Both the position numbers and the translations under genes were made by a program. The notes under the pieces were generated by a model. It was not told the DNA's origin. It worked only from the letters and a program-made list of their open reading frames with translations, and ran no database searches. This document shows positions 1-64,000 of a stretch of DNA of 64,000 bases, one piece after another. The stretch is from positions 248,001-312,000 of the forward strand of contig JAEILR010000020.1 in assembly GCA_016109435.1 (NCBI GenBank), read 5' to 3'. The DNA is from Methanomassiliicoccus sp. (GTDB taxonomy: Archaea > Thermoplasmatota > Thermoplasmata > Methanomassiliicoccales > Methanomassiliicoccaceae). Position 1 is the first letter of the stretch; each line of letters opens with the position of its first letter.

Positions 1-489
1 GATCTTGATGGACGGGTGCTCGTGCCCCATCACCAGCGGGCGGTCGGCGCAGGGCAGGTGACCATGGACGAACGTTATCCCGTCGGCTCGATACTGCCCC
101 ACCACCGGCACCTGCAGCGGGGAAACGATGTTCTCCAGGTAATTATCGTGGTTGCCCTTGACCAGGACCACGTCCACCCGGTCCGACACGCTGTCCAGCA
201 CCGAGCGGACGTCCCTCATCTCCTGCCCCAGGTTGCGGCTGAACTCGTGCTTCAGGTCCCCGAGCACGACCAGCCGGTCCGGCTCGTAGCGATCGATGAG
301 GCGGGACAGGGATTCCTTCACCGTCCTGGTCTGCACCCGGGGGATGTGTATCCCTTCGGCCTCCAGCGCGGACTCGTAGCCGATGTGGAGGTCGGCGACC
401 ACCACCGTCCTCTCCTCCGGCAGGTGAAGACAGAGATCAGAGGATATTACCACGCCCTCCATCACCTCGATCTCGTCCGTTCCGACCAC
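1..489 (-). CDS. Archaeal SbcD/Mre11-related metallophosphoesterase (partial, 3' end outside window)
   Basis: The reverse strand reads through the window edge with a calcineurin-like phosphoesterase core. In order it shows ADLHIGYE (D-x-H), LGDLKHEF (GDxxH), KGNHDNYLEN (GNHD), FVHGH and GHEHPSIKI, which supply the usual two-metal ligands. This matches the archaeal SbcD/Mre11-related phosphoesterase family (MJ0037-like), whose substrate is unknown. The upstream in-frame stop is near 538. The first plausible start is GTG at 489, giving VVGTDEIEV, and a later in-frame ATG is also possible. It is divergent from the exonuclease gene at 603. The C-terminus lies before base 1, so full length cannot be judged. 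Confidence 0.85.
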   Translation of the reverse strand, partial: MVGTDEIEVMEGVVISSDLCLHLPEERTVVVADLHIGYESALEAEGIHIPRVQTRTVKESLSRLIDRYEPDRLVVLGDLKHEFSRNLGQEMRDVRSVLDSVSDRVDVVLVKGNHDNYLENIVSPLQVPVVGQYRADGITFVHGHLPCADRPLVMGHEHPSIKI

Positions 490-602
490 GTCCCGCCCGT
501 CTGGGCATCGTTTCCAACCGGGGAACGCTATTTCAACTTATTCCCGGGTCTTCGTTGACCCTCCCGAAAGATGTATGAACCCGAGCGGGCCTAGGCCGCG
601 CC

Positions 603-1379
603 GTGATACGCCGGACGTTCCAGATCCTGCCCTCGATCGGAGGCGGCAAGGAGAGGAACCTGTGGAAGAGCGGAGTGGGGGACTGGGACGAGTTCCGCGG
701 GCAGGCCAAGGTCAAGGGCATATCTCTGGAACGTAAGAACGGCCTGGACCTCGCCCTTGACCGGGCGGACACCTTCCTCGAGCGTGGCCGCACCGACTAT
801 TTCTGCAAGATACTGCCCACGGTGGAGCACTGGCGGCTTTACGATCGGTTCCGCGCTGACACCGCCTTCCTGGACATCGAGACCGACGGCCGCTCCTCAT
901 ACGCCAACATCACCGTGGTGGGCATCCATCGGAACGGGGAGAGCACCGCCCTGGTCCGGGGGCAGGACCTGACCGCCGCCGCGCTGAAGCAGGCGCTGGA
1001 CGGAGCGAAGATGCTCGTGACCTTCAACGGCTCCTCCTTCGACCTCCCCATTTTGGAATATCATTATCCCCTGTCGGTGCCCCGGGTCCCCCATTTCGAC
1101 CTTCGGCACGCATGCCGCAGGGTGGGACTAGAGGGCGGGCTGAAGTCGATAGAGAAGCAGATGGGGATGTGCCGGGCAAGGGAGGTCGAGTACGTCACCG
1201 GAGAGGAGGCGGTCTACCTGTGGAGAGCTTGGGAGAGGTCGGGGAGCAAGAACGCCCTGAAGCTTCTGAAGAGGTACAACGAAGAGGATACCGTCAATCT
1301 CCTGCCGATAGCAGAGCATGTATACGAAACGCTCAAGAACCGCATCGTGAATGGCAAAAGCGTGAGGGATGGCAGGTGA
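603..1379 (+). CDS. RNase H-like (YprB-type) 3'-5' exonuclease domain protein
   Basis: 258 aa. The fold is a DnaQ-like/RNase H-like exonuclease: FLDIETDG supplies the first acidic pair, VTFNGSSFDLPIL the second motif, HFDLRHACR the third and RYNEEDTVNLLPI the last acidic residue. This is the arrangement of the YprB ribonuclease-like family (PF13482). The N-terminal 80 residues have no recognised motif. The stop overlaps the GTG start of the RecJ-like nuclease (GTGA), so the two are probably co-translated and may act together in nucleic-acid processing. The substrate cannot be told from sequence. Confidence 0.85.
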   Translation: MIRRTFQILPSIGGGKERNLWKSGVGDWDEFRGQAKVKGISLERKNGLDLALDRADTFLERGRTDYFCKILPTVEHWRLYDRFRADTAFLDIETDGRSSYANITVVGIHRNGESTALVRGQDLTAAALKQALDGAKMLVTFNGSSFDLPILEYHYPLSVPRVPHFDLRHACRRVGLEGGLKSIEKQMGMCRAREVEYVTGEEAVYLWRAWERSGSKNALKLLKRYNEEDTVNLLPIAEHVYETLKNRIVNGKSVRDGR

Positions 1380-2941
1380 CCCAGGTTCGCGATGTTAATG
1401 GCTTCGAGCGGTCGGCGGCAGCGGCCGCGGAGATCCTGGGTAAGAGCGCCTCGGTCCTGGTGATCGGCCACATCGACGCCGACGGCATCACCGCCACCTC
1501 CATCGCGGCGATGGCCCTCGACCGTAAGGGGATCGAGCGCTCCGTCCGATTCGTGAAGAAGCTGGACCAGGCAGAGATAGACCTCGCCGCGGCGTCCCCG
1601 GCGGAGAGGCTGTGGTTCGTTGACCTCGGGAGCGGGGCGCTGTCCCGCCTCGATCCCATGAGATGCGTGGTCAGCGATCACCACCGCATCGATCCCGCTG
1701 TCGAAGCCCCGTCGTGGAGGGGGCATGTCAACCCCCATCTGCACGGGATCGACGGGTCCTCGGAGGTCTCCGGGGCCGGGGTCACCTACCTGGTGGCTAA
1801 AATGATGGACGCCGCCAATGCCGACCTCTCGCCGCTGGCGGTGGTCGGCGCGATCGGCGATCTCCAGGATTCCGCGGAGAATCGCTTGTCGGGGTACAAC
1901 CGGACCATACTAGACGATGCGACCTCTCTCGACCTGGTCGCCGCGGAGAAGGACGTTCGGCTGTTCGGCCGCCAGACCCGGCCGGTGCATTCGCTGCTGC
2001 AGTACTCCAGGGAGCCGGAGCTACTCCCGTTCATCGCCGGCGGTCCCCGCGGCGAGGAGACGGACGAGGAGAGCGATGACGATAAGTCGGCATGCATCGG
2101 CTTCCTCGAGGACCTGGGCATCGAGCCAAGGCAGGGTGACGGCTTCCGGACCTGGTCCCAGCTGGACCGCGAGGAGAAGAAACGGATCGTCAGCGCCCTG
2201 GCCAACCGCATCGTGGACTCGGGGAAGGGGCTGTCCCTGGTCCGCCGCCTCATAGGAGAGGTGTACACCCTTTCCCCTAACCTCCCGGGCGCGCCCCCAG
2301 GGTGGTCCGATGGTGTCGAGGCCGCCCGTTCCGGGGACGGCAACGGCAACACCTGGAAACCGAGCGGGAAAGCGCTGCTGGATGCCAAGGAGTTCGCCAC
2401 CCTGCTCAACGCCTGCGGCCGCCATGACCGCCCGGAGGTGGGAATGGTGGTGTGCATGGGGGACAGGGGGACGGCTCTCGACACCGCCCTGCTGCAGCAG
2501 GACGATCACCGCCGGAAGCTGAGGGAGGCCATCGAGCTGGTGAGGAACGATCCGGCGCACCGGGCGAGCACCACTACTCCGGGAGGTTATCCCCTCGCCT
2601 CGGTACGTTACTTCCACGGTGGGGACCGCATCGAGGAAACGATCGTGGGCATTGTGGCCGGCATTCTGCTGGGATCGCCCGAGGCCCCCGCCGACAGACC
2701 GATCATCGCCTTCGCCCAGGCGGGCGACGGCAGCTGCACCCTCAAGGTTTCCGGCAGGGGGACCAGGGACATGACCCGCGCGGGCCTGGACCTTTCCGCG
2801 GCCATGCGCACCGCCTCCGAGGCCGTGGGAGGCTCGGGCGGGGGGCACAACATCGCCGCGGGGGCCTCCGTCCCCGAAGGGAAGGAGGAGGAGTTCCTCC
2901 GCACGATCGACCGCATCATCGGTTCGCAGATCAGCCCATGA
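1376..2941 (+). CDS. Archaeal RecJ-like DHH single-strand nuclease (GAN-type)
   Basis: 521 aa from GTG at 1376, which overlaps the preceding stop and follows a gggatgg Shine-Dalgarno-like stretch. The open frame extends further upstream, but that part only shadows the exonuclease gene. DHH-family motifs are HIDADGI (residues about 31-37), WFVDLGSG, VVSDHHRID and VVGAIGDLQD. The C-terminal DHHA1 domain shows SGGGHNIAAG. Family members hydrolyse single-stranded DNA or RNA with Mn/Mg, and the archaeal GAN subgroup binds the GINS replication complex. A low-complexity acidic stretch (EETDEESDDDK) lies mid-protein. The 3' end overlaps convergent argF by 11 bp. Confidence 0.88.
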   Translation: MTQVRDVNGFERSAAAAAEILGKSASVLVIGHIDADGITATSIAAMALDRKGIERSVRFVKKLDQAEIDLAAASPAERLWFVDLGSGALSRLDPMRCVVSDHHRIDPAVEAPSWRGHVNPHLHGIDGSSEVSGAGVTYLVAKMMDAANADLSPLAVVGAIGDLQDSAENRLSGYNRTILDDATSLDLVAAEKDVRLFGRQTRPVHSLLQYSREPELLPFIAGGPRGEETDEESDDDKSACIGFLEDLGIEPRQGDGFRTWSQLDREEKKRIVSALANRIVDSGKGLSLVRRLIGEVYTLSPNLPGAPPGWSDGVEAARSGDGNGNTWKPSGKALLDAKEFATLLNACGRHDRPEVGMVVCMGDRGTALDTALLQQDDHRRKLREAIELVRNDPAHRASTTTPGGYPLASVRYFHGGDRIEETIVGIVAGILLGSPEAPADRPIIAFAQAGDGSCTLKVSGRGTRDMTRAGLDLSAAMRTASEAVGGSGGGHNIAAGASVPEGKEEEFLRTIDRIIGSQISP

Positions 2942-3842
2942 CCTTGATCAGGATGGCCTTCTGGGCGTGCATCCTGTTCTCCGCCTGATCGAAGACCACG
3001 CTCTGCGGGCCGTCGATGACCCCGGCAGTGACCTCGAACCCGCGGTGGGCCGGGAGGCAGTGCATGAAGATGCAGTCGCTCTTGGCCAGGGCCATCAGCT
3101 CTCCGTTGACCTGGTATGGAATGAGCACGCTCTCCTTGTGCCGGGCCTCGGCCTCCTCGCCCATGGACACCCAGGTGTCAGTGTAGATGATGTCCGCTCC
3201 CGCGGCCGCTTCCGCCGGGTCCATGACCACCTCGCTGATGCAGTCGTTCTCGAAGGCGATGGAGGCCGCCTTGATCAGCAGCTCGGGGTCCGGCCGGTAC
3301 TCCGGCGGGGTGGCGGCGACGAAGTCCATGCCCACCAGGGCCGCGCCGAGGGCCAGGGAGTTGCACACGTTGTTACCGTCCCCGATGTACGCTAGCCTCA
3401 GGCCAACGAACCTGCCCTTCTTCTCCAGTATCGTCAGCAGGTCGGCCATGACCTGGCAGGGGTGCTCACAATCGTCCAGGGCGTTGATCACCGGCACCGA
3501 TGAGTTGCGGGCCAGCTCCATAACGTTGTCATGGCTGAACGCCCGGTACACCATGCCGTCGACGAAACGGCTGAGCACCTTGGCGGTATCGGCCACCGTT
3601 TCCCCCCGGCCCAGCTGGGAGTCCCGTTGGTTGAGGTACACGGTGTGTCCTCCCAGCTGCTTCATCCCCACCTCGAAGGACACCCTGGTGCGGGTGCTCG
3701 ACTTCTCGAAGATCATTCCCAGGGTCCTGCCCTTCAGCTGCTGACCGCTCTTGTCGTTCCCCTGCTTGAGCTCCAGGGCCGAGCTGAGGATGTCATCGAT
3801 ATCCTCACGTAGGTCCAGCACTGAGATGACGTCCCTCTTCAT
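2931..3842 (-). CDS. argF: Ornithine carbamoyltransferase
   Basis: About 303 aa. It transfers the carbamoyl group from carbamoyl phosphate to ornithine to give citrulline in arginine synthesis. The carbamoyl-phosphate site SSTRTR, the HPCQ motif (DDCEHPCQVMAD) and the ornithine-site HCLPAHRG are all present. The open frame has an upstream GTG at 3872. ATG at 3842 (MKRDVIS) is preferred because a TATA-like cataatgg at about 3880 places the transcript start just upstream of it and family members begin near there. It is monocistronic, with no other arginine genes alongside. Confidence 0.93.
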   Translation of the reverse strand: MKRDVISVLDLREDIDDILSSALELKQGNDKSGQQLKGRTLGMIFEKSSTRTRVSFEVGMKQLGGHTVYLNQRDSQLGRGETVADTAKVLSRFVDGMVYRAFSHDNVMELARNSSVPVINALDDCEHPCQVMADLLTILEKKGRFVGLRLAYIGDGNNVCNSLALGAALVGMDFVAATPPEYRPDPELLIKAASIAFENDCISEVVMDPAEAAAGADIIYTDTWVSMGEEAEARHKESVLIPYQVNGELMALAKSDCIFMHCLPAHRGFEVTAGVIDGPQSVVFDQAENRMHAQKAILIKVMG

Positions 3843-3945
3843 GATATCAGGGTGAAGAGAAGGGTTACCCACTTAACCATTATGTAACGCCCTGAACAAC
3901 CTGACCAGGATTGTGTCCTGAAGTGGTCTCATCGGAACGAGATGT

Positions 3946-4356
3946 TCAATAGACCCGCCTTTCCCGGCCGTCGGGATCGTACAGGAAGACCCAGACGACC
4001 GGGGACCTGGCCCCATGATCATAGGCCATGTCCAGTATCTCGTCCCCCACCTGGGCCACGAGCCGCTCATCGATGAGGTATCCAGGATAGTGCAGCACCA
4101 CGAAACCGTTCGCCAGGAGATCGGCAAGGTATGCGTGGTACCACCGGCCGTCGTTCCAGTCGAGCCACGGCTCCACGTACTCGGTCCAAACGACCCCCTG
4201 GTCGAAACGAACCTCCAAACGAACGCTGACCGGGAACTCTCCCACACCCACACGACGGACCAACGCGCCCATGTCCAGAAGGATGTCCGCCCGGAGCTCG
4301 GCGGCCTTGTCCACCGTGGCGGGGGCCTCCGTGGTCGGTACCATCGCGCGCTGCAT
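3946..4356 (-). CDS. Conserved-looking hypothetical protein
   Basis: About 136 aa from ATG at 4356; an upstream TTG at 4386 is possible. The protein is soluble, acidic and rich in aromatic residues (PWLDWNDGRWYHAYLADLL and a C-terminal DGRERRVY). I recognise no family. Balanced amino-acid composition and a complete frame favour a real gene over the overlapping shorter minus-strand frame. A TTGATATA element about 25 nt upstream of the ATG would fit a leaderless transcript. It lies between argF and tRNA-His. Function unknown. Confidence 0.6.
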   Translation of the reverse strand: MQRAMVPTTEAPATVDKAAELRADILLDMGALVRRVGVGEFPVSVRLEVRFDQGVVWTEYVEPWLDWNDGRWYHAYLADLLANGFVVLHYPGYLIDERLVAQVGDEILDMAYDHGARSPVVWVFLYDPDGRERRVY

Positions 4357-4430
4357 GAATCTGGTTGTGAGCGGACGGTATATCAATCACGTCCCGGCCG
4401 CTGGGCAGGCCGGCTTATGGCGAAGAAAGA

Positions 4431-4438
4431 TTTAATTA
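4431..4438 (+). promoter_or_regulatory. TATA box for tRNA-His
   Basis: TTTAATTA centred about 32 nt before the tRNA 5' end, preceded by the purine-rich BRE-like gaaaga. Spacing fits an archaeal promoter with a start a few nucleotides upstream of the mature tRNA. Confidence 0.65.
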
Positions 4439-4466
4439 GAGTAAGGTATTGGGGATTTGCCGCTAT

Positions 4467-4540
4467 GGCCGGGTTGGGGTAGCCTGGCATCCTGTGGGAT
4501 TGTGGATCCCTAGACTCGAGTTCAAATCTCGGACCCGGCC
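4467..4540 (+). tRNA. tRNA-His (anticodon GTG)
   Basis: A cloverleaf can be folded by hand. The acceptor GCCGGGT (4468-4474) pairs with ACCCGGC (4533-4539). The anticodon stem carries GGGA/TCCC with loop TTGTGGA and anticodon GTG at 4502-4504. The T arm is TCGAG-TTCAAAT-CTCGG. The histidine identity elements are both encoded: an extra G at -1 (4467) opposite discriminator C73 (4540). There is no intron. A T-rich tract (ctcttttg) follows as a likely terminator. Confidence 0.93.
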
Positions 4541-4609
4541 CCCTCTTTTGATAATTAGTGAACAGCGCTCCCGGACGGTCCGCGGTGCGCCTTTTCGGAC
4601 GACCTGCTC

Positions 4610-5827
4610 TCAGGTCTCAGCCTCTTCCAGGACAACGAACTCCTTCTCGATGAACGCCAGGTCCTTGGGCTCCAGCGTCTGGGGGTCTATGGGGACGATG
4701 AACCGGGAGCTGGAGACCACGACCGCGTCATGGACCGCGTATACTAGCCGCAGGACCTTGTCCAGCTGGTTCTCCGATATGAGATGATCGATGCCGTCGA
4801 GCAGGATTACCGACCTCGGACCCTTCTGCAGGAAATCGACCATGGTGTTCTGGATGATGGTGAGCGAGGCGGGGTCCAATCGGTCCTGACCGGGCTGACC
4901 GGAGAGCCACATCACCTGAGCCTCGATCTTGCCGTACCTCTCCCTGACCTGGTCAGGATGGACCCGGGTGATCAGCAGCCCCCTGTTCCCGGCCTGGACC
5001 TCTGAGGCGAACAGGCGGTAGGCCTCGTCGGCCCGCTTGCTCTTGACAAGGTCACAGTGGCCGCGGTCGAACTTGGTCGGAGGCGCCTTGGGCCTCCCGG
5101 CCGGCCGGTGCAGCGGCTTCAGGGGCGCGGACTCGAACGGCTCGTAGGATAGTACGGCATAGGCGAAGATCACCCCCGACCCGGCCATGGCGATCGGCAG
5201 CAGGGGCGGGATGCTCAGGGCGGTGAAGTAGAGGAACGAATCCAGGAACGTGACCATGAGGGGCAGCAGCACCGCCACGGTGACCATGGTGCAGTACTTG
5301 TCGACCTTGGGGTCCTTGAGCTGGGCGCAGAACCTGGTCAGGTAGTAGACCGGGATAGAGCACAATATCACGAGCAAGAAGGCCCACACCAGCATCCAGA
5401 CCGAGGGGGACCACCAGTATCCGAACTCCCCCTTGGTGAACTCCACCGGAAGGAGCATGGCGGTGACCGCTAAGGAAATAGATAGGAGAATGAAGACCTT
5501 CTTCCTCCTTGCCGGCCAAGCTCCCTGGGCCTCATACGGCAGGAACATGGCCAGATACATGAAGGAAGTGAAGGTGATGATCCACGTGACCAGCCCGACG
5601 CGGCCGAAGATGGACGCCTGCCCGTCGCTCCTGGCGATGAACAGCAAGAACAGCGAGGCCATGCAGATGGCGGTGATGCACATGGAGGAAACGTACACTT
5701 GAGATATCTTCAGATAGGGGTTCTTCCACAGGACGAACACTCCCAGTGAGAGACAGATGACCGCGGCGAACATCGCCAGCAATGAGGGGATCAGTGCGCC
5801 TTCCAGCATGTTCCAGGTGCAAAACAT
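4610..5827 (-). CDS. Multi-pass membrane protein with C-terminal DUF835 domain
   Basis: About 405 aa from ATG at 5827 (ATG at 5809 also possible). The N-terminal half has about seven hydrophobic helices, in the style of the membrane sensor regions of archaeal histidine kinases, and ends near residue 230. After a Pro/Lys-rich linker the C-terminal 170 residues resemble DUF835: GLLITRVHPDQVRERYG, VMWLSG, then ILLDGIDHLISENQLDKVLRLVYAVHD and VVVSSSRFIVPID. DUF835 resembles an ATPase-like output module without a clear P-loop and is found mainly in Methanomicrobia and Thermoplasmata. The likely role is membrane sensing or signalling, but this is inference. It stands alone, facing tRNA-His. Confidence 0.75.
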   Translation of the reverse strand: MFCTWNMLEGALIPSLLAMFAAVICLSLGVFVLWKNPYLKISQVYVSSMCITAICMASLFLLFIARSDGQASIFGRVGLVTWIITFTSFMYLAMFLPYEAQGAWPARRKKVFILLSISLAVTAMLLPVEFTKGEFGYWWSPSVWMLVWAFLLVILCSIPVYYLTRFCAQLKDPKVDKYCTMVTVAVLLPLMVTFLDSFLYFTALSIPPLLPIAMAGSGVIFAYAVLSYEPFESAPLKPLHRPAGRPKAPPTKFDRGHCDLVKSKRADEAYRLFASEVQAGNRGLLITRVHPDQVRERYGKIEAQVMWLSGQPGQDRLDPASLTIIQNTMVDFLQKGPRSVILLDGIDHLISENQLDKVLRLVYAVHDAVVVSSSRFIVPIDPQTLEPKDLAFIEKEFVVLEEAET

Positions 5828-5885
5828 TGGATGACTACAAATAATAACCGACCTGGTTATGGCAATTGATGCCCGGCCGCCGTGG

Positions 5886-7013
5886 TCACACCCAGTCGGT
5901 GTCCCCGAGCATGATGTGGGCCCGCAGCCCCCTGCCGGTGAGCCGGTTGATGAGGTCAGTGGTGCCGCCCCTCTCAAGGGCGATGACCTTCATCTCCTGG
6001 TTGCCGGTCATCCGGACCTGGGAGAGGAAGCCGGCCTCGGCGAGGTGCTTACCGTACGGATGCGCTTCCGGCAGGCAGCAGAGCACTGTCTCGATCTCCA
6101 TCCCCTTGGCCATGGAGATGCAGTCCAGGAGCAGCAGGGGAATGGCGTCAGGGGCGGCGGGATCGGCCAAAGCGTCGACGATGTTGAGGAATCGCGATCC
6201 GTCCTTGACCTCCTCCCGGTGGACCATGTAGCCTACCAGCCTGCCGTTGTCGCGGGCGGTGCGGACGATGAAGTCCCCGCCCCGATGATCGCCGTACCTC
6301 CAGGTGAGGAAACCGCTGTCGCGGACGATCATCATGTCGAAGGCCTCGCTGGCCTTGGCATACAGGTTGTCGAACTCCTCCCCCATCTCCCTCTCCCTTC
6401 CGAGGGTTATGCCCCCGCCCACGTCCACTCTCGGCCCCAGTGGCCTCTTGAGCATGATGTAGGTGGAGTATCCGATCCGCTTGATGGGGCCGAAGCGGAC
6501 CTTCTTGAAGAACTGCTCCTCATCGATGATGTAGCGGTGCTGGAGCATGGTGATCCCCAGGTCGTGGAACCCCTGCTTCCCCAGGCTGAGGCGGTATGAC
6601 GCCTGGTTGGGGAACCCGAAGTCCAGTCGGACATCGTGCTGGTCCTTCATGGCATTGCGGCAGACCATGGTGCGGCCGATCAGCCCGGCCCCCCGGAACG
6701 CTGGGTCGGTGCACAGGTCGACGCCTTGGGACGCCACCACCGTGCGATCGCCCACCTTCATGCGGACCGGGATGGACGCCGAGTGGGAGATGACCGCTCC
6801 GTCGATCTCGGCGACGCATACCAGGTGGAACCCCAGGGGGTTGGACAGGAACTTCCATCGCCAATGGTCCAGAGGGGAAACGCTGACATCAGTGGCCGGC
6901 CAGCCCATGTTCTTCTCCAGGAAGGGGACTATGCGCTCCTCATCTCCCTTCTCATAGGGCCGGACCCCTGGTTCGGATGGCAGTTCCGGTCTGACATATG
7001 GCGACGTGCTCAC
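5886..7013 (-). CDS. GNAT-family N-acetyltransferase
   Basis: 375 aa from GTG at 7013, preceded by aaaggg. The acetyl-CoA-binding signature lies in DPAFRGAGLIGRTM (residues about 103-116), after the beta-4 strand VASQGVDLC. The length and a second acyltransferase-like C-terminal region (GYMVHREEV, then a repeat of the beta-sheet pattern) suggest a double-domain GNAT of the kind that aminoacylates or acetylates peptides or cell-wall precursors. The substrate is not predictable. Adjacent genes give no pathway context. Confidence 0.8.
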   Translation of the reverse strand: MSTSPYVRPELPSEPGVRPYEKGDEERIVPFLEKNMGWPATDVSVSPLDHWRWKFLSNPLGFHLVCVAEIDGAVISHSASIPVRMKVGDRTVVASQGVDLCTDPAFRGAGLIGRTMVCRNAMKDQHDVRLDFGFPNQASYRLSLGKQGFHDLGITMLQHRYIIDEEQFFKKVRFGPIKRIGYSTYIMLKRPLGPRVDVGGGITLGREREMGEEFDNLYAKASEAFDMMIVRDSGFLTWRYGDHRGGDFIVRTARDNGRLVGYMVHREEVKDGSRFLNIVDALADPAAPDAIPLLLLDCISMAKGMEIETVLCCLPEAHPYGKHLAEAGFLSQVRMTGNQEMKVIALERGGTTDLINRLTGRGLRAHIMLGDTDWV

Positions 7014-7106
7014 CCCTTTAACGCCCCTTGCTGTCCATGATGTTGGAACATAATAACCTTATGCCCAGGCGCCTCATCCCGAAACCCGGGACGGCCTCCG
7101 CAAGGA

Positions 7107-7114
7107 ATTATATC
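7107..7114 (+). promoter_or_regulatory. TATA box of rtcB (leaderless start)
   Basis: AATTATAT centred about 27 nt upstream of the GTG at 7138, so transcription would begin at or next to the start codon. This supports the GTG over the ATG nine bases later. Confidence 0.55.
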
Positions 7115-7137
7115 ATGGGCGCACATAGTCCGCCCCG

Positions 7138-10008
7138 GTGAGCAACATGCCCTACACTGGACCACTGGAAAAGATCGATGACTTCCGCTGGAGGATCCCC
7201 AAGAGCTACAGGGAGGGCATGCGCACGGATGCCATCATATTCGCCAGCGAGCGGATGGTCCCCAGCCTCAGGGAGGACAACGCCCCGGAGCAGGCGGCCA
7301 ACGTGGCGTACCTGCCGGGCATCGTCGGCAGCTCCCTGGCCATGCCTGATATCCACTGGGGGTACGGGTTCCCCATCGGAGGGGTGGCGGCCATGGACGC
7401 CGAGGAGGGAGTGATCTCCCCCGGAGGAATCGGCTTCGACATCAACTGCCTCTGCGAGGGGTCGAGGGTCAGCACCGGGCTGGGTGGGTGGATGAAGATC
7501 GAGGACTTCGAGCGGGAGTTCGGGACATCCTCGCCGGTCAACGACGGCCTCGCCCTGAGCCTGATGGAGGGCAAGACCTCGGTGATGACCTTGGAAAAGG
7601 GTCTGGTGGAGAGGAAGCCTTCGGCCTTTATGAGGAAGCCCAGCGACAGGCGGGTGCTCAAGATCACAACGAGGACTGGCCTCGAGCTCCGATGCTCCGA
7701 GGACCACCCTCTGCTAACCGATAACGGCATGAGGTCGGCGATGCTCCTTAGGCCCGGAGAGAAGGTGGCCGTCAGCTACTTCCAGGGTGTGGAGGTCGAG
7801 CCCCAGGCGGACCGGAGGGAGATCATCCTGGCCAAGATCTTCGGGTACATGCTGGGCGACGGCGCACTATATCGGACGGGAAGGCGGCTACTGGCCAGCG
7901 CGTACGGGGCCAAGGAGGACCTGGAACGCATGCAGTCCGACCTGCGGGAGCTGGGATACAGCTCCAAGGTGTATGGTCGGACCAGGGATCACAGCATACC
8001 GACCCATTACGGAGTGGTTGAGTTCACGGCCACCTCCTACGAGCTGCACGTTCACTCCCGAGAGTTCTCGAACCTGCTGCTGGAAAGGGGGATGCCCGTC
8101 GGCAAGAAGACCGTGTCCGACCACCGGGTACCGGATTGGGTCATGAACGGTTCCCTCCCGGTAAAGAGGGCGTTCGTCGCCGGATTGTTCGGTGCCGAGC
8201 TCACCACTCCCAAGGCGGTGTCCAAGACCTGCTTCTTCATGCCCACCCTCTCTCAGAACAAGAACGACGAGCACCTCGAGTCCGGGAGGCTGTTCCTCAT
8301 CGACGTGATGCGCATCATGGAGGAACTGGGCGTTGAGACGCAGAAGATCAGCGAGAGCTCCGACTTCTTCAACCAGAGAGGGAAGACCTCCAGGCTAAGG
8401 CTGCACATCAGCTCGGACGAGGAGAACGTAATCAGGCTGTACCGCGCCATCGGTTACGAGTACTGCAGGCGGAAGAGCATGGTCGCCGATGTTGCGGTCA
8501 AGTACATGCTCCTCAAGAAACTCCTGCTTGAACGGAGGACCGCCGCGGCGGCGAAGACCAAGGAGCTGAAAAGGAAGGGGCTGAAGCTGAAAGAGGTCCA
8601 GGACCTCCTGGTCGGGGATGACATCAACGCTCGCTTCATCGAGCGGCATTATTACGAGGACGTTGGTCGGAGGATAACCTTGGATTTCATTCCATTCAAG
8701 GAGTTCCTGGAGACAGAGCTGACCCATCTGGAATCGTCCGGTTCGCTGTTCGACGAGATCGCCTCGGTCGAAGAAGTGCCGTACAGCGGGAGCGTCTACG
8801 ACTTCACGGTCGTTGGCACGCACAACTTCGTGGCCGATGGGATCGTGGTCTCGAACTGCGGCGTGAGGCTCATCCGCACCGACCTTGAAGAGAAGGACGT
8901 CCGTCCGGGGATCAAGGACCTCATCGGCATCCTGTTCAAGAACGTGCCCGCCGGCGTCGGCTCCCAGGGAGTGGTCGATGTCGCCTCGGCCCAGATCGAC
9001 GACATCCTGGAGAGGGGAGCGGAATGGGCGGTGGAGAGCGGCTACGGCTGGAAGGAGGACCTCGATGTCACCGAAGAAGGCGGCCGCATGAAGACCGCCG
9101 ATCCGACCAAGGTATCGTCCAAGGCCAAGCAGAGGGGCGTCCCCCAGGTCGGCTCGCTCGGTTCCGGCAACCACTTCCTAGAGGTGGACGTGGTGGACGA
9201 GGTGTTCGACCAGGAAGCGGCGAAGGCCTTCGGCCTGCGGGAGGGGCAGATCACCGTGTCGGTGCACTGCGGTTCCCGCGGGTGCGGACACCAGATCGCC
9301 ACCGACTACCTCCAGGTGATGGAAAGGTACGTGAGGCAGAGCGGGATGCAGCTTCCCGACCGGCAACTGGCCTGCGCCCCGGTGCGCTCCAAGGAGGGTG
9401 AGGACTATTACAAGGCCATGTCCTGCGGGGCCAACTTCGCCTGGGCCAACCGGCAAATGATCCTTCACTGGATTAGGCAGTCGTTCGAGCAGCACTTCAA
9501 GCGGGACGCCGAGAGCATGGGCATGCACCAGGTGTACGACGTGGCGCACAACATCGCCAAGCTGGAGGAGCATCTGGTGGACGGCCAGAAGAGGAAGGTG
9601 TATGTGCACCGCAAGGGCGCCACCCGGGCGTTCCCCGCCGGCCGTCCCGAAGTGCCGGTGAAGTACCGCTCCATCGGCCAGCCGGTGCTCATCCCCGGGG
9701 ACATGGGCAACGGCAGCTACGTGCTGATCGGGACCGACCGCACCATGTCCGAGTCCTTCGGCTCCACCTGCCACGGGGCCGGAAGGGTCATGTCCAGGAA
9801 CGAAGCGCTGCGCAAGTTCACCGTGCAGGGCATCCGCGACGAGCTGGCGGGGAAGGGCATATTCCTCAAGTCGGCGACCAAGGACGGGATACTGGAAGAG
9901 GCTCCCGAGGCGTACAAGAACATCGAGTCGGTCATCGATGTGGTGGTCGGCGCCGGGCTGTCCAAGAAGGTCGCCCGGCTCACTCCCATCGGCGTGATGA
10001 AAGGCTAG
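7138..10008 (+). CDS. rtcB: tRNA-splicing / RNA-repair ligase RtcB, interrupted by an intein
   Basis: 956 aa precursor; removing residues 104-573 leaves a 486-aa RtcB of normal size. RtcB joins 2',3'-cyclic phosphate (or 3'-P) RNA ends to 5'-OH ends with GTP and Mn, completing tRNA splicing in archaea. Extein motifs are MPDIHWGYGFPIGG, GGIGFDIN-C-GVRLIR (the metal-ligand Cys at the splice site), GSLGSGNHFLEVD, VSVHCGSRGCGHQ, the catalytic-region YDVAHNIAK and, near the C-terminus, GDMGNGSYVLIGT followed by STCHGAGR with the nucleophile His. The start is GTG at 7138. The stop CTAG is shared base-for-base with the convergent HD-hydrolase stop. Confidence 0.95.
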   Translation: MSNMPYTGPLEKIDDFRWRIPKSYREGMRTDAIIFASERMVPSLREDNAPEQAANVAYLPGIVGSSLAMPDIHWGYGFPIGGVAAMDAEEGVISPGGIGFDINCLCEGSRVSTGLGGWMKIEDFEREFGTSSPVNDGLALSLMEGKTSVMTLEKGLVERKPSAFMRKPSDRRVLKITTRTGLELRCSEDHPLLTDNGMRSAMLLRPGEKVAVSYFQGVEVEPQADRREIILAKIFGYMLGDGALYRTGRRLLASAYGAKEDLERMQSDLRELGYSSKVYGRTRDHSIPTHYGVVEFTATSYELHVHSREFSNLLLERGMPVGKKTVSDHRVPDWVMNGSLPVKRAFVAGLFGAELTTPKAVSKTCFFMPTLSQNKNDEHLESGRLFLIDVMRIMEELGVETQKISESSDFFNQRGKTSRLRLHISSDEENVIRLYRAIGYEYCRRKSMVADVAVKYMLLKKLLLERRTAAAAKTKELKRKGLKLKEVQDLLVGDDINARFIERHYYEDVGRRITLDFIPFKEFLETELTHLESSGSLFDEIASVEEVPYSGSVYDFTVVGTHNFVADGIVVSNCGVRLIRTDLEEKDVRPGIKDLIGILFKNVPAGVGSQGVVDVASAQIDDILERGAEWAVESGYGWKEDLDVTEEGGRMKTADPTKVSSKAKQRGVPQVGSLGSGNHFLEVDVVDEVFDQEAAKAFGLREGQITVSVHCGSRGCGHQIATDYLQVMERYVRQSGMQLPDRQLACAPVRSKEGEDYYKAMSCGANFAWANRQMILHWIRQSFEQHFKRDAESMGMHQVYDVAHNIAKLEEHLVDGQKRKVYVHRKGATRAFPAGRPEVPVKYRSIGQPVLIPGDMGNGSYVLIGTDRTMSESFGSTCHGAGRVMSRNEALRKFTVQGIRDELAGKGIFLKSATKDGILEEAPEAYKNIESVIDVVVGAGLSKKVARLTPIGVMKG
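7447..8856 (+). mobile_element. Intein with LAGLIDADG homing endonuclease domain in rtcB
   Basis: 470 codons inserted immediately before the metal-binding Cys of GFDIN-C-GVR, the known RtcB intein insertion point. It begins CLCEGSRVS (nucleophile Cys at 7447), has block B as RCSEDHPLLT and block F as VYDFTVVGTHNFVADGI, and ends VVSN before extein Cys (8857). The penultimate residue is Ser where His is usual. The endonuclease motifs are LAKIFGYMLGDG (residues about 230-241) and AFVAGLFGAEL (about 345-355). The second keeps the acidic residue as Glu but has Gly for the usual Asp earlier in the motif. Splicing probably works, since the host gene is otherwise intact; endonuclease activity is uncertain. 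Confidence 0.93.
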
Positions 10009-11315
10009 CCGAACAGCGCCCGGGCCGCCGCCCGCTCGATATCCTCGCGGTGCTCCAGGGGAGTGGAGACCATGACCGCCCAGTCGTGCACCCCCCGGGA
10101 CTGCAGGGCCTTCGCCAGCGGGCTGTAGCGGGAGAGGGGCTTCACCCGGTCTCCGTCCAGGATGGGGATGTCGGTCTTGCCGATGCGCGGCTCAGACAGC
10201 AGGAGGGAGCGGTGCGGTATGTCCAGCAGCACCTCGGCCTCGTCCACACCGGCCTGCTCGGCGATCTCCCGCTCCTTCTCCTTCCGATTGCTGTACTCCG
10301 AGAGGACGACCAGTCGGTCGATCTGATCCTCGGAGAGGCCGGACACCGGCAGCATCACCGCCTTTTTGTACAGGCGGCGATAGTCGAGCAGAGTCATGAT
10401 CCTGGACGTCGCCCCTCCGACGGCCTTGAGCCTGGAGGTGAACTCGCAATCGGTCAGCAGGTGAACGTTGTCCAGCACCTCCGGCGGGGCGTGCTCCACC
10501 GCCTTGCACAGCATCAGTTCGGCTATGCGGGCGGTCTTGTGAAAGTACACCGAGGTATACATCAGGGCCCGGGCGACCATGAGGCCCTCGGCCGAGGCCA
10601 GGCCGCCCTTGTGAATGACCAGGTCGCCGTGGAACAAGGCCACGGTCTGCAGCAGGCGGTCCATGTCGATGGTGCCGTGGGCCACGCCGGTATAGTAGGC
10701 GTCCCTCTTTAGGTAGTCCATCTGGTCCACGTCCAGCGGGCCGGAGATGAGTTGGCTCAGATATCTCTTGGTCCCGAAATGGGCCTGCCCGTTCTCGATC
10801 AGCAGGGTCTGCCCGGCACTGAGCTCCTGGCGGGAGGAGGAGATGAGATCGCACACTTCGGCGGCGGATATGCCGTTGCGCTCCAGGACATCGCCGATCG
10901 GCCGAACGGGGCCCAGGACCTCCTCGGCCTCCGGGCCTATGGGAGGAAGGTCGCCTCTGATCAGGTCGGTGGTCACTTCCATATGGTCCTTGCCCGTCCG
11001 GGCATGGACCACCTCCTCCAAGGTGTGCGAGAACGGCGCGTGCCCGATGTCGTGCAGCAGAGCGGCGGCAAGCAGGGTTCGACGCTCCTCGCGGGGGAGG
11101 TCGAGGGCCCGGGCCATGAGGTCGGCCATGTGATATGTGCCCAGGGAATGCTCCAAACGCGAGTGGTTGGCTCCGGGGTACACTAAGTGGGCCAGTCCCA
11201 GCTGGCGAACGCCGTGTAGCCGCTGCATCTCCGGCCGCTCGAGCAGTTCGAGGAATACCTCTTCGACCTTCACGCTGCCGTGGACGCTGTCATGGATGAC
11301 CTTGGTGCCGGGCAC
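10005..11315 (-). CDS. HD-domain phosphohydrolase (dNTPase-like)
   Basis: 436 aa from GTG at 11315. The HD-superfamily metal site is clear: HSRLEHSLGTYHMAD, LLHDIGHAPFSH (HD doublet) and the distal Asp in GPLDVDQMDYLKRD. The N-terminal IHDSVHGSVKV is typical of archaeal and bacterial YdhJ/dGTPase-like HD proteins. These proteins hydrolyse (d)NTPs or related nucleotides; the exact substrate is unknown. The gene converges on rtcB, sharing four bases at the stops. Confidence 0.88.
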   Translation of the reverse strand: MPGTKVIHDSVHGSVKVEEVFLELLERPEMQRLHGVRQLGLAHLVYPGANHSRLEHSLGTYHMADLMARALDLPREERRTLLAAALLHDIGHAPFSHTLEEVVHARTGKDHMEVTTDLIRGDLPPIGPEAEEVLGPVRPIGDVLERNGISAAEVCDLISSSRQELSAGQTLLIENGQAHFGTKRYLSQLISGPLDVDQMDYLKRDAYYTGVAHGTIDMDRLLQTVALFHGDLVIHKGGLASAEGLMVARALMYTSVYFHKTARIAELMLCKAVEHAPPEVLDNVHLLTDCEFTSRLKAVGGATSRIMTLLDYRRLYKKAVMLPVSGLSEDQIDRLVVLSEYSNRKEKEREIAEQAGVDEAEVLLDIPHRSLLLSEPRIGKTDIPILDGDRVKPLSRYSPLAKALQSRGVHDWAVMVSTPLEHREDIERAAARALFG

Positions 11316-11390
11316 GGAGATAAAACGGTAGGTTAGATAATAATCCTTGGTGCTGCCAGAAGAAGGGTTTTTAGAAGGAGTTTGGGCCGC

Positions 11391-11774
11391 TTACCGGAAG
11401 CCGCCCCGTACCTTGTTACGGTCGATCCTCAGCCCCCGGGGAGTGACGATGATGAGGTCATGGCCGATGGCCGCGACGTCCCCGTTGGTATCCCTGGCGA
11501 CGGCCTTGAGCTCGCTGGTGATCCGCTTCAGGGTATCGGTGTCGTTGGCGATATTGGCGTAATCAAGGATCAGGATATTGCCCTCATAGACCGGCTGGGT
11601 TAGGTCGGATAGGTCCTCGTACCGATAGATCTCGGCGAGCTTTATCATTCCCTTCCCTCCCGCGGAGGCTTCCTCCTCGAAGTACATGGCCCCGAGGTCG
11701 ATATATTGGTCCGTTTCCACGGCGGGAACTTCTTCCTTGTTCTTACCGAAAGGCTTCCTGCTGAGCAATGACAT
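11391..11774 (-). CDS. sepF: Cell-division protein SepF
   Basis: 127 aa. The N-terminal MSLLSRKPFGKNKEE is a short amphipathic, basic segment suited to membrane anchoring. The C-terminal 80 residues form the SepF fold: GNILILDYANIANDTDTLKRITSELKAVA, then GDVAAIGHDLIIVTPRG. In archaea with FtsZ, SepF is the membrane anchor of the Z-ring. No ftsZ lies in this window. It is monocistronic, with an AT-rich promoter region around 11800-11850. Confidence 0.9.
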   Translation of the reverse strand: MSLLSRKPFGKNKEEVPAVETDQYIDLGAMYFEEEASAGGKGMIKLAEIYRYEDLSDLTQPVYEGNILILDYANIANDTDTLKRITSELKAVARDTNGDVAAIGHDLIIVTPRGLRIDRNKVRGGFR

Positions 11775-11892
11775 GGCATCCCTGCGGCCTTGATATACGG
11801 TGTTGGATATTTAGCTTTTGCATACTGTATGGCAGAATAAATTTACCGCTCCACGCCCGTCGGTCCGGGGGCGAAGGGACCACCGTCGGGGA

Positions 11893-12387
11893 TCAATCCT
11901 CGTCGACCTTCCACAGCTTGTCGGCGACGAAGTGGATGCTCTTGATGGCCTTTCCTGGCGACTTGGTCCGCATCTGCTCCGCGGATACCAGCGCCTCACC
12001 TACCATGAGGGGGCGGCCGTTCTTGATGTCCTTCACCCACACCAGGTCTCCCGGCCGGATGTCCGGGTCGGCGTCGACTATGCCCGGCCCCATGACGTCC
12101 GCACCCTTGGTGACGAACGGCACCGCGCCCATGTCCACCACCACGAACGCCCGGGTCGCCGGGTGCTTGAGCAATCCCCTGACGGTAAGGAAGGCCTTTC
12201 CCTGGTAGACGATGCCCTGGGCCTGGTTGCCGATGAACAGGACGTCGAATTCGGTGCTCTCGGCCCGGTCCACCGCCTCACCCGGCGCGATCACGTCCAC
12301 CCCCAATCGGGAGAGCAGTTCCTCTTCCAGGACCTTGACCTCCTTTTCCCTGAGCCGGCGACGCTTCCGGATCCTTATCTCGCTCAT
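11893..12387 (-). CDS. PUA-domain RNA-binding protein (archaeal MCT-1/Tma20-like)
   Basis: 164 aa. The first half is a basic pre-PUA region (MSEIRIRKRRRLREKEVKV...). The second half is a PUA domain with VVVDMGAVPFVTKGADVMGPGIV, then DADPDIRPGDLVWVKD and GRPLMVGEALVSAEQM. Together this is the DUF1947-PUA arrangement of archaeal relatives of eukaryotic MCTS1/Tma20, which contact the small ribosomal subunit and tRNA. A role in translation is inferred from the family. It is followed 40 nt downstream by sequence leading to sepF on the same strand. Confidence 0.87.
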   Translation of the reverse strand: MSEIRIRKRRRLREKEVKVLEEELLSRLGVDVIAPGEAVDRAESTEFDVLFIGNQAQGIVYQGKAFLTVRGLLKHPATRAFVVVDMGAVPFVTKGADVMGPGIVDADPDIRPGDLVWVKDIKNGRPLMVGEALVSAEQMRTKSPGKAIKSIHFVADKLWKVDED

Positions 12388-12427
12388 CGGTCTGCCATCC
12401 CCGACCGGAGTATATACCTTTTCAGGA

Positions 12428-12715
12428 CTACCTCTTCTTCCTGAACAGCTTGCCGAAGAGGCCTTTCCCGCCCTTGTCCTCGCTCATCGCCTCGCCCACC
12501 GGCTCCTCCGGCACGGCCACCGCCGGCGCGACCACTGCCACCGGTTCGGGCGCCGGCTCGGCCCGGGGCGGACCGTTCATGTCCCGGACCATGCTCTCCA
12601 GCTCGTCCACCCCGGACATGGCGAACTCCGCTCCGCAGTACGGGCACCGGGGATCACTGGCGCGTACCTTGTGATCGCACACCGGGCATTCCACCTCCAA
12701 CGAATCAAGCTCCAA
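12428..12715 (-). CDS. Small zinc-ribbon protein
   Basis: About 95 aa from TTG at 12715. That start is chosen because a strong gggagggg Shine-Dalgarno lies six to eight bases upstream; the longer frame reaching 12892 has low-complexity, unprotein-like content. The sequence has one zinc ribbon, CPVCDHKV...RCPYCGAEF, at residues about 8-27. An Ala/Pro/Val-rich linker follows, and the protein ends in a basic tail, GLFGKLFRKKR. Such small ribbons are common in archaea as adaptor or membrane-associated proteins. Function unknown. A TATA-like tatatatt lies at about 12791-12798. Confidence 0.65.
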   Translation of the reverse strand: MELDSLEVECPVCDHKVRASDPRCPYCGAEFAMSGVDELESMVRDMNGPPRAEPAPEPVAVVAPAVAVPEEPVGEAMSEDKGGKGLFGKLFRKKR

Positions 12716-12944
12716 GTATGCCCCTCCCAATCGCTCGCGTCCGGGACCGATGCTCGGGCTCGGCAACGCTTTTTGGTCATCGATTCGCCCGTATATATTT
12801 ATCCTCCATCTTGGTCGGTGGGCCGACCAGGGGCCGGACAAAGGTCCCAGGGGCCATCGCTCCTCCCGGACAGACCTGGTCCTCGTTCCCAAACAATGGG
12901 TCCCGGGTGAGAACCCTCATTAATAAGGACCAGATTGAAGTGGC

Positions 12945-13772
12945 ATGCGCTGGAGCCTGCTGGGGGTGAGGTTGGCCATCGTGGCCGTCAACCTCGCGAT
13001 CGTGGCCATCATCGTGTTGAGCGTTCTGCCGCTGGTGAACGGGCAGCTGACCGTGGACATCCCCGAGGACGTGGGGGAGCCAGTCATGGAGGGGGATATC
13101 ATGACCATGTCCGTGCCCGTCGAGATCTACAACGGCGGTTACTTCGACATCAAGGACCTCCAGCTCCACCTGCGCGTCAGCGAGGGCGGCCGCCTGCTGA
13201 TGGAGGATTTCAGCGAACCGGTGGATGTGATGGCGGGGAAGGTCAACAAGCTGGACCTGTCCCTGGAACTTGACATCAACGATGTCCCTGAGGAGGTCTT
13301 CCGGACCCTGGCGTTCAACAGCACCACCCTGGACCTGGAGGTGGGCATCGATGCGGGGTATTCTCTTGGCCTGGTGAAGGCGTCCGTGAGCACCTTCCAG
13401 GAAATGGAATGGGAGCCCCTCGTCAGTGATCTCGCCCTCTCCACCACCGGCATCCAGGCCGTCGATAACGGGACCAACGTCGACATCTTGGTACCTTTGT
13501 TCTTCCAGACCTCCGAATTCGCCCGGGGCAAGACCGTGGATATCGGCGCCCAGCTGTCCAACTCCACCGCGGTGATCACCACCACGTCCGAGAGGGTCAG
13601 CATCGGGAACGTCCAGGGCCCCGTCCTTGTCGAGCTGCGGTTCGTCATGACCCAGGAAGCGTTCCTGTCGCTCCAAGCGAACCAGGAGCCCCTGGACCTG
13701 GGGGTCGACCTGACCCTGATGGGAGCCACCGTGCACGTCGACCGCGTCATTGATCTGGGAGGCATGACATGA
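12945..13772 (+). CDS. Membrane-anchored extracytoplasmic protein of unknown function
   Basis: 275 aa. A single N-terminal hydrophobic helix (residues about 8-30, LAIVAVNLAIVAIIVLSVL) acts as a signal anchor. It is followed by about 240 residues rich in alternating hydrophobic/polar beta-strand patterns with two similar halves (VPVEIYNGGYFDIKDLQLHL and VPLFFQTSEFARGKTVDIGA). This resembles repeated LEA14/Ig-like beta-sandwiches, but the family is not certain. Its stop overlaps the start of the next membrane protein gene (ATGA-type overlap), so the pair is probably an operon. Confidence 0.7.
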   Translation: MRWSLLGVRLAIVAVNLAIVAIIVLSVLPLVNGQLTVDIPEDVGEPVMEGDIMTMSVPVEIYNGGYFDIKDLQLHLRVSEGGRLLMEDFSEPVDVMAGKVNKLDLSLELDINDVPEEVFRTLAFNSTTLDLEVGIDAGYSLGLVKASVSTFQEMEWEPLVSDLALSTTGIQAVDNGTNVDILVPLFFQTSEFARGKTVDIGAQLSNSTAVITTTSERVSIGNVQGPVLVELRFVMTQEAFLSLQANQEPLDLGVDLTLMGATVHVDRVIDLGGMT

Positions 13773-14269
13773 ACGAGTTCTCGCTGAAGGGAGGGAGCGT
13801 GGGCAGGGGGGTGGCGGCATCGGTCCTGGCGGGGATCAAGTACCTCCTGGTGCCGATACTGGTCATCACCATCTTCTCCGCCGTGCTGGCCCAGGCCGAG
13901 GTCGAGAACATCGACCTGGAGGGCCAGCTGGACCTGGGCCGGATCATGGACTTCGTCATATACCTGGGTACGCCCATCGTCGTCCTGAGCTTCTTCCGCG
14001 GCTACTACCCTAAGGGATCGGTGTCCCGGTTCACCTTCGGAGTGGCCGCGGCCGCCCTGGCCTGCGTATGGATATGGCTGGTCATGATGGGCGGGAACCT
14101 GGCCTTGGAGTTCGATCAGTTCGGGATGTCCATCGCCTTTGTCGGCTTCGTCCTGCTGTTCATCCTCGCCGCCGCCCTCGGCGGCGTCTATTGCTTGGCA
14201 GAGATGCTGTCGTACCGCCGGGAATGGCTGGCCTCCCAGGAGATGCCCCCGGCCCCAGCCACCTCCTGA
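13769..14269 (+). CDS. Four-helix integral membrane protein, unknown function
   Basis: 166 aa. Hydrophobic helices fall at about residues 18-42, 61-77, 86-106 and 118-145. The C-terminus is Pro-rich and cytosolic-looking (SQEMPPAPATS). No family is recognised. Translation is coupled to the upstream membrane-anchored protein through a 4-bp overlap, so the two products may form a complex. A T-rich run (cttctttttatt) right after the stop is a likely terminator. Confidence 0.7.
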   Translation: MNEFSLKGGSVGRGVAASVLAGIKYLLVPILVITIFSAVLAQAEVENIDLEGQLDLGRIMDFVIYLGTPIVVLSFFRGYYPKGSVSRFTFGVAAAALACVWIWLVMMGGNLALEFDQFGMSIAFVGFVLLFILAAALGGVYCLAEMLSYRREWLASQEMPPAPATS

Positions 14270-14351
14270 GCCTTCTTTTTATTAACTTCGGCTCCGGGGT
14301 GAAAACACTTTAATAGCTTCCTAGAGCTAGACGGCCGAAAGGTGCACTCGC

Positions 14352-15077
14352 ATGGGAATCAGCATGGCCATCTGTGAACTGGACAGCGTCAACTCGCTGT
14401 GCAAGAAGGATAAGGAGACCATTATCAAGGCGCGGCCGGGTTCGATCCAGAGCCTGGAGGCGTGCGCCGATTACGATGAAACGGTCACGGCCGAGGACGC
14501 CAAGAAGGTGTTCGCGGCGGACTGGGAAGGGTTCCTCAAGCGGAACCGCTTGGACGGAGAACGGGAGAGCTTTCTCCTGGACAAGATCAAGAAGGAGGAG
14601 GACGCCGCCAAGTTGAGGCCGATGGCGAAGAAGGCCTACTCCGGCTGGGTCGTCCTGGCCAAGATGTCGCCCTCTCAGGCCCAGGAGGCCATCGGCTCCG
14701 CCGGTCCTGATAACCTGCTCACCAAGTGGGACACCATTGACCTGGAAGAGACGAACGCCATATGCGGCCGGTGCGGAATGTCCTGGGACAAGGGGCGGGG
14801 ATGCATCGGGTCGTTCGGCCCGGACAACTCCCAGCTGCCGGACATCGCCAGGAAGCACGGGCTCCTGATCGTGGCCCGGGTGCCGGAGCTGGCAAAGAGC
14901 CGGGAGAAGCTCTCCGCGACGGACGCGGCCAAGCTGGTCGAGGAGTGCAGGGTGCTCAAGGAGAAGCTGGTCGAGGAAGGCAAGGGTCCCGCCCGACGGT
15001 ACGGCGGGGTCGTCGAGCGCATGGAGCTCATGGCCGACCTGTGCGCCAAGAACGGGATGAGGTTCTACTTCCTGTGA
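14352..15077 (+). CDS. Unknown Cys-motif protein
   Basis: 241 aa, soluble, and not assigned to a family. The N-terminal half is helical and charged. A central cluster, ICGRCGMSWDKGRGCIGSFGPDNSQL (residues about 136-162), has CxxC plus a third Cys and could bind a metal or Fe-S centre with the more distant C-terminal Cys. The C-terminal third is helical and ends FYFL. A TATA-like actttaata lies at about 14308. The PadR gene follows 8 nt after the stop, so the two may be co-transcribed. Confidence 0.7.
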   Translation: MGISMAICELDSVNSLCKKDKETIIKARPGSIQSLEACADYDETVTAEDAKKVFAADWEGFLKRNRLDGERESFLLDKIKKEEDAAKLRPMAKKAYSGWVVLAKMSPSQAQEAIGSAGPDNLLTKWDTIDLEETNAICGRCGMSWDKGRGCIGSFGPDNSQLPDIARKHGLLIVARVPELAKSREKLSATDAAKLVEECRVLKEKLVEEGKGPARRYGGVVERMELMADLCAKNGMRFYFL

Positions 15078-15085
15078 GGGCTGGA

Positions 15086-15448
15086 ATGACCGGAGCGGAA
15101 GACCCACTCAGCAAAGAGATGCAGGCAACCTTCAACCAGTCCAGCTTCCATTCCGGCTTCCTCAAGCTGGCCATACTAAGGATGGTATCCGAAAGCCCCA
15201 TGCACGGCTATGGTATGATGAAGGAGATCGAGCGCATCAGCGAACACACCTGGAAGCCCAGCCCGGGCTCCATCTACCCCGCGCTCCAGGAGCTGCAACG
15301 CTCCGGCTATATCCTACAGGAGACGGTCGGCCGGAAGCGGGTCTACCGCATCACCGAGAGGGGGGACGCGATCCTCGAAGCGGCCCTCAGCCACGTGCAG
15401 AGGGGGGTGCGGTGCCTGAACAACCTCATCGACTACAAGCAGTCGTGA
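15086..15448 (+). CDS. PadR-family transcriptional regulator
   Basis: 120 aa from ATG at 15086. A PadR winged helix is clear: LKLAILRMVSESPMHGYGMMKEIE, then the recognition-helix region KPSPGSIYPALQELQRSGYI and the wing VGRKRVYRITERGDAIL. A short C-terminal helix for dimerisation follows. PadR proteins commonly repress ABC-2 drug or lipid exporters. Such an exporter begins 840 bp downstream at 16283, separated by a divergent E1-like gene, so control of that exporter is plausible but unproven. Confidence 0.9.
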   Translation: MTGAEDPLSKEMQATFNQSSFHSGFLKLAILRMVSESPMHGYGMMKEIERISEHTWKPSPGSIYPALQELQRSGYILQETVGRKRVYRITERGDAILEAALSHVQRGVRCLNNLIDYKQS

Positions 15449-15451
15449 GGC

Positions 15452-16225
15452 TCAGCTCTTCCCACAGGCCGGACAGTTCTCGGCCGGGGATATAGATATG
15501 GTGTCCCAGCTGTTGTACTGAAGGTCGCCGATCAGCAGGCTGGAGCGCAACGGTTCGCCGACCCCTGTCAGCAGCTTGATGGCCTCCGCCGCCTGGAGGC
15601 AGCCGAAGACCCCGGCCACCGGGCCGAGGATGGGGAACACCGCTGTCTTGGGCGGAGCGGACGGAAGGAGGCAGCGCAGGCAGGGCGTCCGGCCCTTCTC
15701 CACCACCGTGAGCTGGCCGCGAAGCCCCTCCACCGCCGCATGCACCAGGGGGGTGGACGACCTCAGCGCGTGATCGTTCAGGACGAACCGTGGAGGATAG
15801 CTGTCCAGGCAGTCCAGCAGGACGTCCGCGTCCCGGAACACCTCCTCGATGTTCTTCTCGGTCACCTCCACCGTCCTTGCCTCCACCTCGATGCCGGGGT
15901 TCAGTCGCCGGAGCTTCCAGGCCGCCGATTCCGGCTTCGGCCGGACGTGAACGTCCTCGTCCCAGTGCAGGATCTGGCGGTTGAGATTGGTATCGTCAGG
16001 GGTCTGAGGATCGGCCAGGACCAGCCTGCCGATCCCTGCCGCGGCCAGGTAGGTCGCGGCCGGGCTGCCCAGCCCGCCCACTCCCATTATGCCCACGGTG
16101 CTGCCGGACAGCCGGCGCTGCCCCTCCTCCCCAAAGCCGGGGATGATCATCTGCCGGACATAGCGGTCCATCGAGGACATGCGGAGCGGGGAACGCCTAC
16201 GTGCCTCTTCATCCTGCCGGTCCAT
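15452..16225 (-). CDS. ThiF/MoeB/HesA-family E1-like adenylyltransferase
   Basis: 257 aa; a shorter start at 16180 (MSSMDRYVRQM) is equally plausible because family members begin near RYxRQ. Features are the ATP-binding GVGGLGSPAATYLAAAG, LADPQTPDDTNLNRQ (the Asn-Arg-Gln of E1 enzymes), LLDCLDSYPPRFVLND, and the two zinc pairs CLRC and CPAC. It would adenylate the C-terminal Gly of a ubiquitin-like sulfur carrier (MoaD, ThiS or SAMP). No catalytic Cys loop is obvious between residues 170 and 190, as in many archaeal UbaA/MoeB variants. Confidence 0.88.
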   Translation of the reverse strand: MDRQDEEARRRSPLRMSSMDRYVRQMIIPGFGEEGQRRLSGSTVGIMGVGGLGSPAATYLAAAGIGRLVLADPQTPDDTNLNRQILHWDEDVHVRPKPESAAWKLRRLNPGIEVEARTVEVTEKNIEEVFRDADVLLDCLDSYPPRFVLNDHALRSSTPLVHAAVEGLRGQLTVVEKGRTPCLRCLLPSAPPKTAVFPILGPVAGVFGCLQAAEAIKLLTGVGEPLRSSLLIGDLQYNSWDTISISPAENCPACGKS

Positions 16226-16282
16226 CTTCCATATGCCCGATTAATATTATACCGGAAATAAGCATTCCATCACAGGTCTGCA

Positions 16283-17206
16283 ATGGTCGAGAGCGTCATC
16301 ACGGTCAGCAAGCTCGTGAAGAAGTACGGTGACTTTACCGCGGTCGATGGCATCGACTTCGAGGTGCACCGGGGGGAGGTGTTCTCCATCCTCGGTCCCA
16401 ACGGGGCGGGCAAGACGACCACGGTGGAGATCATCGAGTGCCTCAAGACCAAGACCTCCGGGGAGGTCAGCATCCTGGGGATGGACATCGGCAGGGCGAC
16501 CCGGGACATCAAGAAGAGGATCGGGGTGCTGCCCCAGGACTTCAACGCCTTCGACCTGCTGACGGTGAAGGAGAACATCGAGTACTTCGGGGGGATGTTC
16601 CGCGAGCATCTGCCGGCCGAGGACCTCATCACCCTGGTCGACCTCAAGGATAAGCGGGACGAATACTTCAAGAACCTCTCCGGGGGACTGAAGCAGCGGG
16701 TCGGGGTGGCCATATCGATGGTCAACGATCCGGACATCATCTTCCTGGACGAGCCGACCACTGGCCTCGACCCCAAGGCCCGGAGAGAGGTCTGGGAGGT
16801 GGTCAAGGGCCTGAAGGAGAAGGGCAAGACCATCATTCTCACCACCCACTACATGGAGGAGGCCGAGGTGCTCTCCGACCGCGTGGCCATCATGGACGGC
16901 GGCCGTTTCATCGCCATCGGCAGCCCCAAGGACATCATCGACCGTTACGGCACCGGCACGGTCCTCATGGTGCGGGGCGGGGGAGCGTCAGCATACGAGA
17001 AGCTGAAGACCATCTCTTCCCGCGTGGAGCGCAAGGGGGAGGACGTGGTGGTCCGTGTGGACCGCAAGGAGGTACTGCCGGAGGTGGTGAAGGTCCTGGA
17101 GAGCAGCGGCTCGTTCTATGAGGAACTGCAGCTGCGCCGGTCGACGCTGGAGGACGTGTTCCTGTCCCTCACCGGCCGGCGGCTGGGCGAGGGGGAGGTG
17201 GACTGA
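16283..17206 (+). CDS. ABC-2 transporter ATP-binding protein (system 1)
   Basis: 307 aa. Walker A is LGPNGAGKTTT (residues about 37-47), the signature LSGGLKQRVG, Walker B IIFLDEPTTGLDP, and the switch His is in ILTTHYMEEAE. The C-terminal 90-residue extension is typical of DrrA/CcmA-like exporter ATPases. The permease gene starts 2 nt after the stop. This is probably an efflux pump or lipid/drug exporter; the substrate is unknown. The promoter region shared with the divergent E1 gene contains gattaatattatacc. Confidence 0.92.
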   Translation: MVESVITVSKLVKKYGDFTAVDGIDFEVHRGEVFSILGPNGAGKTTTVEIIECLKTKTSGEVSILGMDIGRATRDIKKRIGVLPQDFNAFDLLTVKENIEYFGGMFREHLPAEDLITLVDLKDKRDEYFKNLSGGLKQRVGVAISMVNDPDIIFLDEPTTGLDPKARREVWEVVKGLKEKGKTIILTTHYMEEAEVLSDRVAIMDGGRFIAIGSPKDIIDRYGTGTVLMVRGGGASAYEKLKTISSRVERKGEDVVVRVDRKEVLPEVVKVLESSGSFYEELQLRRSTLEDVFLSLTGRRLGEGEVD

Positions 17207-17207
17207 G

Positions 17208-18314
17208 ATGAGGTCGGGCCACAGGATATGGATAAATTTCGTTGCCCAGGCCAAGATGTTCTTCCGCAGCATCGGCTCGGTGTTCTGGACGGTGGCGTTC
17301 CCGGTGCTGCTGATACTGCTGTTCGGGGCCATCTTCAGCGGCTCCGGCTCGGCCACTTACACCCTGTATGTGCAGGACCTCGACAGCTCCGAAGCCTCGG
17401 CGATGTACATCCACGGGCTCAACGAGACCAAGGTGCTGAACCTCATCATGGTGGGACCGGAAGTGGATGCGACCTCGTACATCAAAGACAACTCCATCGC
17501 CACCTTCCTCATCATACCTGAAGGGTTCCACAACGCGTTCGCTCCCGAACCATTTCAGCAGAACACTTCAGTGGAGCTGAGGATGGATAATTCCAGCAGC
17601 TCCGCCATGGCCGTGGCCTCGGTGGTCAACGCGGTCACCCAAAGCGTCAACCTGGGACTGGCCAACGGATCTATGCTGATCAGCACCGACCTGCAGGGGA
17701 TATCCGCCAACAACCAATACACCTACATCGACTTCTTCCTGCCCGGGGTCATCGGCCTTACCGCCATGACCTCCACGGTCAACTGGATGGTGGGCCTGCA
17801 GACCCGCTACCGCTCCAACGGCATCTTCAAGAAGCTGGCCACCACCCCCATAACCCAGCTGGAGTGGCTGGTGTCGCTGATGATCTGGCAGGTCATTACC
17901 GTGTTCATGTCGGTGGCCATCATCCTGATCGTGGGCATCCTGGCGTTCGACGTGCATCTGACCCTGGACCTCCTGTCCATCGCCATCATCATCTTGACCA
18001 GCGCGATGTTCTCGGCCCTGGGTCTGATCATCGCCAGGTTCGTCAAGGAGGAGGAGACGGCAGGGGCCGCGGCCGGCGCCATCACCTTCCCCATGATGTT
18101 CCTGGGCGGTTCCTTCTTCCCCCTGGAGTCCATGCCCGATTACCTGCAGGCCATCGCCAAGGTGATGCCCCTGACCTATGTCAACAACGGGCTCAGGGAC
18201 GCCATGATCTACGGCAACTCGTCCGGGGCGTTCTACAACCTGATGATCGTGGCCGTGCTGACCGCGGTGTTCGTCATCGTCGGGGTGGCCATCTCCACCT
18301 GGAAGCAGGACTGA
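17208..18314 (+). CDS. ABC-2 type permease (system 1)
   Basis: 368 aa from ATG at 17208, right after the ATPase stop. There is one N-terminal helix (about 25-45), a 150-residue extracytoplasmic domain with several N-glycosylation-like NxS/T sites (NET, NTS, NSSS), then five to six C-terminal helices. The ABC2_membrane signature is FLGGSFFPLESMPDYLQAI, with MPLTYVNNGLRD. It pairs with the upstream ATPase as a half-transporter dimer exporting an unknown substrate. Confidence 0.9.
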   Translation: MRSGHRIWINFVAQAKMFFRSIGSVFWTVAFPVLLILLFGAIFSGSGSATYTLYVQDLDSSEASAMYIHGLNETKVLNLIMVGPEVDATSYIKDNSIATFLIIPEGFHNAFAPEPFQQNTSVELRMDNSSSSAMAVASVVNAVTQSVNLGLANGSMLISTDLQGISANNQYTYIDFFLPGVIGLTAMTSTVNWMVGLQTRYRSNGIFKKLATTPITQLEWLVSLMIWQVITVFMSVAIILIVGILAFDVHLTLDLLSIAIIILTSAMFSALGLIIARFVKEEETAGAAAGAITFPMMFLGGSFFPLESMPDYLQAIAKVMPLTYVNNGLRDAMIYGNSSGAFYNLMIVAVLTAVFVIVGVAISTWKQD

Positions 18315-18367
18315 GGGGCGGGCTCCATCGAAGGTCCCGGTGGGAGCGAGGCCCGCGTCCCCCTTCC

Positions 18368-19386
18368 TCATTTCCAGCGCACCAGTATCTGCTCCCTCTG
18401 GAAGGTCTTCAGGCAGACCAGGACGATACCCACGTCGACCAGTAAGACCACCGCTGCCAGCGCCAGCATGATGACCCATCCCAGAGTGAACAGGCCGGAC
18501 AGGGCGACGACAAAGAACACCACCACCGGCAGAACGATAAGCGAGCCTATCTGCTGGGAGGCCCGCACATCGCTCACCTTGGACGACACCACGACGTTGA
18601 GGGCGATGCTCATGACGCAGAACAGCGGAGCGATCAGGAACACCCCTATCATCCACACCGGGTCCGGCAGGGGCGCGTAGCCCAGCGGTCCTTCGGTCAG
18701 GAAGTTTACGATGATGGCGAAGGGGATGAACGACAGCCAGGTGGCCAGCATGCACGGGATAAAGATCGACAGCGACTTGCCCAGGAGAAGCTCGGCGTCC
18801 GTGGTAGGAGTGGCCAGCAGGGGCTCCAGGCTCCGGTTGATCTTCTCTCCCACGAAGGAGTACGAGGCCATCACCGTAGGCAGGACCACCGGGATCATGA
18901 TGAAGAACAGCAGCAGGAAGTTGATGAACTGCAGGAGGAATGTCTGGTCCGCGTTGTCGCCGCCGAGGTCCACGCCGGAGAACATCGAACCGAAGGTCGA
19001 GAGGCCGATGTAGTTGGACGAGAACATCGCCGAACCGTTGAGCGTCGAATTGCCCACGAAGGAATCGCGCACCAGGCAGTTGGTCAGGTTCGACGCTTCG
19101 AACCTGCAGTTGGCGGCCACCGCGTCAGTGAGTTCGCATCTAAGGAACGTTGCGTTGGAATACGTACCGCCGGTCACGACCTGGTCCACGAACACGGTGA
19201 CGTCGGTCGGGTTCCCCACGTCCAGGGGCTGGTCCCCGGACAGGCTCATGGTGACCGGGGCCAGATATATGGCCGGCAGCACGACCGCCAGTAGCAGGGG
19301 CATCAGCAGAACGGAGTACATGACGTACTTGTTGGTGCGGAACTCGGAGAGGTCCTTGCGGGCCACAACCCACAGCTTATCCCATC

Positions 19387-19390
<4 letters not shown>
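18368..19390 (-). CDS. ABC-2 type permease with pentapeptide-repeat insert (system 2)
   Basis: 340 aa. The start is TTG at 19390, overlapping the stop of the ATPase gene (TTGA) behind a gggggaaa ribosome site. TM1 is at residues about 25-46 and five to six helices follow from about 152 to the end, in the ABC-2/NatB style (PVVLPTVMASYSFVGEKINRSLEPLLATP). The loop between TM1 and the rest holds about a dozen tandem five-residue repeats, residues 80-142. The C-terminus is basic (REQILVRWK). It forms an exporter with the adjacent ATPase; the substrate is unknown. Confidence 0.88.
18965..19153 (-). other. Pentapeptide-repeat (right-handed beta-helix) segment within the permease
   Basis: Residues 80-142 of the permease. 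Reading every fifth residue, position i is F, L, A, F, L, V, V, L, M, Y, T, F, L and position i-2 is A, C, A, C, S, C, S, S, S, S, L, S, V. This is the hydrophobic-centre plus small-residue pattern of pentapeptide-repeat proteins. The stretch begins ATFLRCELTDAV and lies in the predicted extracytoplasmic loop. Confidence 0.8.
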
Positions 19391-20310
<920 letters not shown>

Positions 20311-20501
20311 CAGATCCCCTCCGTCCCGGCGTTGACGATCTTGCGGCCCAGAACAGGAGAGCGTACCATGCGTTCGATCTCGCCGTTATGGCGTGGGAAG
20401 GTCCTCGACGCGGACATCCTGACCTAATCGGAGAGAGATATTAAAAGGAGATATCCCTCGATAGTCTTTTTTCAGAAGTCAGGTAGGTCGAGGAACGGGC
20501 C
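20311..20501. other. Intergenic region with probable terminator and promoter
   Basis: 191 bases. The side next to the PRC-barrel stop has a T-rich run (agtctttttt, about 20463-20472), read on the plus strand. The side next to the ATPase has an AT-rich gatattaaaagg (about 20434-20445) that can serve as a minus-strand TATA element. No convincing ORF. Confidence 0.4.
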
Positions 20502-21125
20502 TCAGAACGAGGGGCCGGTCTGGCCGGAGGACCCCTGACCTCCCAGGGGAACGGGAGAGGACCCGGAGTTCAGGGCGGCCCTCAGCTCGTCGACGGATAT
20601 GGAAAGGATGACCATCTCGCCTATGGCCTCCACGTCCCTGGTCCGGATCGGGATGAGGGACGAGGCCATGAAGGTGCGTTGAAGCGACAGTCGGTCCATG
20701 GCATCGCGGTCCAGCTTTACCTGGATGTAGGGTATGGACCATTCGGTCTCGGTGTCCACGAACACGTTGTCGACGTTCCCCAGGAAGGTGGCGTTGGAGC
20801 AGATGACCCTCATGCCCATGAACTTCCCGGCGGGGATGAGGTGCTCGCCCTCCGGCTCCAGGATCTCGCCGAGAGCGGACACCGGGCGGCGCATTATGAC
20901 CGCGTCGGATACGGACTGCAGCTCGGTGGTCTTGACATAGATCTTGTTGACCCCGAAGAAGCGGCGCTTGCTGCCCACAGCCTCCTCCATGCCCCGTCGC
21001 AGGCCGATCTTGAGGGCCTTCAGCTTCCATGCCTTGAGGTCCATCCCCACCCCCTCGATGGTACCGATGACCTTGGCATCCGAGCTGATGAGCTCCAACC
21101 CTATGATCTCTTCAAGACCGAGCAT
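20502..21125 (-). CDS. Double PRC-barrel domain protein
   Basis: 207 aa. Two PRC-barrel-like modules: residues about 5-75 (IIGLELISSDAKVIGTIEGVGMD...KIYVKTTEL) and about 100-165 (GKFMGMRVICSNATFLGNVDNVFVD). A low-complexity Gly/Ser/Pro tail follows (GQGSSGQTGPSF). Archaeal PRC-barrel proteins are linked to RNA metabolism and cell division (CdpB-type proteins), but this protein cannot be assigned further. A smaller PRC-barrel protein is at 31610. Confidence 0.75.
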   Translation of the reverse strand: MLGLEEIIGLELISSDAKVIGTIEGVGMDLKAWKLKALKIGLRRGMEEAVGSKRRFFGVNKIYVKTTELQSVSDAVIMRRPVSALGEILEPEGEHLIPAGKFMGMRVICSNATFLGNVDNVFVDTETEWSIPYIQVKLDRDAMDRLSLQRTFMASSLIPIRTRDVEAIGEMVILSISVDELRAALNSGSSPVPLGGQGSSGQTGPSF

Positions 21126-21184
21126 CGTGGCGGATACGGCACACCACCTTTAAATTAATTTCACCGCCCCGATGATAGGCTTCC

Positions 21185-22807
21185 CTAGCGACACACCGTG
21201 CGGCTCTGCTCCCGCAGGAACTGCTGAAGATAGTGGACGGAACCGGTGCCCTTGCCGGTGGAGCCGGACGACTTCCAGCCGGTGAACGCCTGCCCGCCGA
21301 CCATGGCGCCGGTGGACCCTCCCCGCTGACGGTTGGCGTACACCACCCCGAACTCGATGTTGTCGAAGAAGTACTTCATCTCCACGCGGTTCTGGGTGAA
21401 TATCCCGGCGGTGAGGCCGAACTCGGTGGCATTGGCCCGCTGCAGTGCCTCCGGAAGCGTGGAATATCGCTGGGCGCACAGGATGGGAACGAACAGCTCC
21501 CTACGGACGAGCTCATGCTCCTCCGGGAGACCGGTGACGATCGTCGGCCGGGCATAGTGCCCGCGGGCCAGATCACCTCCGTCGGCCCTCTCGCCGCCCG
21601 TGAGCACCCGGCCGTCCTTCCTTGCCGCCTCCGACCACCTCAGGTAGTTGTCCAGAGCGGTCTTGGTGATGACCGGGCCCATGAAGGTGTCCCGCTCGAA
21701 GGGGTCGCCCACCACCAGCCCGTCGGCCAGCTCGACCATCTTGTCGAGCAGCGGCTCGAAGATCGTCTCGTGAGCGTACAGCCTGGAGCAGGCCGAGCAC
21801 TTCTGTCCGGAATAGCCGAAGGCCGAGGCGATGACCCCCCGGGCGGCGGCGTCCAGGTCCGCCTCCTGGGTGACGATGATGGGATTCTTGCTGCCCATCT
21901 CGGCGATTACCGGCCGTTGCCTCCAGGGTTGCGAGGTCATGATGTCCAGCCCCACCTGCAGCGAGCCGGTGAACACCACGCCGTCGATAAGAGGGTGGTG
22001 GGCCAGGGTCCCCCCGACCTCCGACCCCGGGCCGGATACCATATTGATGACCCCGTCCGGTATGCCCGCCCTATACATGATCTCGTAGAACATCTGCACC
22101 GGCAGGGGGGCGGTGGAGGAGGGCTTCATGACCACGGTGTTGCCGGTGAGCAGCGCTCCGGTGGTCATCCCCACGGTGATCGCCAGGGGAAAGTTGAACG
22201 GGCAGATAACTGCCCACGCCCCGTACGGGCGGAGGGACACGGTGACCTCCTCCTCGGGATAGGGGGGATCGCTGACCCGCTCGAAGCCGTTGCTGCGGCG
22301 CATCTCTCCGCAGTAGTACGCAATGAAGTCGAGGGCCTCGTCCACGTCGGCCATGGCCTCGTACCGGTTCTTGCCGTTATCGAGGGTGATGGCCGCGGCC
22401 AGCTCATACTTGCTCCTCCTCATCAGGTCGGCGGCCTTCTCGAAGATGTGAACGCGCTCTCCCCAATCCTCCCTGGACCACGTCCTGAACGCCTCCCTCG
22501 AGGACCGCACCGCCTCGTCGGCGTCATCCGCGGTCCCGTTCTGGAACAGACCGACCACGATCTCCTCGTCCCCCGGGCTGAGGTCGTGGAACTGCCTCTC
22601 GGAGAGACGGGGCTTACCATCTATGTGATTCGGATAGTCCGTCTCCACCTCCTGGACCTGGGCCAACAGGCGTTCGGCCGCCCGTTCGTAACCGCTGTGG
22701 AAGCTCTCTCCATCCCCCTGCATGGCCAGCCGCTGGTAGGTATCCTCGTTCCGGAAGGTCACGGTGATCAACCTCTCATCAAAGGATGGCACCCCCGGAT
22801 ATATCAT
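21185..22807 (-). CDS. Aldehyde dehydrogenase, probable 1-pyrroline-5-carboxylate dehydrogenase
   Basis: 540 aa, the usual length for P5CDH. It oxidises glutamate-gamma-semialdehyde (P5C) to glutamate with NAD(P). The catalytic Cys lies in FGYSGQKCSACSRLY and the general-base Glu in VIAEMGSKNP. NAD-binding parts include CPFNFPLAI and FTGSLQVG, and GQAFTGWKSSGSTGKG closes the active site. The extended N-terminal region with YPNHIDGK resembles the RocA/PutA branch. There is no proline dehydrogenase gene nearby, so the physiological substrate could also be another semialdehyde. Confidence 0.85.
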   Translation of the reverse strand: MIYPGVPSFDERLITVTFRNEDTYQRLAMQGDGESFHSGYERAAERLLAQVQEVETDYPNHIDGKPRLSERQFHDLSPGDEEIVVGLFQNGTADDADEAVRSSREAFRTWSREDWGERVHIFEKAADLMRRSKYELAAAITLDNGKNRYEAMADVDEALDFIAYYCGEMRRSNGFERVSDPPYPEEEVTVSLRPYGAWAVICPFNFPLAITVGMTTGALLTGNTVVMKPSSTAPLPVQMFYEIMYRAGIPDGVINMVSGPGSEVGGTLAHHPLIDGVVFTGSLQVGLDIMTSQPWRQRPVIAEMGSKNPIIVTQEADLDAAARGVIASAFGYSGQKCSACSRLYAHETIFEPLLDKMVELADGLVVGDPFERDTFMGPVITKTALDNYLRWSEAARKDGRVLTGGERADGGDLARGHYARPTIVTGLPEEHELVRRELFVPILCAQRYSTLPEALQRANATEFGLTAGIFTQNRVEMKYFFDNIEFGVVYANRQRGGSTGAMVGGQAFTGWKSSGSTGKGTGSVHYLQQFLREQSRTVCR

Positions 22808-22833
22808 CCCGGCGGTCGGCAGGCTTCACGTCA

Positions 22834-24135
22834 TCACTGGCCGTTCAGAAGCCTGGGACGCCACTCCCTCTCGATAAGGAGGAGATAGATGCCGCTCAGG
22901 ACGATGATGAACAGCCCTGTGACGAACATGATCTCCACCAGGATCATGGGCGTGAAGATAATGCCCAGCGCCACCACCGCCCCTACCAGGGAAAGGAGCA
23001 CCACGACGGATAGTCCGATGATGGTGATGTACGCATGGCCGTCGGTCGCCAGACCGTACAGCATGAACAGGTTGGCCAGGCCGAGGAGCATCATCGCCCC
23101 TCCCAATCCCTGCAGTATGGGAGCTATGAGCTCCTTGTAGGGGTTGGCCGGGAGCAGGATGTTCAGCACGAAGTCGGGAAGGAGGAGGTAAACCGCCACG
23201 ACCGCCCCGGAAAGGGCCAGGGTCATGGCGAAGGAGGTCTTGAGTATGCGGTGGGTCTCCCCCTTCTCGGCGTGGGCCTTGGATATCTTGGGGAACATGA
23301 CCGTGGACACCGCCCCGGGCAGGAACAGGATTATCTTGGCCAGGGAGGACGCGGCGGCATAATAGCTGGCCTGGTCCAGGGGAAGCAGGGCAGTGGCGAT
23401 GATGACATCGACCTGAGTAAGGATGGTGAATCCCAGGATGGCTACCGTCGCCGGGACCGTGAACCGCCAAATCTCCTTGGCCTCCACCACCTTGGGCTTG
23501 ATGAAGAAATATCTCCGGACCAGGAAGAAGGATATCGCGGTGGAGAAGGCGATCCCGATGATGACCCCGCCCAAGGCCCCGGCCACTCCCAGCCCCAAGA
23601 CCACCATGCCCACTCCCAGGGTGAGCTTGAGGACGAAGTTGCCTACGGTCATGGTGCCGAAGGCGGTGAACCTCTGGAGGGCCTGCAGCGTTCCCTGGCC
23701 GACAGGCGACACCAGGGAGATGAAGACCCCAATGGCGAGCAGGAATATGAGCAGGTTGGACGAGATGGCGAAGGTCTCGCCCACCCCCGGGACCAGCAGG
23801 ACCACCGTGACGATGATGGAAAGGGCCACGCCGGCGATGGAGGTGAACTTCAGTATCCTCTTCATCAACCAGGCCACGATGTTGTCCTCGCCCAGGGCGT
23901 TGTACTTGGACACGTATCGAATGATAACGTTCTGTACCGCGCTGGACGGAACGGTGACGATGTAAAGTATCGCCAGAAGGGTGTTCAGTTCGGCCAGGTC
24001 AAGGGGGATCAGGTTCGCCATCATGACCTGATAAAGGAAGTTGCACCCGCCCCCGACCACGGTGGCCACGAGCATTATGAACGCCGGTCCGGCCATCCCC
24101 TCGGCGTTGATGAAGCGGGCGAACTTCTCGAACAT
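22834..24135 (-). CDS. Polysaccharide/lipid-linked oligosaccharide flippase (MVF superfamily)
   Basis: 433 aa with about twelve hydrophobic helices and the oligosaccharide-flippase pattern: an N-terminal GPAFIMLVATVVGGGCNFLYQ, later GAVSTVMFPKISKAHAEKG, a signature region of Wzx-like proteins. It probably moves lipid-linked sugars across the cytoplasmic membrane for glycan or S-layer glycosylation. A second member of the superfamily lies at 30101. No glycosyltransferases flank it. Confidence 0.85.
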   Translation of the reverse strand: MFEKFARFINAEGMAGPAFIMLVATVVGGGCNFLYQVMMANLIPLDLAELNTLLAILYIVTVPSSAVQNVIIRYVSKYNALGEDNIVAWLMKRILKFTSIAGVALSIIVTVVLLVPGVGETFAISSNLLIFLLAIGVFISLVSPVGQGTLQALQRFTAFGTMTVGNFVLKLTLGVGMVVLGLGVAGALGGVIIGIAFSTAISFFLVRRYFFIKPKVVEAKEIWRFTVPATVAILGFTILTQVDVIIATALLPLDQASYYAAASSLAKIILFLPGAVSTVMFPKISKAHAEKGETHRILKTSFAMTLALSGAVVAVYLLLPDFVLNILLPANPYKELIAPILQGLGGAMMLLGLANLFMLYGLATDGHAYITIIGLSVVVLLSLVGAVVALGIIFTPMILVEIMFVTGLFIIVLSGIYLLLIEREWRPRLLNGQ

Positions 24136-24370
24136 CGTCGCCCTAGCGATGGCAAACCCTATCTTAATGTTTGCTCAGCTGGAACGGCCCGACCGATGCT
24201 GCGGACCCCCGTTCCCGCCGCCGGTCCCGGGGGACCCGCCGCACAAGCTGTGGTCAAGCTCCATCGCATACATGGCGGCCACCTTCCATTTGCCCGATGG
24301 AGCGGCGGCCAACTGACTAATATGTTGTCTTGAAGAGAGGCGCCCGCCTCAAGAAGGGGCAGGTGAGAAA

Positions 24371-24583
24371 ATGGCAGAGAAGAGCACCCACGAGAAGAAG
24401 TCCGAAGCCGGGAGAAAGGGAGGCGAAGCCTCGCACGAGGGACGAAGTTCCTCGGGCCAGGAGGAGATGGCCTTGCACGAGAAGCGCGTGGAGGCGGGCC
24501 GGGCCGGTGGCGAGGCCCCCCACGAGTGCCGGGGCCGGGAATGCACCCACCCGTCACATAAGAAAGGGTCCAGCAAGGAGTGA
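24371..24583 (+). CDS. KGG-repeat (Con-10/GsiB-like) small stress protein
   Basis: 70 aa, strongly hydrophilic. Two imperfect copies of the KGG motif are visible: EKKSEAGRKGGEASHEG (residues about 8-24) and EKRVEAGRAGGEAPHEC (about 37-53). The tail is Cys/His-bearing (CRGRECTHPSHKKG). KGG/Con-10 proteins are desiccation- and general-stress-related in bacteria and fungi; the role in archaea is inferred. A ggcaggtgagaaa ribosome-binding region precedes the ATG. Confidence 0.75.
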   Translation: MAEKSTHEKKSEAGRKGGEASHEGRSSSGQEEMALHEKRVEAGRAGGEAPHECRGRECTHPSHKKGSSKE

Positions 24584-24819
24584 GACGGCTTAGGACGTTC
24601 CGAGAGGAAGAAACGAGATGAGGGCCCGGTCAGGAACAGTCCGACGATGGGCGAGCATCGTGCGAGGACGGAGCCCGTCCGGTCCGGATCAAACCACTTA
24701 CATTTTCCATCCCCTGCCCCGTACCGTTCGTTATGCGACACATGCCTCCTCGGCCCAAGATCACCGGCATCACCACGATGCGGCCTGAGAGGGACGGACG
24801 ATGACGGCCGGTCCCCAGC
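24584..24819. other. Intergenic region, nothing assigned
   Basis: 236 bases between the KGG protein and the convergent DUF2238-like gene. I see no ORF with protein-like composition and no long inverted repeat. A short AT-rich stretch (cttacattttcc, about 24698) is the only candidate regulatory element. Confidence 0.35.
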
Positions 24820-25482
24820 TTATTTGGACCGTCCGCTCTGTCCCGGAGAGCCGGGGCGGCACGACCCGCATCTCATCGGTCCGTTGCCGGTGATCCCGAA
24901 GGTCCGGTGGCTCGCTTCCTCCATTCGATCGGCCTGAGGGGAAATCGCCAGGGCCGCCAGGGCCGCCCCGATCATGTCAATGGTGAGGTCTATGGCGGTA
25001 TCATTGACGGAATACTGCATGGTGATCCCCATGGTGCCGTCGAAGAAGAACTCCAGCATCTCCCAGAACACTCCCATGCATACCACCGCCATGAATGTGA
25101 ACACAGGGACCATCCGGCAGGGTATGCATGTCCCGGGAAACCACTTGTCGATGGACATCAAGATGAGGGCCGCGATCAGGGACAGGACGAACGCCGCGGC
25201 GATATGGGTGATCTTGTCCCACCAGAACCAGTCGTTGTAAAGGTAGAGGGCTATTCCCCAGGAATGCAGTAGGAGGACAATAGCCGCCGCCAGGGTGATT
25301 GGCCAGGGCAGATCGAACCCCTTGGCCCTGCGCAGCCCCCAGGGCACGGCGATGACGGCCATGCTGAGAACGGCGGTTAACGCGGGGTACAGGCCCGGCC
25401 CGATGGTGACGCTGACCGCCATGGCCAATAACAGACCGATCTCCGCAAGGACGGTGATGGCTTCCTCGTGGGCATCCCTCAT
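24820..25482 (-). CDS. DUF2238/YjdF-like membrane protein
   Basis: 220 aa from ATG at 25482, which overlaps the stop of the upstream gene (ATGA). Six hydrophobic helices. The family-like motifs are YNDWFWWDKITHIAAAFVLS, MGVFWEMLEFFFD and NDTAIDLTIDMIGAALAAL, matching the WDKxxH and D-x-x-x-D pattern of YjdF/DUF2238 proteins. The cytosolic tail has a Cys pair (MRCGSCRPG). Function unknown. It is the third gene of an operon with a universal stress protein and another membrane protein. Confidence 0.75.
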   Translation of the reverse strand: MRDAHEEAITVLAEIGLLLAMAVSVTIGPGLYPALTAVLSMAVIAVPWGLRRAKGFDLPWPITLAAAIVLLLHSWGIALYLYNDWFWWDKITHIAAAFVLSLIAALILMSIDKWFPGTCIPCRMVPVFTFMAVVCMGVFWEMLEFFFDGTMGITMQYSVNDTAIDLTIDMIGAALAALAISPQADRMEEASHRTFGITGNGPMRCGSCRPGSPGQSGRSK

Positions 25483-26021
25483 CCGGTGACCCCCTCCCGG
25501 CCACCGATCCAGGACTGCAGGCCGAAGTAGCGGTCGAAGAGGGTCAGGAACAAAGTTCCCCCTAGCAGGAAGCTCAAATTCCACATCATGGTCGAGTTGC
25601 CCAGGACCAGGTCGATGGAGAAGATGATCCCCAGATAGTACATCGCCACCAGGACCATGCTCCCCGCAGTGACCGGGGTCATGAACGCCAGGAGGGCCAC
25701 GCCCCGGGGGCCCAGATACCTAGTGTAACTAGCGTTGGCGAGATAACCGACGCACAGGACGTATAACAGTAAAGGCGCGGCCAGGCCCTCCACGCCCCCC
25801 CGGGCGTCGCTCCCCAGGGCCAGGCCGAGGATGGGCACGGAGGCCAGGATCAGGGTCACGGCGCCCCAGGTCAGGACGGTGATCGTCGCCCTCGTGGACA
25901 GCGCCCACAGCGCCCAGAACGCCGTCAGCATGGACAGCGCCGCCCAGTACGGGCGCTGATCGAGAAAACCCCAGGTCATGGAGGCCGCGGAGGCCGCCAT
26001 GACGATGACCGCTCCGTACAT
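25479..26021 (-). CDS. Integral membrane protein, unknown function
   Basis: 180 aa, about six hydrophobic helices and little else: short loops, no catalytic motif that I recognise. It overlaps the downstream DUF2238-like gene by 4 bp and begins 6 bp after the universal stress protein gene. The three genes are clearly an operon, and the two membrane proteins may form one complex. Confidence 0.7.
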   Translation of the reverse strand: MYGAVIVMAASAASMTWGFLDQRPYWAALSMLTAFWALWALSTRATITVLTWGAVTLILASVPILGLALGSDARGGVEGLAAPLLLYVLCVGYLANASYTRYLGPRGVALLAFMTPVTAGSMVLVAMYYLGIIFSIDLVLGNSTMMWNLSFLLGGTLFLTLFDRYFGLQSWIGGREGVTG

Positions 26022-26027
26022 CCCGTG

Positions 26028-26879
26028 TTACCTCTCACATGGGAGTATAAGGAGGGGCACTTGAGACCTTCGTACCACAGCCTCAGAATTACCTCCGAGG
26101 GCCAGCTCCCGGAGAAGGCTCTTACGGTGGGCTCCCAGGACGATGACCGTGGCCTCCAGCTCCCGGGACGCCTCCAGTATATTGTACGATACTGTTCCGA
26201 AGTGAACATGGGTGGTGACTGCGCACCCCCGTCCCTCCAGCTTCTTCCTGATGTCATCGAGCCTCCCCTGCACATCGCCCAGGACGACATTGAACCGCTC
26301 ATCGTCGTCCATGTTGACCTTAGAGCCCTCCACCACGTGGAACAGGACCGACTCCTGCAGTCCGCGCTTGGTGAACTCCGGCAGCAGGTCCATGTACATC
26401 TCCGTGCACGAGGAGAAGTCGATGGGCACCAGAGCCTTCCGGAATATCGACCGGCAGGACGGCGCCACCGAGGTGGCGCCCTCGCGGCGGACCACAATGA
26501 ACTTGTTGATAAGCACCGGTCGGGTGGAGGAGCGGAGCACGCCGAAGGACGTGGAGCCGACGATGAACTCCCTCGCCTTCCCCTTGCCGCTGGATGCCAT
26601 GGCGATGAGGTCGACGTTCTCACGGTCGGCGACCTCCAGCACTTTTTCCACCGGATCGCCCTCCTCGACCACCTCCGACCCTTTCATGCCCCCCTTGACC
26701 AGGTCATCCCTCATCCGGTCCATCATCCCCTTCTGCTCCGTGGTCAGGGAGCGCCCTGAGGGCGCCACATGACAGAGGATGACCTCTCTGGTGCCCAGGT
26801 GGTGTAGCTCCAGGAGGCAGTCGAACATCCTGAGCGACTGCTCGGAAAAGTCCAGGGGGAATAGTATGCGGTCGAACAT
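26028..26879 (-). CDS. Tandem universal stress protein (two UspA domains)
   Basis: 283 aa. Two UspA domains: residues 1-128 (FDRILFPLDFSEQS... DLIAMASSGKGKAREFIVGSTSFGVLRSS) and 145-283 (FRKALVPIDFSSCTE... VIVLGAHRKSLLRELALGGNSEAVVRRS). Each retains a version of the ATP-binding G-x2-G-x9-G-S/T loop, the first (GKGKAREFIVGSTS) closer to consensus. First gene of a three-gene operon with two membrane proteins, which suggests that the stress protein regulates or senses a membrane activity. Confidence 0.9.
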   Translation of the reverse strand: MFDRILFPLDFSEQSLRMFDCLLELHHLGTREVILCHVAPSGRSLTTEQKGMMDRMRDDLVKGGMKGSEVVEEGDPVEKVLEVADRENVDLIAMASSGKGKAREFIVGSTSFGVLRSSTRPVLINKFIVVRREGATSVAPSCRSIFRKALVPIDFSSCTEMYMDLLPEFTKRGLQESVLFHVVEGSKVNMDDDERFNVVLGDVQGRLDDIRKKLEGRGCAVTTHVHFGTVSYNILEASRELEATVIVLGAHRKSLLRELALGGNSEAVVRRSQVPLLILPCER

Positions 26880-27042
26880 TAGGAGGCCCCGATGAAGCTA
26901 ATGTCATCATAATCTGCTCCCGATATATCTATCTCATCCCTTCACCGCCGGCCGCCGGCCTAGCTCCGGATGAACGGGCGGACGCGGGAAAGGATATGTG
27001 CAAGGAGCGGTTTTATCGCTCCGCGCAGGGGAGAGGAGGGTC

Positions 27043-27966
27043 ATGAGGGGCGGAACGTTGGAAGCAGTGAGCGTAGAAGGACGCCGCCGGGCCTTGCTCC
27101 TGTCCCTCGCGGCCAGCCTCCTGTTCGGCTCCCAGTATGTGGTCATCAAGGGCGGGATCGGAGGCGTCAATCCCCTGTTCTTCGGCGCCCTGACCATGGG
27201 GATCGGGGGGCTGGTTGCGGTGTTCATCGTATCCCGGCGGAAGCGCCTCGACCTTCGTCCCTTCCGCCGCTGGGAGGTGTGGGCGGGGACCCTGGCGACG
27301 ACCGCTCTCATCTCCCTGCAGTACATCGGCCTGACCCTGGCCCCGGCCTCGGTGGGGGGCCTCATCGTAGGCAGCAACGTCATCTTCGTCGCCCCCCTGT
27401 CCGCCATCATCTTCGGAGAGATCATCGGGTGGAAGCGGGCCCTGGGAGTGGCGGTGGGCCTGGTCGGCATTTTCACCATCACCACGAACTGGAATATCGA
27501 TTCGATCAGCTCCAGCCAATTCACCGGCTACATTCTGCTGCTGGGAGCCTCCCTGTCCATCGCCGCCAGCTACCCGCTGACCAAGCTCGCGGTCCGGTAC
27601 ATGGACAACGACGAGTGGGTCATGGCCTTCCACCTGACGAGCGCCGTCGCCCTGATGGTCCTGATGCTCCTCACCGGGGGTCCCGGCGACACGGCGTCGG
27701 CATCGGTACCCGCCGTCCTGTTCGTCGGGTTGCTGTGCACCTCCGTGCCCACCATCCTGTGGGCGGTGGGCCTGCGGTCACTGTCCATGACCACCTCAGC
27801 GACGATCCTGATGTCCGAATCGGTCTTCGCCGTGATACTGGGAACGGTGGTGAGGAACGAATCGATGAGCGCCCTGACCATGCTGGGGGCGATCCTGGTG
27901 TTCGTGGCCATATTCCTCGCGGCGATGCCCGGAGGGCGGTGGCAGAGAACAACATTAGAGAAGTAA
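27043..27966 (+). CDS. EamA/DMT-family transporter
   Basis: 307 aa from ATG at 27043, chosen for its strong gaggaggg Shine-Dalgarno; the frame continues upstream to 26998. Ten hydrophobic helices in two EamA repeats: FGSQYVVIKGGIGGVNPLFFGAL ... SAIIFGEIIGWKRALGVAVGLVGI, and ASLSIAASYPLTKLAVRY ... ILMSESVFAVILGTVVRNE. The drug/metabolite superfamily exports amino acids or metabolites; the substrate is not predictable. Confidence 0.88.
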   Translation: MRGGTLEAVSVEGRRRALLLSLAASLLFGSQYVVIKGGIGGVNPLFFGALTMGIGGLVAVFIVSRRKRLDLRPFRRWEVWAGTLATTALISLQYIGLTLAPASVGGLIVGSNVIFVAPLSAIIFGEIIGWKRALGVAVGLVGIFTITTNWNIDSISSSQFTGYILLLGASLSIAASYPLTKLAVRYMDNDEWVMAFHLTSAVALMVLMLLTGGPGDTASASVPAVLFVGLLCTSVPTILWAVGLRSLSMTTSATILMSESVFAVILGTVVRNESMSALTMLGAILVFVAIFLAAMPGGRWQRTTLEK

Positions 27967-28010
27967 GGTAAAGGTAAGGGGTTTCAACGTCTGAGGGGAC
28001 GGAAGGAGAA

Positions 28011-28070
28011 TTACTTCTTCTTCTTTTCGTCCTTCTTGGCGTCCTTCTTGCCGGGCTTTGCGCAGGCCAT
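28011..28070 (-). CDS. 19-residue Lys-rich small protein
   Basis: The reverse strand encodes MACAKPGKKDAKKDEKKKK followed by TAA. Support for expression is a full ggagg Shine-Dalgarno seven to eight bases before the ATG and an ATTATAAA TATA element (28108-28101) about 35 nt upstream. It is nearly half lysine, with one Cys, and might bind nucleic acid or be a conserved lineage-specific micropeptide. No homology can be claimed at this length. It converges on the EamA transporter. Confidence 0.55.
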   Translation of the reverse strand: MACAKPGKKDAKKDEKKKK

Positions 28071-28100
28071 TTTATCCTCCGCGACAAATCAAGACCTGGG

Positions 28101-28108
28101 TTTATAAT
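28101..28108. promoter_or_regulatory. Bidirectional-looking TATA element
   Basis: TTTATAAT reads as a TATA box on the plus strand and ATTATAAA on the minus strand. Minus orientation would serve the 19-codon ORF. Plus orientation would start a transcript near 28130, just before the structured element at 28153. Confidence 0.45.
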
Positions 28109-28152
28109 CGTATCGGCCAAAAAATCACGCCGCTGTAATATGGCCGGCCGCT

Positions 28153-28239
28153 GGCTCGTTCCGGAAGGCCGGTCCCTCCCGCAGGGAGGACCCTCGCCGT
28201 CGTCCGATGGGTGGTTCTCGCCCCCGTCCGGAACGAGTC
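28153..28239. ncRNA. Candidate structured RNA (three-way junction)
   Basis: A perfect 11-bp arm pair, CTCGTTCCGGA (28155-28165) and TCCGGAACGAG (28227-28237), extends by one G-T and one G-C pair. It encloses two hairpins: 28171-28192 (GGTCCCTCCC / GGGAGGACC with one bulged C and a GCA loop) and 28209-28223 (GGGTG / CGCCC, five-base loop). The strand is ambiguous because stems are self-complementary. A plus transcript could begin near 28130 and end in the T-rich tract at about 28300-28320. No known RNA family is recognised. Confidence 0.45.
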
Positions 28240-28289
28240 TCCGTGCTCCCCCCGGACCGGAGATGAATGCCTCCAGCACTATACGGGTC

Positions 28290-28463
28290 AGCAAATTAAG
28301 TATTATTTTATTATATTCCAGGTTCTTATATCGTTAACGACCCCATTTTTCATTGATAATAGTAACATCTGGCTTAGAAAAATAAGATAACTTCAATATT
28401 GATAATCAACCAAGATATTTTAAATATCCCGCTAGCCGGTTCAACGCTCAAGGTGTATTGATA
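28290..28463 (+). promoter_or_regulatory. AT-rich promoter region with three TTGATAAT repeats
   Basis: A 170-base AT-rich island in GC-rich surroundings. The direct repeat TTGATAAT occurs at 28353-28360, 28399-28406 and 28458-28465, the last overlapping the start codon of the wHTH gene. A TATA box TTTTAAATAT lies at 28418-28427, predicting a start near 28448. The arrangement suggests binding of a regulator, possibly the gene's own product. Confidence 0.5.
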
Positions 28464-28832
28464 ATGCACGCTCTGGAGACATCAAGGCTGTTGACTGAGG
28501 AATACTCTGCAAAGATCCTGCTCGCTACCATGGGCAAGGCGAAGAGCGCCTTCGAGCTTTCCGAGAAACTGGGAATTCCCATCGCCGCCTGTTACCGCAA
28601 GATCAACCTGCTGGAGTCCGCCGGGCTCATCTACTGCGATGAGCGCAAGCTCACCCAGGCCGGGAAGAGGATCAATATGTACAAGGCTCGCGTGAAGAAC
28701 GCCCAGATCACCTTTGAGAAGAACAAGATAAAGGCTAAGATCGAGATGATCGACGGTACCACCGAGGACTACAACTACAACGTCGACATGACCGTCTTCA
28801 TCAAGGAAGGGGAACGCATACTCGACTTTTAG
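28464..28832 (+). CDS. Small winged-helix transcriptional regulator
   Basis: 122 aa from ATG at 28464, behind caaggtg. An ArsR-like winged helix occupies residues about 8-65: SAKILLATMGKAKSAFELSEKLGIPIAACYRKINLLESAGLIYCDER. A short beta-rich C-terminal part follows (AQITFEKNKIKAKIEMIDGTTEDY...). Its upstream region holds three copies of TTGATAAT, so autoregulation is plausible. The 3' end overlaps the convergent epimerase by 4 bp. Confidence 0.8.
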   Translation: MHALETSRLLTEEYSAKILLATMGKAKSAFELSEKLGIPIAACYRKINLLESAGLIYCDERKLTQAGKRINMYKARVKNAQITFEKNKIKAKIEMIDGTTEDYNYNVDMTVFIKEGERILDF

Positions 28833-29728
28833 TCGCCATTTCTGAAGAAAGCCTTGAGACCCTCCTCCAGGGAGATCCGGGTGGTGAACCCCACCATCTC
28901 CCTGGCGCGTTCCACCCTGGCCACGGAGTGCTTTATGTCCGCGGTCCGGGGCGCCACGTGCTCGATCGTGACCTCCCGAGGGCTGACCTTCTTCACGACA
29001 TTGGCCAGGTCCAGGATGCTGGTCGCCTGACCGGAGCCGCCGTTGAGGACCATCCCGTCGCGGTCGGACTCCACCACCAGGCGAACCAGCCTGGCGACGT
29101 CCGCGGCATGGAGGAAGTCCCTGGTCTGGGACCCGTCCCCCTCGATCCTCAAGGGGATCCCGGAGGCGGCGTTCTGGGTGAACTTGGTGATGACGCCCGA
29201 GTAAGGGCTCTTGGGGTCCGCCCGGGGGGAGTAGAAGTTGAACGGCCGTATCACCGCCCATTTCATCCCGTAGGACGACCCGAAGGCCTGGGTGAAATGC
29301 TCGGCCGATAGCTTGCTCGACCCGTAGATGGACAGTGGCTCGGCAGGATGGTCCTCGTCGACCGGCACATGCCTGGGATTCCCGTACGCCGCGGCGCTGG
29401 AGATCATGACGAATTTGGACGCTCCGGCGTCCCGGGCGGCCTTCAACACCCTGACCGTCCCCAAGACGTTGGTCTCGACGTCGAAGGCGGGGTCCTCGGT
29501 GGACCGCTGGACCGATACTTGGGCGGCGGTGTGCACCACGGCATCGGCCCCCTTGCAGACCTCCCGCATCGCTTCCGGGTCCAGGATGTCGGCTATCGTG
29601 ACACGCCCCCTGGCGCTCTCGAACACCGGCTCACGGAGGTCGACCCCCCAGGCCTCATGCTTCGATGCCAGTTCCTCGAACAAATAGGACGACAGCTGTC
29701 CCGACCCACCGGTGACCAGAATGTTCAC
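28829..29728 (-). CDS. NAD-dependent sugar epimerase/dehydratase (GalE-like)
   Basis: 299 aa extended SDR. The Rossmann motif is VTGGSGQLSSYL, the catalytic triad is visible as SSAAAYGN (Ser) and YGSSK (Tyr-x3-Lys), and the substrate region is RPFNFYSPR. It probably acts on a nucleotide sugar for surface glycans, consistent with the flippase 1.1 kb away at 30101 on the other strand. The exact reaction (4-epimerase, dehydratase or reductase) is not determinable here. Confidence 0.87.
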   Translation of the reverse strand: MNILVTGGSGQLSSYLFEELASKHEAWGVDLREPVFESARGRVTIADILDPEAMREVCKGADAVVHTAAQVSVQRSTEDPAFDVETNVLGTVRVLKAARDAGASKFVMISSAAAYGNPRHVPVDEDHPAEPLSIYGSSKLSAEHFTQAFGSSYGMKWAVIRPFNFYSPRADPKSPYSGVITKFTQNAASGIPLRIEGDGSQTRDFLHAADVARLVRLVVESDRDGMVLNGGSGQATSILDLANVVKKVSPREVTIEHVAPRTADIKHSVARVERAREMVGFTTRISLEEGLKAFFRNGD

Positions 29729-29836
29729 AGGCCCGGATAAGGCAAGGCTAACTTAAAATGTTCACCGCAGCGGCCGCCGCCGGTGGTAAGGTCTAAGAAC
29801 CATGGCGCCATTGTTATCGGACGGGGTGCCGGTCAA

Positions 29837-30049
29837 ATGGTATTTGCTGAACTGGGTCTTTCGTCCATAGCCTTGGTCCTGCTGTTCATCCTCGGCCTGG
29901 GCATCCTCATTCTGATCATCAAGCTCCTGATCCTCTTCATCCCCGGGATCATCATCGCCGCGGTGACGTGGTACATCACCCAAGATGCCTTCCTCACCGG
30001 GGTGGCGTTCATAGCCATCACCGTCCTGATGATCATTTTCAAGCGCTGA
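29837..30049 (+). CDS. Small two-helix membrane protein
   Basis: 70 aa from ATG at 29837. Nearly all hydrophobic: helix 1 at about residues 9-36 with a short kink, helix 2 at about 41-67, ending IIFKR. No motif is recognised. It precedes the flippase gene by about 50 bp on the same strand with an intervening AT-rich ttaaatatt, so the flippase may have its own promoter. Confidence 0.55.
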   Translation: MVFAELGLSSIALVLLFILGLGILILIIKLLILFIPGIIIAAVTWYITQDAFLTGVAFIAITVLMIIFKR

Positions 30050-30100
30050 CGTCGTCCTCCAGTTAAATATTGGAGGCTCAAATCGCAATTATGGCAGACC

Positions 30101-31555
30101 ATGGGGCTGGTACGCGACGTTGCCAGGAATACGCTGGCCATGGGGGCCGTTCAGGTGGCCTCCCAGTTCTCGACCTTCATACTGTCGGTCTTCCTGCAGT
30201 ATTACATCCATAACGACTATGGATACTACTCCTACGCCTTCGCCCTGTCCTCCATGGTCTTCATCATCGCCGATTTCGGGCTGGGGTTCCAGATGGTGGT
30301 GGACGTGGCTCCCAACCGTTCCATCGCTTCCCAGTACCTGACCAATACCCTCTACCTCCGCGGAGTGCTGGGCGCGGTGGGGGTGGCCATCACCCTGCTC
30401 ATCGCCCTGTTCTCCGACCTCCCTCAGACCGCGAGGCTGGCCATCCTCATTATCGGCATCGCCACGGCGTTCAACTGGGTGGCCATGGTGTTCACCTCCA
30501 TACTGACGGCGTTCGAGAAGATGCATTACGTGCTCTACACCAACCTTATCGAGCGCATCTTCACGGTGGCCGTGGCCATCGTCATGCTCCTTCTCGGATT
30601 CGGCCTGCTGGTGGTCGCTCTGGTGGTGCTGATCGGCAGCCTCCTCAACATCTTGTTGGGCCTGTTAGTGACCACCCGCCGCATCGTCCGGCCGGCGAGG
30701 CTGCCCGATTTCCGGCAGGCCCACCGGCAGCTGAGGTCAGCCATCCCCTATGCCGCCAGCGGGGTACTGGTGACCTCCCTGTACTCGCTCAACGGGGTCC
30801 TGGTGATGAACCTGACACTGTGGACCGGAGGGGGGCAGGTCTTCGCCGCCCACTCCACCGCCATTTACATCCTGGCGTTCAACCTGGTGGTGGCACTCAT
30901 CGGGGTGCCCACCGTCCTCATCACCGTCCTGCTGCCGGTGATCTCCCGAATGTACAAGACCTCTTCGGGCATGACCCAACTGACCCTGCAGAAGGTCATG
31001 AAGTACATGTTCGCCCTCGGCCTGCCGGTGACGGTGGGAGGCATCCTGCTCTCCGACAGGCTCATCCAGTTCATCTACGCACCGGACTTCTGGGATTCAG
31101 CACAGGTGTTCCGCCTCCTCCTTCCGGTCATCGCCATCTCTTTCTTCGGGACGGGGATCTCGAGCGTCCTGGCATCCGCCGACCGCATTCGCCTCACCAC
31201 CGTGGCGTCCGGGGTCGCGGCGGCGGTCAATGCCGCGCTCTGCTTCCTCCTCATACCCATCTATGGCGCTCCGGGGGCGGCCGTGGCCTTCACCGCGGCC
31301 TACCTGTGCATGGTGGTGGTGGGGGTCCGGTTCCTCTCCCGGGAGGTCTTCAAGATCGACCTGTTCGACATACTGGCACGGCCGGTCGTGGCAGTGGTGG
31401 GGATGAGCGTGGCCCTCTACCTGCTGCCGCCCATGCACTACCTGCCGGCCATGGTGATCGGGGCGGTGGTATACCTTATTCTTCTGTTCGCGCTGGGCGG
31501 CATCGACAGCCAGGATCGGAATCTCTTGAAGAAAATCATGGAGAAGGGGACCTGA
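30101..31555 (+). CDS. Oligosaccharide flippase (Wzx/MVF superfamily)
   Basis: 484 aa with about fourteen hydrophobic helices. N-terminal GLVRDVARNTLAMGAVQVASQF and later LITVLLPVISRMYKTSSG fit the polysaccharide-export/MATE-like flippase pattern. It probably translocates lipid-linked oligosaccharides. A TATA-like agttaaatattgg is at 30061-30073, placing the start close to the ATG. It is paralogous in fold to the 22834 gene but not close in sequence by eye. Confidence 0.87.
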   Translation: MGLVRDVARNTLAMGAVQVASQFSTFILSVFLQYYIHNDYGYYSYAFALSSMVFIIADFGLGFQMVVDVAPNRSIASQYLTNTLYLRGVLGAVGVAITLLIALFSDLPQTARLAILIIGIATAFNWVAMVFTSILTAFEKMHYVLYTNLIERIFTVAVAIVMLLLGFGLLVVALVVLIGSLLNILLGLLVTTRRIVRPARLPDFRQAHRQLRSAIPYAASGVLVTSLYSLNGVLVMNLTLWTGGGQVFAAHSTAIYILAFNLVVALIGVPTVLITVLLPVISRMYKTSSGMTQLTLQKVMKYMFALGLPVTVGGILLSDRLIQFIYAPDFWDSAQVFRLLLPVIAISFFGTGISSVLASADRIRLTTVASGVAAAVNAALCFLLIPIYGAPGAAVAFTAAYLCMVVVGVRFLSREVFKIDLFDILARPVVAVVGMSVALYLLPPMHYLPAMVIGAVVYLILLFALGGIDSQDRNLLKKIMEKGT

Positions 31556-31609
31556 GGGCGGGAAACAGTTATCAACTCCAGGCGTTTAATAAGTATCAGA
31601 GGTATCGAA

Positions 31610-31918
31610 ATGCAGGAACCGGTCAGTGTATCAAAGACGAACCTGGAGCTAGGGTGCATAGGGAAGAAGGACGTCATCACCACCGATGGGAGGAACATCG
31701 GGACATTGAGCGGCGCGTGGATCGACACCACTGCATGGACGGTGATCTCCCTGGTCGTCGACCTGAACAAGGATGTTGTCTCCGAGCTGAACGTAAAGAA
31801 GCCAATTCTACGCACGGCGAAGGTTAACGTTCCCACCGCCAACATCAAGAACATCGCCGACGTCGTCCAGCTGAACAGCGACATAACCAACCTGGGGTCC
31901 ATATTGACCAGCCCGTAG
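31610..31918 (+). CDS. PRC-barrel domain protein
   Basis: 102 aa, a single PRC-barrel: LGCIGKKDVITTDGRNIGTLSGAWIDTTAWTVISLVVDL, then KPILRTAKVNVPTANIKNIADVVQL. A TATA box (gtttaata, about 31584) and a gaggtatcg ribosome site precede the ATG. Small PRC-barrel proteins are frequent in archaea; some take part in FtsZ-based division, but this one cannot be assigned to that role from sequence. Confidence 0.82.
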   Translation: MQEPVSVSKTNLELGCIGKKDVITTDGRNIGTLSGAWIDTTAWTVISLVVDLNKDVVSELNVKKPILRTAKVNVPTANIKNIADVVQLNSDITNLGSILTSP

Positions 31919-31938
31919 GGCAGGTCATGCCCCCAGGG

Positions 31939-32994
31939 CTAGCTTTTTTTAACATCGATCAGAGCGTTCCCTGCCATCACCGCGATGGTGTCCGCAAGCT
32001 CACGCAGGTCCCCGGCGTAGAGCATCTCGTCCGCGCCATTGAACACCGTCCTCCGGACCGCGTCCCCCAACTGGTCATCGTTTCCCGGACGCAGTCGGAT
32101 GGCCACCGAGCCGGGGGCCGAGGCGCGGTCCACGCATATTCCGTCCTCGTCCCCGTCCACTATACCGATGACCGGGACCCCCAAGCGGGCCAGCAGGGAG
32201 GTGGAGATGCGGGTGGTGTCATCGCCCACGGTTATCGCCGCCCTCGCCCCTTTAGCCCGGAAGATGGCGTCCTCGGCCCGGTGATCGACGAGAATGATCC
32301 TGTCCCCCGGCGAGGGAGGAGCGATCCTCGGCGTGGCCCGCGTGCGCCGCACCGAGCCGGAGCGGATGACCGCTTTACCGACGTCGGTGACCCTGACCTT
32401 CTCCAGCCCGTGGTGCTTGACCTCCACGTTCTCGAACCGCAGCTCCCCGTCGACCAATCTCACGGTGACGTCGGAGGAGGTCGCTCTTCCCACCACCGTG
32501 CCGTTTATCCAGATGTTCTCTCCCCGACGGACGCCGTGAAGGCGGCGGACGTCCTTACCCATCTCCGCCGGCGGGGCCGCGGTCACCCTCTCCAGCCCCA
32601 GTTCGTTTATCAGGGACGCCAGCGGCGTAGGTAAGGAGGGTACCCATTCGATGAAGAAGTCCCTGTCCAGCTGCGCCAGGGGACTGGACAGCTTGGTTGA
32701 TACCCTGCCGAACACGATGCTCCCGAAACCAGTGCCCGACTCCCTGGACTTGGACCAGTTCAGCACAGCTGTGGCATCGCACGTCCGGTCCAGAAGGGGA
32801 AGGGCGTTGGACACCAGCTGGCGGGGCACGATGGAGATCCTGTCCTCCAGGCCCGCGTCGATGATCGCTGCCGTTCCCATCGCTCCGCCCAGGGTGGCGA
32901 CGACCTCGCCCTCCTCCTCCAGCCGGTCCATTATCCTGACCGCCATGCCGGAGTCGATCACCTCGGCACCGTGGACGACCACGCCGAATCTCAT
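31939..32994 (-). CDS. DUF2117 family protein
   Basis: About 351 aa from ATG at 32994. The open frame starts at GTG 33009, but a taattaa TATA box at 33017-33023 predicts a leaderless transcript beginning at the ATG. The architecture fits DUF2117, a family seen mostly in methanogens: RFGVVVHGAEVIDSG at the N-terminus, then VVATLGGAMGTAAIIDAGL, a central WINGTVVGRATSSDVTVR region and a C-terminal domain with ITVGDDTTRISTSLLARLGVPVIGIVDGDEDG. Function unknown. Confidence 0.8.
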   Translation of the reverse strand: MRFGVVVHGAEVIDSGMAVRIMDRLEEEGEVVATLGGAMGTAAIIDAGLEDRISIVPRQLVSNALPLLDRTCDATAVLNWSKSRESGTGFGSIVFGRVSTKLSSPLAQLDRDFFIEWVPSLPTPLASLINELGLERVTAAPPAEMGKDVRRLHGVRRGENIWINGTVVGRATSSDVTVRLVDGELRFENVEVKHHGLEKVRVTDVGKAVIRSGSVRRTRATPRIAPPSPGDRIILVDHRAEDAIFRAKGARAAITVGDDTTRISTSLLARLGVPVIGIVDGDEDGICVDRASAPGSVAIRLRPGNDDQLGDAVRRTVFNGADEMLYAGDLRELADTIAVMAGNALIDVKKS

Positions 32995-33015
32995 CCCCCC
33001 GCGATGCACGGACCG

Positions 33016-34152
33016 CTAATTAACGCCTCGGGTCTGGCCCCGCTCGGCCACCCTTACCTCCAGTACCCGCATGAGGTCCGAACGGCTGATGATGCCCACG
33101 ATGCGGTCCTGGTCCAGCACCACCAGCCTCCCGATGTTCTTACCCGACACCGCCTGTATGGCCTCCATGGCCGGGGTGTCGGGGGCGACGGTCATGACCT
33201 GGGGGGTCATCACCTGGCCGACCCTCACCACCAGATGCTGGTCCACGGGCACCTTCTGGGCATCCTGGAGGGTGACGATGCCCACCAGCCTACCTCCGTC
33301 CACCACCGGGTACCCCAGGTGCTTCTCGATCATCATCTTGTCCAGCAGGTCCCTGATGCTGGCCCCGGGGCCGATGGTCGAGACAGGAGAGGTCATCACC
33401 TGCCCAACGGTCACCCCGTCCAGGGCCTGGGAGATGAGGGTCCCCCGCTCCTCCTGCCCCGCTCCGATGTAGATGAACAGAGCAATTATGATGAGCCAGG
33501 GATTGAAGAAGATGAAACCCACCAGGGCCATGGCCAGCGCGACCATCTTTCCCACCTGCACGGCGATGGAGGTCGCCCGGGTGAACCCCAGTCTCTTGGC
33601 CAGAACGGCGCGCAGCACCCGGCCGCCGTCCATGGGGAACGCGGGGATGATGTTGAAGCCGGCGAGCAGGAGATTGTAGAAGCTGGTGAGCCCGACGGTG
33701 ATGGTGGCGATCTCCCACCCCAGCCCGGACATCCCGCTGAACAGGTACCACAGCGGAAGGAAGGCGAGGCCTATGGCGAAACTGGTGACCGGGCCGATGA
33801 GGGCCATGAGGCCCTCTCCCGGAGCGTCCTTGGGCTGATGCTCGATCTCCGAGGCCCCCCCGAACAGGAACAGGGTGATCCCCGAGATCCTGTATCCGTT
33901 GCGCAGGGCGACGTAGGAATGCGCCAGTTCATGGACCAGCACGGCAATGAAGAACAAGATCGTGGCCGACAGGCCCAGGGCCAGTTTCGCCCAGTCCGCC
34001 AACGGCAGGCCCCCGTAGCCCAGGGTGAACCCCAGCAGCGAGGTGCTGGCGAAGGCGAAGGAGAGGGCGAAGAGGGGGAGGATGAGCAGGAACGAAATGT
34101 GTATCTTTATCGGTATTCCCAGCAACCGCCCTATCTTCAACGAGCCCTTCAT
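33016..34152 (-). CDS. Site-2 protease family (M50) metalloprotease with two CBS domains
   Basis: 378 aa. Six hydrophobic helices carry the intramembrane zinc site: HELAHSYVA (HExxH, residues about 67-75) and the distal IIPAFPMDGGRVLRA (the D of NxxPxxPxDGG). The C-terminal 130 residues hold two CBS domains (VMTSPVSTIGPGASIRDLL; VMTPQVMTVAPDTPAMEAI, then GIISRSDLMRVL). Substrates are transmembrane regulators cleaved within the membrane. CBS domains suggest control by adenine nucleotides. Confidence 0.92.
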   Translation of the reverse strand: MKGSLKIGRLLGIPIKIHISFLLILPLFALSFAFASTSLLGFTLGYGGLPLADWAKLALGLSATILFFIAVLVHELAHSYVALRNGYRISGITLFLFGGASEIEHQPKDAPGEGLMALIGPVTSFAIGLAFLPLWYLFSGMSGLGWEIATITVGLTSFYNLLLAGFNIIPAFPMDGGRVLRAVLAKRLGFTRATSIAVQVGKMVALAMALVGFIFFNPWLIIIALFIYIGAGQEERGTLISQALDGVTVGQVMTSPVSTIGPGASIRDLLDKMMIEKHLGYPVVDGGRLVGIVTLQDAQKVPVDQHLVVRVGQVMTPQVMTVAPDTPAMEAIQAVSGKNIGRLVVLDQDRIVGIISRSDLMRVLEVRVAERGQTRGVN

Positions 34153-34195
34153 GCACTATTATTGTCGCTGTATATAGATAGCGTTTTATGCGGGC

Positions 34196-34957
34196 TCAAT
34201 GGCCCGCGGTGTGGAGCACCAGGCTCAGCCCGTACATGGTGGCTATTCCCAGGACGACCAGGGCGAAGGCCTTGTACTGAGTGTGCTCCTCGTGGAAGGC
34301 CTCCGGAAGGAGGTCGTATATTCCCACGTACATGAACGTCCCCCCGGCCAGGGCCAGGGGTATGCCCAGCTCGATCCCTTCCAGCCAGTCGATGAACGGA
34401 AAGGCGAACGCGGCGGCGATGGGGGTGATGAGGGAGAAAAGCAGCATGTACTTCAACCCCCTCCTCTTGTCGATATCGGCGAGGCGGAAAGTGGTGGACA
34501 GGGAGAACACGTCGATGGCCTTGTGCGCGAGGATCGCCAGGAACACGACGGTCCCGATCTCCTCCCCCAGCACGACGGCGACCCCCAGGGCGAAGCCGTC
34601 CATGACCGAGTGGACGCTCAGACCGATGAAGGCGGTGGTGCTGGTCAGGGAGTGGGAGTGCTCCACGGTATGATCGTCGCACTCGTCCTGGTGGCGATGC
34701 TGGATGATGATCTCGGCGAGCAGGATGGCGACGAAGCCGACCATCACCAGCATGAGCGCCTGCTCGATGTCCATCGCCTCCACGGCGTGGGGCACCAGTA
34801 TGAGGAAGGTCGCCCCGATGAACACCCCCGCGCTGAGGGCGGTCATCATGTGCAGCTGGTTCGATGTCCATCTGCCGAGAAAGGGCAGGCTTCCGCCCAA
34901 GAGCGATACGACTATGATCATGGCAGAATAAGCAGCTAGGAGCAACCAGGGTTCCAT
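34196..34957 (-). CDS. ZIP-family divalent metal transporter
   Basis: 253 aa, eight hydrophobic helices. The ZIP metal path is visible: HSVMDGFALGVA (helix 4, HxxxDG) and HKAIDVFSLS (helix 5, HK-x2-D). A His-rich cytosolic loop lies between helices 3 and 4 (QHRHQDECDDHTVEHSHS), as in zinc/iron ZIPs. A divergent cupin gene shares its promoter region, which contains an 11-bp inverted repeat. Confidence 0.9.
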   Translation of the reverse strand: MEPWLLLAAYSAMIIVVSLLGGSLPFLGRWTSNQLHMMTALSAGVFIGATFLILVPHAVEAMDIEQALMLVMVGFVAILLAEIIIQHRHQDECDDHTVEHSHSLTSTTAFIGLSVHSVMDGFALGVAVVLGEEIGTVVFLAILAHKAIDVFSLSTTFRLADIDKRRGLKYMLLFSLITPIAAAFAFPFIDWLEGIELGIPLALAGGTFMYVGIYDLLPEAFHEEHTQYKAFALVVLGIATMYGLSLVLHTAGH

Positions 34958-34984
34958 TATCCGATCCCATTCGGGGATAGAGGC

Positions 34985-35021
34985 ATGATTATTAAAAATT
35001 TGTGGATTTGTTAATAATCAT
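34985..35021. promoter_or_regulatory. Symmetric divergent promoter with 11-bp inverted repeat
   Basis: ATGATTATTAA (34985-34995) and TTAATAATCAT (35011-35021) are perfect inverse copies separated by 15 bases. Each arm contains a TATA-like element facing outward: minus strand toward the ZIP gene (ATG at 34957), plus strand toward the cupin gene (ATG at 35061). The repeat could be an operator for a dimeric metal regulator or simply twin promoters. Confidence 0.6.
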
Positions 35022-35060
35022 TCGTCAGGTTGAATAGGTGCGCGGACATATCACGTGCCC

Positions 35061-35402
35061 ATGAACCCCATCACCATGGAGAGCGGGGAGGGTCCCGCGG
35101 TCAAGAACCTGGAGGCCATGATCGAGTTCGCCCAGGAAGGGATCGTGTCCAAGACGTTCCTGGAACGTCCGGGGGTGAAGATTGTGCTGTTCTGCATGAC
35201 CAAGGGACAGAGCCTGTCCGAGCATACCTCCAGCATGCCCGCTACCATCCACGTGCTGAAGGGAACCGGAACGGTGACCCTGGGGAGCGAGAAGCATGCG
35301 TCCGCTCCGGGCACGTGGATCTACATGCCCCGGGAGCAGAAGCACGCGGTGGACGCGGAGGAGGACCTGGTATTCCTGCTGACGCTGTTCCGCAAGGGCT
35401 GA
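35061..35402 (+). CDS. Cupin-domain protein
   Basis: 113 aa from ATG at 35061 (GTG at 35055 possible). A single small cupin with LSEHTSSMPATIHVLKGTGTVTLG (motif 1) and PGTWIYMPREQKHAVDAEEDLVFLLTLF (motif 2). Motif 1 keeps one His (EH) and motif 2 one His (KH), enough for a metal site with Glu. Its stop is immediately next to that of the convergent cobO. Divergent from a ZIP metal transporter, so a metal-related role is suggested but not shown. Confidence 0.82.
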   Translation: MNPITMESGEGPAVKNLEAMIEFAQEGIVSKTFLERPGVKIVLFCMTKGQSLSEHTSSMPATIHVLKGTGTVTLGSEKHASAPGTWIYMPREQKHAVDAEEDLVFLLTLFRKG

Positions 35403-35945
35403 TCAGTGCTCGATGCCCGCCCGGGCCTGGACCCCCTTGGTGTACGGATGCTTAATGCACTTCATCTCCGTGACCAGGTCGGCCAGGTCGATGATCTCCG
35501 GGGGAGCGTACCTCCCGGTGATGACCAGCTCCACCCGGGGAGGGCGCTCCTTCACCAGGCGGACGAGGTCCTCGGTCCTCACCAGATCGAACCGGATGGA
35601 CACGTTCACCTCGTCCATGATGACCATGTCGTACCTGCCCGAGTGCAGGAGTTCCTTGGACTTGGCCAGGGCCGCCTGGGCGGCATCGATGTCCGCTTGG
35701 GTGACCTTGTCCTCGTGCACCAGGCAGTCCCGGCCCATGGGCAGCAGGGTCAGGTTGGGAAGGCTCTTCGAGATCTCGTACTCCCCGTAGAATTGGGGGG
35801 CCTTCATGAACTGCACCATGGCCACCTTCAGGCCGTTGCCCATTGCTCTAAGGGCCAGCCCCAGGGCGGCGGTGGTCTTCCCCTTCCCGTTGCCGGTGTA
35901 AACATGCACAAGTCCCAGCTTCTCCCGGATGTCCGCTTCGCTCAT
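35403..35945 (-). CDS. cobO: Cob(I)yrinic acid a,c-diamide adenosyltransferase
   Basis: 180 aa, CobO/BtuR/CobA type. It transfers the adenosyl group of ATP to the cobalt of reduced corrinoids. The P-loop VYTGNGKGKTTAALGLALRA is at residues about 14-33, followed by MVQFMKAP, DMVIMDEVNVSIRF (Walker B) and VELVITGRYAPPEIIDLADLVTEM, all family signatures. It is 14 kb from the main cbi operon but carries the same 17-bp palindrome in its promoter. Confidence 0.95.
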   Translation of the reverse strand: MSEADIREKLGLVHVYTGNGKGKTTAALGLALRAMGNGLKVAMVQFMKAPQFYGEYEISKSLPNLTLLPMGRDCLVHEDKVTQADIDAAQAALAKSKELLHSGRYDMVIMDEVNVSIRFDLVRTEDLVRLVKERPPRVELVITGRYAPPEIIDLADLVTEMKCIKHPYTKGVQARAGIEH

Positions 35946-35958
35946 CGTGATCGCTCCG

Positions 35959-35975
35959 TTGGATTATACATCCAA
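35959..35975 (-). promoter_or_regulatory. Corrinoid-regulon palindrome, cobO copy
   Basis: TTGGAT-TATAC-ATCCAA on the plus strand, 14-30 nt before the cobO start codon. The minus strand contains GTATAATCC inside the palindrome and CCTTTTAGG just upstream (about 35982-35990); either may be the TATA box, so in both cases the palindrome overlaps the core promoter or start site. The downstream neighbour on the other side is a gene end, so the element can only serve cobO. Confidence 0.7.
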
Positions 35976-35990
35976 TGAGTCCCTAAAAGG

Positions 35991-37223
35991 TTAACGGTGC
36001 CGAAGCACCGCGACGCTCGCCCTCGCCTTCCTCTTCTGTATGCCGGCGCGCACGACCCTGGCGAGGCTGGCCGCGGGGAGGTCCAGGAACTGGCGCACCT
36101 CTTCGGCCTGGTCGGGGAAGATGCTCTCGGACATGATGAGGCCGCAGAGCAGGGTCCTCTGGCCTTCGGTGAGGGTCTCGTCCGACCACGCTCCCAGGAT
36201 GGCGTCCTTGAGCGCCCCGCCCCTCTCCAGTTCCTCCCCCATGATGTCCTTCACCGCCCGGTCGTAGCACTCCAGTTTCTTCAGCGACCTCGCCCGCACC
36301 GCCGCGGCGGCGACAGCCCCGGCCCCCTGGCCGCAGGCGAAGGAGGGGAGAATGCCCTCGCCCACGAAGGCAAGGGTCTGTCCGGCGGCGTCCCCGGCGA
36401 ACAACACGTTCCCCCGAAGAGGTCCTCCCAGGAAGCCGGGGAGGGGGGCGTCCCCGCTCTTGACCTCCAGGACCTGGTCTAGATCGAAGTACTTGGACAC
36501 GATGGGGTTGCCGCCCGCCCATTCCAGGATGGTGGACCGCCTGCTCTCGTCCAGGCCAATGACCCCCAGGCCAACGTTGGCCCTCCTCGGCCCCTTGGGG
36601 ATTATCCACCCATACCCCAGGCCGACCTCCGGCTCCAGGAAGATCTGCATCCCCGGAGGGAGCTTGCTCTTGGCCACCATCTCGAACTCGATCCCCCGGG
36701 CCATGGCGTCGCTGGGATAGAGGGACAGGTCCATCATCTTGGCCACCGACGAGTGGGCCCCGTCGGCGGCGATGACCACCTTCGGCCGGACGACGACCTC
36801 CTCGCCCCGGTGCACCAGGGTCGCCATGCTCACTTTATCGTCCTTCATCTCCAGGGACGCCAGCCGGGTGTCCGCCTGTACGCTGGCCCCCGCCTCGGCG
36901 GCCCGGGCGGCGAGCAGCTTGTCGAATATCTTCCTCTCTAGGGTGACGCTCTTCCAGTACGGTTCCCTGGACGTGATCATGATGCGGCGGTCGAGGATGA
37001 ACCGGGTATGGTCCTGGACCGAGGCGATGGCCTGGGGCGGCACCCTGAGCTTGAGCTGGCGAATGAGCGACGCGCCCACCACTTCCCCGCACTGGACCGG
37101 GGTACCTATCTCCTTCTTCCGATCGATCAACAGGGTCTTGGCCCCGCCCTCCGCGGCGGCCGCGGCGGCCCCGCTGCCGGCCGGGCCGGCCCCTACCACA
37201 AGCACTTCCCAGTCCTTGTCCAT
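35991..37223 (-). CDS. Geranylgeranyl reductase family protein (2)
   Basis: About 410 aa from ATG at 37223 (MDKDWEVLVVG), behind ggtggtaag. FAD dinucleotide-binding VVGAGPAGSGAAAAAAEGG, the GGR-family motif PVQCGEVVGASLI, then FAGDAAGQTLAFVGEGILPSFACGQ (FAD ribityl contact). Archaeal GGRs saturate the isoprenoid chains of archaeol lipids or related prenyl compounds. A second family member ends one base before this gene starts, and a membrane protein precedes both in the same operon. Confidence 0.88.
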   Translation of the reverse strand: MDKDWEVLVVGAGPAGSGAAAAAAEGGAKTLLIDRKKEIGTPVQCGEVVGASLIRQLKLRVPPQAIASVQDHTRFILDRRIMITSREPYWKSVTLERKIFDKLLAARAAEAGASVQADTRLASLEMKDDKVSMATLVHRGEEVVVRPKVVIAADGAHSSVAKMMDLSLYPSDAMARGIEFEMVAKSKLPPGMQIFLEPEVGLGYGWIIPKGPRRANVGLGVIGLDESRRSTILEWAGGNPIVSKYFDLDQVLEVKSGDAPLPGFLGGPLRGNVLFAGDAAGQTLAFVGEGILPSFACGQGAGAVAAAAVRARSLKKLECYDRAVKDIMGEELERGGALKDAILGAWSDETLTEGQRTLLCGLIMSESIFPDQAEEVRQFLDLPAASLARVVRAGIQKRKARASVAVLRHR

Positions 37224-37224
37224 C

Positions 37225-38280
37225 TTACCACCCATATCTTCCCGAGGGACCGTAGGCCCCATATATCTCCCGCAGGTGCGGCCTGGTGAGGTATCCCCAG
37301 GCCAGGGACAGGGGGTTGGCGTTCAACCCCCTCGACGCTTCCTCGTACTCCAGGTCGCTCATCGACTCCAGCTTGCGGAACGCCCGCATGAACGTGCCCG
37401 AGGAGAACGGGGACCGGTCCCACCATCTCTGGTATGAACTCGGATCTCCCCACAGGACCGCCTCGGCCGCCCTCCTTCCGGACAGCATGGCCACGCGGAT
37501 GCCTCCGGCGGTCAGGGGATTGGTGAGCGCCCCGGCATCGCCGGTGAGGAGCACGTTCCCCTTTACCAATGTCCTCAGCCCGCCCATGGGGATGGGGCGC
37601 CGGTGGGTCTCCAGGACCTCCTCTCCCGCCAGTGAGTCGACCCCCCGGGGGAACCCGATGCGCGCGTTCTCCCCGGACGGGAACTCCCAGCGGTAGAAGC
37701 CCTTGTACCTCTCGGCCTGCAGGAAGGTGATGGTATCCTCCCTCACCTTACGCTTCACGATGTGCTGCTCGGTCCAGATCATGATCGGCGGAGCCTCGGT
37801 GAACAGCGTTCTGCGGATGACGGAGTTCGCCCCGTCGGCCGCCACCAGGTTCCTGGCCAGCACGCTGCGACCGGAGGTCATGGTCAGCAGGGTGCCCTTG
37901 CCCACGCTGGAAACCCGCTCCACGGCGTCATGGATCAGCTCCCCGCCCCTGCCGCGGTAGCGGTCCAGGACGCCCTTGAGGAACGCGGGACGGTCTAGGA
38001 TATAGCCGACCGCCTTGGCCTCCACGACCCTGCCCCCGGGCCACTCCTCTCGCATTCTGGTGATCCTGTTGACCACGTTGGTCGGGCCGAGGGGGGCGAG
38101 GTCCTTGAACGCGGCGCGGGATATGGCCTCCCCGCACATGCGGTGGTAGCGTGAATACTTGCCTTCGTCGAGGCGATCGATCATGAGGACATCGATGTCC
38201 GGCCGCTCTTCCTTGAGGAAGAAGCCTGCGGACGCTCCCGCTGGCCCCGCCCCCACGATGACCACGTCCCGCTCATCCAA
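37225..38280 (-). CDS. Geranylgeranyl reductase family protein (1)
   Basis: 351 aa from TTG at 38280, which overlaps the stop of the membrane protein gene; longer frames have implausible N-termini. The Rossmann motif is IVGAGPAGASAGFFL, the GGR substrate/FAD motif YHRMCGEAISRAAF, and the ribityl-binding segment LLTGDAGALTNPLTAGGIRVAM. It is shorter than a typical GGR and diverges from the adjacent paralogue, so the two probably act on different double bonds or substrates. Confidence 0.83.
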   Translation of the reverse strand: MDERDVVIVGAGPAGASAGFFLKEERPDIDVLMIDRLDEGKYSRYHRMCGEAISRAAFKDLAPLGPTNVVNRITRMREEWPGGRVVEAKAVGYILDRPAFLKGVLDRYRGRGGELIHDAVERVSSVGKGTLLTMTSGRSVLARNLVAADGANSVIRRTLFTEAPPIMIWTEQHIVKRKVREDTITFLQAERYKGFYRWEFPSGENARIGFPRGVDSLAGEEVLETHRRPIPMGGLRTLVKGNVLLTGDAGALTNPLTAGGIRVAMLSGRRAAEAVLWGDPSSYQRWWDRSPFSSGTFMRAFRKLESMSDLEYEEASRGLNANPLSLAWGYLTRPHLREIYGAYGPSGRYGW

Positions 38281-38938
38281 GGGCGGGGACCTCCTCTCTG
38301 TCGCTGAATGCCTCGATCGCGATGTATCCGAAGTCGAAGGCCAGGAAGGCAAAGAAGTACAGCAGCGACGGCAGCAGGCCCAGCAGACACAGTGCCAGGA
38401 CGCCGATCTTGAGGAAAGGCCGGTGATGGAAGAGCACTTCCCACCAGCGGTTCGCCCGGTCCACCCCGGGGAGGTCGTTCACCTTCTCGTCCAGGAAGGA
38501 CAGGGCCAGGACGATCGCCGCTCCCAGGACGCTGATGGTGCTGAACCCCAGCAGTAGGGAGCCAACCCCTATGGCCAGGGCGGTGCCGAAGCCGAGCTGG
38601 AAGGCGATGTTGTCATACTTCCCGGCCAGGAGCAGGGACAGGAGAATGCCCATGAATATCGTGGCGGAACCGGCATCGAAGGCCATGAGTAGGCCCATCC
38701 ACAGCCCCCCTGGGATCGCCAGCAGGATGGTCTTCCGCTTTGAGTATGAGTTCTCGTCGAACGCCTGGTCCCCGTATTTGATCAGCATGCCCAGGCCGAG
38801 GAATGAGAGAGGTACCACGATCCCATGCACGATCTCGATCCCGTGGAACAGATGCCCGTAGGCCCACGCGGCCATGGTCATCACTGCGGTGAGGGCGGTG
38901 AAGAAGAAAAAACGCCTGTTGGCCCCTGCCACGGTCAT
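38273..38938 (-). CDS. Integral membrane protein co-transcribed with geranylgeranyl reductases
   Basis: 221 aa with about seven hydrophobic helices and an N-terminal RRFFFFTALTAVMTMAAWAYGHLFHG. No enzyme motif such as the CDP-alcohol transferase or UbiA DDxxD is visible. The gene is first in the operon and its stop overlaps the TTG of the next gene by 8 bp. A role in membrane lipid modification is inferred only from position. Confidence 0.7.
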   Translation of the reverse strand: MTVAGANRRFFFFTALTAVMTMAAWAYGHLFHGIEIVHGIVVPLSFLGLGMLIKYGDQAFDENSYSKRKTILLAIPGGLWMGLLMAFDAGSATIFMGILLSLLLAGKYDNIAFQLGFGTALAIGVGSLLLGFSTISVLGAAIVLALSFLDEKVNDLPGVDRANRWWEVLFHHRPFLKIGVLALCLLGLLPSLLYFFAFLAFDFGYIAIEAFSDREEVPALG

Positions 38939-39355
38939 CCAACGGCCAATGACAAGGGGCCATTAAAGGGTTTGCCCGGTCCGGCCCTTTTCTTCAGGAG
39001 ATAAGGACCATCAGGCCGTGGGTCAGCCACATGCCAGCGCGGCGTACCGGCCCATGACAGGTCGGACAGCGCCCCGTGGGGGTACTATTCGACCCGTGCC
39101 TTCCCTTCATCAGCACGGCGGGGCTTGCCTTAAGCTCCCTGCGGGCGTACTGGGATAGCTCCTGATCGTGAACCGGCAGATTGTTGCTGTATATCGATGC
39201 GTTCGATATCATTTCCATCGATTGCTGGGAGAGCGCAGGAGGGTGATATCCCTTGTACCGCCGTACGACGGTAGTATTATACACACCTTAGCACGACATA
39301 CCATAACACGCTACCCGGCGGAACGGTTATCTCCGCCCTCTGAGATACTGTCCCG
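38939..39355. other. Intergenic region with weak minus-strand ORF and a 7-bp inverted repeat
   Basis: 417 bases. A minus-strand frame (38994-39218 from ATG at 39218, about 74 aa, with CPTCHG near its end) has no recognisable family and may be decayed or spurious. A TATA-like TATAATAC is at about 39274-39281 on the minus strand. ATCGATG (39193-39199) and CATCGAT (39216-39222) form an inverted repeat. The HTH_10 gene begins at 39356. Confidence 0.35.
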
Positions 39356-40042
39356 ATGCCCAACTACGAGGCCAGGCTGGACATCCGTCACAACTGTCCA
39401 TATTGTCATCTTACCGAGCGGTTCCCGGGGCTCAGGATCAGCTCATGGGACACCGCTAACACCCACGTGGCGGTGGTCACCAGCAGCGTCCCGGATGACC
39501 TCCGGGCGTTCGAGGAGGAGCTCGCCGGCTATCTTCCTTACGCCACCGTCAACCGCCAGTGCTGCGGCCTGGAGATCGTCATACAGAACCGGGACTGCGA
39601 TCCCGATTCGGTCACCGCCCTCATCGGCAGGCTGGACTGCTGGTGCGCCCATCCCACCGTGGCCGAGGGGGGCTGGGAGAAGTACCGCGTATATTCCTGG
39701 GACAAGGCCAACATCCTGAGGCTGGTCGGCCTGGTGCAGGAGCACGGGGGGATGGTGAGGCTGGAATCGATGCGCCAGATTCGCCTGCCGTCGTTCACCG
39801 GGGAGATGCTCGTCCCGGTGGAGAACCTGGTGGACGGCCTCACCGCGAAGCAGAGCGAGGTGCTGGTGCTGGCTTTGGAGAGGGGGTACTTCGAGAACCC
39901 CGCGCGCATCTCCGCCGACGAGATGGCCCGCCTGGCCGGGCTGTCCCGATCGACGTTCATGGAGCACCTGCGAAAGGCGGAGAACAAGCTGCTGGTCAAC
40001 GTGCTCCCGCTGCTGCGGATGACGTGCTGCGACCGTGATTAG
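39356..40042 (+). CDS. HTH_10 (bacterio-opsin activator-type) transcriptional regulator
   Basis: 228 aa. The N-terminal 160 residues are a sensor-like domain rich in Cys and aromatic residues (NCPYCHLTERFPG, NRQCCGLEIV, RLDCWCAHP). The CxxC and CC pairs could bind metal or sense redox. The C-terminal 55 residues are the HTH_10 domain: LTAKQSEVLVLALERGYFENP, then ISADEMARLAGLSRSTFMEHLRKAENKLL. Divergent from nothing obvious; it converges on the FMN flavoprotein gene with a 1-bp gap. Confidence 0.87.
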   Translation: MPNYEARLDIRHNCPYCHLTERFPGLRISSWDTANTHVAVVTSSVPDDLRAFEEELAGYLPYATVNRQCCGLEIVIQNRDCDPDSVTALIGRLDCWCAHPTVAEGGWEKYRVYSWDKANILRLVGLVQEHGGMVRLESMRQIRLPSFTGEMLVPVENLVDGLTAKQSEVLVLALERGYFENPARISADEMARLAGLSRSTFMEHLRKAENKLLVNVLPLLRMTCCDRD

Positions 40043-40043
40043 G

Positions 40044-40622
40044 TCACGGCGCGGCGAGCCGCTTGATCGCCCACGCCATGTTGGCACCCAGGTCCCTCAT
40101 CGTCCGCAACCCTTCCTCGTCTTTCTCGATGTCCCCCGGCCTTAGAGCGGTGATAACGTTCCAGTAAGATGATCCGACCACGATCATCTGGCCGATGAGG
40201 AAGAAGTTGTTGATCTCCTGGAAGGTGGCCAGCGCCCCGGCCCGGCGGTTCACCGCCACCGCCGCGCCGACCTTGCGCTTCAGCAGGTCCCCGTTGGCCC
40301 GGTTGACATAGCCGATGCGGTCGATGAACGCCTTGGTCTGCGCGCTCATGCTGCCGAAGTACACCGGCGAGGCGATGATGATCCCGTCAGCGGCGGCCAT
40401 CTTCTCCATCCACTCGTTCACCTTGTCGTCCTTGCGCTTGCACCTGCGGTCCTTCTTCTGCCCGCATACCCCGCAGGCCTGGCAAGGGGCGATGTCCTCC
40501 ACCCCCATCTGGACCAGCTCGGTCTCGATGCCCTCCCTGGCGATCTCTTCCAGGGCGACCTCCAGCGCGCGGTTGGTGTTGCCGTTCTTCCGCGGGCTTC
40601 CATTGAACGCGATGACCTTCAT
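40044..40622 (-). CDS. NADPH-dependent FMN reductase / iron-sulfur flavoprotein-like
   Basis: 192 aa flavodoxin-like fold. FMN phosphate loop NGSPRKNGNTNRAL (residues about 6-19) and the second loop SPVYFGSMSAQTKAFIDR. Four Cys lie in PCQACGVCGQKKDRRCKRK, close to the compact 4Fe-4S motif of archaeal iron-sulfur flavoproteins. This suggests a redox protein transferring electrons from ferredoxin in oxidative-stress or metabolic reactions. It is monocistronic. Confidence 0.87.
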   Translation of the reverse strand: MKVIAFNGSPRKNGNTNRALEVALEEIAREGIETELVQMGVEDIAPCQACGVCGQKKDRRCKRKDDKVNEWMEKMAAADGIIIASPVYFGSMSAQTKAFIDRIGYVNRANGDLLKRKVGAAVAVNRRAGALATFQEINNFFLIGQMIVVGSSYWNVITALRPGDIEKDEEGLRTMRDLGANMAWAIKRLAAP

Positions 40623-40693
40623 GCATCGGGGAGCGGCAGGGTCGTATATGTGCTCTCCCGCCCCTTAATACGCACATATCTGCTCAACAATGC

Positions 40694-40700
40694 TTTAATA
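40694..40700 (+). promoter_or_regulatory. TATA box of the trp operon (leaderless trpE)
   Basis: TTTAATA, centred 27 nt before the trpE ATG, so the mRNA probably starts at the codon itself. Between them lies tgtagtttattgtacc, with two TGTA-containing half-sites. This loosely recalls the TGTACA boxes bound by TrpY in Methanothermobacter but is too weak to call an operator. Confidence 0.55.
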
Positions 40701-40723
40701 TGTAGTTTATTGTACCTTTTCGT

Positions 40724-42073
40724 ATGAGTTTCCCTTCGATCACGCTCAAGCGACTTGACTTAGCTCTCCCACCGTTCGAACTGTACCGGCGATTGCGCCC
40801 GGAGTTCGATACCTCGTTCATCCTTGAATCGGCGGTCGGGAGCACGCGCACCATCGCTTACTCTTTCCTCGGCTTCGGCCCGGCGGACAAGCTCGTTTGC
40901 CGGAACGGGGCCGTCGAAGGGGGCATCGGACTGGACCATTTGCGGGAGGACCCCGGGGCCTATCTGAAAAAGTTAGTGGAGAGGTTCGAGATCCCCTTAC
41001 CCCGTTTCCCGTTCATCGGCGGCCTGGTAGGCTACTTCTCCTACGAGTTCAGCGGGCGGGCCGAGCCGTCAGTGAGGTCCCTGCCCTCGGAGTTCCCGGA
41101 GTTCGAGCTGGGATTGTACCGCGAGTGTGTGATCTACGATCACTCCAGTTTCCAGGCGTACCTTCTGTCGGTGGGAGAGCCGGGTCCGCTGAACGAGATG
41201 ATGGGATCGCTGCCCGGCCCTATGTACCGGGAGCTGAAGGCAGGGCCGATGTTGCCGCAGGGACGTGAACGGTTCGAGGACGGAGTGCGGACCATCAAGG
41301 ACCGTATCGGCGCCGGGGAGACCTTCCAAACGGTGCTGTCCCGCCGAGTATCGGCCCCCTACCGGGGCGAACTGCTGAACCACTACGCCGCCCTTCGGGA
41401 CCTCAACCCTTCACCGTACATGTTCTTCCTGGACTTCGGGGACAGGACCGTTCTGGGCAGCAGCCCGGAAACCCTCCTCACGGTCCGGGGAAGGGATGCT
41501 ACGACCTTCCCCATCGCCGGGACCCGCCCGCTGGGAGAGGGTCGGCACCGCCGGCAGTATCGACAGGAACTGCTCTCTGACGAGAAGGAAAGGGCCGAGC
41601 ACGCCATGCTGGTGGACCTCGCCCGCAACGATCTTTCCAAGGTGTGCGCCGGAGGCTCGGTCTCCGTCCCGGAATACATGAGGGTGGAGGAGTTTTCCCA
41701 TGTCCAGCATATCGTGTCCAAGGTCCAGGGGACCCTGCGCGACGACCGTTCGGCCATGGATGCCCTCATCTCGGTGTTCCCCGCGGGCACTGTTTCCGGA
41801 GCCCCCAAGCCCCGCTCGATGGAGATCATCGGCCAGATAGAGGGCGCCGGACGGGGGCCATATGGCGGTGGGGTCGGGTACGTCTCGTTCAACGGGAACC
41901 TGGACTCGGCCATCACCATCCGCTCGGCGTTCGCCTGTGACGGCAGGCTGTACTTCCAGGCGGGCGCGGGCATCGTGGCCGATTCCGACCCTGGCCGGGA
42001 GTTCGAGGAGACCGAGCACAAGCTGGGAGCGCTCAGGCAATCCCTAGCCAGGGCCACGGAGGTGGAGGCATGA
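40724..42073 (+). CDS. trpE: Anthranilate synthase component I
   Basis: 449 aa. Converts chorismate plus ammonia (from TrpG) to anthranilate. The tryptophan-feedback site FILESAVGSTRTIAYSF matches the LLES motif, so the enzyme is probably feedback-inhibited. Chorismate-binding core: DFGDRTVLGSSPETLL, FPIAGTRPLGEG, LVDLARNDLSKVC, FPAGTVSGAPKPRSMEII and YVSFNGNLDSAITIRS. First gene of a seven-gene operon with overlapping stops and starts; trpG begins 4 bp before its stop. Confidence 0.96.
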   Translation: MSFPSITLKRLDLALPPFELYRRLRPEFDTSFILESAVGSTRTIAYSFLGFGPADKLVCRNGAVEGGIGLDHLREDPGAYLKKLVERFEIPLPRFPFIGGLVGYFSYEFSGRAEPSVRSLPSEFPEFELGLYRECVIYDHSSFQAYLLSVGEPGPLNEMMGSLPGPMYRELKAGPMLPQGRERFEDGVRTIKDRIGAGETFQTVLSRRVSAPYRGELLNHYAALRDLNPSPYMFFLDFGDRTVLGSSPETLLTVRGRDATTFPIAGTRPLGEGRHRRQYRQELLSDEKERAEHAMLVDLARNDLSKVCAGGSVSVPEYMRVEEFSHVQHIVSKVQGTLRDDRSAMDALISVFPAGTVSGAPKPRSMEIIGQIEGAGRGPYGGGVGYVSFNGNLDSAITIRSAFACDGRLYFQAGAGIVADSDPGREFEETEHKLGALRQSLARATEVEA

Positions 42074-42648
42074 ACGTCCTGATCCTCGACAACTACGATT
42101 CCTTCGTCTACAACCTCAGGAACTCGCTCGAGGAACTGGGAGCGCATTGCACGGTGATCCGCAATGACTCCATCTCCATCGATGAGGTCCGCGCCGCCGG
42201 GCCCGATGCCATCGTCATCTCCCCGGGACCGGGGGTCCCCGGCGAGAGCAGGGATTTTGGCATCTGCGGCGAGGTGCTCACCACCATCTCTCACGACACG
42301 CCGACACTGGGGGTCTGCCTGGGCCACCAGGGCATAGCCCACTATTACGGAGGCCGGGTGGTGAGGGCGCCGCCAGTGCACGGGAAGGCCTCGCCCATCC
42401 TCCACGACGGCGCTGGCATCTATGAGGGCCTTCCCGATCCGTTCACCGCCGGCCGGTACCATTCCTACATCGTCGATGATGACCTGCCCAGCGATCTGAT
42501 GGTCACATCGAGGACCGCCGACGGCACCGTCATGGGCATCCGCCACCGGCGGTATCCTATCGAGGGAGTGCAGTTCCATCCTGAATCGGTCCTCACCCCC
42601 ATCGGGGGCATGGTGCTCTCGAACTTCCTGCGGGGGGCGAGGGCGTGA
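42070..42648 (+). CDS. trpG: Anthranilate synthase component II (glutamine amidotransferase)
   Basis: 192 aa class I glutamine amidotransferase. The nucleophile is in TLGVCLGHQGIAHYYGG, and the His-Glu of the triad in EGVQFHPESVLT. N-terminal LILDNYDSFVYNLRN is the TrpG/PabA signature. It supplies ammonia to TrpE. It could also serve 4-amino-4-deoxychorismate synthesis, but the operon points to tryptophan. Coupled to trpE and trpD by 4-bp overlaps. Confidence 0.96.
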   Translation: MNVLILDNYDSFVYNLRNSLEELGAHCTVIRNDSISIDEVRAAGPDAIVISPGPGVPGESRDFGICGEVLTTISHDTPTLGVCLGHQGIAHYYGGRVVRAPPVHGKASPILHDGAGIYEGLPDPFTAGRYHSYIVDDDLPSDLMVTSRTADGTVMGIRHRRYPIEGVQFHPESVLTPIGGMVLSNFLRGARA

Positions 42649-43622
42649 TTGGGGACCCCGAGGCTCTGGCCGAGAGCCTGGTGTCCGGCTCGTTCCACCG
42701 TCCGGAGATGGTATCGACGCTGACGGAGATGGCCGGAAGGGGGGAGACCCCGAACGAGGTCGCTGTCCTGGCCAAGGCGTTCAGGCGGGCCGCGGTGCCG
42801 GTAAGGACATCCCACTCCGTCGTCCTGGACCTTTGCGGGACGGGGGGCGCTCCGTTCCGCACCTTCAACGTCTCGTCCATCGCCTCCTTCATCGTGTCGT
42901 CACTGGGCGTCCCGGTGGCCAAGCACGGCAACCGTTCCAGCCGGGGATGCGGCAGCGCCGACCTCTTCGAATCGTTGGGCGCCAGACTGGCCCTGTCCCC
43001 CGACGAGGCAGGCACGTTCCTCGACGATCTGGGCTTCACCTTTCTCTTCGCCCCTTCCTTCCACCCGGCCATGCGCCACGCCGTCCCGGTAAGGAAGGAG
43101 ATATCCACCAGGACGGTGTTCAACATGCTGGGCCCGTTGCTCAATCCGGTGGAGGCCCGCCGCCGGCAACTCATCGGGGTGTATTCCCCCCGGCTCCTGG
43201 ACCTTTTCCCTCCGGTGCTGGCGGCGATGGGAGTGGAGCGGGCGCTCATCGTCCACGGCCGGCCGGGCATGGACGAGGTCTCGGTCATCGGCACCACCAC
43301 CGCGGTGCTCGCCGACGGCGAAAGCAGAGAGAGGTTTCTCATCGACCCCCGGGCCATGGGGCTGTACCATCCAGTGTCCGATGACGTTTCCGAACTGACG
43401 CCGGCGATGTCGGCCGAGGCCGCCCGGAAGATACTGGGCGGGCAGGTGGGGGCGCGGAGGGACATGGTGGTGCTTAATGCCGCCTGTGGCCTGCTGGCCT
43501 ACGGGGCGGTCAAGGACCTGGACCTGGGGGTCCGGCGGTGCGAGGCAACCATCGACTCGGGCAAGGCGCTGGCGAGGATGAACGAGTACATCGCCAGGAC
43601 CAACCGCCGCATCGTGAGCTGA
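42645..43622 (+). CDS. trpD: Anthranilate phosphoribosyltransferase
   Basis: 325 aa from GTG at 42645, overlapping the trpG stop. PRPP-binding motif DLCGTGGAPFRTFNVSS, then KHGNRSSRGCGSADLFESLG and FNMLGPLLNPVEARRRQLIGVY. Attaches ribose phosphate to anthranilate. The DGE-like metal site is represented by the LIDPRAMG and LADGESRE region. Third gene of the operon. Confidence 0.95.
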   Translation: MIGDPEALAESLVSGSFHRPEMVSTLTEMAGRGETPNEVAVLAKAFRRAAVPVRTSHSVVLDLCGTGGAPFRTFNVSSIASFIVSSLGVPVAKHGNRSSRGCGSADLFESLGARLALSPDEAGTFLDDLGFTFLFAPSFHPAMRHAVPVRKEISTRTVFNMLGPLLNPVEARRRQLIGVYSPRLLDLFPPVLAAMGVERALIVHGRPGMDEVSVIGTTTAVLADGESRERFLIDPRAMGLYHPVSDDVSELTPAMSAEAARKILGGQVGARRDMVVLNAACGLLAYGAVKDLDLGVRRCEATIDSGKALARMNEYIARTNRRIVS

Positions 43623-43626
43623 TCGC

Positions 43627-44394
43627 ATGACCGATCTGCTGACGAACCTGGTTAGGAACGCGGAGCGATTGTCCGCAGCCGGACACTACGATGTAGAAGG
43701 CGCGCCCCGGCCGGGGCCCGGGCTCTCCGCGGCGCTGACCCGCCACCATGCCTTCCCCATCATCGCCGAGGTGAAGCTGGCATCTCCGTCGAAAGGAAAG
43801 CTCACGGCCCATCGGCCGGATGCGCTCATCGATAGCTACGTTGAGAGCGGAGCGGCGGGGCTTTCGGTGCTCACTGAACCGGAGCGGTTCCTGGGCTCAC
43901 TGGAGACCCTGAGGACGGCCACGGGCCGGGGGACGGCGGTGCTGATGAAGGACTTCGTGGTGTCGGAGCGACAGGTCGAGGCGGCGGCCGCGCTGGGCGC
44001 CGGGACGGTTCTGCTCATACAGGAGGTGTTCGACATCGTTCCTCGGTCCAGGCGGGACGAGCTGATCGGCAGGGCCCGCGAACTGGGACTGGAAGTGCTG
44101 CTGGAAGCGGGGAGCGAGAGCGCCCTGGGGGCCGCGGCGGACAGCGGCGCGGACCTCCTGGGGATCAACCAGAGGGACCTCCGGACGTTCAGCGTGGACC
44201 GGGGGAAGGGAGCGCGCTTGCTTCCCGCGGCCCTCGCCTCCGGGCGCCCGGTTGTGGTCATGAGCGGGATCGAGGGGCGGGCGGCGGTGGAGGAGGTCCG
44301 TGACCTGGGGGGTAGCGGGGTGCTCGTCGGCAGCAGCCTGGTAGCCTCCAAGGACCCCGCGGCCGCCCTTCGTATGCTGGAGGTGCCCCGATGA
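43627..44394 (+). CDS. trpC: Indole-3-glycerol-phosphate synthase
   Basis: 255 aa TIM barrel. FPIIAEVKLASPSKGKL (catalytic Lys), then LTEPERFLGSLETL, VLMKDFVVSERQVEAAAALGAGTVLLIQE (catalytic Lys), LLGINQRDLRTFSVD and VVMSGIEGRAAVEE. Closes the ring of CdRP with loss of CO2. The start is 4 bp after the trpD stop; the stop overlaps trpF by 4 bp. Confidence 0.95.
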   Translation: MTDLLTNLVRNAERLSAAGHYDVEGAPRPGPGLSAALTRHHAFPIIAEVKLASPSKGKLTAHRPDALIDSYVESGAAGLSVLTEPERFLGSLETLRTATGRGTAVLMKDFVVSERQVEAAAALGAGTVLLIQEVFDIVPRSRRDELIGRARELGLEVLLEAGSESALGAAADSGADLLGINQRDLRTFSVDRGKGARLLPAALASGRPVVVMSGIEGRAAVEEVRDLGGSGVLVGSSLVASKDPAAALRMLEVPR

Positions 44395-45008
44395 CCGAGA
44401 TCAAGATATGCGGGCTGATGCGCAGAGCGGACGTCCTCGCGGCCAAGGAGGCGGACCATCTGGGCTTCGTGGTGGCCACGGGGACCAGGCGCTCCCTGGA
44501 CCTGCCTAGGGCCAAGGACCTCATGTCGTCGGCCGGCCGGCCCACGGTCGCGGTCACCACCGCCACCGATCCAGCCGTGGTCATAAGACTGGTTAACGGT
44601 CTGCGCCCGGACGCGGTGCAGCTGAGCGGGCCGGTGGGGCGGGAGTCGTTCCTCAGGGTCTGCTCGGAGGCCGGCTGCGACGTATGGGCGGTCGTCCATA
44701 TCGGGCGGGGGATACCGCCGCTGGACCATGAGATGCTGTCCCTCGCCGATCGGGTCGTTCTCGACACCGCCTCCCCCCAAGGGGGCGGGACGGGAGAGAG
44801 GCACGATCTGGATATAAGTGCCGGGCTGGTCCGCGAGCTGGGGCCCCGGACCGGCCTGGCCGGCGGTCTGACGCCGGAGAACGTCGCCGCGGCTGTGGCC
44901 AAAGTACGCCCGTACATGGTGGACGTGTCCAGCGGAGTAGAGACCGACGGAACGAAGGACGCCGGGAAGATGGCCCGGTTCATTGATGAGGTGAGAGCAT
45001 GCCGTTGA
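44391..45008 (+). CDS. trpF: Phosphoribosylanthranilate isomerase
   Basis: 205 aa TIM barrel. [23 protein letters not shown] (catalytic Cys), a central [10 protein letters not shown], catalytic Asp in [34 protein letters not shown] and [14 protein letters not shown] close the phosphate site. Isomerises PRA to CdRP. trpB begins 10 bp before the stop. Confidence 0.95.
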
Positions 45009-46183
45009 AGGACAAGACGCGCTTCGGGCAGTATGGGGGGCAGTACGTCCCCGAGATCCTGATGCCCGCGCTGCAGGAGCTGGAGAAGGAATATGACAAG
45101 GCGAGGAGGGATAGCTCGTTCCGGCGGGAGCTGGGCGAGTACATGCGCAACTACGGGGGCCGGCCGACGCCGCTGTACTTCGCCCGGAGGCTGACCGAGA
45201 GGTGCGGCGGAGCGAAGATCTACCTCAAGCGCGAGGACCTCTGCCACGGGGGCGCCCACAAGTTCAACAACGTGATGGGGCAGGCCCTGCTGTGCAGGCG
45301 GATGGGCAAGACCAGGGTGATCGCCGAGACCGGGGCGGGGCAGCACGGCACCGCCACGGCCATGGCCGCCGCGGTCCTCGGCTTGAAGGCGGAGATCTAC
45401 ATGGGGCGCGAGGACATCACCCGCCAGGAGATGAACGTGTTCCGCATGAAGCTCATGGGGGCTACGGTGCACGCGGTGGACTCCGGGTCCCGAACCCTCA
45501 AGGACGCCCTGAACGAGGCGTTCCGGGACTGGGCGGCCAGCGTCCAAGACACCTATTACATGCTGGGAACGGCCGCCGGCCCGCATCCCTACCCTGCCAT
45601 GGTCCGGGACTTCCAGAGCGTCATCGGCCGGGAGGCCCGGAGGCAGCTGCTGAGGCAGGAGGGAAAACTTCCCGACCTGCTGGTGGCATGCGTCGGCGGC
45701 GGGTCCAACGCCATCGGGACCTTCCACCCGTTCCTCAAGGACCCTGGGGTGGCCTTTCTGGGGGCGGAGGCCGCCGGCGAGGGGATATCAACGGGCCGCC
45801 ACTCGGCGTCCATCACCGGCGGCAGCGTGGGCGTGCTCCACGGATGCAAGTCCTACCTCCTGCAGGACAGTGACGGAATGATCAGGGAAACGCATTCCGT
45901 GGCCGCCGGGCTCGACTACCCGGGCGTTGGACCGGAGCATTCCCTGCTGAAGGACATCGGTCGGGCCGAGTACGTCGGGGTGACCGACGAGGAGGCTCTG
46001 CACGCCTTCCGCACGTTGAGCGAGGTGGAGGGCATCATCCCCGCTCTGGAATCGTCACATGCCATCGCCGCGGGGATGCACCGCGCCGGTCAGATGGACC
46101 GCGGCCAGGTCATCGTGATCACAGTCTCCGGCCGGGGGGACAAGGACCTGGAAACGGTCATCGACCTCATGGGGGTGCGGTGA
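44999..46183 (+). CDS. trpB: Tryptophan synthase beta chain
   Basis: 394 aa, canonical TrpB1-type PLP enzyme. [14 protein letters not shown] at the N-terminus; PLP Lys in [36 protein letters not shown]; the PLP-phosphate loop [15 protein letters not shown]; and catalytic-site [12 protein letters not shown]. Condenses serine with indole delivered by TrpA. It is not the long TrpB2 form, which agrees with the adjacent trpA. Confidence 0.97.
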
Positions 46184-46950
46184 TGTCCCGCCTACAGGAG
46201 GCTCTTAGCGAGGGGAGGGGGCTGGTCTGCTACCTCACTGCCGGTTACCCATCCCCGGAGCTGTCGGTCGAGCATGCCCTGGCCTGCGTGGAGGGAGGCG
46301 CGGACGTCCTGGAGATCGGTGTCCCGTTCTCCGACCCGGTGGCCGACGGAAAGGTCATCCAGTACACATCCGGCAAGGCGCTGGAGGGCGGGATGACGCC
46401 CCTGAAGGTCTTTGACCTGGTGAGGGAACTGAGGCGGCGGACCTCCACCCCCATCGTTCTCATGGGCTATTACAATCCGATATTCCAGATCGGAGAGGAG
46501 AGATACGCCGCATTGTCAGCACGGGCCGGCGTGGACGGCCTGATCGTTCCCGACCTACCGCTGGAGGAGTCCTTCCCTCTGATGGAACAGTGCCGCGCCA
46601 GCGGACTGGACCTGGTCCAGCTGGTCGGGCCGACGACCTCTGTCCCCAGGATGAGGAGCATCGCCGCCTCCAGCTCCGGCTTCCTGTATGTCGTCAGTTC
46701 CTTAGGCACCACCGGTGCAAGGGGAGCGCTGGCGGAAGGCGCAGCGGACGGGGTGAGGAGAGCGAAGGCCAGCGCGGGCGGTCTGCCGGTGGGGGTCGGC
46801 TTCGGCGTCTCACAGGCGGAGCAGGCCGAGACCCTATACCGGGCAGGGGCGGACGCGGTCATCGTCGGCAGCGCCATCCTGCAGGAGATCATCGATGGGG
46901 CGGAACCCCCGGACACCCGGAGGTTCGTGGCCGGCCTGAAAGGGTCTTGA
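46183..46950 (+). CDS. trpA: Tryptophan synthase alpha chain
   Basis: 255 aa from ATG at 46183 (a GTG three bases earlier is also in frame). Catalytic Glu in DVLEIGVPFSDPVADGKVIQ and catalytic Asp in VDGLIVPDLPLEES; phosphate site in VGVGFGVSQAEQAETLY and ADAVIVGSAI. Cleaves indoleglycerol phosphate to indole and glyceraldehyde-3-phosphate. Last gene of the trp operon; an inverted repeat follows at 46973. Confidence 0.95.
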   Translation: MSRLQEALSEGRGLVCYLTAGYPSPELSVEHALACVEGGADVLEIGVPFSDPVADGKVIQYTSGKALEGGMTPLKVFDLVRELRRRTSTPIVLMGYYNPIFQIGEERYAALSARAGVDGLIVPDLPLEESFPLMEQCRASGLDLVQLVGPTTSVPRMRSIAASSSGFLYVVSSLGTTGARGALAEGAADGVRRAKASAGGLPVGVGFGVSQAEQAETLYRAGADAVIVGSAILQEIIDGAEPPDTRRFVAGLKGS

Positions 46951-46972
46951 CGGCAGGCTCTCCTCCCTCATG

Positions 46973-47001
46973 ACATGTGGCTGGTGGACCCCGCCACATG
47001 T
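46973..47001. terminator. Inverted repeat after trpA
   Basis: ACATGTGG (46973-46980) and CCACATGT (46994-47001) can form an 8-bp stem around a 13-base loop, 23 bases after the trpA stop. No T-run follows directly, so termination is uncertain; it may instead be a processing site or operator upstream of cbiM. Confidence 0.35.
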
Positions 47002-47025
47002 TCCGAACCATTCAATGTAAAGGGA

Positions 47026-47069
47026 TTTATACGATAGGTTCGATGCCGTAATACGAATTTACAATTCGT
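47026..47069 (+). promoter_or_regulatory. cbiMNQO promoter with 17-bp palindromic operator candidate
   Basis: TATA element TTTATACG at 47026-47033, followed by the perfect palindrome ACGAATT-TAC-AATTCGT at 47053-47069, which covers the predicted transcript start (about 47056) and ends 15 bases before the cbiM ATG. This is a classic repressor position. The sequence differs from the TTGGAT-type element but has the same 7-3-7 geometry. A cobalt/nickel or corrinoid-responsive regulator is a reasonable guess. Confidence 0.6.
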
Positions 47070-47084
47070 GACAAGGGGATTTGT

Positions 47085-47738
47085 ATGCATATTGCGGACG
47101 GAGTAATGGCCCCGGAGGTCTGGATCACCGGGTGGGTGATCGCCCTGATCGGGCTGGGGATCATGTTCTGGAAGTTGGGGAGAAAGCTCGATGAGCGCAC
47201 CATGCCGATGATGGCCATCCTGGCTGCGGGAATATTCGTGGCCCAGATGCTGAACTTTCCCATCGGCGGAGGGACCACCGGTCATCTCATCGGAGCCGCG
47301 CTGGCGACGATCCTGCTGGGGCCGTACGCGGCCATGCTCATCATAACGGCGATATTGACCATCCAGTGCCTGGTGTTCGGCGACGGTGGGGTGACCGCGC
47401 TGGGGCTCAACATCCTCAACATGGCCATAATCGCCCCCCTGGTGACCTATGGTGTGATGCTCGCCTTTGGCGAGAACAGGAAGGTCGTCAGCACCCCGGT
47501 GGCGGCGTGGACCTCGGTCTTCGTGGCATCTACGGTCTGCGCGGCCCAGCTTGCCCTGAGCTACTCCCTGACCGGAGGGGCATACGGCATACCTGGTACC
47601 CTGGCGTTCCCGGCGATGATGGGCTATCACGCAGTGATCGGTATCGGGGAGGCGGCGGTGACCACCGGAGTGGTGCTGTTCCTGGCCAAGGTGTCCCCGG
47701 AGATGCTGAAACTTAACTCCAAGGCCACGGGGGCGTGA
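47085..47738 (+). CDS. cbiM: Cobalt ECF transporter substrate-capture component CbiM
   Basis: 217 aa. N-terminal MHIADGVM is the diagnostic metal-binding CbiM start (His2 and the free amino group bind Co). Then come helices with PIGGGTTGHLIGAALATILLGPYAA, FGDGGVTALGLNILNMAIIAP and YHAVIGIGEA. With CbiN, CbiQ and CbiO it imports cobalt for corrinoid synthesis; NikM nickel transporters are very similar, but the presence of cbiN and the location favour cobalt. Confidence 0.94.
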   Translation: MHIADGVMAPEVWITGWVIALIGLGIMFWKLGRKLDERTMPMMAILAAGIFVAQMLNFPIGGGTTGHLIGAALATILLGPYAAMLIITAILTIQCLVFGDGGVTALGLNILNMAIIAPLVTYGVMLAFGENRKVVSTPVAAWTSVFVASTVCAAQLALSYSLTGGAYGIPGTLAFPAMMGYHAVIGIGEAAVTTGVVLFLAKVSPEMLKLNSKATGA

Positions 47739-47740
47739 GC

Positions 47741-48019
47741 ATGGAACGCAAGTACGTCGTGGCCAGTATAGCCATCCTGCTGGCGTTCTCCGTCGGCCTG
47801 GTCGGGTTCTTCCTCGTTTCCGAAGGCATACCTGATGGGCTGGACAAGACGCTGGAAGAGCATGGCACCGGGGAGGAGAGCGATCCCATCTATACGGCTC
47901 CGCTCGACTACGGTTCCAGCTATTTCTCATCCCTCATCATGGGGATCGTTGGCTTCCTCATCACCCTCCTGGCGGTTTACGGCATTGTCCGCCTGAGGAA
48001 GTCCATGAGGTCGGCCTGA
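47741..48019 (+). CDS. cbiN: Cobalt transporter accessory subunit CbiN-like (PDGLE protein)
   Basis: 92 aa from ATG at 47741 (GTG 47735 overlaps the cbiM stop). Two helices: residues about 6-26 and 66-86. Between them is IPDGLDKTLEEHG, the PDGLE signature of CbiN and related domains, then PLDYGSSYFSSLIMGIVG. CbiN helps CbiM load Co2+. Second gene of the cbiMNQO operon. Confidence 0.9.
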   Translation: MERKYVVASIAILLAFSVGLVGFFLVSEGIPDGLDKTLEEHGTGEESDPIYTAPLDYGSSYFSSLIMGIVGFLITLLAVYGIVRLRKSMRSA

Positions 48020-48106
48020 GAGGACCGGGCGAAGGGTTCAATAAACACCTTACCATCTCTTTTCATTACCCCGGCGCAGTGCCGGCATCGCATCTGGAGA
48101 ATCACC

Positions 48107-48841
48107 GTGGAGACCATTGAGATCGACCAGTTCAGCAGGTCCAGCACCCTCTACGGTTTCGACCCTCGGGTGAAGTTCGCCGCCACCATCGCCCTCGTGG
48201 TGGCCCTCTCGTTCATGAGGGATGTGACGGCCCTGATAATTGCCCTGGCCTTCGTTCTGGGCATGCTCGCCGTCTCCCGGATACCGGTCAGGCACTTTGC
48301 CAGGGTGTTCTCCCTGTCCCTGCCGTTCATCGCGGTGGCCTCCGCCGCCTTGTTCCTGACATCGGGCCCCCAGCCGGCCGTGGCCATGGCATTGAGGATA
48401 TCCGCTTCGGTGATGGCCCTTCTGCTCCTGGTCACCACCACACCGTTCTTCGACATGCTCAGGGCCCTGAGGTGGTTCCGCGTGCCCTACATGTTCTGCT
48501 CCCTGCTACTGTTCACCTATCGCTACATATTCGTCATACTGGAGGAGCTGGAGCAGATGAACATGGCCCGGAGGTCCAGGGGCTTCTCCCTGAAGGGGAA
48601 CCTGTTCTCCAAGGACATCTTCCGTACCATCTCCTTCACCGCAGGCATGGTCCTGGTCCGCTCCTACGAGCGTTCCAAGAGGATCTACGACGGGCTCCTG
48701 GCGCGTGGTTTCAGGGGAGAGATACACACCCTGAGACCTCCCCGGGCCCGGCCGAGGGACCTGCTGTTCCTCTCGACCTTCGCCGTCACCATCTTGGTGA
48801 TCTCATCCATACAACTGGGGTTGATACATTGGACGCTCTAA
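48107..48841 (+). CDS. cbiQ: Cobalt ECF transporter transmembrane component CbiQ
   Basis: 244 aa from GTG at 48107. Five or six helices with the coupling-helix region YIFVILEELEQMNMARRSRGF and the second conserved Arg segment SYERSKRIYDGLLARGFRG, matching the A-R-G motifs by which CbiQ/EcfT contacts its ATPase. It is separated from cbiN by 87 bp and overlaps cbiO by 13 bp. Confidence 0.92.
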   Translation: METIEIDQFSRSSTLYGFDPRVKFAATIALVVALSFMRDVTALIIALAFVLGMLAVSRIPVRHFARVFSLSLPFIAVASAALFLTSGPQPAVAMALRISASVMALLLLVTTTPFFDMLRALRWFRVPYMFCSLLLFTYRYIFVILEELEQMNMARRSRGFSLKGNLFSKDIFRTISFTAGMVLVRSYERSKRIYDGLLARGFRGEIHTLRPPRARPRDLLFLSTFAVTILVISSIQLGLIHWTL

Positions 48842-49650
48842 GGCTCAAAGGCGTGGGCTACGCCTATTCGGACGGAACCAAGGCGCTGGACCGCGTCGAC
48901 CTGACGATTGGAAGCGGCGAGCGAGTGTCGCTGGTCGGCCCGAACGGCGCGGGGAAGAGTACCTTGCTGCACATCCTCGATTCCCTCTACATTCCGACCG
49001 AGGGCGAGCTGGAGGTCGCCGGTATCCAAGTGAACAAGAAAACCGCGCCGCAGGCCACCATGCGCGCTGGCCTGCTCTTCCAGGACCCCGACGACCAGAT
49101 CTTCATGCCCCGGGTGTGGGACGACGTGGCCTTCGGGCCGATCAACATGCAACTGGATGAGCAGGAGGTCCGCCGGCGGGTGGACAGGAGCCTGGCGCTG
49201 GCCGGGGTCTCGGAGTACGCCGAGCGGGTGCCTCACCACCTGAGCTTCGGGGAGAAGAAGAGGGTGGCCATCGCCGGCCTGCTGGCCATGGACCCGGAGA
49301 TATACCTGCTGGATGAACCGACCGCCAACCTGGACCCGGCCAGTCGGAGGGCCCTGGTGAACGTCCTCCGATCACTGGACAAGAGCATCGTTCTGGCCAC
49401 CCACGATCTCACCGTGGCGTTCGAGCTGACCACTCGGGTCATCGTGCTCAAGCGCACCGTGCTCTACGACGGCGACTTCCGCGGGCTGATGGCCAGGCCG
49501 GACATCCTGGCGGAGGCGAACCTGGAGCTGCCGTCCATCCCCCGGCTGATGGCCGAGTGGAAGGCCCGTAGCGGGCTGGACTTCGAGGTGCCGACCACCA
49601 TGGATGAGGCCCTCGATCTCCTGGACCGGGAGTTCGATCGCCGGGGATGA
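48829..49650 (+). CDS. cbiO: Cobalt ECF transporter ATPase CbiO
   Basis: 273 aa from TTG at 48829, behind ctggggttg; the longer frame only shadows cbiQ. Walker A VGPNGAGKSTLLHIL, Q-loop GLLFQDPDDQIFMPRVWDDVAFGP (typical ECF ATPase), signature LSFGEKKRVAIAG, Walker B IYLLDEPTANLDP and switch ATHDLT. The C-terminal extension ends with an acidic tail. Powers cobalt uptake through CbiMNQ. Confidence 0.94.
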   Translation: MDALRLKGVGYAYSDGTKALDRVDLTIGSGERVSLVGPNGAGKSTLLHILDSLYIPTEGELEVAGIQVNKKTAPQATMRAGLLFQDPDDQIFMPRVWDDVAFGPINMQLDEQEVRRRVDRSLALAGVSEYAERVPHHLSFGEKKRVAIAGLLAMDPEIYLLDEPTANLDPASRRALVNVLRSLDKSIVLATHDLTVAFELTTRVIVLKRTVLYDGDFRGLMARPDILAEANLELPSIPRLMAEWKARSGLDFEVPTTMDEALDLLDREFDRRG

Positions 49651-49814
49651 GCTTTCGGGGCGAGGTCCAGAGGGAGGTCGGAGCGGCCGACGGATGGGCA
49701 AAGGGGATCAGTCTCCCGGACCGCGTCTGGGCCTTTGAGATCTAGCCTCCAAATGAGGGTTGCAGTTGGATGCTATTTCCATTTAAAATAGTAGTTGGAT
49801 GATTCATCCAATTG
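49651..49814 (+). promoter_or_regulatory. cbiT promoter region
   Basis: 164 bases between cbiO and cbiT. It contains a TATA box TTTAAAATA at 49782-49790, the perfect palindrome at 49795-49811 (separate entry) and a degraded second copy TTGGAT-GCTAT-TTCCAT at 49766-49782. Transcription is predicted to start at about 49812, so cbiT would be leaderless or nearly so. Confidence 0.6.
49795..49811 (+). promoter_or_regulatory. Corrinoid-regulon palindrome, cbiT copy
   Basis: TTGGATG-ATT-CATCCAA, a perfect 7-3-7 palindrome sitting between the TATA box (49782-49790) and the predicted start site and cbiT ATG (49815). Binding here would block transcription initiation of the whole cbi ring operon. Identical half-sites occur at cobO (35959) and at the hem/cbiX divergence (63487). 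Confidence 0.75.
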
Positions 49815-50339
49815 ATGAGATTCAAGGGCGGGCCGACCCAGGACGAGGTCATGGCCGTATCGGTTCACAAGCTTGGCATCAAGAGGGGAGATGTGGTCGC
49901 TGACATCGGCTGCGGCACCGGTAAGGTGGCCATGGCGATGGGGGAGACCGCTGAGAAGGTCTACGCCGTAGATATCCGGAAGGAGGCTGTGGAGACCTGC
50001 CTGGTGAACCTAAAGACCTGGGGACGGACGAACATCGAGGTCCGCCAGCAGGACGGCCTGGAGTTCCTGGAACAGTGCGACCGTTTGAACGGGGCGTTCG
50101 TAGGCGGGACCAAACATCTACCGGAGATGCTGGCCCTCCTTAAGGACCGGGTCAGGGGCCGGATCGTGGTCAACACCGTCTTGTTGAGGTCCATGAACCA
50201 GGCGGTAGAGGGCATGATCAAGCTGGACATGTTCAAGGAGGCGGTCCAGGTGCAGGTGGGCCGCTCTCATGGGATCGCCGGGAGCATAATGTTCCGGCCT
50301 ATCGACCCGGTGTTCATTATCGTCGGGGAGGTCCTCTGA
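49815..50339 (+). CDS. cbiT: Cobalt-precorrin-6B C15-methyltransferase (decarboxylating)
   Basis: 174 aa from ATG at 49815. SAM-binding DIGCGTGKVAMAMGE (motif I), YAVDIRKEAVETCLVNL (motif II) and RIVVNTVLL; the start GGPTQDEVMAVSVHKLG is typical of CbiT. Methylates C15 and removes the C12 acetate carboxyl. CbiE, encoded later in the operon, methylates C5. First gene of the cbiTLFGHCDEA operon. Confidence 0.93.
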   Translation: MRFKGGPTQDEVMAVSVHKLGIKRGDVVADIGCGTGKVAMAMGETAEKVYAVDIRKEAVETCLVNLKTWGRTNIEVRQQDGLEFLEQCDRLNGAFVGGTKHLPEMLALLKDRVRGRIVVNTVLLRSMNQAVEGMIKLDMFKEAVQVQVGRSHGIAGSIMFRPIDPVFIIVGEVL

Positions 50340-50947
50340 TGCTGATCGGCGTCGGCCTTGGACCGGGGGATAGGGAGCTGCTCACTCTGAAGGCGGTGCG
50401 CCTCCTCCACTCGGCGGACAGGGTGTTCGTCCCCGGAAAGATGGCGCTGGAGCTGGTGAAGGAACACTGCGCCCCGATGGTGCTGGAGTTCCCCATGGTG
50501 AACGACGAGAACGTCATCCGGCAGGCACTGGAACGGAACGCCGATCTCATCGCCCCGGTGGCCATCGAAGGCACGGCCGTCCTGGGGATCCTGGGCGACC
50601 CCAACTTCTACTCCACGTTCTCCAGGCAGTGTGAGGTGCTGAAGGAGAAGTACCCGCAGGTGGAGGTCGCGGTCGAGCCGGGGATCAGCTCGATAACCGC
50701 CTTCGCCTCGCGGGCCCACATACCGGTCAACTCCGGGGTGCTGGTCACCGACGGCTCGGAGCATGAGTGCCTCGTGCTGCTGAAGGTGCGGACCCCCCGG
50801 GAAAAGATGGCCGAGCTCCGTACCTGCGGATACTCGGAGTTCCACCTCGTGGAGAGGATGTACCTGGAGAACGAGAAGGTGTACCACCAGGACGAGATGC
50901 CGGAGAGGTGCGACTACATGAGCGTCATGTTCGCCCGGAGGGCATAG
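50339..50947 (+). CDS. cbiL: Cobalt-factor II C20-methyltransferase
   Basis: 202 aa corrin methyltransferase. LIGVGLGPGDRELLTLKAV at the N-terminus, then LGDPNFYSTFS (the GDP loop contacting SAM) and VEPGISSITAFASRAHIPV. These fit the CbiL/CobI branch, which methylates C20 of cobalt-factor II. It overlaps cbiT by 1 bp. Confidence 0.92.
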   Translation: MLIGVGLGPGDRELLTLKAVRLLHSADRVFVPGKMALELVKEHCAPMVLEFPMVNDENVIRQALERNADLIAPVAIEGTAVLGILGDPNFYSTFSRQCEVLKEKYPQVEVAVEPGISSITAFASRAHIPVNSGVLVTDGSEHECLVLLKVRTPREKMAELRTCGYSEFHLVERMYLENEKVYHQDEMPERCDYMSVMFARRA

Positions 50948-50948
50948 G

Positions 50949-51668
50949 ATGGACGCTCCGGTGGTGTGGTTCGTAGGCGCCGGCCCGGGCGATCCCGACC
51001 TCATCACGCTGAAGGGCAACGAACTGCTGGTCGGCGCCGACGTGCTCATCTACGCCGGATCGCTGGTCAACCCCGCCCTGGTGGAAAGGTCCAAGGCCGG
51101 GGTGAAGCTGGATAGCTGGGGCATGAACGTCGAGGAGCTGGTGATGGCCATGGTGGACGCGGCCAGGGCGGGAAAGCGAGTGGTGCGCCTGCATAGCGGC
51201 GATCCCTCCCTCTACGGCTCCATCGTCGAGCAGATCGCCGAGCTGGAGCAGCAGGGAGTGGAGGTCACTATCATCCCCGGGGTCAGCTCCCTGTTCGCTG
51301 CGTCCGCGGCGCTTAAGACCCAGTACACCCTCAAGGGCGTCTCCGAAACGCTCATCGTGACCAGGCCGGCGGGCGAGACCCTGGAGGAGGATGATATCTC
51401 CAGGCTGTCGGAGACCGGCGCGTCCATGGTGTTCTTCCTGGGAACCGAGAAGCTGCCTGAGATCGTAGACAAGCTGAGGTGCCCGCCGGACACTCCCGCC
51501 GCCGTGGTCTACCACGCCTCCTGGCCGGACCAGAAGGTCGTACGCGGCAATGTGGGGGACATCGCCCGGAAGGCGGAAGAGGCCGGCATCCGCAAGACCG
51601 CTCTGATCATCATCGGTGGCGTCGTGGACCCCATGGGACGCTACCAGAGGTCGGTGCTGTACTCATGA
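50949..51668 (+). CDS. cbiF: Cobalt-precorrin-4 C11-methyltransferase
   Basis: 239 aa. WFVGAGPGDPDLITLKGNELL and the CbiF-specific VLIYAGSLVNPALV; SGDPSLYGSIVEQ for SAM; IIPGVSSLFAASAALKTQYTLKG. Methylates C11. Overlaps cbiG by 4 bp. Confidence 0.94.
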   Translation: MDAPVVWFVGAGPGDPDLITLKGNELLVGADVLIYAGSLVNPALVERSKAGVKLDSWGMNVEELVMAMVDAARAGKRVVRLHSGDPSLYGSIVEQIAELEQQGVEVTIIPGVSSLFAASAALKTQYTLKGVSETLIVTRPAGETLEEDDISRLSETGASMVFFLGTEKLPEIVDKLRCPPDTPAAVVYHASWPDQKVVRGNVGDIARKAEEAGIRKTALIIIGGVVDPMGRYQRSVLYS

Positions 51669-52531
51669 GGACCGCCGTCGTTCATGTCGGTCATCCGCAG
51701 CAGGCCGCCGAGGTGGGCAGGTGGCTAGGCGCCGAGGTCTTCGAACACTCCGACGGTATCTTCGAGAGGTTGTTCCGTGAGTACGAGGCCATCGTCGCGA
51801 TAATGGCCATCGGGATCGTGGTCAGGAAGATCGCTTTACTTGTACGTGACAAGTGGGTCGATCCCGCCGTGGTCGTGGTCACCCCGGACCTGAGGTTCAG
51901 CGTTCCCATCCTGGGGGGCCACCATGGCGGTAACGAGATCGCTCGAAAGTTGTCCGCCCTTGGTCCGGTTCCTGTAATATCCACGGCCACCGACGCCCTG
52001 GGCCGGGACTCGGTGGAGGAGATCGCGTCGAGGAACGGCCTGGAGGTCATCAACAAGAGCAGTACCGTGGAGGTCAACCGGGCGTTCCTGGACGGTGACG
52101 TCCCGGTGTACCGCATAGACGGCCCGGCCGTGGTGCTGGCATATTCCACCGTTTCGGTGCTGGCGTCCCCCGGAGAGTACATCGTGGGCATCGGGTGCAA
52201 TCGGGGCACCGCCGCGGCGGAGATCGCCCAGGCGGTGCTCGACGCGTTGTCGTCGAACGGGATCGCCGCAAGCGATGTCCTGGCCTACGCCTCCACGGCC
52301 AAGAAGTTCGACGAGGCCGGCCTGGTGTCCGCCGTCCGGGAGATCGGAGGGCGGCTGTTCTTCATCGATGACGAAACCATCAACACGCAGCCCGTGGCCA
52401 CTCAGTCCCGGGCCGACCTCATCGGCCTGATCGGAGTGGCGGAACCGTCGGCCCTGGCGCTGGCGAGGAGAAAGGAACTAGTGATGCAGAGGAGGGCGTA
52501 CGGAAATGTCACCATCGCCATCGCAAGATGA
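51665..52531 (+). CDS. cbiG: Cobalt-precorrin-5A hydrolase
   Basis: 288 aa from ATG at 51665, overlapping the cbiF stop; the longer frame shadows cbiF. The N-terminal domain shows IVAIMAIGIVVRKIALLVRDKWVDPAVVVV and PILGGHHGGNEIARKL. The C-terminal domain carries YIVGIGCNRGTAAAEIAQAV and YASTAKKFDEAGL. CbiG opens the delta-lactone of cobalt-precorrin-5A, releasing acetaldehyde, a step unique to the anaerobic route. Confidence 0.94.
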   Translation: MRTAVVHVGHPQQAAEVGRWLGAEVFEHSDGIFERLFREYEAIVAIMAIGIVVRKIALLVRDKWVDPAVVVVTPDLRFSVPILGGHHGGNEIARKLSALGPVPVISTATDALGRDSVEEIASRNGLEVINKSSTVEVNRAFLDGDVPVYRIDGPAVVLAYSTVSVLASPGEYIVGIGCNRGTAAAEIAQAVLDALSSNGIAASDVLAYASTAKKFDEAGLVSAVREIGGRLFFIDDETINTQPVATQSRADLIGLIGVAEPSALALARRKELVMQRRAYGNVTIAIAR

Positions 52532-53300
52532 TGTCAGCGGAAGATTGTTCGTGGTGAGCACCGGCCCCGGGGACCTTGACAACCTGACCCCCCTGGCCCG
52601 CCGGGCGATACTCGAATCGGACGTGGTCATCGGCAACCGGTTCTACCTGGACCAGCTGATGCCGCTGTTGGAAGGGAAGAGGATCATCCATTCGTCCATG
52701 GGCCACGAGGTGGAGAGGGCTAGGGAGGCCGTGCTCCTGGCCCGCGGTTCGAAGGTGTCCATGGTCAGCGGCGGGGACGCCGGGGTGTACGGCATGGCCA
52801 GCATCGTCCTGGAACTCGCGCAGAAGGAGGCCCCGGGGATGAAAGTGAAGATCGTGCCCGGGGTGACCGCTGCCACGGCCGCGGCCTCCATCCTCGGATC
52901 TCCGCTATCCAGCGATTTCCTGGTCATCTCGCTCAGCGACCTGCTCACGCCGTGGGAAGTGATCGAGAGACGCCTAGACCTCGGTTTCCAGATGGGGATA
53001 CCCATGGCGGTGTACAACCCCCGTAGCCGGAACCGTCAGGGGAACCTCAAGAAGGCGCTGGAGATCGGGCTGAGGCATGCCAGGCCGGATACCCCGGTGG
53101 GCATCGTCAGGAACGCCTACCGCGGCGAGGAGGAGAGCTTCACTGTCACCGACCTTGGCTCGCTGTACGAGGACGACAGCGAGGTGGACATGCATTCTAT
53201 GGTCATCATCGGAGGAGAGGGTACCAAGCTGATGAAGGAGGGAGAGAATGTCAGAGGGATCATCACGCCGAGAGGCTACCACCGGAAGTACGTATATTGA
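52506..53300 (+). CDS. cbiH: Cobalt-precorrin-3B C17-methyltransferase
   Basis: 264 aa. VVSTGPGDLDNLTPLARRAI, VIGNRFYLDQL, VSGGDAGVYGMASIV and PSLSSDFLVISLSDLLTPWEVIERRL-type region, then MAVYNPRSRNRQGNLKKALEI. This is the CbiH/CobJ ring-contraction methyltransferase. Overlaps cbiG by 26 bp and cbiC by 53 bp, unusually long coupling. Confidence 0.94.
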   Translation: MSPSPSQDDVSGRLFVVSTGPGDLDNLTPLARRAILESDVVIGNRFYLDQLMPLLEGKRIIHSSMGHEVERAREAVLLARGSKVSMVSGGDAGVYGMASIVLELAQKEAPGMKVKIVPGVTAATAAASILGSPLSSDFLVISLSDLLTPWEVIERRLDLGFQMGIPMAVYNPRSRNRQGNLKKALEIGLRHARPDTPVGIVRNAYRGEEESFTVTDLGSLYEDDSEVDMHSMVIIGGEGTKLMKEGENVRGIITPRGYHRKYVY

Positions 53301-53910
53301 CCTGGGCGCGGACACCGAGGAGGGCTACAGCATCTCCAGGCGCAGCCGGCAGCTGGCCCGGAGCACCCTGGGCGACAACGGTCCGGAGGACCGCATCCGG
53401 CAGCGGTGCTCCATAGCCGTCGGCGATTTCGCTATGGCCGACCTGATGCGCTTCGTCAACGGGCCGGTACGGGCGGGACTGGACGCGCTGGGCGACGGCG
53501 CGGCCATCTTCGCCGACATCCGCATGGTGCAGATCGGCATCCAGAAGAAGGGGCACAGTTCCCTGGTGGACTGCCTTCTGGACCACGGAGCGGACCTCGC
53601 CCGGACGAGGGGCATCACCCGCACCAGCGCAGGCATGCTCGCTTTGGGAGAGAGACTGAACGGTTCGATCGTGGTCATCGGGAACGCGCCGTCCTGCCTG
53701 CTGTCCCTATGCGAGATGCACCCGCGGGGGGTAAGGCCGGCCCTGGTCATCGGCTGCCCGGTCGGCTTCGTCAACGCGGCGGAATCGAAGGAGGAGCTGA
53801 GGAAGCTGGACGTTCCGTCCGTTTCCACCCAGGGCACCAGGGGAGGGACCCCGGTGGCCGTCGCCGCCCTCAACGAGATCATCACCATGTTCGCCGAGGG
53901 AAGGAAGTGA
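53248..53910 (+). CDS. cbiC: Cobalt-precorrin-8 methylmutase
   Basis: 220 aa; the first 53 bp lie inside cbiH. Motifs: GYSISRRSRQLARSTLG, CSIAVGDFAMADLMRFV, IFADIRMVQIGI, TRTSAGMLAL and catalytic-region VIGCPVGFVNAAESKEEL. Shifts the C11 methyl to C12. Nearly the same role as CobH. A slightly downstream start would shorten the overlap, but no better ribosome-binding site is evident. Confidence 0.93.
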   Translation: MSEGSSRREATTGSTYIDLGADTEEGYSISRRSRQLARSTLGDNGPEDRIRQRCSIAVGDFAMADLMRFVNGPVRAGLDALGDGAAIFADIRMVQIGIQKKGHSSLVDCLLDHGADLARTRGITRTSAGMLALGERLNGSIVVIGNAPSCLLSLCEMHPRGVRPALVIGCPVGFVNAAESKEELRKLDVPSVSTQGTRGGTPVAVAALNEIITMFAEGRK

Positions 53911-53911
53911 G

Positions 53912-54916
53912 ATGATCGACCCCGTTTCCGGGTTCCGCTATCCGGAGGCCTGGGTTTCGCTGTGTACGGACCCGTGCGACCGGGAGATGGTCCGGGACGG
54001 TCGGGGGGTGCTCACCTCGGACGGCAGGATGCTCAGGCGTGGGTTCACCACCGGGACCACCGCCGCGGCGGCGTGCGCCGCGGCCATCCTGTCCCTGGAC
54101 GGAGATGTGCGCAGCGTCAACGTTCGCCTGGCATGCGGGATCACCTACCCGGTGGAGGTATCGGGACGGGACGGCACTGCCAGCTGCTTCAAGTACTCCG
54201 GCGACTACCCTGACGACGCCACCGCGGGTATCGAGTTCCGCGCCAGCTTCGTCCGGTTCCAGGATGGTGCGGCCGTGGATGCCGGTCAGGGGATCGGCCG
54301 GTGGGACCGGGACACCCCCAGGTATCTGAAAGGAGCCCCGGCCATCAGCCGAACCGCCCTGGACTGCATCCTGGGGGCCATAGGGTCGGCGTGCCAGGTC
54401 CGGGGGGAGATTGGAGCGCTGGTCCATCTCCAGGCGATCGACGGGGAGAGGATCGCGCTCAGTACCCTCAACGGCCGGATAGGCGTCGTCGGCGGGATCT
54501 CCGTGCTCGGCTCCACCGGCCTGGTGGAACCGTGGGACGACCACCTGGGCCAAGATTCGGTCGATCGGGCGCGGAGGGCGGAACGGGCGGTGGTCACCAC
54601 CGGGCGGGTCGGGCTGAGGCACGCCCGTCTGCGGTATCCGGACCGAGAGGTCATCCTCGTGGGAGCGAACATCGGTCCGGTGCTGGACTCCCGGGAGGAG
54701 GGCCTCACGCTGTTCGGTCTGCCGGCGCTCATCATCAGGTTCATCGACCCCGCGGTCCTGGAAGGGAGCGGGCACCGGACCATAGAAGAGCTGGTCTCCT
54801 CGCCCCAGGGCAGGGATGTGGTGCGCGCCTCCATCGAGAGCTTCAAGCGCAGATACCCCGGCCACGGGATCGCGATCATCGACCGGGACGGTTTGGTGCT
54901 GGAGGAAGCCACATGA
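53912..54916 (+). CDS. cbiD: Cobalt-precorrin-5B C1-methyltransferase
   Basis: 334 aa. LRRGFTTGTTAAAACAAAIL is the CbiD signature; then YSGDYPDDATAGIEFRA and VGVGISVLGSTG-type IGVVGGISVLGSTGLVEPW. Methylates C1 in the anaerobic pathway, a family unrelated to other corrin methyltransferases. Overlaps cbiE by 4 bp. Confidence 0.93.
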   Translation: MIDPVSGFRYPEAWVSLCTDPCDREMVRDGRGVLTSDGRMLRRGFTTGTTAAAACAAAILSLDGDVRSVNVRLACGITYPVEVSGRDGTASCFKYSGDYPDDATAGIEFRASFVRFQDGAAVDAGQGIGRWDRDTPRYLKGAPAISRTALDCILGAIGSACQVRGEIGALVHLQAIDGERIALSTLNGRIGVVGGISVLGSTGLVEPWDDHLGQDSVDRARRAERAVVTTGRVGLRHARLRYPDREVILVGANIGPVLDSREEGLTLFGLPALIIRFIDPAVLEGSGHRTIEELVSSPQGRDVVRASIESFKRRYPGHGIAIIDRDGLVLEEAT

Positions 54917-55497
54917 TCGTGGTAGGGGTCGGCTGCGGGCCGGGAATGTTGACCGTGGAGGCCATCGCCCACCTGCGGAACGCGAGCAGGATATTCGGTT
55001 CACGGCGGGCCCTGGAAATGGCCGGACCGTATATCCCGCCGCACTGCGAGGTCGCCCCCATCGAGGACTATTCGCGGATCGGCGAGCTTCCCGAGGATGC
55101 CGTGGTGCTTTCCACCGGCGATCCCATGCTCTCCGGGCTCGGCCACCTGGGGGTGGACGTGGTGCCCGGCATTTCCTCGATGCAGTGCGCCTTCTCCCGA
55201 TTGCGTCTTCCACTGGCGAGGGCGGTGGTGGTGGACGCCCACGGGAAGGACGAGAGCGCGGCGAGGGAGGAGATGCTGGAAGAGGTGAGCAGGGGGCGGA
55301 TACCATTCGTCCTTACCGGGCCGGAGTTCGACATCGCCGACCTTGCACGCATCATGGCGGAACGGGGGATCGACGGCACCATTATCGTTTGCGAGGACCT
55401 CGGTTATCCCGCCGAGGTGATATCGTTCGGCGATCCGAAGCACCCGCCCCACGCCTCCTCCCGCCTCTTCTCGCTGATCCTCGTGAAGGACAGGTGA
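54913..55497 (+). CDS. cbiE: Cobalt-precorrin-7 C5-methyltransferase
   Basis: 194 aa from ATG at 54913. IVVGVGCGPGMLTVEAIAHL, IFGSRRALEMA, VVLSTGDPMLSGLGHLG and VVPGISSMQCAFSRLRLPL. Methylates C5; functions with CbiT encoded at the operon start. Longer upstream frames shadow cbiD. Confidence 0.92.
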   Translation: MIVVGVGCGPGMLTVEAIAHLRNASRIFGSRRALEMAGPYIPPHCEVAPIEDYSRIGELPEDAVVLSTGDPMLSGLGHLGVDVVPGISSMQCAFSRLRLPLARAVVVDAHGKDESAAREEMLEEVSRGRIPFVLTGPEFDIADLARIMAERGIDGTIIVCEDLGYPAEVISFGDPKHPPHASSRLFSLILVKDR

Positions 55498-55501
55498 TGG
55501 G

Positions 55502-56854
55502 ATGGACCGTCCGCGGGTGATGATCGCCGGGGAAAGGAGCGGATCAGGCAAGTCGACCATAACCATCGGGGTGATCGCCGCCCTAAGGGCCAGAGGTCTG
55601 GACGTCCAGCCGTTCAAGACCGGGCCGGACTTCCTGGACCCCATGCACCACGATCAGGTGGGGAGCAGGAGATCAAGGAACCTGGACACGTGGATGTTCC
55701 CGGACTGGGTGGACGCCTCGTTCCAGCGGGCCTCCGCCGGCGCGGACGTCAGCGTGGTCGAGGGAGTCATGGGCCTGTACGACGGCGTGGACGGCCGGAG
55801 GGAAGAGGGAAGCTCCGCCCACCTGGCCAAGAGATTGCAATGCCCGGTCATCCTGGTCATCGACGCCACCGCCAGCTCCAGGAGCGTGGGGGCGGTGGCC
55901 AAGGGGTTCAAGACCTTCGACCCCGAGGCCGACGTCAGGGGAGTGATATTCAACCGTATCAGCGGCCAGAGGCACCTGGACATGGTGGAGGCGGCCATCG
56001 AGGGATTGGATCTGGTCAGCCTGGGCGGCATCCCCAAGAATAAGGGGATCGAGCTGGAGAGCAGGCACCTGGGCCTCGTCCCTGCCGGAGAGAGGGACGA
56101 CCGCCAGCGATACGACGGGATCAGGGAGATGGTGGAGGAGAACCTGGACCTCGACATTCTGGTCCGCCTCGCCTCCGAGGCCCCGGAGCGGCCGGAGGCG
56201 GAGGAGCCGCCTCTGGAGAGGATGGGCGATTTCCGGCTGGGAGTGGCGAGGGACGCCGCCTTCAACTTCTACTACGAGGACAACTTCGATATCCTCAGGT
56301 CCCTGGGGGCCAGGATCGTGGAGTTCTCCCCCCTGGCGGACGACCTGCCGGAAGCGGACGGCTACTATTTCGGCGGAGGCTATCCGGAACTTCACCTGGA
56401 CCGGCTGGAGTCGAACAACGCGCTGCGGGAGTCGTTGTCGAGGCGGGCAGGGGAGGGCGTTCCGGTCTACGCGGAGTGCGGGGGACTGATGTACCTCTGC
56501 CGCACGGTCAGGGGAACGGACGGCCGGGACCGGGAGATGGCCGGGGTGTTCGACGCCCGGGTGGAGATGACCCCTCAGCTCCAGGCATTGGGATACGTGG
56601 AGGCGCGGTGCGTCGACGACTGCATCATGTCCCCGGCGGGAGGAGCGATCCGGGGCCACGTCTTCCACTATTCCAGGGTCGTGTCCCATCGCCAGGAGAG
56701 GTTCTCGTACCGCTTGTCAAAGGACAAGGGAATCGACGGGGCCAGGGACGGGTTCGTGAAGGGGAATGCCCTGGCATCGTACCTGCACCTTCATTTCGGC
56801 AGTAACATCGACTTCGCCAGAGGGTTAGCGCGATCCTGCCTCGGGCGTCCGTGA
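55502..56854 (+). CDS. cbiA: Cobyrinate a,c-diamide synthase (possible dual CfbB role)
   Basis: 450 aa. The N-terminal P-loop is IAGERSGSGKSTITIGVIAAL (residues about 8-28), followed by PDFLDPMHHDQV and VVEGVMGLYDG. The C-terminal glutamine-amidotransferase domain has its nucleophile in VYAECGGLMYLCRT and GGGYPELH before it. Amidates the a and c side chains of cobyrinate. The same family contains CfbB, which amidates Ni-sirohydrochlorin for coenzyme F430; operon position favours the corrinoid role, but one enzyme might serve both. Confidence 0.92.
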   Translation: MDRPRVMIAGERSGSGKSTITIGVIAALRARGLDVQPFKTGPDFLDPMHHDQVGSRRSRNLDTWMFPDWVDASFQRASAGADVSVVEGVMGLYDGVDGRREEGSSAHLAKRLQCPVILVIDATASSRSVGAVAKGFKTFDPEADVRGVIFNRISGQRHLDMVEAAIEGLDLVSLGGIPKNKGIELESRHLGLVPAGERDDRQRYDGIREMVEENLDLDILVRLASEAPERPEAEEPPLERMGDFRLGVARDAAFNFYYEDNFDILRSLGARIVEFSPLADDLPEADGYYFGGGYPELHLDRLESNNALRESLSRRAGEGVPVYAECGGLMYLCRTVRGTDGRDREMAGVFDARVEMTPQLQALGYVEARCVDDCIMSPAGGAIRGHVFHYSRVVSHRQERFSYRLSKDKGIDGARDGFVKGNALASYLHLHFGSNIDFARGLARSCLGRP

Positions 56855-56916
56855 TCTCCACCCTTGAACAGGTCCAGACGGAAGGCCGCGGGGGCGTCCT
56901 GGCCCGGTCCCTGAAG

Positions 56917-57696
56917 TTACCGCGGGATTGATGCGGAGATCGATTCCAGCAAGTCGCGGAAAGTGGCGTTCACGGGTACGGCGGTCACCCGGATCCCCAT
57001 CTGCTCCAGGCGCTTCCTGGTCGGTCCTCCCATCGCGCCTACGACGCGGGAATTGAGCATATCGATGACCTTCTCCCGGGAAGCGACCTTCTCCGCCGCA
57101 TCGATGAACGAGGCCGCGGACAGCGAGGAGGAGAACGCGAAGGCGTCCACCTTCCCGGCCATGCTTTCATCGACGAGATACCGGACCTCCGGGGCGTCGG
57201 GGTCGGGGACGAGCTCATAGAGCACCGTTTCGGTCACCTCCGCCCCGGCCTCGACCAATCCATCATAAAGAATTCTTTCTCCGTGCGACGACCGCATCAG
57301 GTGGACCCGCTTGTACGCGAGCTCTTGTCCCATCTGCCGTACCAGGCCCTCGGACGAGTACTCCTCGGGGATCATGTCCACGCCGATCCCCCGGGCGGCC
57401 ATGGCTTTAGCGGTGAGGGGGCCGATGGCGATCCGGTAGCAGCTGGAGAGAAGAACGGCGGCGTCCTCTCCCCTCCTCGACGCCATCCTTGCCAGCGCCT
57501 CCACGCCGGTGGAGCTGGTGAGCACGGCGACATCGACCTCCTCATTCTTCAGCGCCCTGAGAAGGGCATCGAACTCCGGGCCGTCGTTCATCTCGATCTG
57601 CAGAGGGGAGGCGGCCACCACATCGAAGCCCATCTCCCTGGCCAGGACGATGGATTCCTCTAGCTTGTCCTTCGGCCGCATGACCGCCAATCTCAT
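56917..57696 (-). CDS. hemD: Uroporphyrinogen-III synthase
   Basis: 259 aa. Two-domain HemD fold with weak motifs, as usual: AVLTSSTGVEALARM, RIAIGPLTAKAMAARGIG, VHLMRSSHGERILYDGL and AFSSSLSAASFIDAAEK. Closes and inverts ring D of hydroxymethylbilane. Last gene of the seven-gene hem operon; it overlaps the cobA stop by 4 bp and converges on cbiA. Confidence 0.9.
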   Translation of the reverse strand: MRLAVMRPKDKLEESIVLAREMGFDVVAASPLQIEMNDGPEFDALLRALKNEEVDVAVLTSSTGVEALARMASRRGEDAAVLLSSCYRIAIGPLTAKAMAARGIGVDMIPEEYSSEGLVRQMGQELAYKRVHLMRSSHGERILYDGLVEAGAEVTETVLYELVPDPDAPEVRYLVDESMAGKVDAFAFSSSLSAASFIDAAEKVASREKVIDMLNSRVVGAMGGPTRKRLEQMGIRVTAVPVNATFRDLLESISASIPR

Positions 57697-58436
57697 CTGA
57701 GATCACCTAGAACCTCGCTCAGAGCGGCGACCCCGCCGACCACGACCACTGCAGGAGAGCCGACCCCCTGGCGGCGGCACTCCTCGGCCACGGCCGTGAG
57801 GGTGGAGAGGACCACCTTCTGCGATGGCGTGGACCCCCGGTGGACCACCGCGACCGGGGTATCGGGGTCCAGGCCTCCGGCCGCCAGGCGGGCCATGTTC
57901 TGTTCCAGATTGGCCATTCCCATGAGTATGACGATGGTACCGCCGGTCCGCGCCAGGGCGTCCCAGTTGATCCTCTCGTCGGGGCGGTCGTCGCGCTCGT
58001 GGCCGGTCACGAAAGTGACCAGGGGGGCATGGTCGCGGTGGGTGACCGGGATGCCCGCTACGGCCGGAGCGGCGATGGCCGAGGTCACCCCGGGAACGAC
58101 GTGGACGGTGATCCCCGCCTTCCGGATTTCCTCGGCCTCCTCCCCTCCCCGGCCGAACATGAACGGGTCCCCGCCCTTCAGCCTCACGACCATGCGGCCT
58201 TCCGACGCCTCCTCGACGATGATGCGGTTGATCCCTTCCTGCCTCACCTTGTGGTGCCCGCCCTCCTTGCCGACGTCGATGAGCCTGGCGTCCGGCCGGG
58301 CATGGTCCAGCAGCTCCGGGTTGGCCAGTTGATCGTACACGATCACGTCCGCCGTCCTGACCAGTTCCATCCCCCGCACGGTTATGAGGCCGATATCGCC
58401 CGGCCCGGCCCCCACCAGGTAGACCTCACCGGGCAA
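57693..58436 (-). CDS. cobA: Uroporphyrinogen-III C-methyltransferase
   Basis: 247 aa. YLVGAGPGDIGLITVRGMELV, VIVYDQLANPELL, RLKGGDPFMFGRGGEEAEEI and VPGVTSAIAAPAVAGIPVTHR are the SUMT signature. Two SAM-dependent methylations give precorrin-2, the shared precursor of corrinoids, siroheme and F430. No CysG-like fusion: the dehydrogenase is a separate gene at 62820. Overlaps hemC by 11 bp. Confidence 0.95.
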   Translation of the reverse strand: MPGEVYLVGAGPGDIGLITVRGMELVRTADVIVYDQLANPELLDHARPDARLIDVGKEGGHHKVRQEGINRIIVEEASEGRMVVRLKGGDPFMFGRGGEEAEEIRKAGITVHVVPGVTSAIAAPAVAGIPVTHRDHAPLVTFVTGHERDDRPDERINWDALARTGGTIVILMGMANLEQNMARLAAGGLDPDTPVAVVHRGSTPSQKVVLSTLTAVAEECRRQGVGSPAVVVVGGVAALSEVLGDLR

Positions 58437-59316
58437 GGTCGCACCTCCCCGCGGCCGGGCGCATGGCCTCGGCCATCTCCGTCAGTCCTTCCTCCCGACG
58501 GTCGAGAGGCATCGTCCGGTCGATGAACACGCTCTCGGAACGCACGCTCGAAATGACCGAGCCGCGGACCCTCAGCTCCTGTCCCTGCATGGTGGCCCAG
58601 ACCCCGATGGGGACCGAGCATCCGCCGCCAAGCGCTCTCAAAATGAAGCGTTCGGCCTCCACCTCCGTCCGGGTCCTGGGGTCGTTCAGCTGGCGCAACG
58701 CGGAAAGATGCTCGCTGCCCGCGGCGCACACGATGGCGATGGCACCTTGTCCGACCGCGGGGATGAACACCTCAGGATCGAGGACGTGGTGCTCCTCTTC
58801 GATCTTCAACCGGACCAGGCCGGCCCGGGCCAGGATGATGGCGTCATACTGGCCCTCCTTCCACTTCCTGATCCTCGTCGGCACGTTGCCCCTGAGGTCA
58901 CGAACGTCTAGGTCCGGCCGCTTCCACAGCAGCATCGAACGGCGTCGCACGCTGGACGAGCCGACGATCGCCCCCCGGGGCAACTTCTCCAGGGGCACCT
59001 TTGAAAGGAGTATGTCCTCCACCGGACCGCGAGGCAGGACCGCCGCCAGTTCAGTGCCTGGAGTGAGGTCCACGGGCATGTCCTTGAGGCTGTTCACCGC
59101 GGCGTCGATCTCCCCGACCACTATGCGCTGGTCCAGCTCCTTGGTGAACGCTCCGTACCCGCCGAGGGAGGCCAGGGGCCGGTCCGTGACCCTATCGCCG
59201 ACGGTCTTGAACTCCCGAACCTCGATGCCCAGATCCGGACGGCGCATCGCCAGCTGCTGGACCACCGTCCGGGTCTGGGCCAGCGCCAGGGCGCTGCCCC
59301 GGGTGCCGATGATCAT
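58426..59316 (-). CDS. hemC: Hydroxymethylbilane synthase (porphobilinogen deaminase)
   Basis: 296 aa. [14 protein letters not shown] at the N-terminus, EIDAAVNSLKDMPVDL (catalytic Asp region), GSSSVRRRSMLLWKRPDL and FILRALGGGCSVPIGVWA with the Cys that carries the dipyrromethane cofactor. Polymerises four porphobilinogens. Overlaps hemL by 4 bp. Confidence 0.96.
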   Translation of the reverse strand: MIIGTRGSALALAQTRTVVQQLAMRRPDLGIEVREFKTVGDRVTDRPLASLGGYGAFTKELDQRIVVGEIDAAVNSLKDMPVDLTPGTELAAVLPRGPVEDILLSKVPLEKLPRGAIVGSSSVRRRSMLLWKRPDLDVRDLRGNVPTRIRKWKEGQYDAIILARAGLVRLKIEEEHHVLDPEVFIPAVGQGAIAIVCAAGSEHLSALRQLNDPRTRTEVEAERFILRALGGGCSVPIGVWATMQGQELRVRGSVISSVRSESVFIDRTMPLDRREEGLTEMAEAMRPAAGRCDLAR

Positions 59317-60587
59317 GCCGACACCTCCGCCAGGGCCTCGGCGATGGCGCCCACGACCCTGTGGACATCCGCATCGCTGTGAGCGGTGGACAGGAAGTTG
59401 GTCTCGAACTGCGAGGGCGCCAGATACACTCCCTTATCCAGCAGCCTCAGGAACATCCGGTCGAACAGAGCGGTGTCCGCTCCCAGAGCGTCCTGGTAGT
59501 TGGTCACCGGGCGGGACGAGAGGAACAACTGGAACATCGAGCCGATGCCAGCCACCTGATGCGGCACCCTGCTGTCCTCAAGCGCCCGGCGCAGTCCGCT
59601 GCGCAGCATCTCCCCCCTGCGGTCCAGCGGCCCGTGGCCCTGGGACCCAAGCTCCGCGATGGTGGCCAGACCGGCGGCCAATGACATGGGGTTGCCGGAG
59701 AACGTGCCGGCCTGATAGACCTTGCCCAGCGGAGATATCATGCTCATGATCTCCTCTGACGCTCCGAACACGCCGATGGGCATGCCCCCTCCGGCGATCT
59801 TTCCCAAGGTGGTGATGTCCGGCCGCACGCCATAGCGGCCCTGCGCCCCTCCCATACCCAGCCTGAAGCCGGTGATCACCTCATCGAAGATGAGAAGCGC
59901 GCCGTGCTCGGTCGCCAGCTCCCTCAGCCTCTGTAGGTATCCTTCCTTGGGCAGGACCGGGCCGATGTTGCCCATCACCGGTTCGACGATGATGGCGGCG
60001 ACCTCTCCCCGGTTGGCCTCGAGCGTTCGCTCCGCCGAGCCCAGGTCGTTGTACGGTGCCAGGAGGGTGTTCGCGGCCACCTCCTCCAGCACTCCCAGGG
60101 AGTTCGGGGCACTGTGGGTGGTGGCGCCGGAACCGGCCTTGACCAGGACGGCGTCGTGGGCGCCATGGAAGCAGCCCTCGAACTTGAGGACCTTCTTACG
60201 GCCAGTATATCCGCGGGCAAGGCGGAGGGCGTGCATCGTGGCCTCCGTTCCGCTGCTGACGATGCGCAGCATCTCGATGGACGGATAGTTACTGACGACC
60301 GCCTCGGCGAATCGGGCCTCGGCCTCCACCGGCGCTCCGTAAAGGGTCCCCCTCTCCGCCTGTTCCTGTATCGCGCGGACCACCGAAGGATGGGCATGCC
60401 CCAGGATGAGGGGTCCGAAGGCCATGCAGTGGTCGATGTACTCCCGGCCGTCGACGTCGGTGATGCGGGAGCCCCTGGCGGAGGCGATGTACCGCGGATA
60501 TGGGGCGTAGGCCCGCACCGGGGACGAGACCCCTCCGGGCATCAGGCCTCTGGCCCGCTCGTACAGCTGCATCGACCGGTCGTTCAT
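59313..60587 (-). CDS. hemL: Glutamate-1-semialdehyde 2,1-aminomutase
   Basis: 424 aa from ATG at 60587 ([12 protein letters not shown]); the frame extends upstream only as hemB shadow. [48 protein letters not shown] and the PLP Lys in [17 protein letters not shown]. Converts GSA to 5-aminolevulinate, the C5 route. Overlaps hemB by 4 bp. Confidence 0.95.
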
Positions 60588-61567
60588 GGCCTCGCCTCCA
60601 GCAGCCCGGCGGCCTCCCTGGCGAAGTAGGTGATGATGATGTCCGCCCCCGCCCTCTTGATCGATAGCAGCGACTCCATCATCGCCCGGTCGTGGTCGAT
60701 CCATCCCTTGGCCGCGGCCGCCTTGATCATGGCGTACTCGCCGCTGACATTGTACGCAGCGATGGGGAGGTCGAAGCTCTGCCGCGCTTCCCTGATAACG
60801 TCCAGGTACGGCAACGCGGGCTTGATCATGAGGATGTCGGCGCCCTCCTCGGCGTCCATCCGCATCTCCCTGATCGCTTCCCTGGAGTTCCCGGGGTCCA
60901 TCTGGTGCGTCCGGCGGTCCCCGGAGCGGGGAGCGCTCTCGGCGGCGTCGCGGAACGGGCCGTAGAACGCCGACGCGTACTTGGCGGAATAGGACATGAT
61001 CGGCACGTTCTCGAAACCTGCATCGTCCAGCGACTCACGGATGACCTTCACCTGGCCGTCCATCATACCCGACGGGGCGATGATGTCCGCCCCGGCCTCG
61101 GCCTGGCTTATGGCCGTCAGCCCGTAAAGCTCCAGGGTGGAGTCATTGTCCACGGTGTCGCCATGCAGGACGCCGCAGTGGCCGTGGTCGGTGTACTCGC
61201 ACAGGCACAGGTCAGCGATGACCAGGACCTCGGAGGCCGCCTTGATCTCGCGGATCGCTCTCTGGGTGATGCCGTCCTCGGCCCATGCCCCGCTGCCCCT
61301 CTCGTCCTTCGCTTTGGGGATGCCGAACAGCAGGATCGCCGGGACGCCCATCTCGCTCACGCTCCGCGCTTCCTTCCCGATATCGTCAAAGGGGTAGGCG
61401 CTGACCCCGGGCATGGATGCTATCGGCTTCGGCGCGCGAACGTTCTGGTTGACGAACATGGGATATACGAGGTCGCGGACGGTGAGGTCGCTCTCCCGTA
61501 CCAGCTCCCTAATGGCCGGTCTCATGCGCAATCTTCGAGCCCTGTTTTCTGGGAACAATGATCTCAC
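60584..61567 (-). CDS. hemB: 5-Aminolevulinate dehydratase (porphobilinogen synthase)
   Basis: 327 aa. The 61567 start is preferred to ATG 61525 because [19 protein letters not shown] aligns with the conserved HemB start (R-x-RRLR). The zinc-binding [14 protein letters not shown] shows the Cys-rich, Zn-dependent form. Schiff-base lysines lie in [18 protein letters not shown] and [14 protein letters not shown]. Condenses two ALA to porphobilinogen. Overlaps the hemA 3' end by 59 bp. Confidence 0.95.
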
Positions 61568-62819
61568 CTTCCAATCCGAATAGAATCTGAACTGATCCGA
61601 AAATATCCTCGTTGCCGTTCCGGCAGGCGTCCTTGAGCGCCTCGGTCGGGTCGGCCAGGAACTTGCTGGTCATGACGTCCGCGAGGTCCTTGAGCACCGC
61701 CTCGGCCGGTTCCTTCCCCGATGTAAGGCGATTCATGGCTTTGCGCACCTCGCGCTCCTTCAGCTCCGTGTACTTGCCGTAGAGCCGCCCCAGGACCTCA
61801 TCGGCCTTCATCTCCTTGATGCGTCTCCCCAAGGATTCCAGCTCCAGGCCGATTATCTTCTCCGCGTTCCGGATCTCGGCACGGCGTTTCAGTAGGTTCT
61901 CCTCTGCTTTGCCCCGAAGGCCGTCGATGTCATAGAGCTCGACTCCGGGGACCTCGGCCACTTCGGTCTCGACATTGCGCGGGAAACTGACATCGATGAT
62001 CATGACCTTGCGGCCATGGTCCCGGACCGCTACCGCCTTCTCCATGTGGTCCCGGGTGAGGATCATGTGGGTGGCAGAGGTGGCCACCAGGACCACATCG
62101 GCCTGGGACAGGAACTCGACCAGGCTGTCGAACCGGACCGCCTTCCCGTTCAGGACCCAAGCCAGCTCCACTGCCCGGGCATAGGTGCGGTTGGAAACGA
62201 AGACCGCCCTCGGCCCCTTGCCCACCAGGTGCTTGGCTATGAGGGTGGCCATCTCTCCCGCTCCGACCACTAGGATGTTCTTGTCCGCTAGAGTTCCGAG
62301 CTTGTCCTCAGCGAGCTCGACCGCGGCGGTGCCCACGGACACGCAGCCCTTGTTCACCCTGGTCTCGCTGCGGACCTTCTTTCCCACAGAGATGGCCTTG
62401 CGGAAGACGATGGACAGCATCGGACCGATGGTACCCGCTCTCTCCGCCTGTTCGAAGGCCTCCTTGACCTGGAACTGTATCTGGTCCTCGCCCACGATCA
62501 TTGACTCCAGACCGCTGGCGACGCGAAGGATGTGCCTGACCGAGTCCTTGCCGGTGAGGTACTGCACCAGGTTCTGCTCGGCGTCGAAGGGGACCAGTCC
62601 GTTGATCATGTCCTCCAGCCCCTCCCTGGTAGCCGATGCGTCGGAGGTGGCGATGTACAGCTCCACCCTATTGCAGGTCCGAAGCGCGAGGCACTCGCTG
62701 GCCCCCGGAAGCGCCGCCCCTGCCGGCATCAGCTTGAAAGGGTCCAGATCACCCAGCCGCTCGATATCGGCCATGAGGGCCTGCTTGTGAGTGATGTGCG
62801 CGCTTATGATCGAGTCCAT
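61509..62819 (-). CDS. hemA: Glutamyl-tRNA reductase
   Basis: 436 aa. Catalytic Cys in [16 protein letters not shown] (residues about 45-60); [38 protein letters not shown] domain [17 protein letters not shown] and [14 protein letters not shown]-terminal dimerisation helix. Reduces Glu-tRNA to GSA, the committed C5 step. Starts directly after the sirC stop with no gap. Confidence 0.96.
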
Positions 62820-63428
62820 CTAGCTCACCACTATCTGCAGGGCCAGCTCGCGGGCCCGACCCGGGTCGTTCTCCAACGCTTTCCACACCCTCTCATCCTT
62901 TAGCACCTTCCACAGGCGCTCCTCCCGCTCGGCCTGCGACGGCACCACCTCCCTGGCCACCTGCCGCAGTTCCTCCTGCAAGGCGACCATGAGGCCGTAG
63001 CGTCGGTCCAGCAGCCTATCCAGTTCCAGCCGGAGGTACTTTGACATCCCCGGGCTGCGCCCCTCGGTGGAGACCGCCACCTTGTAGTTCTCTCGTTCCA
63101 CCACCGACGGTATGAGGAACGTGGACACGCCGTCGGCGCGATTGCAGTACTTCCCCTGAGCGGCCGCCTCGGCGGCGATAGCGTCGTTGACCGCGATGTC
63201 GTCGGTTGCCGCGATGACCAGGTCGGCCCATCCGATCATGTCCTTCATGTTCCCCTCGGCATTACCGGAGCGCAGCCGTACCGACGGGGCGAAGCCGTCC
63301 GTAAACTCCCGGGAAATGACCACCACCTCCGCTTCGGAGGCCAGGAAGTTAGCCTTTCTTCGGCCGACGGCCCCTCCACCGAAGACGACCGCCTTTCGGC
63401 TACTTAGATCGAACCATAACGGCAGCAT
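62820..63428 (-). CDS. sirC: Precorrin-2 dehydrogenase (sirohydrochlorin-forming)
   Basis: 202 aa from ATG at 63428, chosen for the aaggggatc ribosome site; an upstream start at 63458 is in frame. The NAD-binding FGGGAVGRRKANFLASEAEVVVIS is the SirC/CysG N-terminal motif, then DLVIAATDDIAVNDAI and CNRADGVSTFLIPSVV. Oxidises precorrin-2 to sirohydrochlorin. A C-terminal helical part (LDRRYGLMVALQEELRQVA) follows. First gene of the hem operon, supplying substrate to CbiX encoded divergently. Confidence 0.93.
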   Translation of the reverse strand: MLPLWFDLSSRKAVVFGGGAVGRRKANFLASEAEVVVISREFTDGFAPSVRLRSGNAEGNMKDMIGWADLVIAATDDIAVNDAIAAEAAAQGKYCNRADGVSTFLIPSVVERENYKVAVSTEGRSPGMSKYLRLELDRLLDRRYGLMVALQEELRQVAREVVPSQAEREERLWKVLKDERVWKALENDPGRARELALQIVVS

Positions 63429-63479
63429 TTGATCCCCTTGTCGGCACGGTATAGGCAATGAGTGATAAGAAATACTTCC

Positions 63480-63503
63480 TATTTAATTGGATGTATCATC
63501 CAA
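63480..63503 (-). promoter_or_regulatory. hem operon TATA box and corrinoid-regulon palindrome
   Basis: TTGGATG-TAT-CATCCAA (63487-63503, plus strand) is the third exact copy of the palindrome. Its left edge overlaps the minus-strand TATA element AATTAAATA (63488-63480) of the hem operon, which predicts a start near 63457. For the plus-strand cbiX the palindrome is about 50 bp upstream of a TTAATTAA box (63551-63558), so hem operon control is more direct. Confidence 0.7.
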
Positions 63504-63550
63504 CTTACCTACCCAGTAAGCTGAGCGGTGATGGCCCGGTCCAAAGAAGG

Positions 63551-63594
63551 TTAATTAAGGATGGGGCTCTATACCGCTTCGGCCGCCTAGGCGG
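63551..63594 (+). promoter_or_regulatory. cbiX promoter and 12-bp leader palindrome
   Basis: TTAATTAA TATA element at 63551-63558, predicted start near 63580, then the perfect palindrome CCGCCTAGGCGG at 63583-63594, just after the predicted start. Flanking ACCGC (63573-63577) can also pair with GCGGT (63591-63595). A Shine-Dalgarno aagggg precedes the ATG. This could be an operator or an mRNA hairpin. Confidence 0.45.
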
Positions 63595-63618
63595 TCAGTG
63601 ACAAAGGGGATTTCGAAC

Positions 63619-64000
63619 ATGAAGAACGGAATACTTGTAGTAGGGCACGGAAGCAAACTGCAGTTCAACAAGGACCTGGTCGTCAACGCGGCGGCCAAGA
63701 TGGCCAAGTTGGATAACTTCGGTCCCGTGACCGCAGCGTTCATGCAGCTGAACCAGCCGGACATCAAGACTGGGATCAAGACCCTGGTGGCCCAGGGAGT
63801 GGACATGATCTACGTTCAGCCTTGCTTCCTCGCGTCAGGCATCCACTTGACCGAGGATATCCCGGGCGAGATAGGCCTGAAGAAGGGCGAGAGGGAGACC
63901 AAGATGAACGTTGACGGCAAGACCGTCACCCTCCGCTACTGTGATCCCATCGGTGACGATGACCGCATCGCCCAGATCCTGGCCGACAGGGTCAGGTCCC
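63619..64000 (+). CDS. cbiX: Sirohydrochlorin cobaltochelatase, short CbiX type (3' end outside window)
   Basis: 127 codons are visible, close to the 130-145 aa of archaeal short CbiX/CfbA, so only the extreme C-terminus is missing. Metal-site His lie in ILVVGHGSKLQFNKD (residues about 5-19) and CFLASGIHLTEDIPGEIG (about 73-90). Inserts Co2+ (and in CfbA, Ni2+ for F430) into sirohydrochlorin. An acidic/basic insertion (KKGERETKMNVDGKT) is typical of the family. Divergent from sirC, whose product is its substrate. Confidence 0.92.
   Translation, partial: MKNGILVVGHGSKLQFNKDLVVNAAAKMAKLDNFGPVTAAFMQLNQPDIKTGIKTLVAQGVDMIYVQPCFLASGIHLTEDIPGEIGLKKGERETKMNVDGKTVTLRYCDPIGDDDRIAQILADRVRS

Follow-up and report, generated by a model that had tools for sequence, protein, structure and literature searches.

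Characterised pentapeptide-repeat (PPR) proteins, as reviewed in 2021, include gyrase inhibitors, E3 ligases, HglK, RfrA and SV2, of which SV2 is the transporter-like one (PMC8145042). In SV2A/B/C the repeats form a quadrilateral β-helix of four to five coils (PMC8145042); this luminal domain (LD4, PF23894) occupies the extracytoplasmic loop between TM7 and TM8 of a multi-pass, transporter-like protein (PMC4885069). HglK of cyanobacteria is also a membrane protein with PPRs and has been linked to glycolipid placement at the heterocyst wall (PMC8145042). It has four putative transmembrane (TM) segments and a C-terminal tail of 36 repeats, and is neither an ABC permease nor a case of a loop insert. 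A β-helix also stands on the outer face of an ABC-2 body in NosDFY, where it is supplied by NosD, a separate, larger subunit of another β-helix type.

The protein described here is an archaeal ABC-2 permease with PPRs in its first extracytoplasmic loop, a fusion that the original prediction called unusual. For ABC permeases this judgement stands: in the open-licence papers searched, we found no ABC or ABC-2 permease described as containing a PPR. It does not stand for transporters at large, because the SV2 luminal domain has that layout already.

The permease is encoded in a 64,000-nucleotide stretch of DNA, the whole of which we call the window; it comes from an archaeal genome most closely related, among named groups, to Methanomassiliicoccus and other Methanomassiliicoccales (phylum Thermoplasmatota). 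Its gene, its predicted membrane parts and its partner gene are:

18368..19390, minus strand: 340-aa ABC-2 permease carrying the PPR insert, started by TTG (open reading frame and translation, PF12679, orthologue starts)
19232..19330, minus strand: helix of residues 21-53, with TM1 inside it (AlphaFold2/DSSP)
18836..18952, minus strand: helix of residues 147-185, with TM2 inside it (AlphaFold2/DSSP)
18404..18799, minus strand: TM3-TM6, the permease body (AlphaFold2/DSSP; NosY-like in Foldseek)
19387..20310, minus strand: DrrA-like ABC ATP-binding protein (PF00005 E=1.7e-32; TIGR01188 E=9.8e-81, below cut-off)

The protein has the hallmarks of an ABC-2 permease: a PF12679 match over the cut-off (E=4.4e-13), six TM helices and an adjoining ABC ATPase gene. 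Orthologues start at the same site, with the sequence MRxDK or similar and mostly with ATG, GTG or TTG-type starts. The TTG start of the permease overlaps the TGA stop of the ATPase gene (TTGA), so the two are probably a coupled gene pair. An ATPase homologue is present in 47 of 49 insert-bearing loci, and when the flanks of all 49 were clustered no neighbour other than this gene was conserved across the lineage, which points to a stand-alone exporter, presumably an (ATPase)2(permease)2 complex with a homodimeric permease and two helices outside. An operon partner for the helix was sought and rejected, since nothing but the ATPase is conserved beyond the family. Positive-inside reasoning, applied to the charged N-terminal stretch ahead of TM1 (KDLSEFRTNK) and to EKINRS behind TM2, leads us to take the TM1-TM2 loop as extracytoplasmic. 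These observations support the predicted placement of the insert, in the extracytoplasmic loop after TM1 of an ABC-2 permease.

Other genes lie to either side. A second ABC exporter pair (window 15083-18314) converges on the PPR permease; it comprises an ATPase (16283-17206) and an ABC2_membrane_3 permease ending at 18314, beside which are a PadR-like regulator (15083-15448) and a ThiF-family gene (15452-16225). The extracytoplasmic loop of this second permease is not a PPR, and homologues of the permease occur in only 12 related loci. Beyond the ATPase gene (20502-24135, minus strand) are a PRC-barrel protein, an aldehyde dehydrogenase and a polysaccharide-flippase-like protein, neighbours that the exporter has in close relatives but not further afield.

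Within the loop, the following elements were located:

18968..19198, minus strand: PPR β-helix, residues 65-141, TM1-TM2 loop (AlphaFold2 strands, periodicity p<0.0005, profile matches to PPR structures)
19076..19159, minus strand: best PF00805 match, residues 78-105 (whole-genome search, E=0.05, below cut-off)
19013..19018, minus strand: S-N pair, residues 125-126, just ahead of an irregular pentad (alignment, pentad entropies)

The repeat had been placed at 18965-19153, which corresponds to residues 80-142; the AlphaFold2 helix begins earlier, with strands across residues 65-141. Residues 75-124 form ten consecutive pentads (GTYSN ATFLR CELTD AVAAN CRFEA SNLTN CLVRD SFVGN STLNG SAMFS), in which the residue at position i is hydrophobic in nine and that at i-2 is small in all ten. 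This total of 19 out of 20 was reached in none of 2000 shuffles of the loop (mean 12.6±1.1). These pentads are followed by an irregular one (IGLST) and then by two weaker ones, so that the earlier count of about thirteen repeats was fair, as was its description of hydrophobic i and small i-2 positions.

Searches with PF00805 gave a divided answer. The match in the window permease, although below cut-off, is the sole one at E≤10 in the genome (~2.2 Mb), and the cut-off is exceeded at the same place in several orthologues (E=3.2e-5 in G054, 2.5e-4 in G019 and 4.4e-4 in G034). The explanation may lie in the variant of the repeat. Of the pentads in 49 insert-bearing loops, 94% have L/I/V/F at position i; at i-2, 42% have S, 21% C, 13% V, 11% T and 6% A; and 38% have N at i+2. 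By its sequence, the repeat follows a beta-branched form of the PPR code, and this may account for the weak score of the window protein. Periodicity was kept in all 49 loops examined, down to ~35% identity, so the insert and its repeat are retained in orthologues, and chance periodicity was rejected on the basis of the shuffles and these homologues.

AlphaFold2, given an alignment of 26 orthologues, predicted ~15 short strands with a period of five across residues 65-141, with pLDDT mostly 75-87 in this block, and a second model, of a homologue ~36% identical (L061), had the same strand pattern with block pLDDT up to 91. The check by structure prediction therefore favoured the proposal, with period-5 β-helix strands predicted between the TM1 and TM2 helices. 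A profile built from the 26 orthologues matched Np275-276 (E=8.2e-8), MfpA (8.5e-7), AlbG-type proteins, designed PPR-like solenoids and SV2 (5.4e-4) in the PDB; every one of the 32 strongest matches was to a PPR protein or a designed PPR-like solenoid, and fell within profile positions ~55-165. Foldseek searches with the insert returned the SV2 luminal domain at the top, along with Rfr32, MfpA and Qnr, while the permease body matched NosY of NosDFY (7o0y_D, query TM 0.47). Despite strong local matches, both predicted helices superposed poorly on solved PPR helices in Foldseek (rmsd commonly 6-13 Å, target TM about 0.2-0.5). In strand register the models agree with PPR folds, but the poor superpositions mean that they may err in handedness or in coil geometry. 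Of the square right-handed β-helix originally proposed, the period-5 strands and the PPR matches were recovered; its right-handedness is still putative.

That the loop is instead a Ser/Thr/Asn-rich disordered segment, periodic by chance and with no PPR at all, would fit the below-threshold PF00805 score of the window protein. Set against the 49 periodic loops, the two AlphaFold2 models, the PPR matches at E=8e-8 and the orthologues that exceed the PF00805 cut-off, this explanation is extremely improbable.

The same pentad statistics bear on what the helix might do. Its proposed role as a rigid substrate chute, that is, a channel or track for the exported substrate, draws on location beside the exit and on nothing else. 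The interior of a PPR helix is filled by the i and i-2 side chains, here L/I/V/F and S/C/V/T, so the helix would not be a chute; the ~15 strands moreover correspond to a predicted helix of fewer than four coils. We therefore set this proposal aside as very unlikely. The i-2 cysteines, it had been suggested, could stack inside the helix, and they do sit at inward-facing positions, with only one pentad Cys found anywhere other than i-2. This regularity, and the resemblance of the body to NosY of a copper-loading machine, would suit a metal-binding or redox ladder in a metal-loading transporter. However, the Cys count varies between 0 and 5 among proteins and Cys alternates with Ser at the same sites, as expected for packing, and no metal-related neighbour recurred in the flank clustering, leaving such a ladder with hardly any likelihood.

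Matches came from 32 of the 101 relatives searched and were mostly full-length and unbroken, and the 26 full-length orthologues align almost gap-free through the insert. In the same order, most genomes of family f1 have the system, and family f2, possibly a host-associated or reduced lineage, is without it, bar two very weak matches. The order also contains unrelated long membrane PPR proteins (L139, 841-2952, minus strand, and L141, 1-1683, plus strand; genomes G051 and G073), in which apparent TM segments precede many repeats in an HglK-like layout. In a sample of the phylum Thermoplasmatota (295 genomes), 42 had a match and 22 had the full-length insert-bearing form, as judged by query coverage; nine of these 22 fall outside the class of the window. 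A recent or local event was rejected accordingly, because two or more classes of the phylum have the insert.

Homologues without the insert, with TM1-TM2 loops of 18-43 residues, were found in Bathyarchaeota, Chloroflexota, Hadarchaeota, Nitrososphaerota and others; those of Bathyarchaeota, Chloroflexota and Thermoplasmatota share the permease body, with 39-48% identity over the best segments. Both forms coexist in some genomes. In G060, an insert-bearing permease (L133, 1565-2713, minus strand) and an insert-less paralogue (7139-8017, plus strand) lie ~4.4 kb apart on one contig. In a tree of the permease body, built with insert columns removed and including 50 insert-bearing rows, the insert-bearing label needs at least 3 changes, compared to 28.8 with shuffled labels, and a tree grouping all insert-bearing rows was not rejected (p-AU 0.66). 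These comparisons allow, without proving it, that the insert arose just once within Thermoplasmatota.

These loop lengths bear on a rival reading, in which the helix gates or covers the exit of the translocation path, tightening or selecting release and docking nothing. TM1 and TM2 frame the exit in ABC-2 permeases, the helix is attached directly to both, and loop length is near-fixed within the order (115-117 aa in most). Yet insert-less relatives retain the rest of the permease with no lid, and in the wider scan the insert-bearing loops of Thermoplasmatota, all periodic, vary from 115 to 150 aa. A lid is in our estimation rather unlikely.

Mean entropy is 2.03 bits in the insert and 0.99 in the body, which makes the insert the more variable part. 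Every insert comparison that could be computed gave dN/dS <1 (0.05-0.69), with low values for the closest pairs. For the window sequence against L004, dN/dS was 0.69 in the insert (18968-19198) and 0.19 in the body; the insert surface is possibly relaxed or diversifying in this pair. One face of the helix is somewhat more conserved (permutation p=0.03, a weak signal), and it includes Asn126, which is invariant in the 26 orthologues. Variability, dN/dS below 1 and a more conserved face are together what a scaffold would show, possibly one with a contact face.

The insert is also rich in N-x-S/T sequons, with 125 observed compared to 76±6 expected and none of 500 shuffles reaching this number; the shuffles kept the composition of each repeat position, and kinship of the sequences makes the test overstate significance. 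Sequon density is 5.1 per 100 residues in the insert and 0.5 elsewhere, and a gene for an STT3-type oligosaccharyltransferase is present in the genome. The sequon excess and the STT3 gene support N-glycosylation, and the insert is probably modified in this way. Such density, together with high sequence turnover in which the fold code alone is kept, could also describe a passive outer shield, a compact, glycan-bearing and protease-resistant cap with no specific partner. One invariant Asn, one more conserved face and retention of the insert over deep divergence speak against a mere shield, and we consider it doubtful.

Of the roles suggested in the original prediction, we infer that a scaffold or docking surface is the best class of explanation. 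Specifically, the helix would be a rigid docking or mechanical platform outside the cytoplasm, probably N-glycosylated, with one copy per half of a homodimeric two-gene ABC-2 exporter, and not a conduit; we give this platform roughly an even chance of being correct. A DrrA-like ATPase would work with a permease, presumably a homodimer, each copy of which bears a PPR helix on the outer face of the membrane. The helix would be rigid and, being tied directly to TM1 and TM2, would move when the ATPases close and hence with the ATP cycle. There it could dock an envelope partner, cargo or the helix of the second protomer, much as NosD is seated on NosFY and the SV2 luminal helix serves as a protein-docking surface. 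That the flanks hold no lineage-wide partner gene, and that the conserved-face signal is weak, count against this reading. A bolder version, which we regard as unlikely, makes the exporter a NosDFY-like, ATP-driven mechanical device whose β-helix is part of the permease itself. In each ATP cycle the dimer's two PPR helices would grip an extracytoplasmic client and let it go; this would be an equivalent, evolved convergently in archaea, of the luminal domain of SV2.

How far do the known systems match? The archaeal exporter and NosDFY share a NosY-type ABC-2 body with a β-helix on its outer face, but the archaeal helix is of the PPR type and lies within the permease chain, whereas NosD is a separate subunit. 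Sequence similarity of the permease to NosY is weak (E=0.27), and the archaeal loci, with only the ATPase conserved beside the permease, encode no conserved separate NosD-type β-helix protein. The likeness to SV2 is likewise one of architecture only. SV2 is a 12-TM vertebrate protein of the MFS fold, whereas the archaeal protein is an ABC-2 permease with its helix between TM1 and TM2; the LD_SV2 profile matched 2 of 25 members (best E=4e-4). LD4 is N-glycosylated and the archaeal insert is sequon-rich, a resemblance that, like the layout, is most likely convergent.

The combination is thus apparently undescribed and deeply conserved, with repeat and permease each known and the layout precedented in another transporter fold. 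A PPR domain inside an ABC permease is one more of the few PPRs whose place in the cell is definite, and natural pairs with and without the insert, even on one contig, allow the role of the domain to be asked. It also offers a small archaeal parallel to the luminal helix of SV2.
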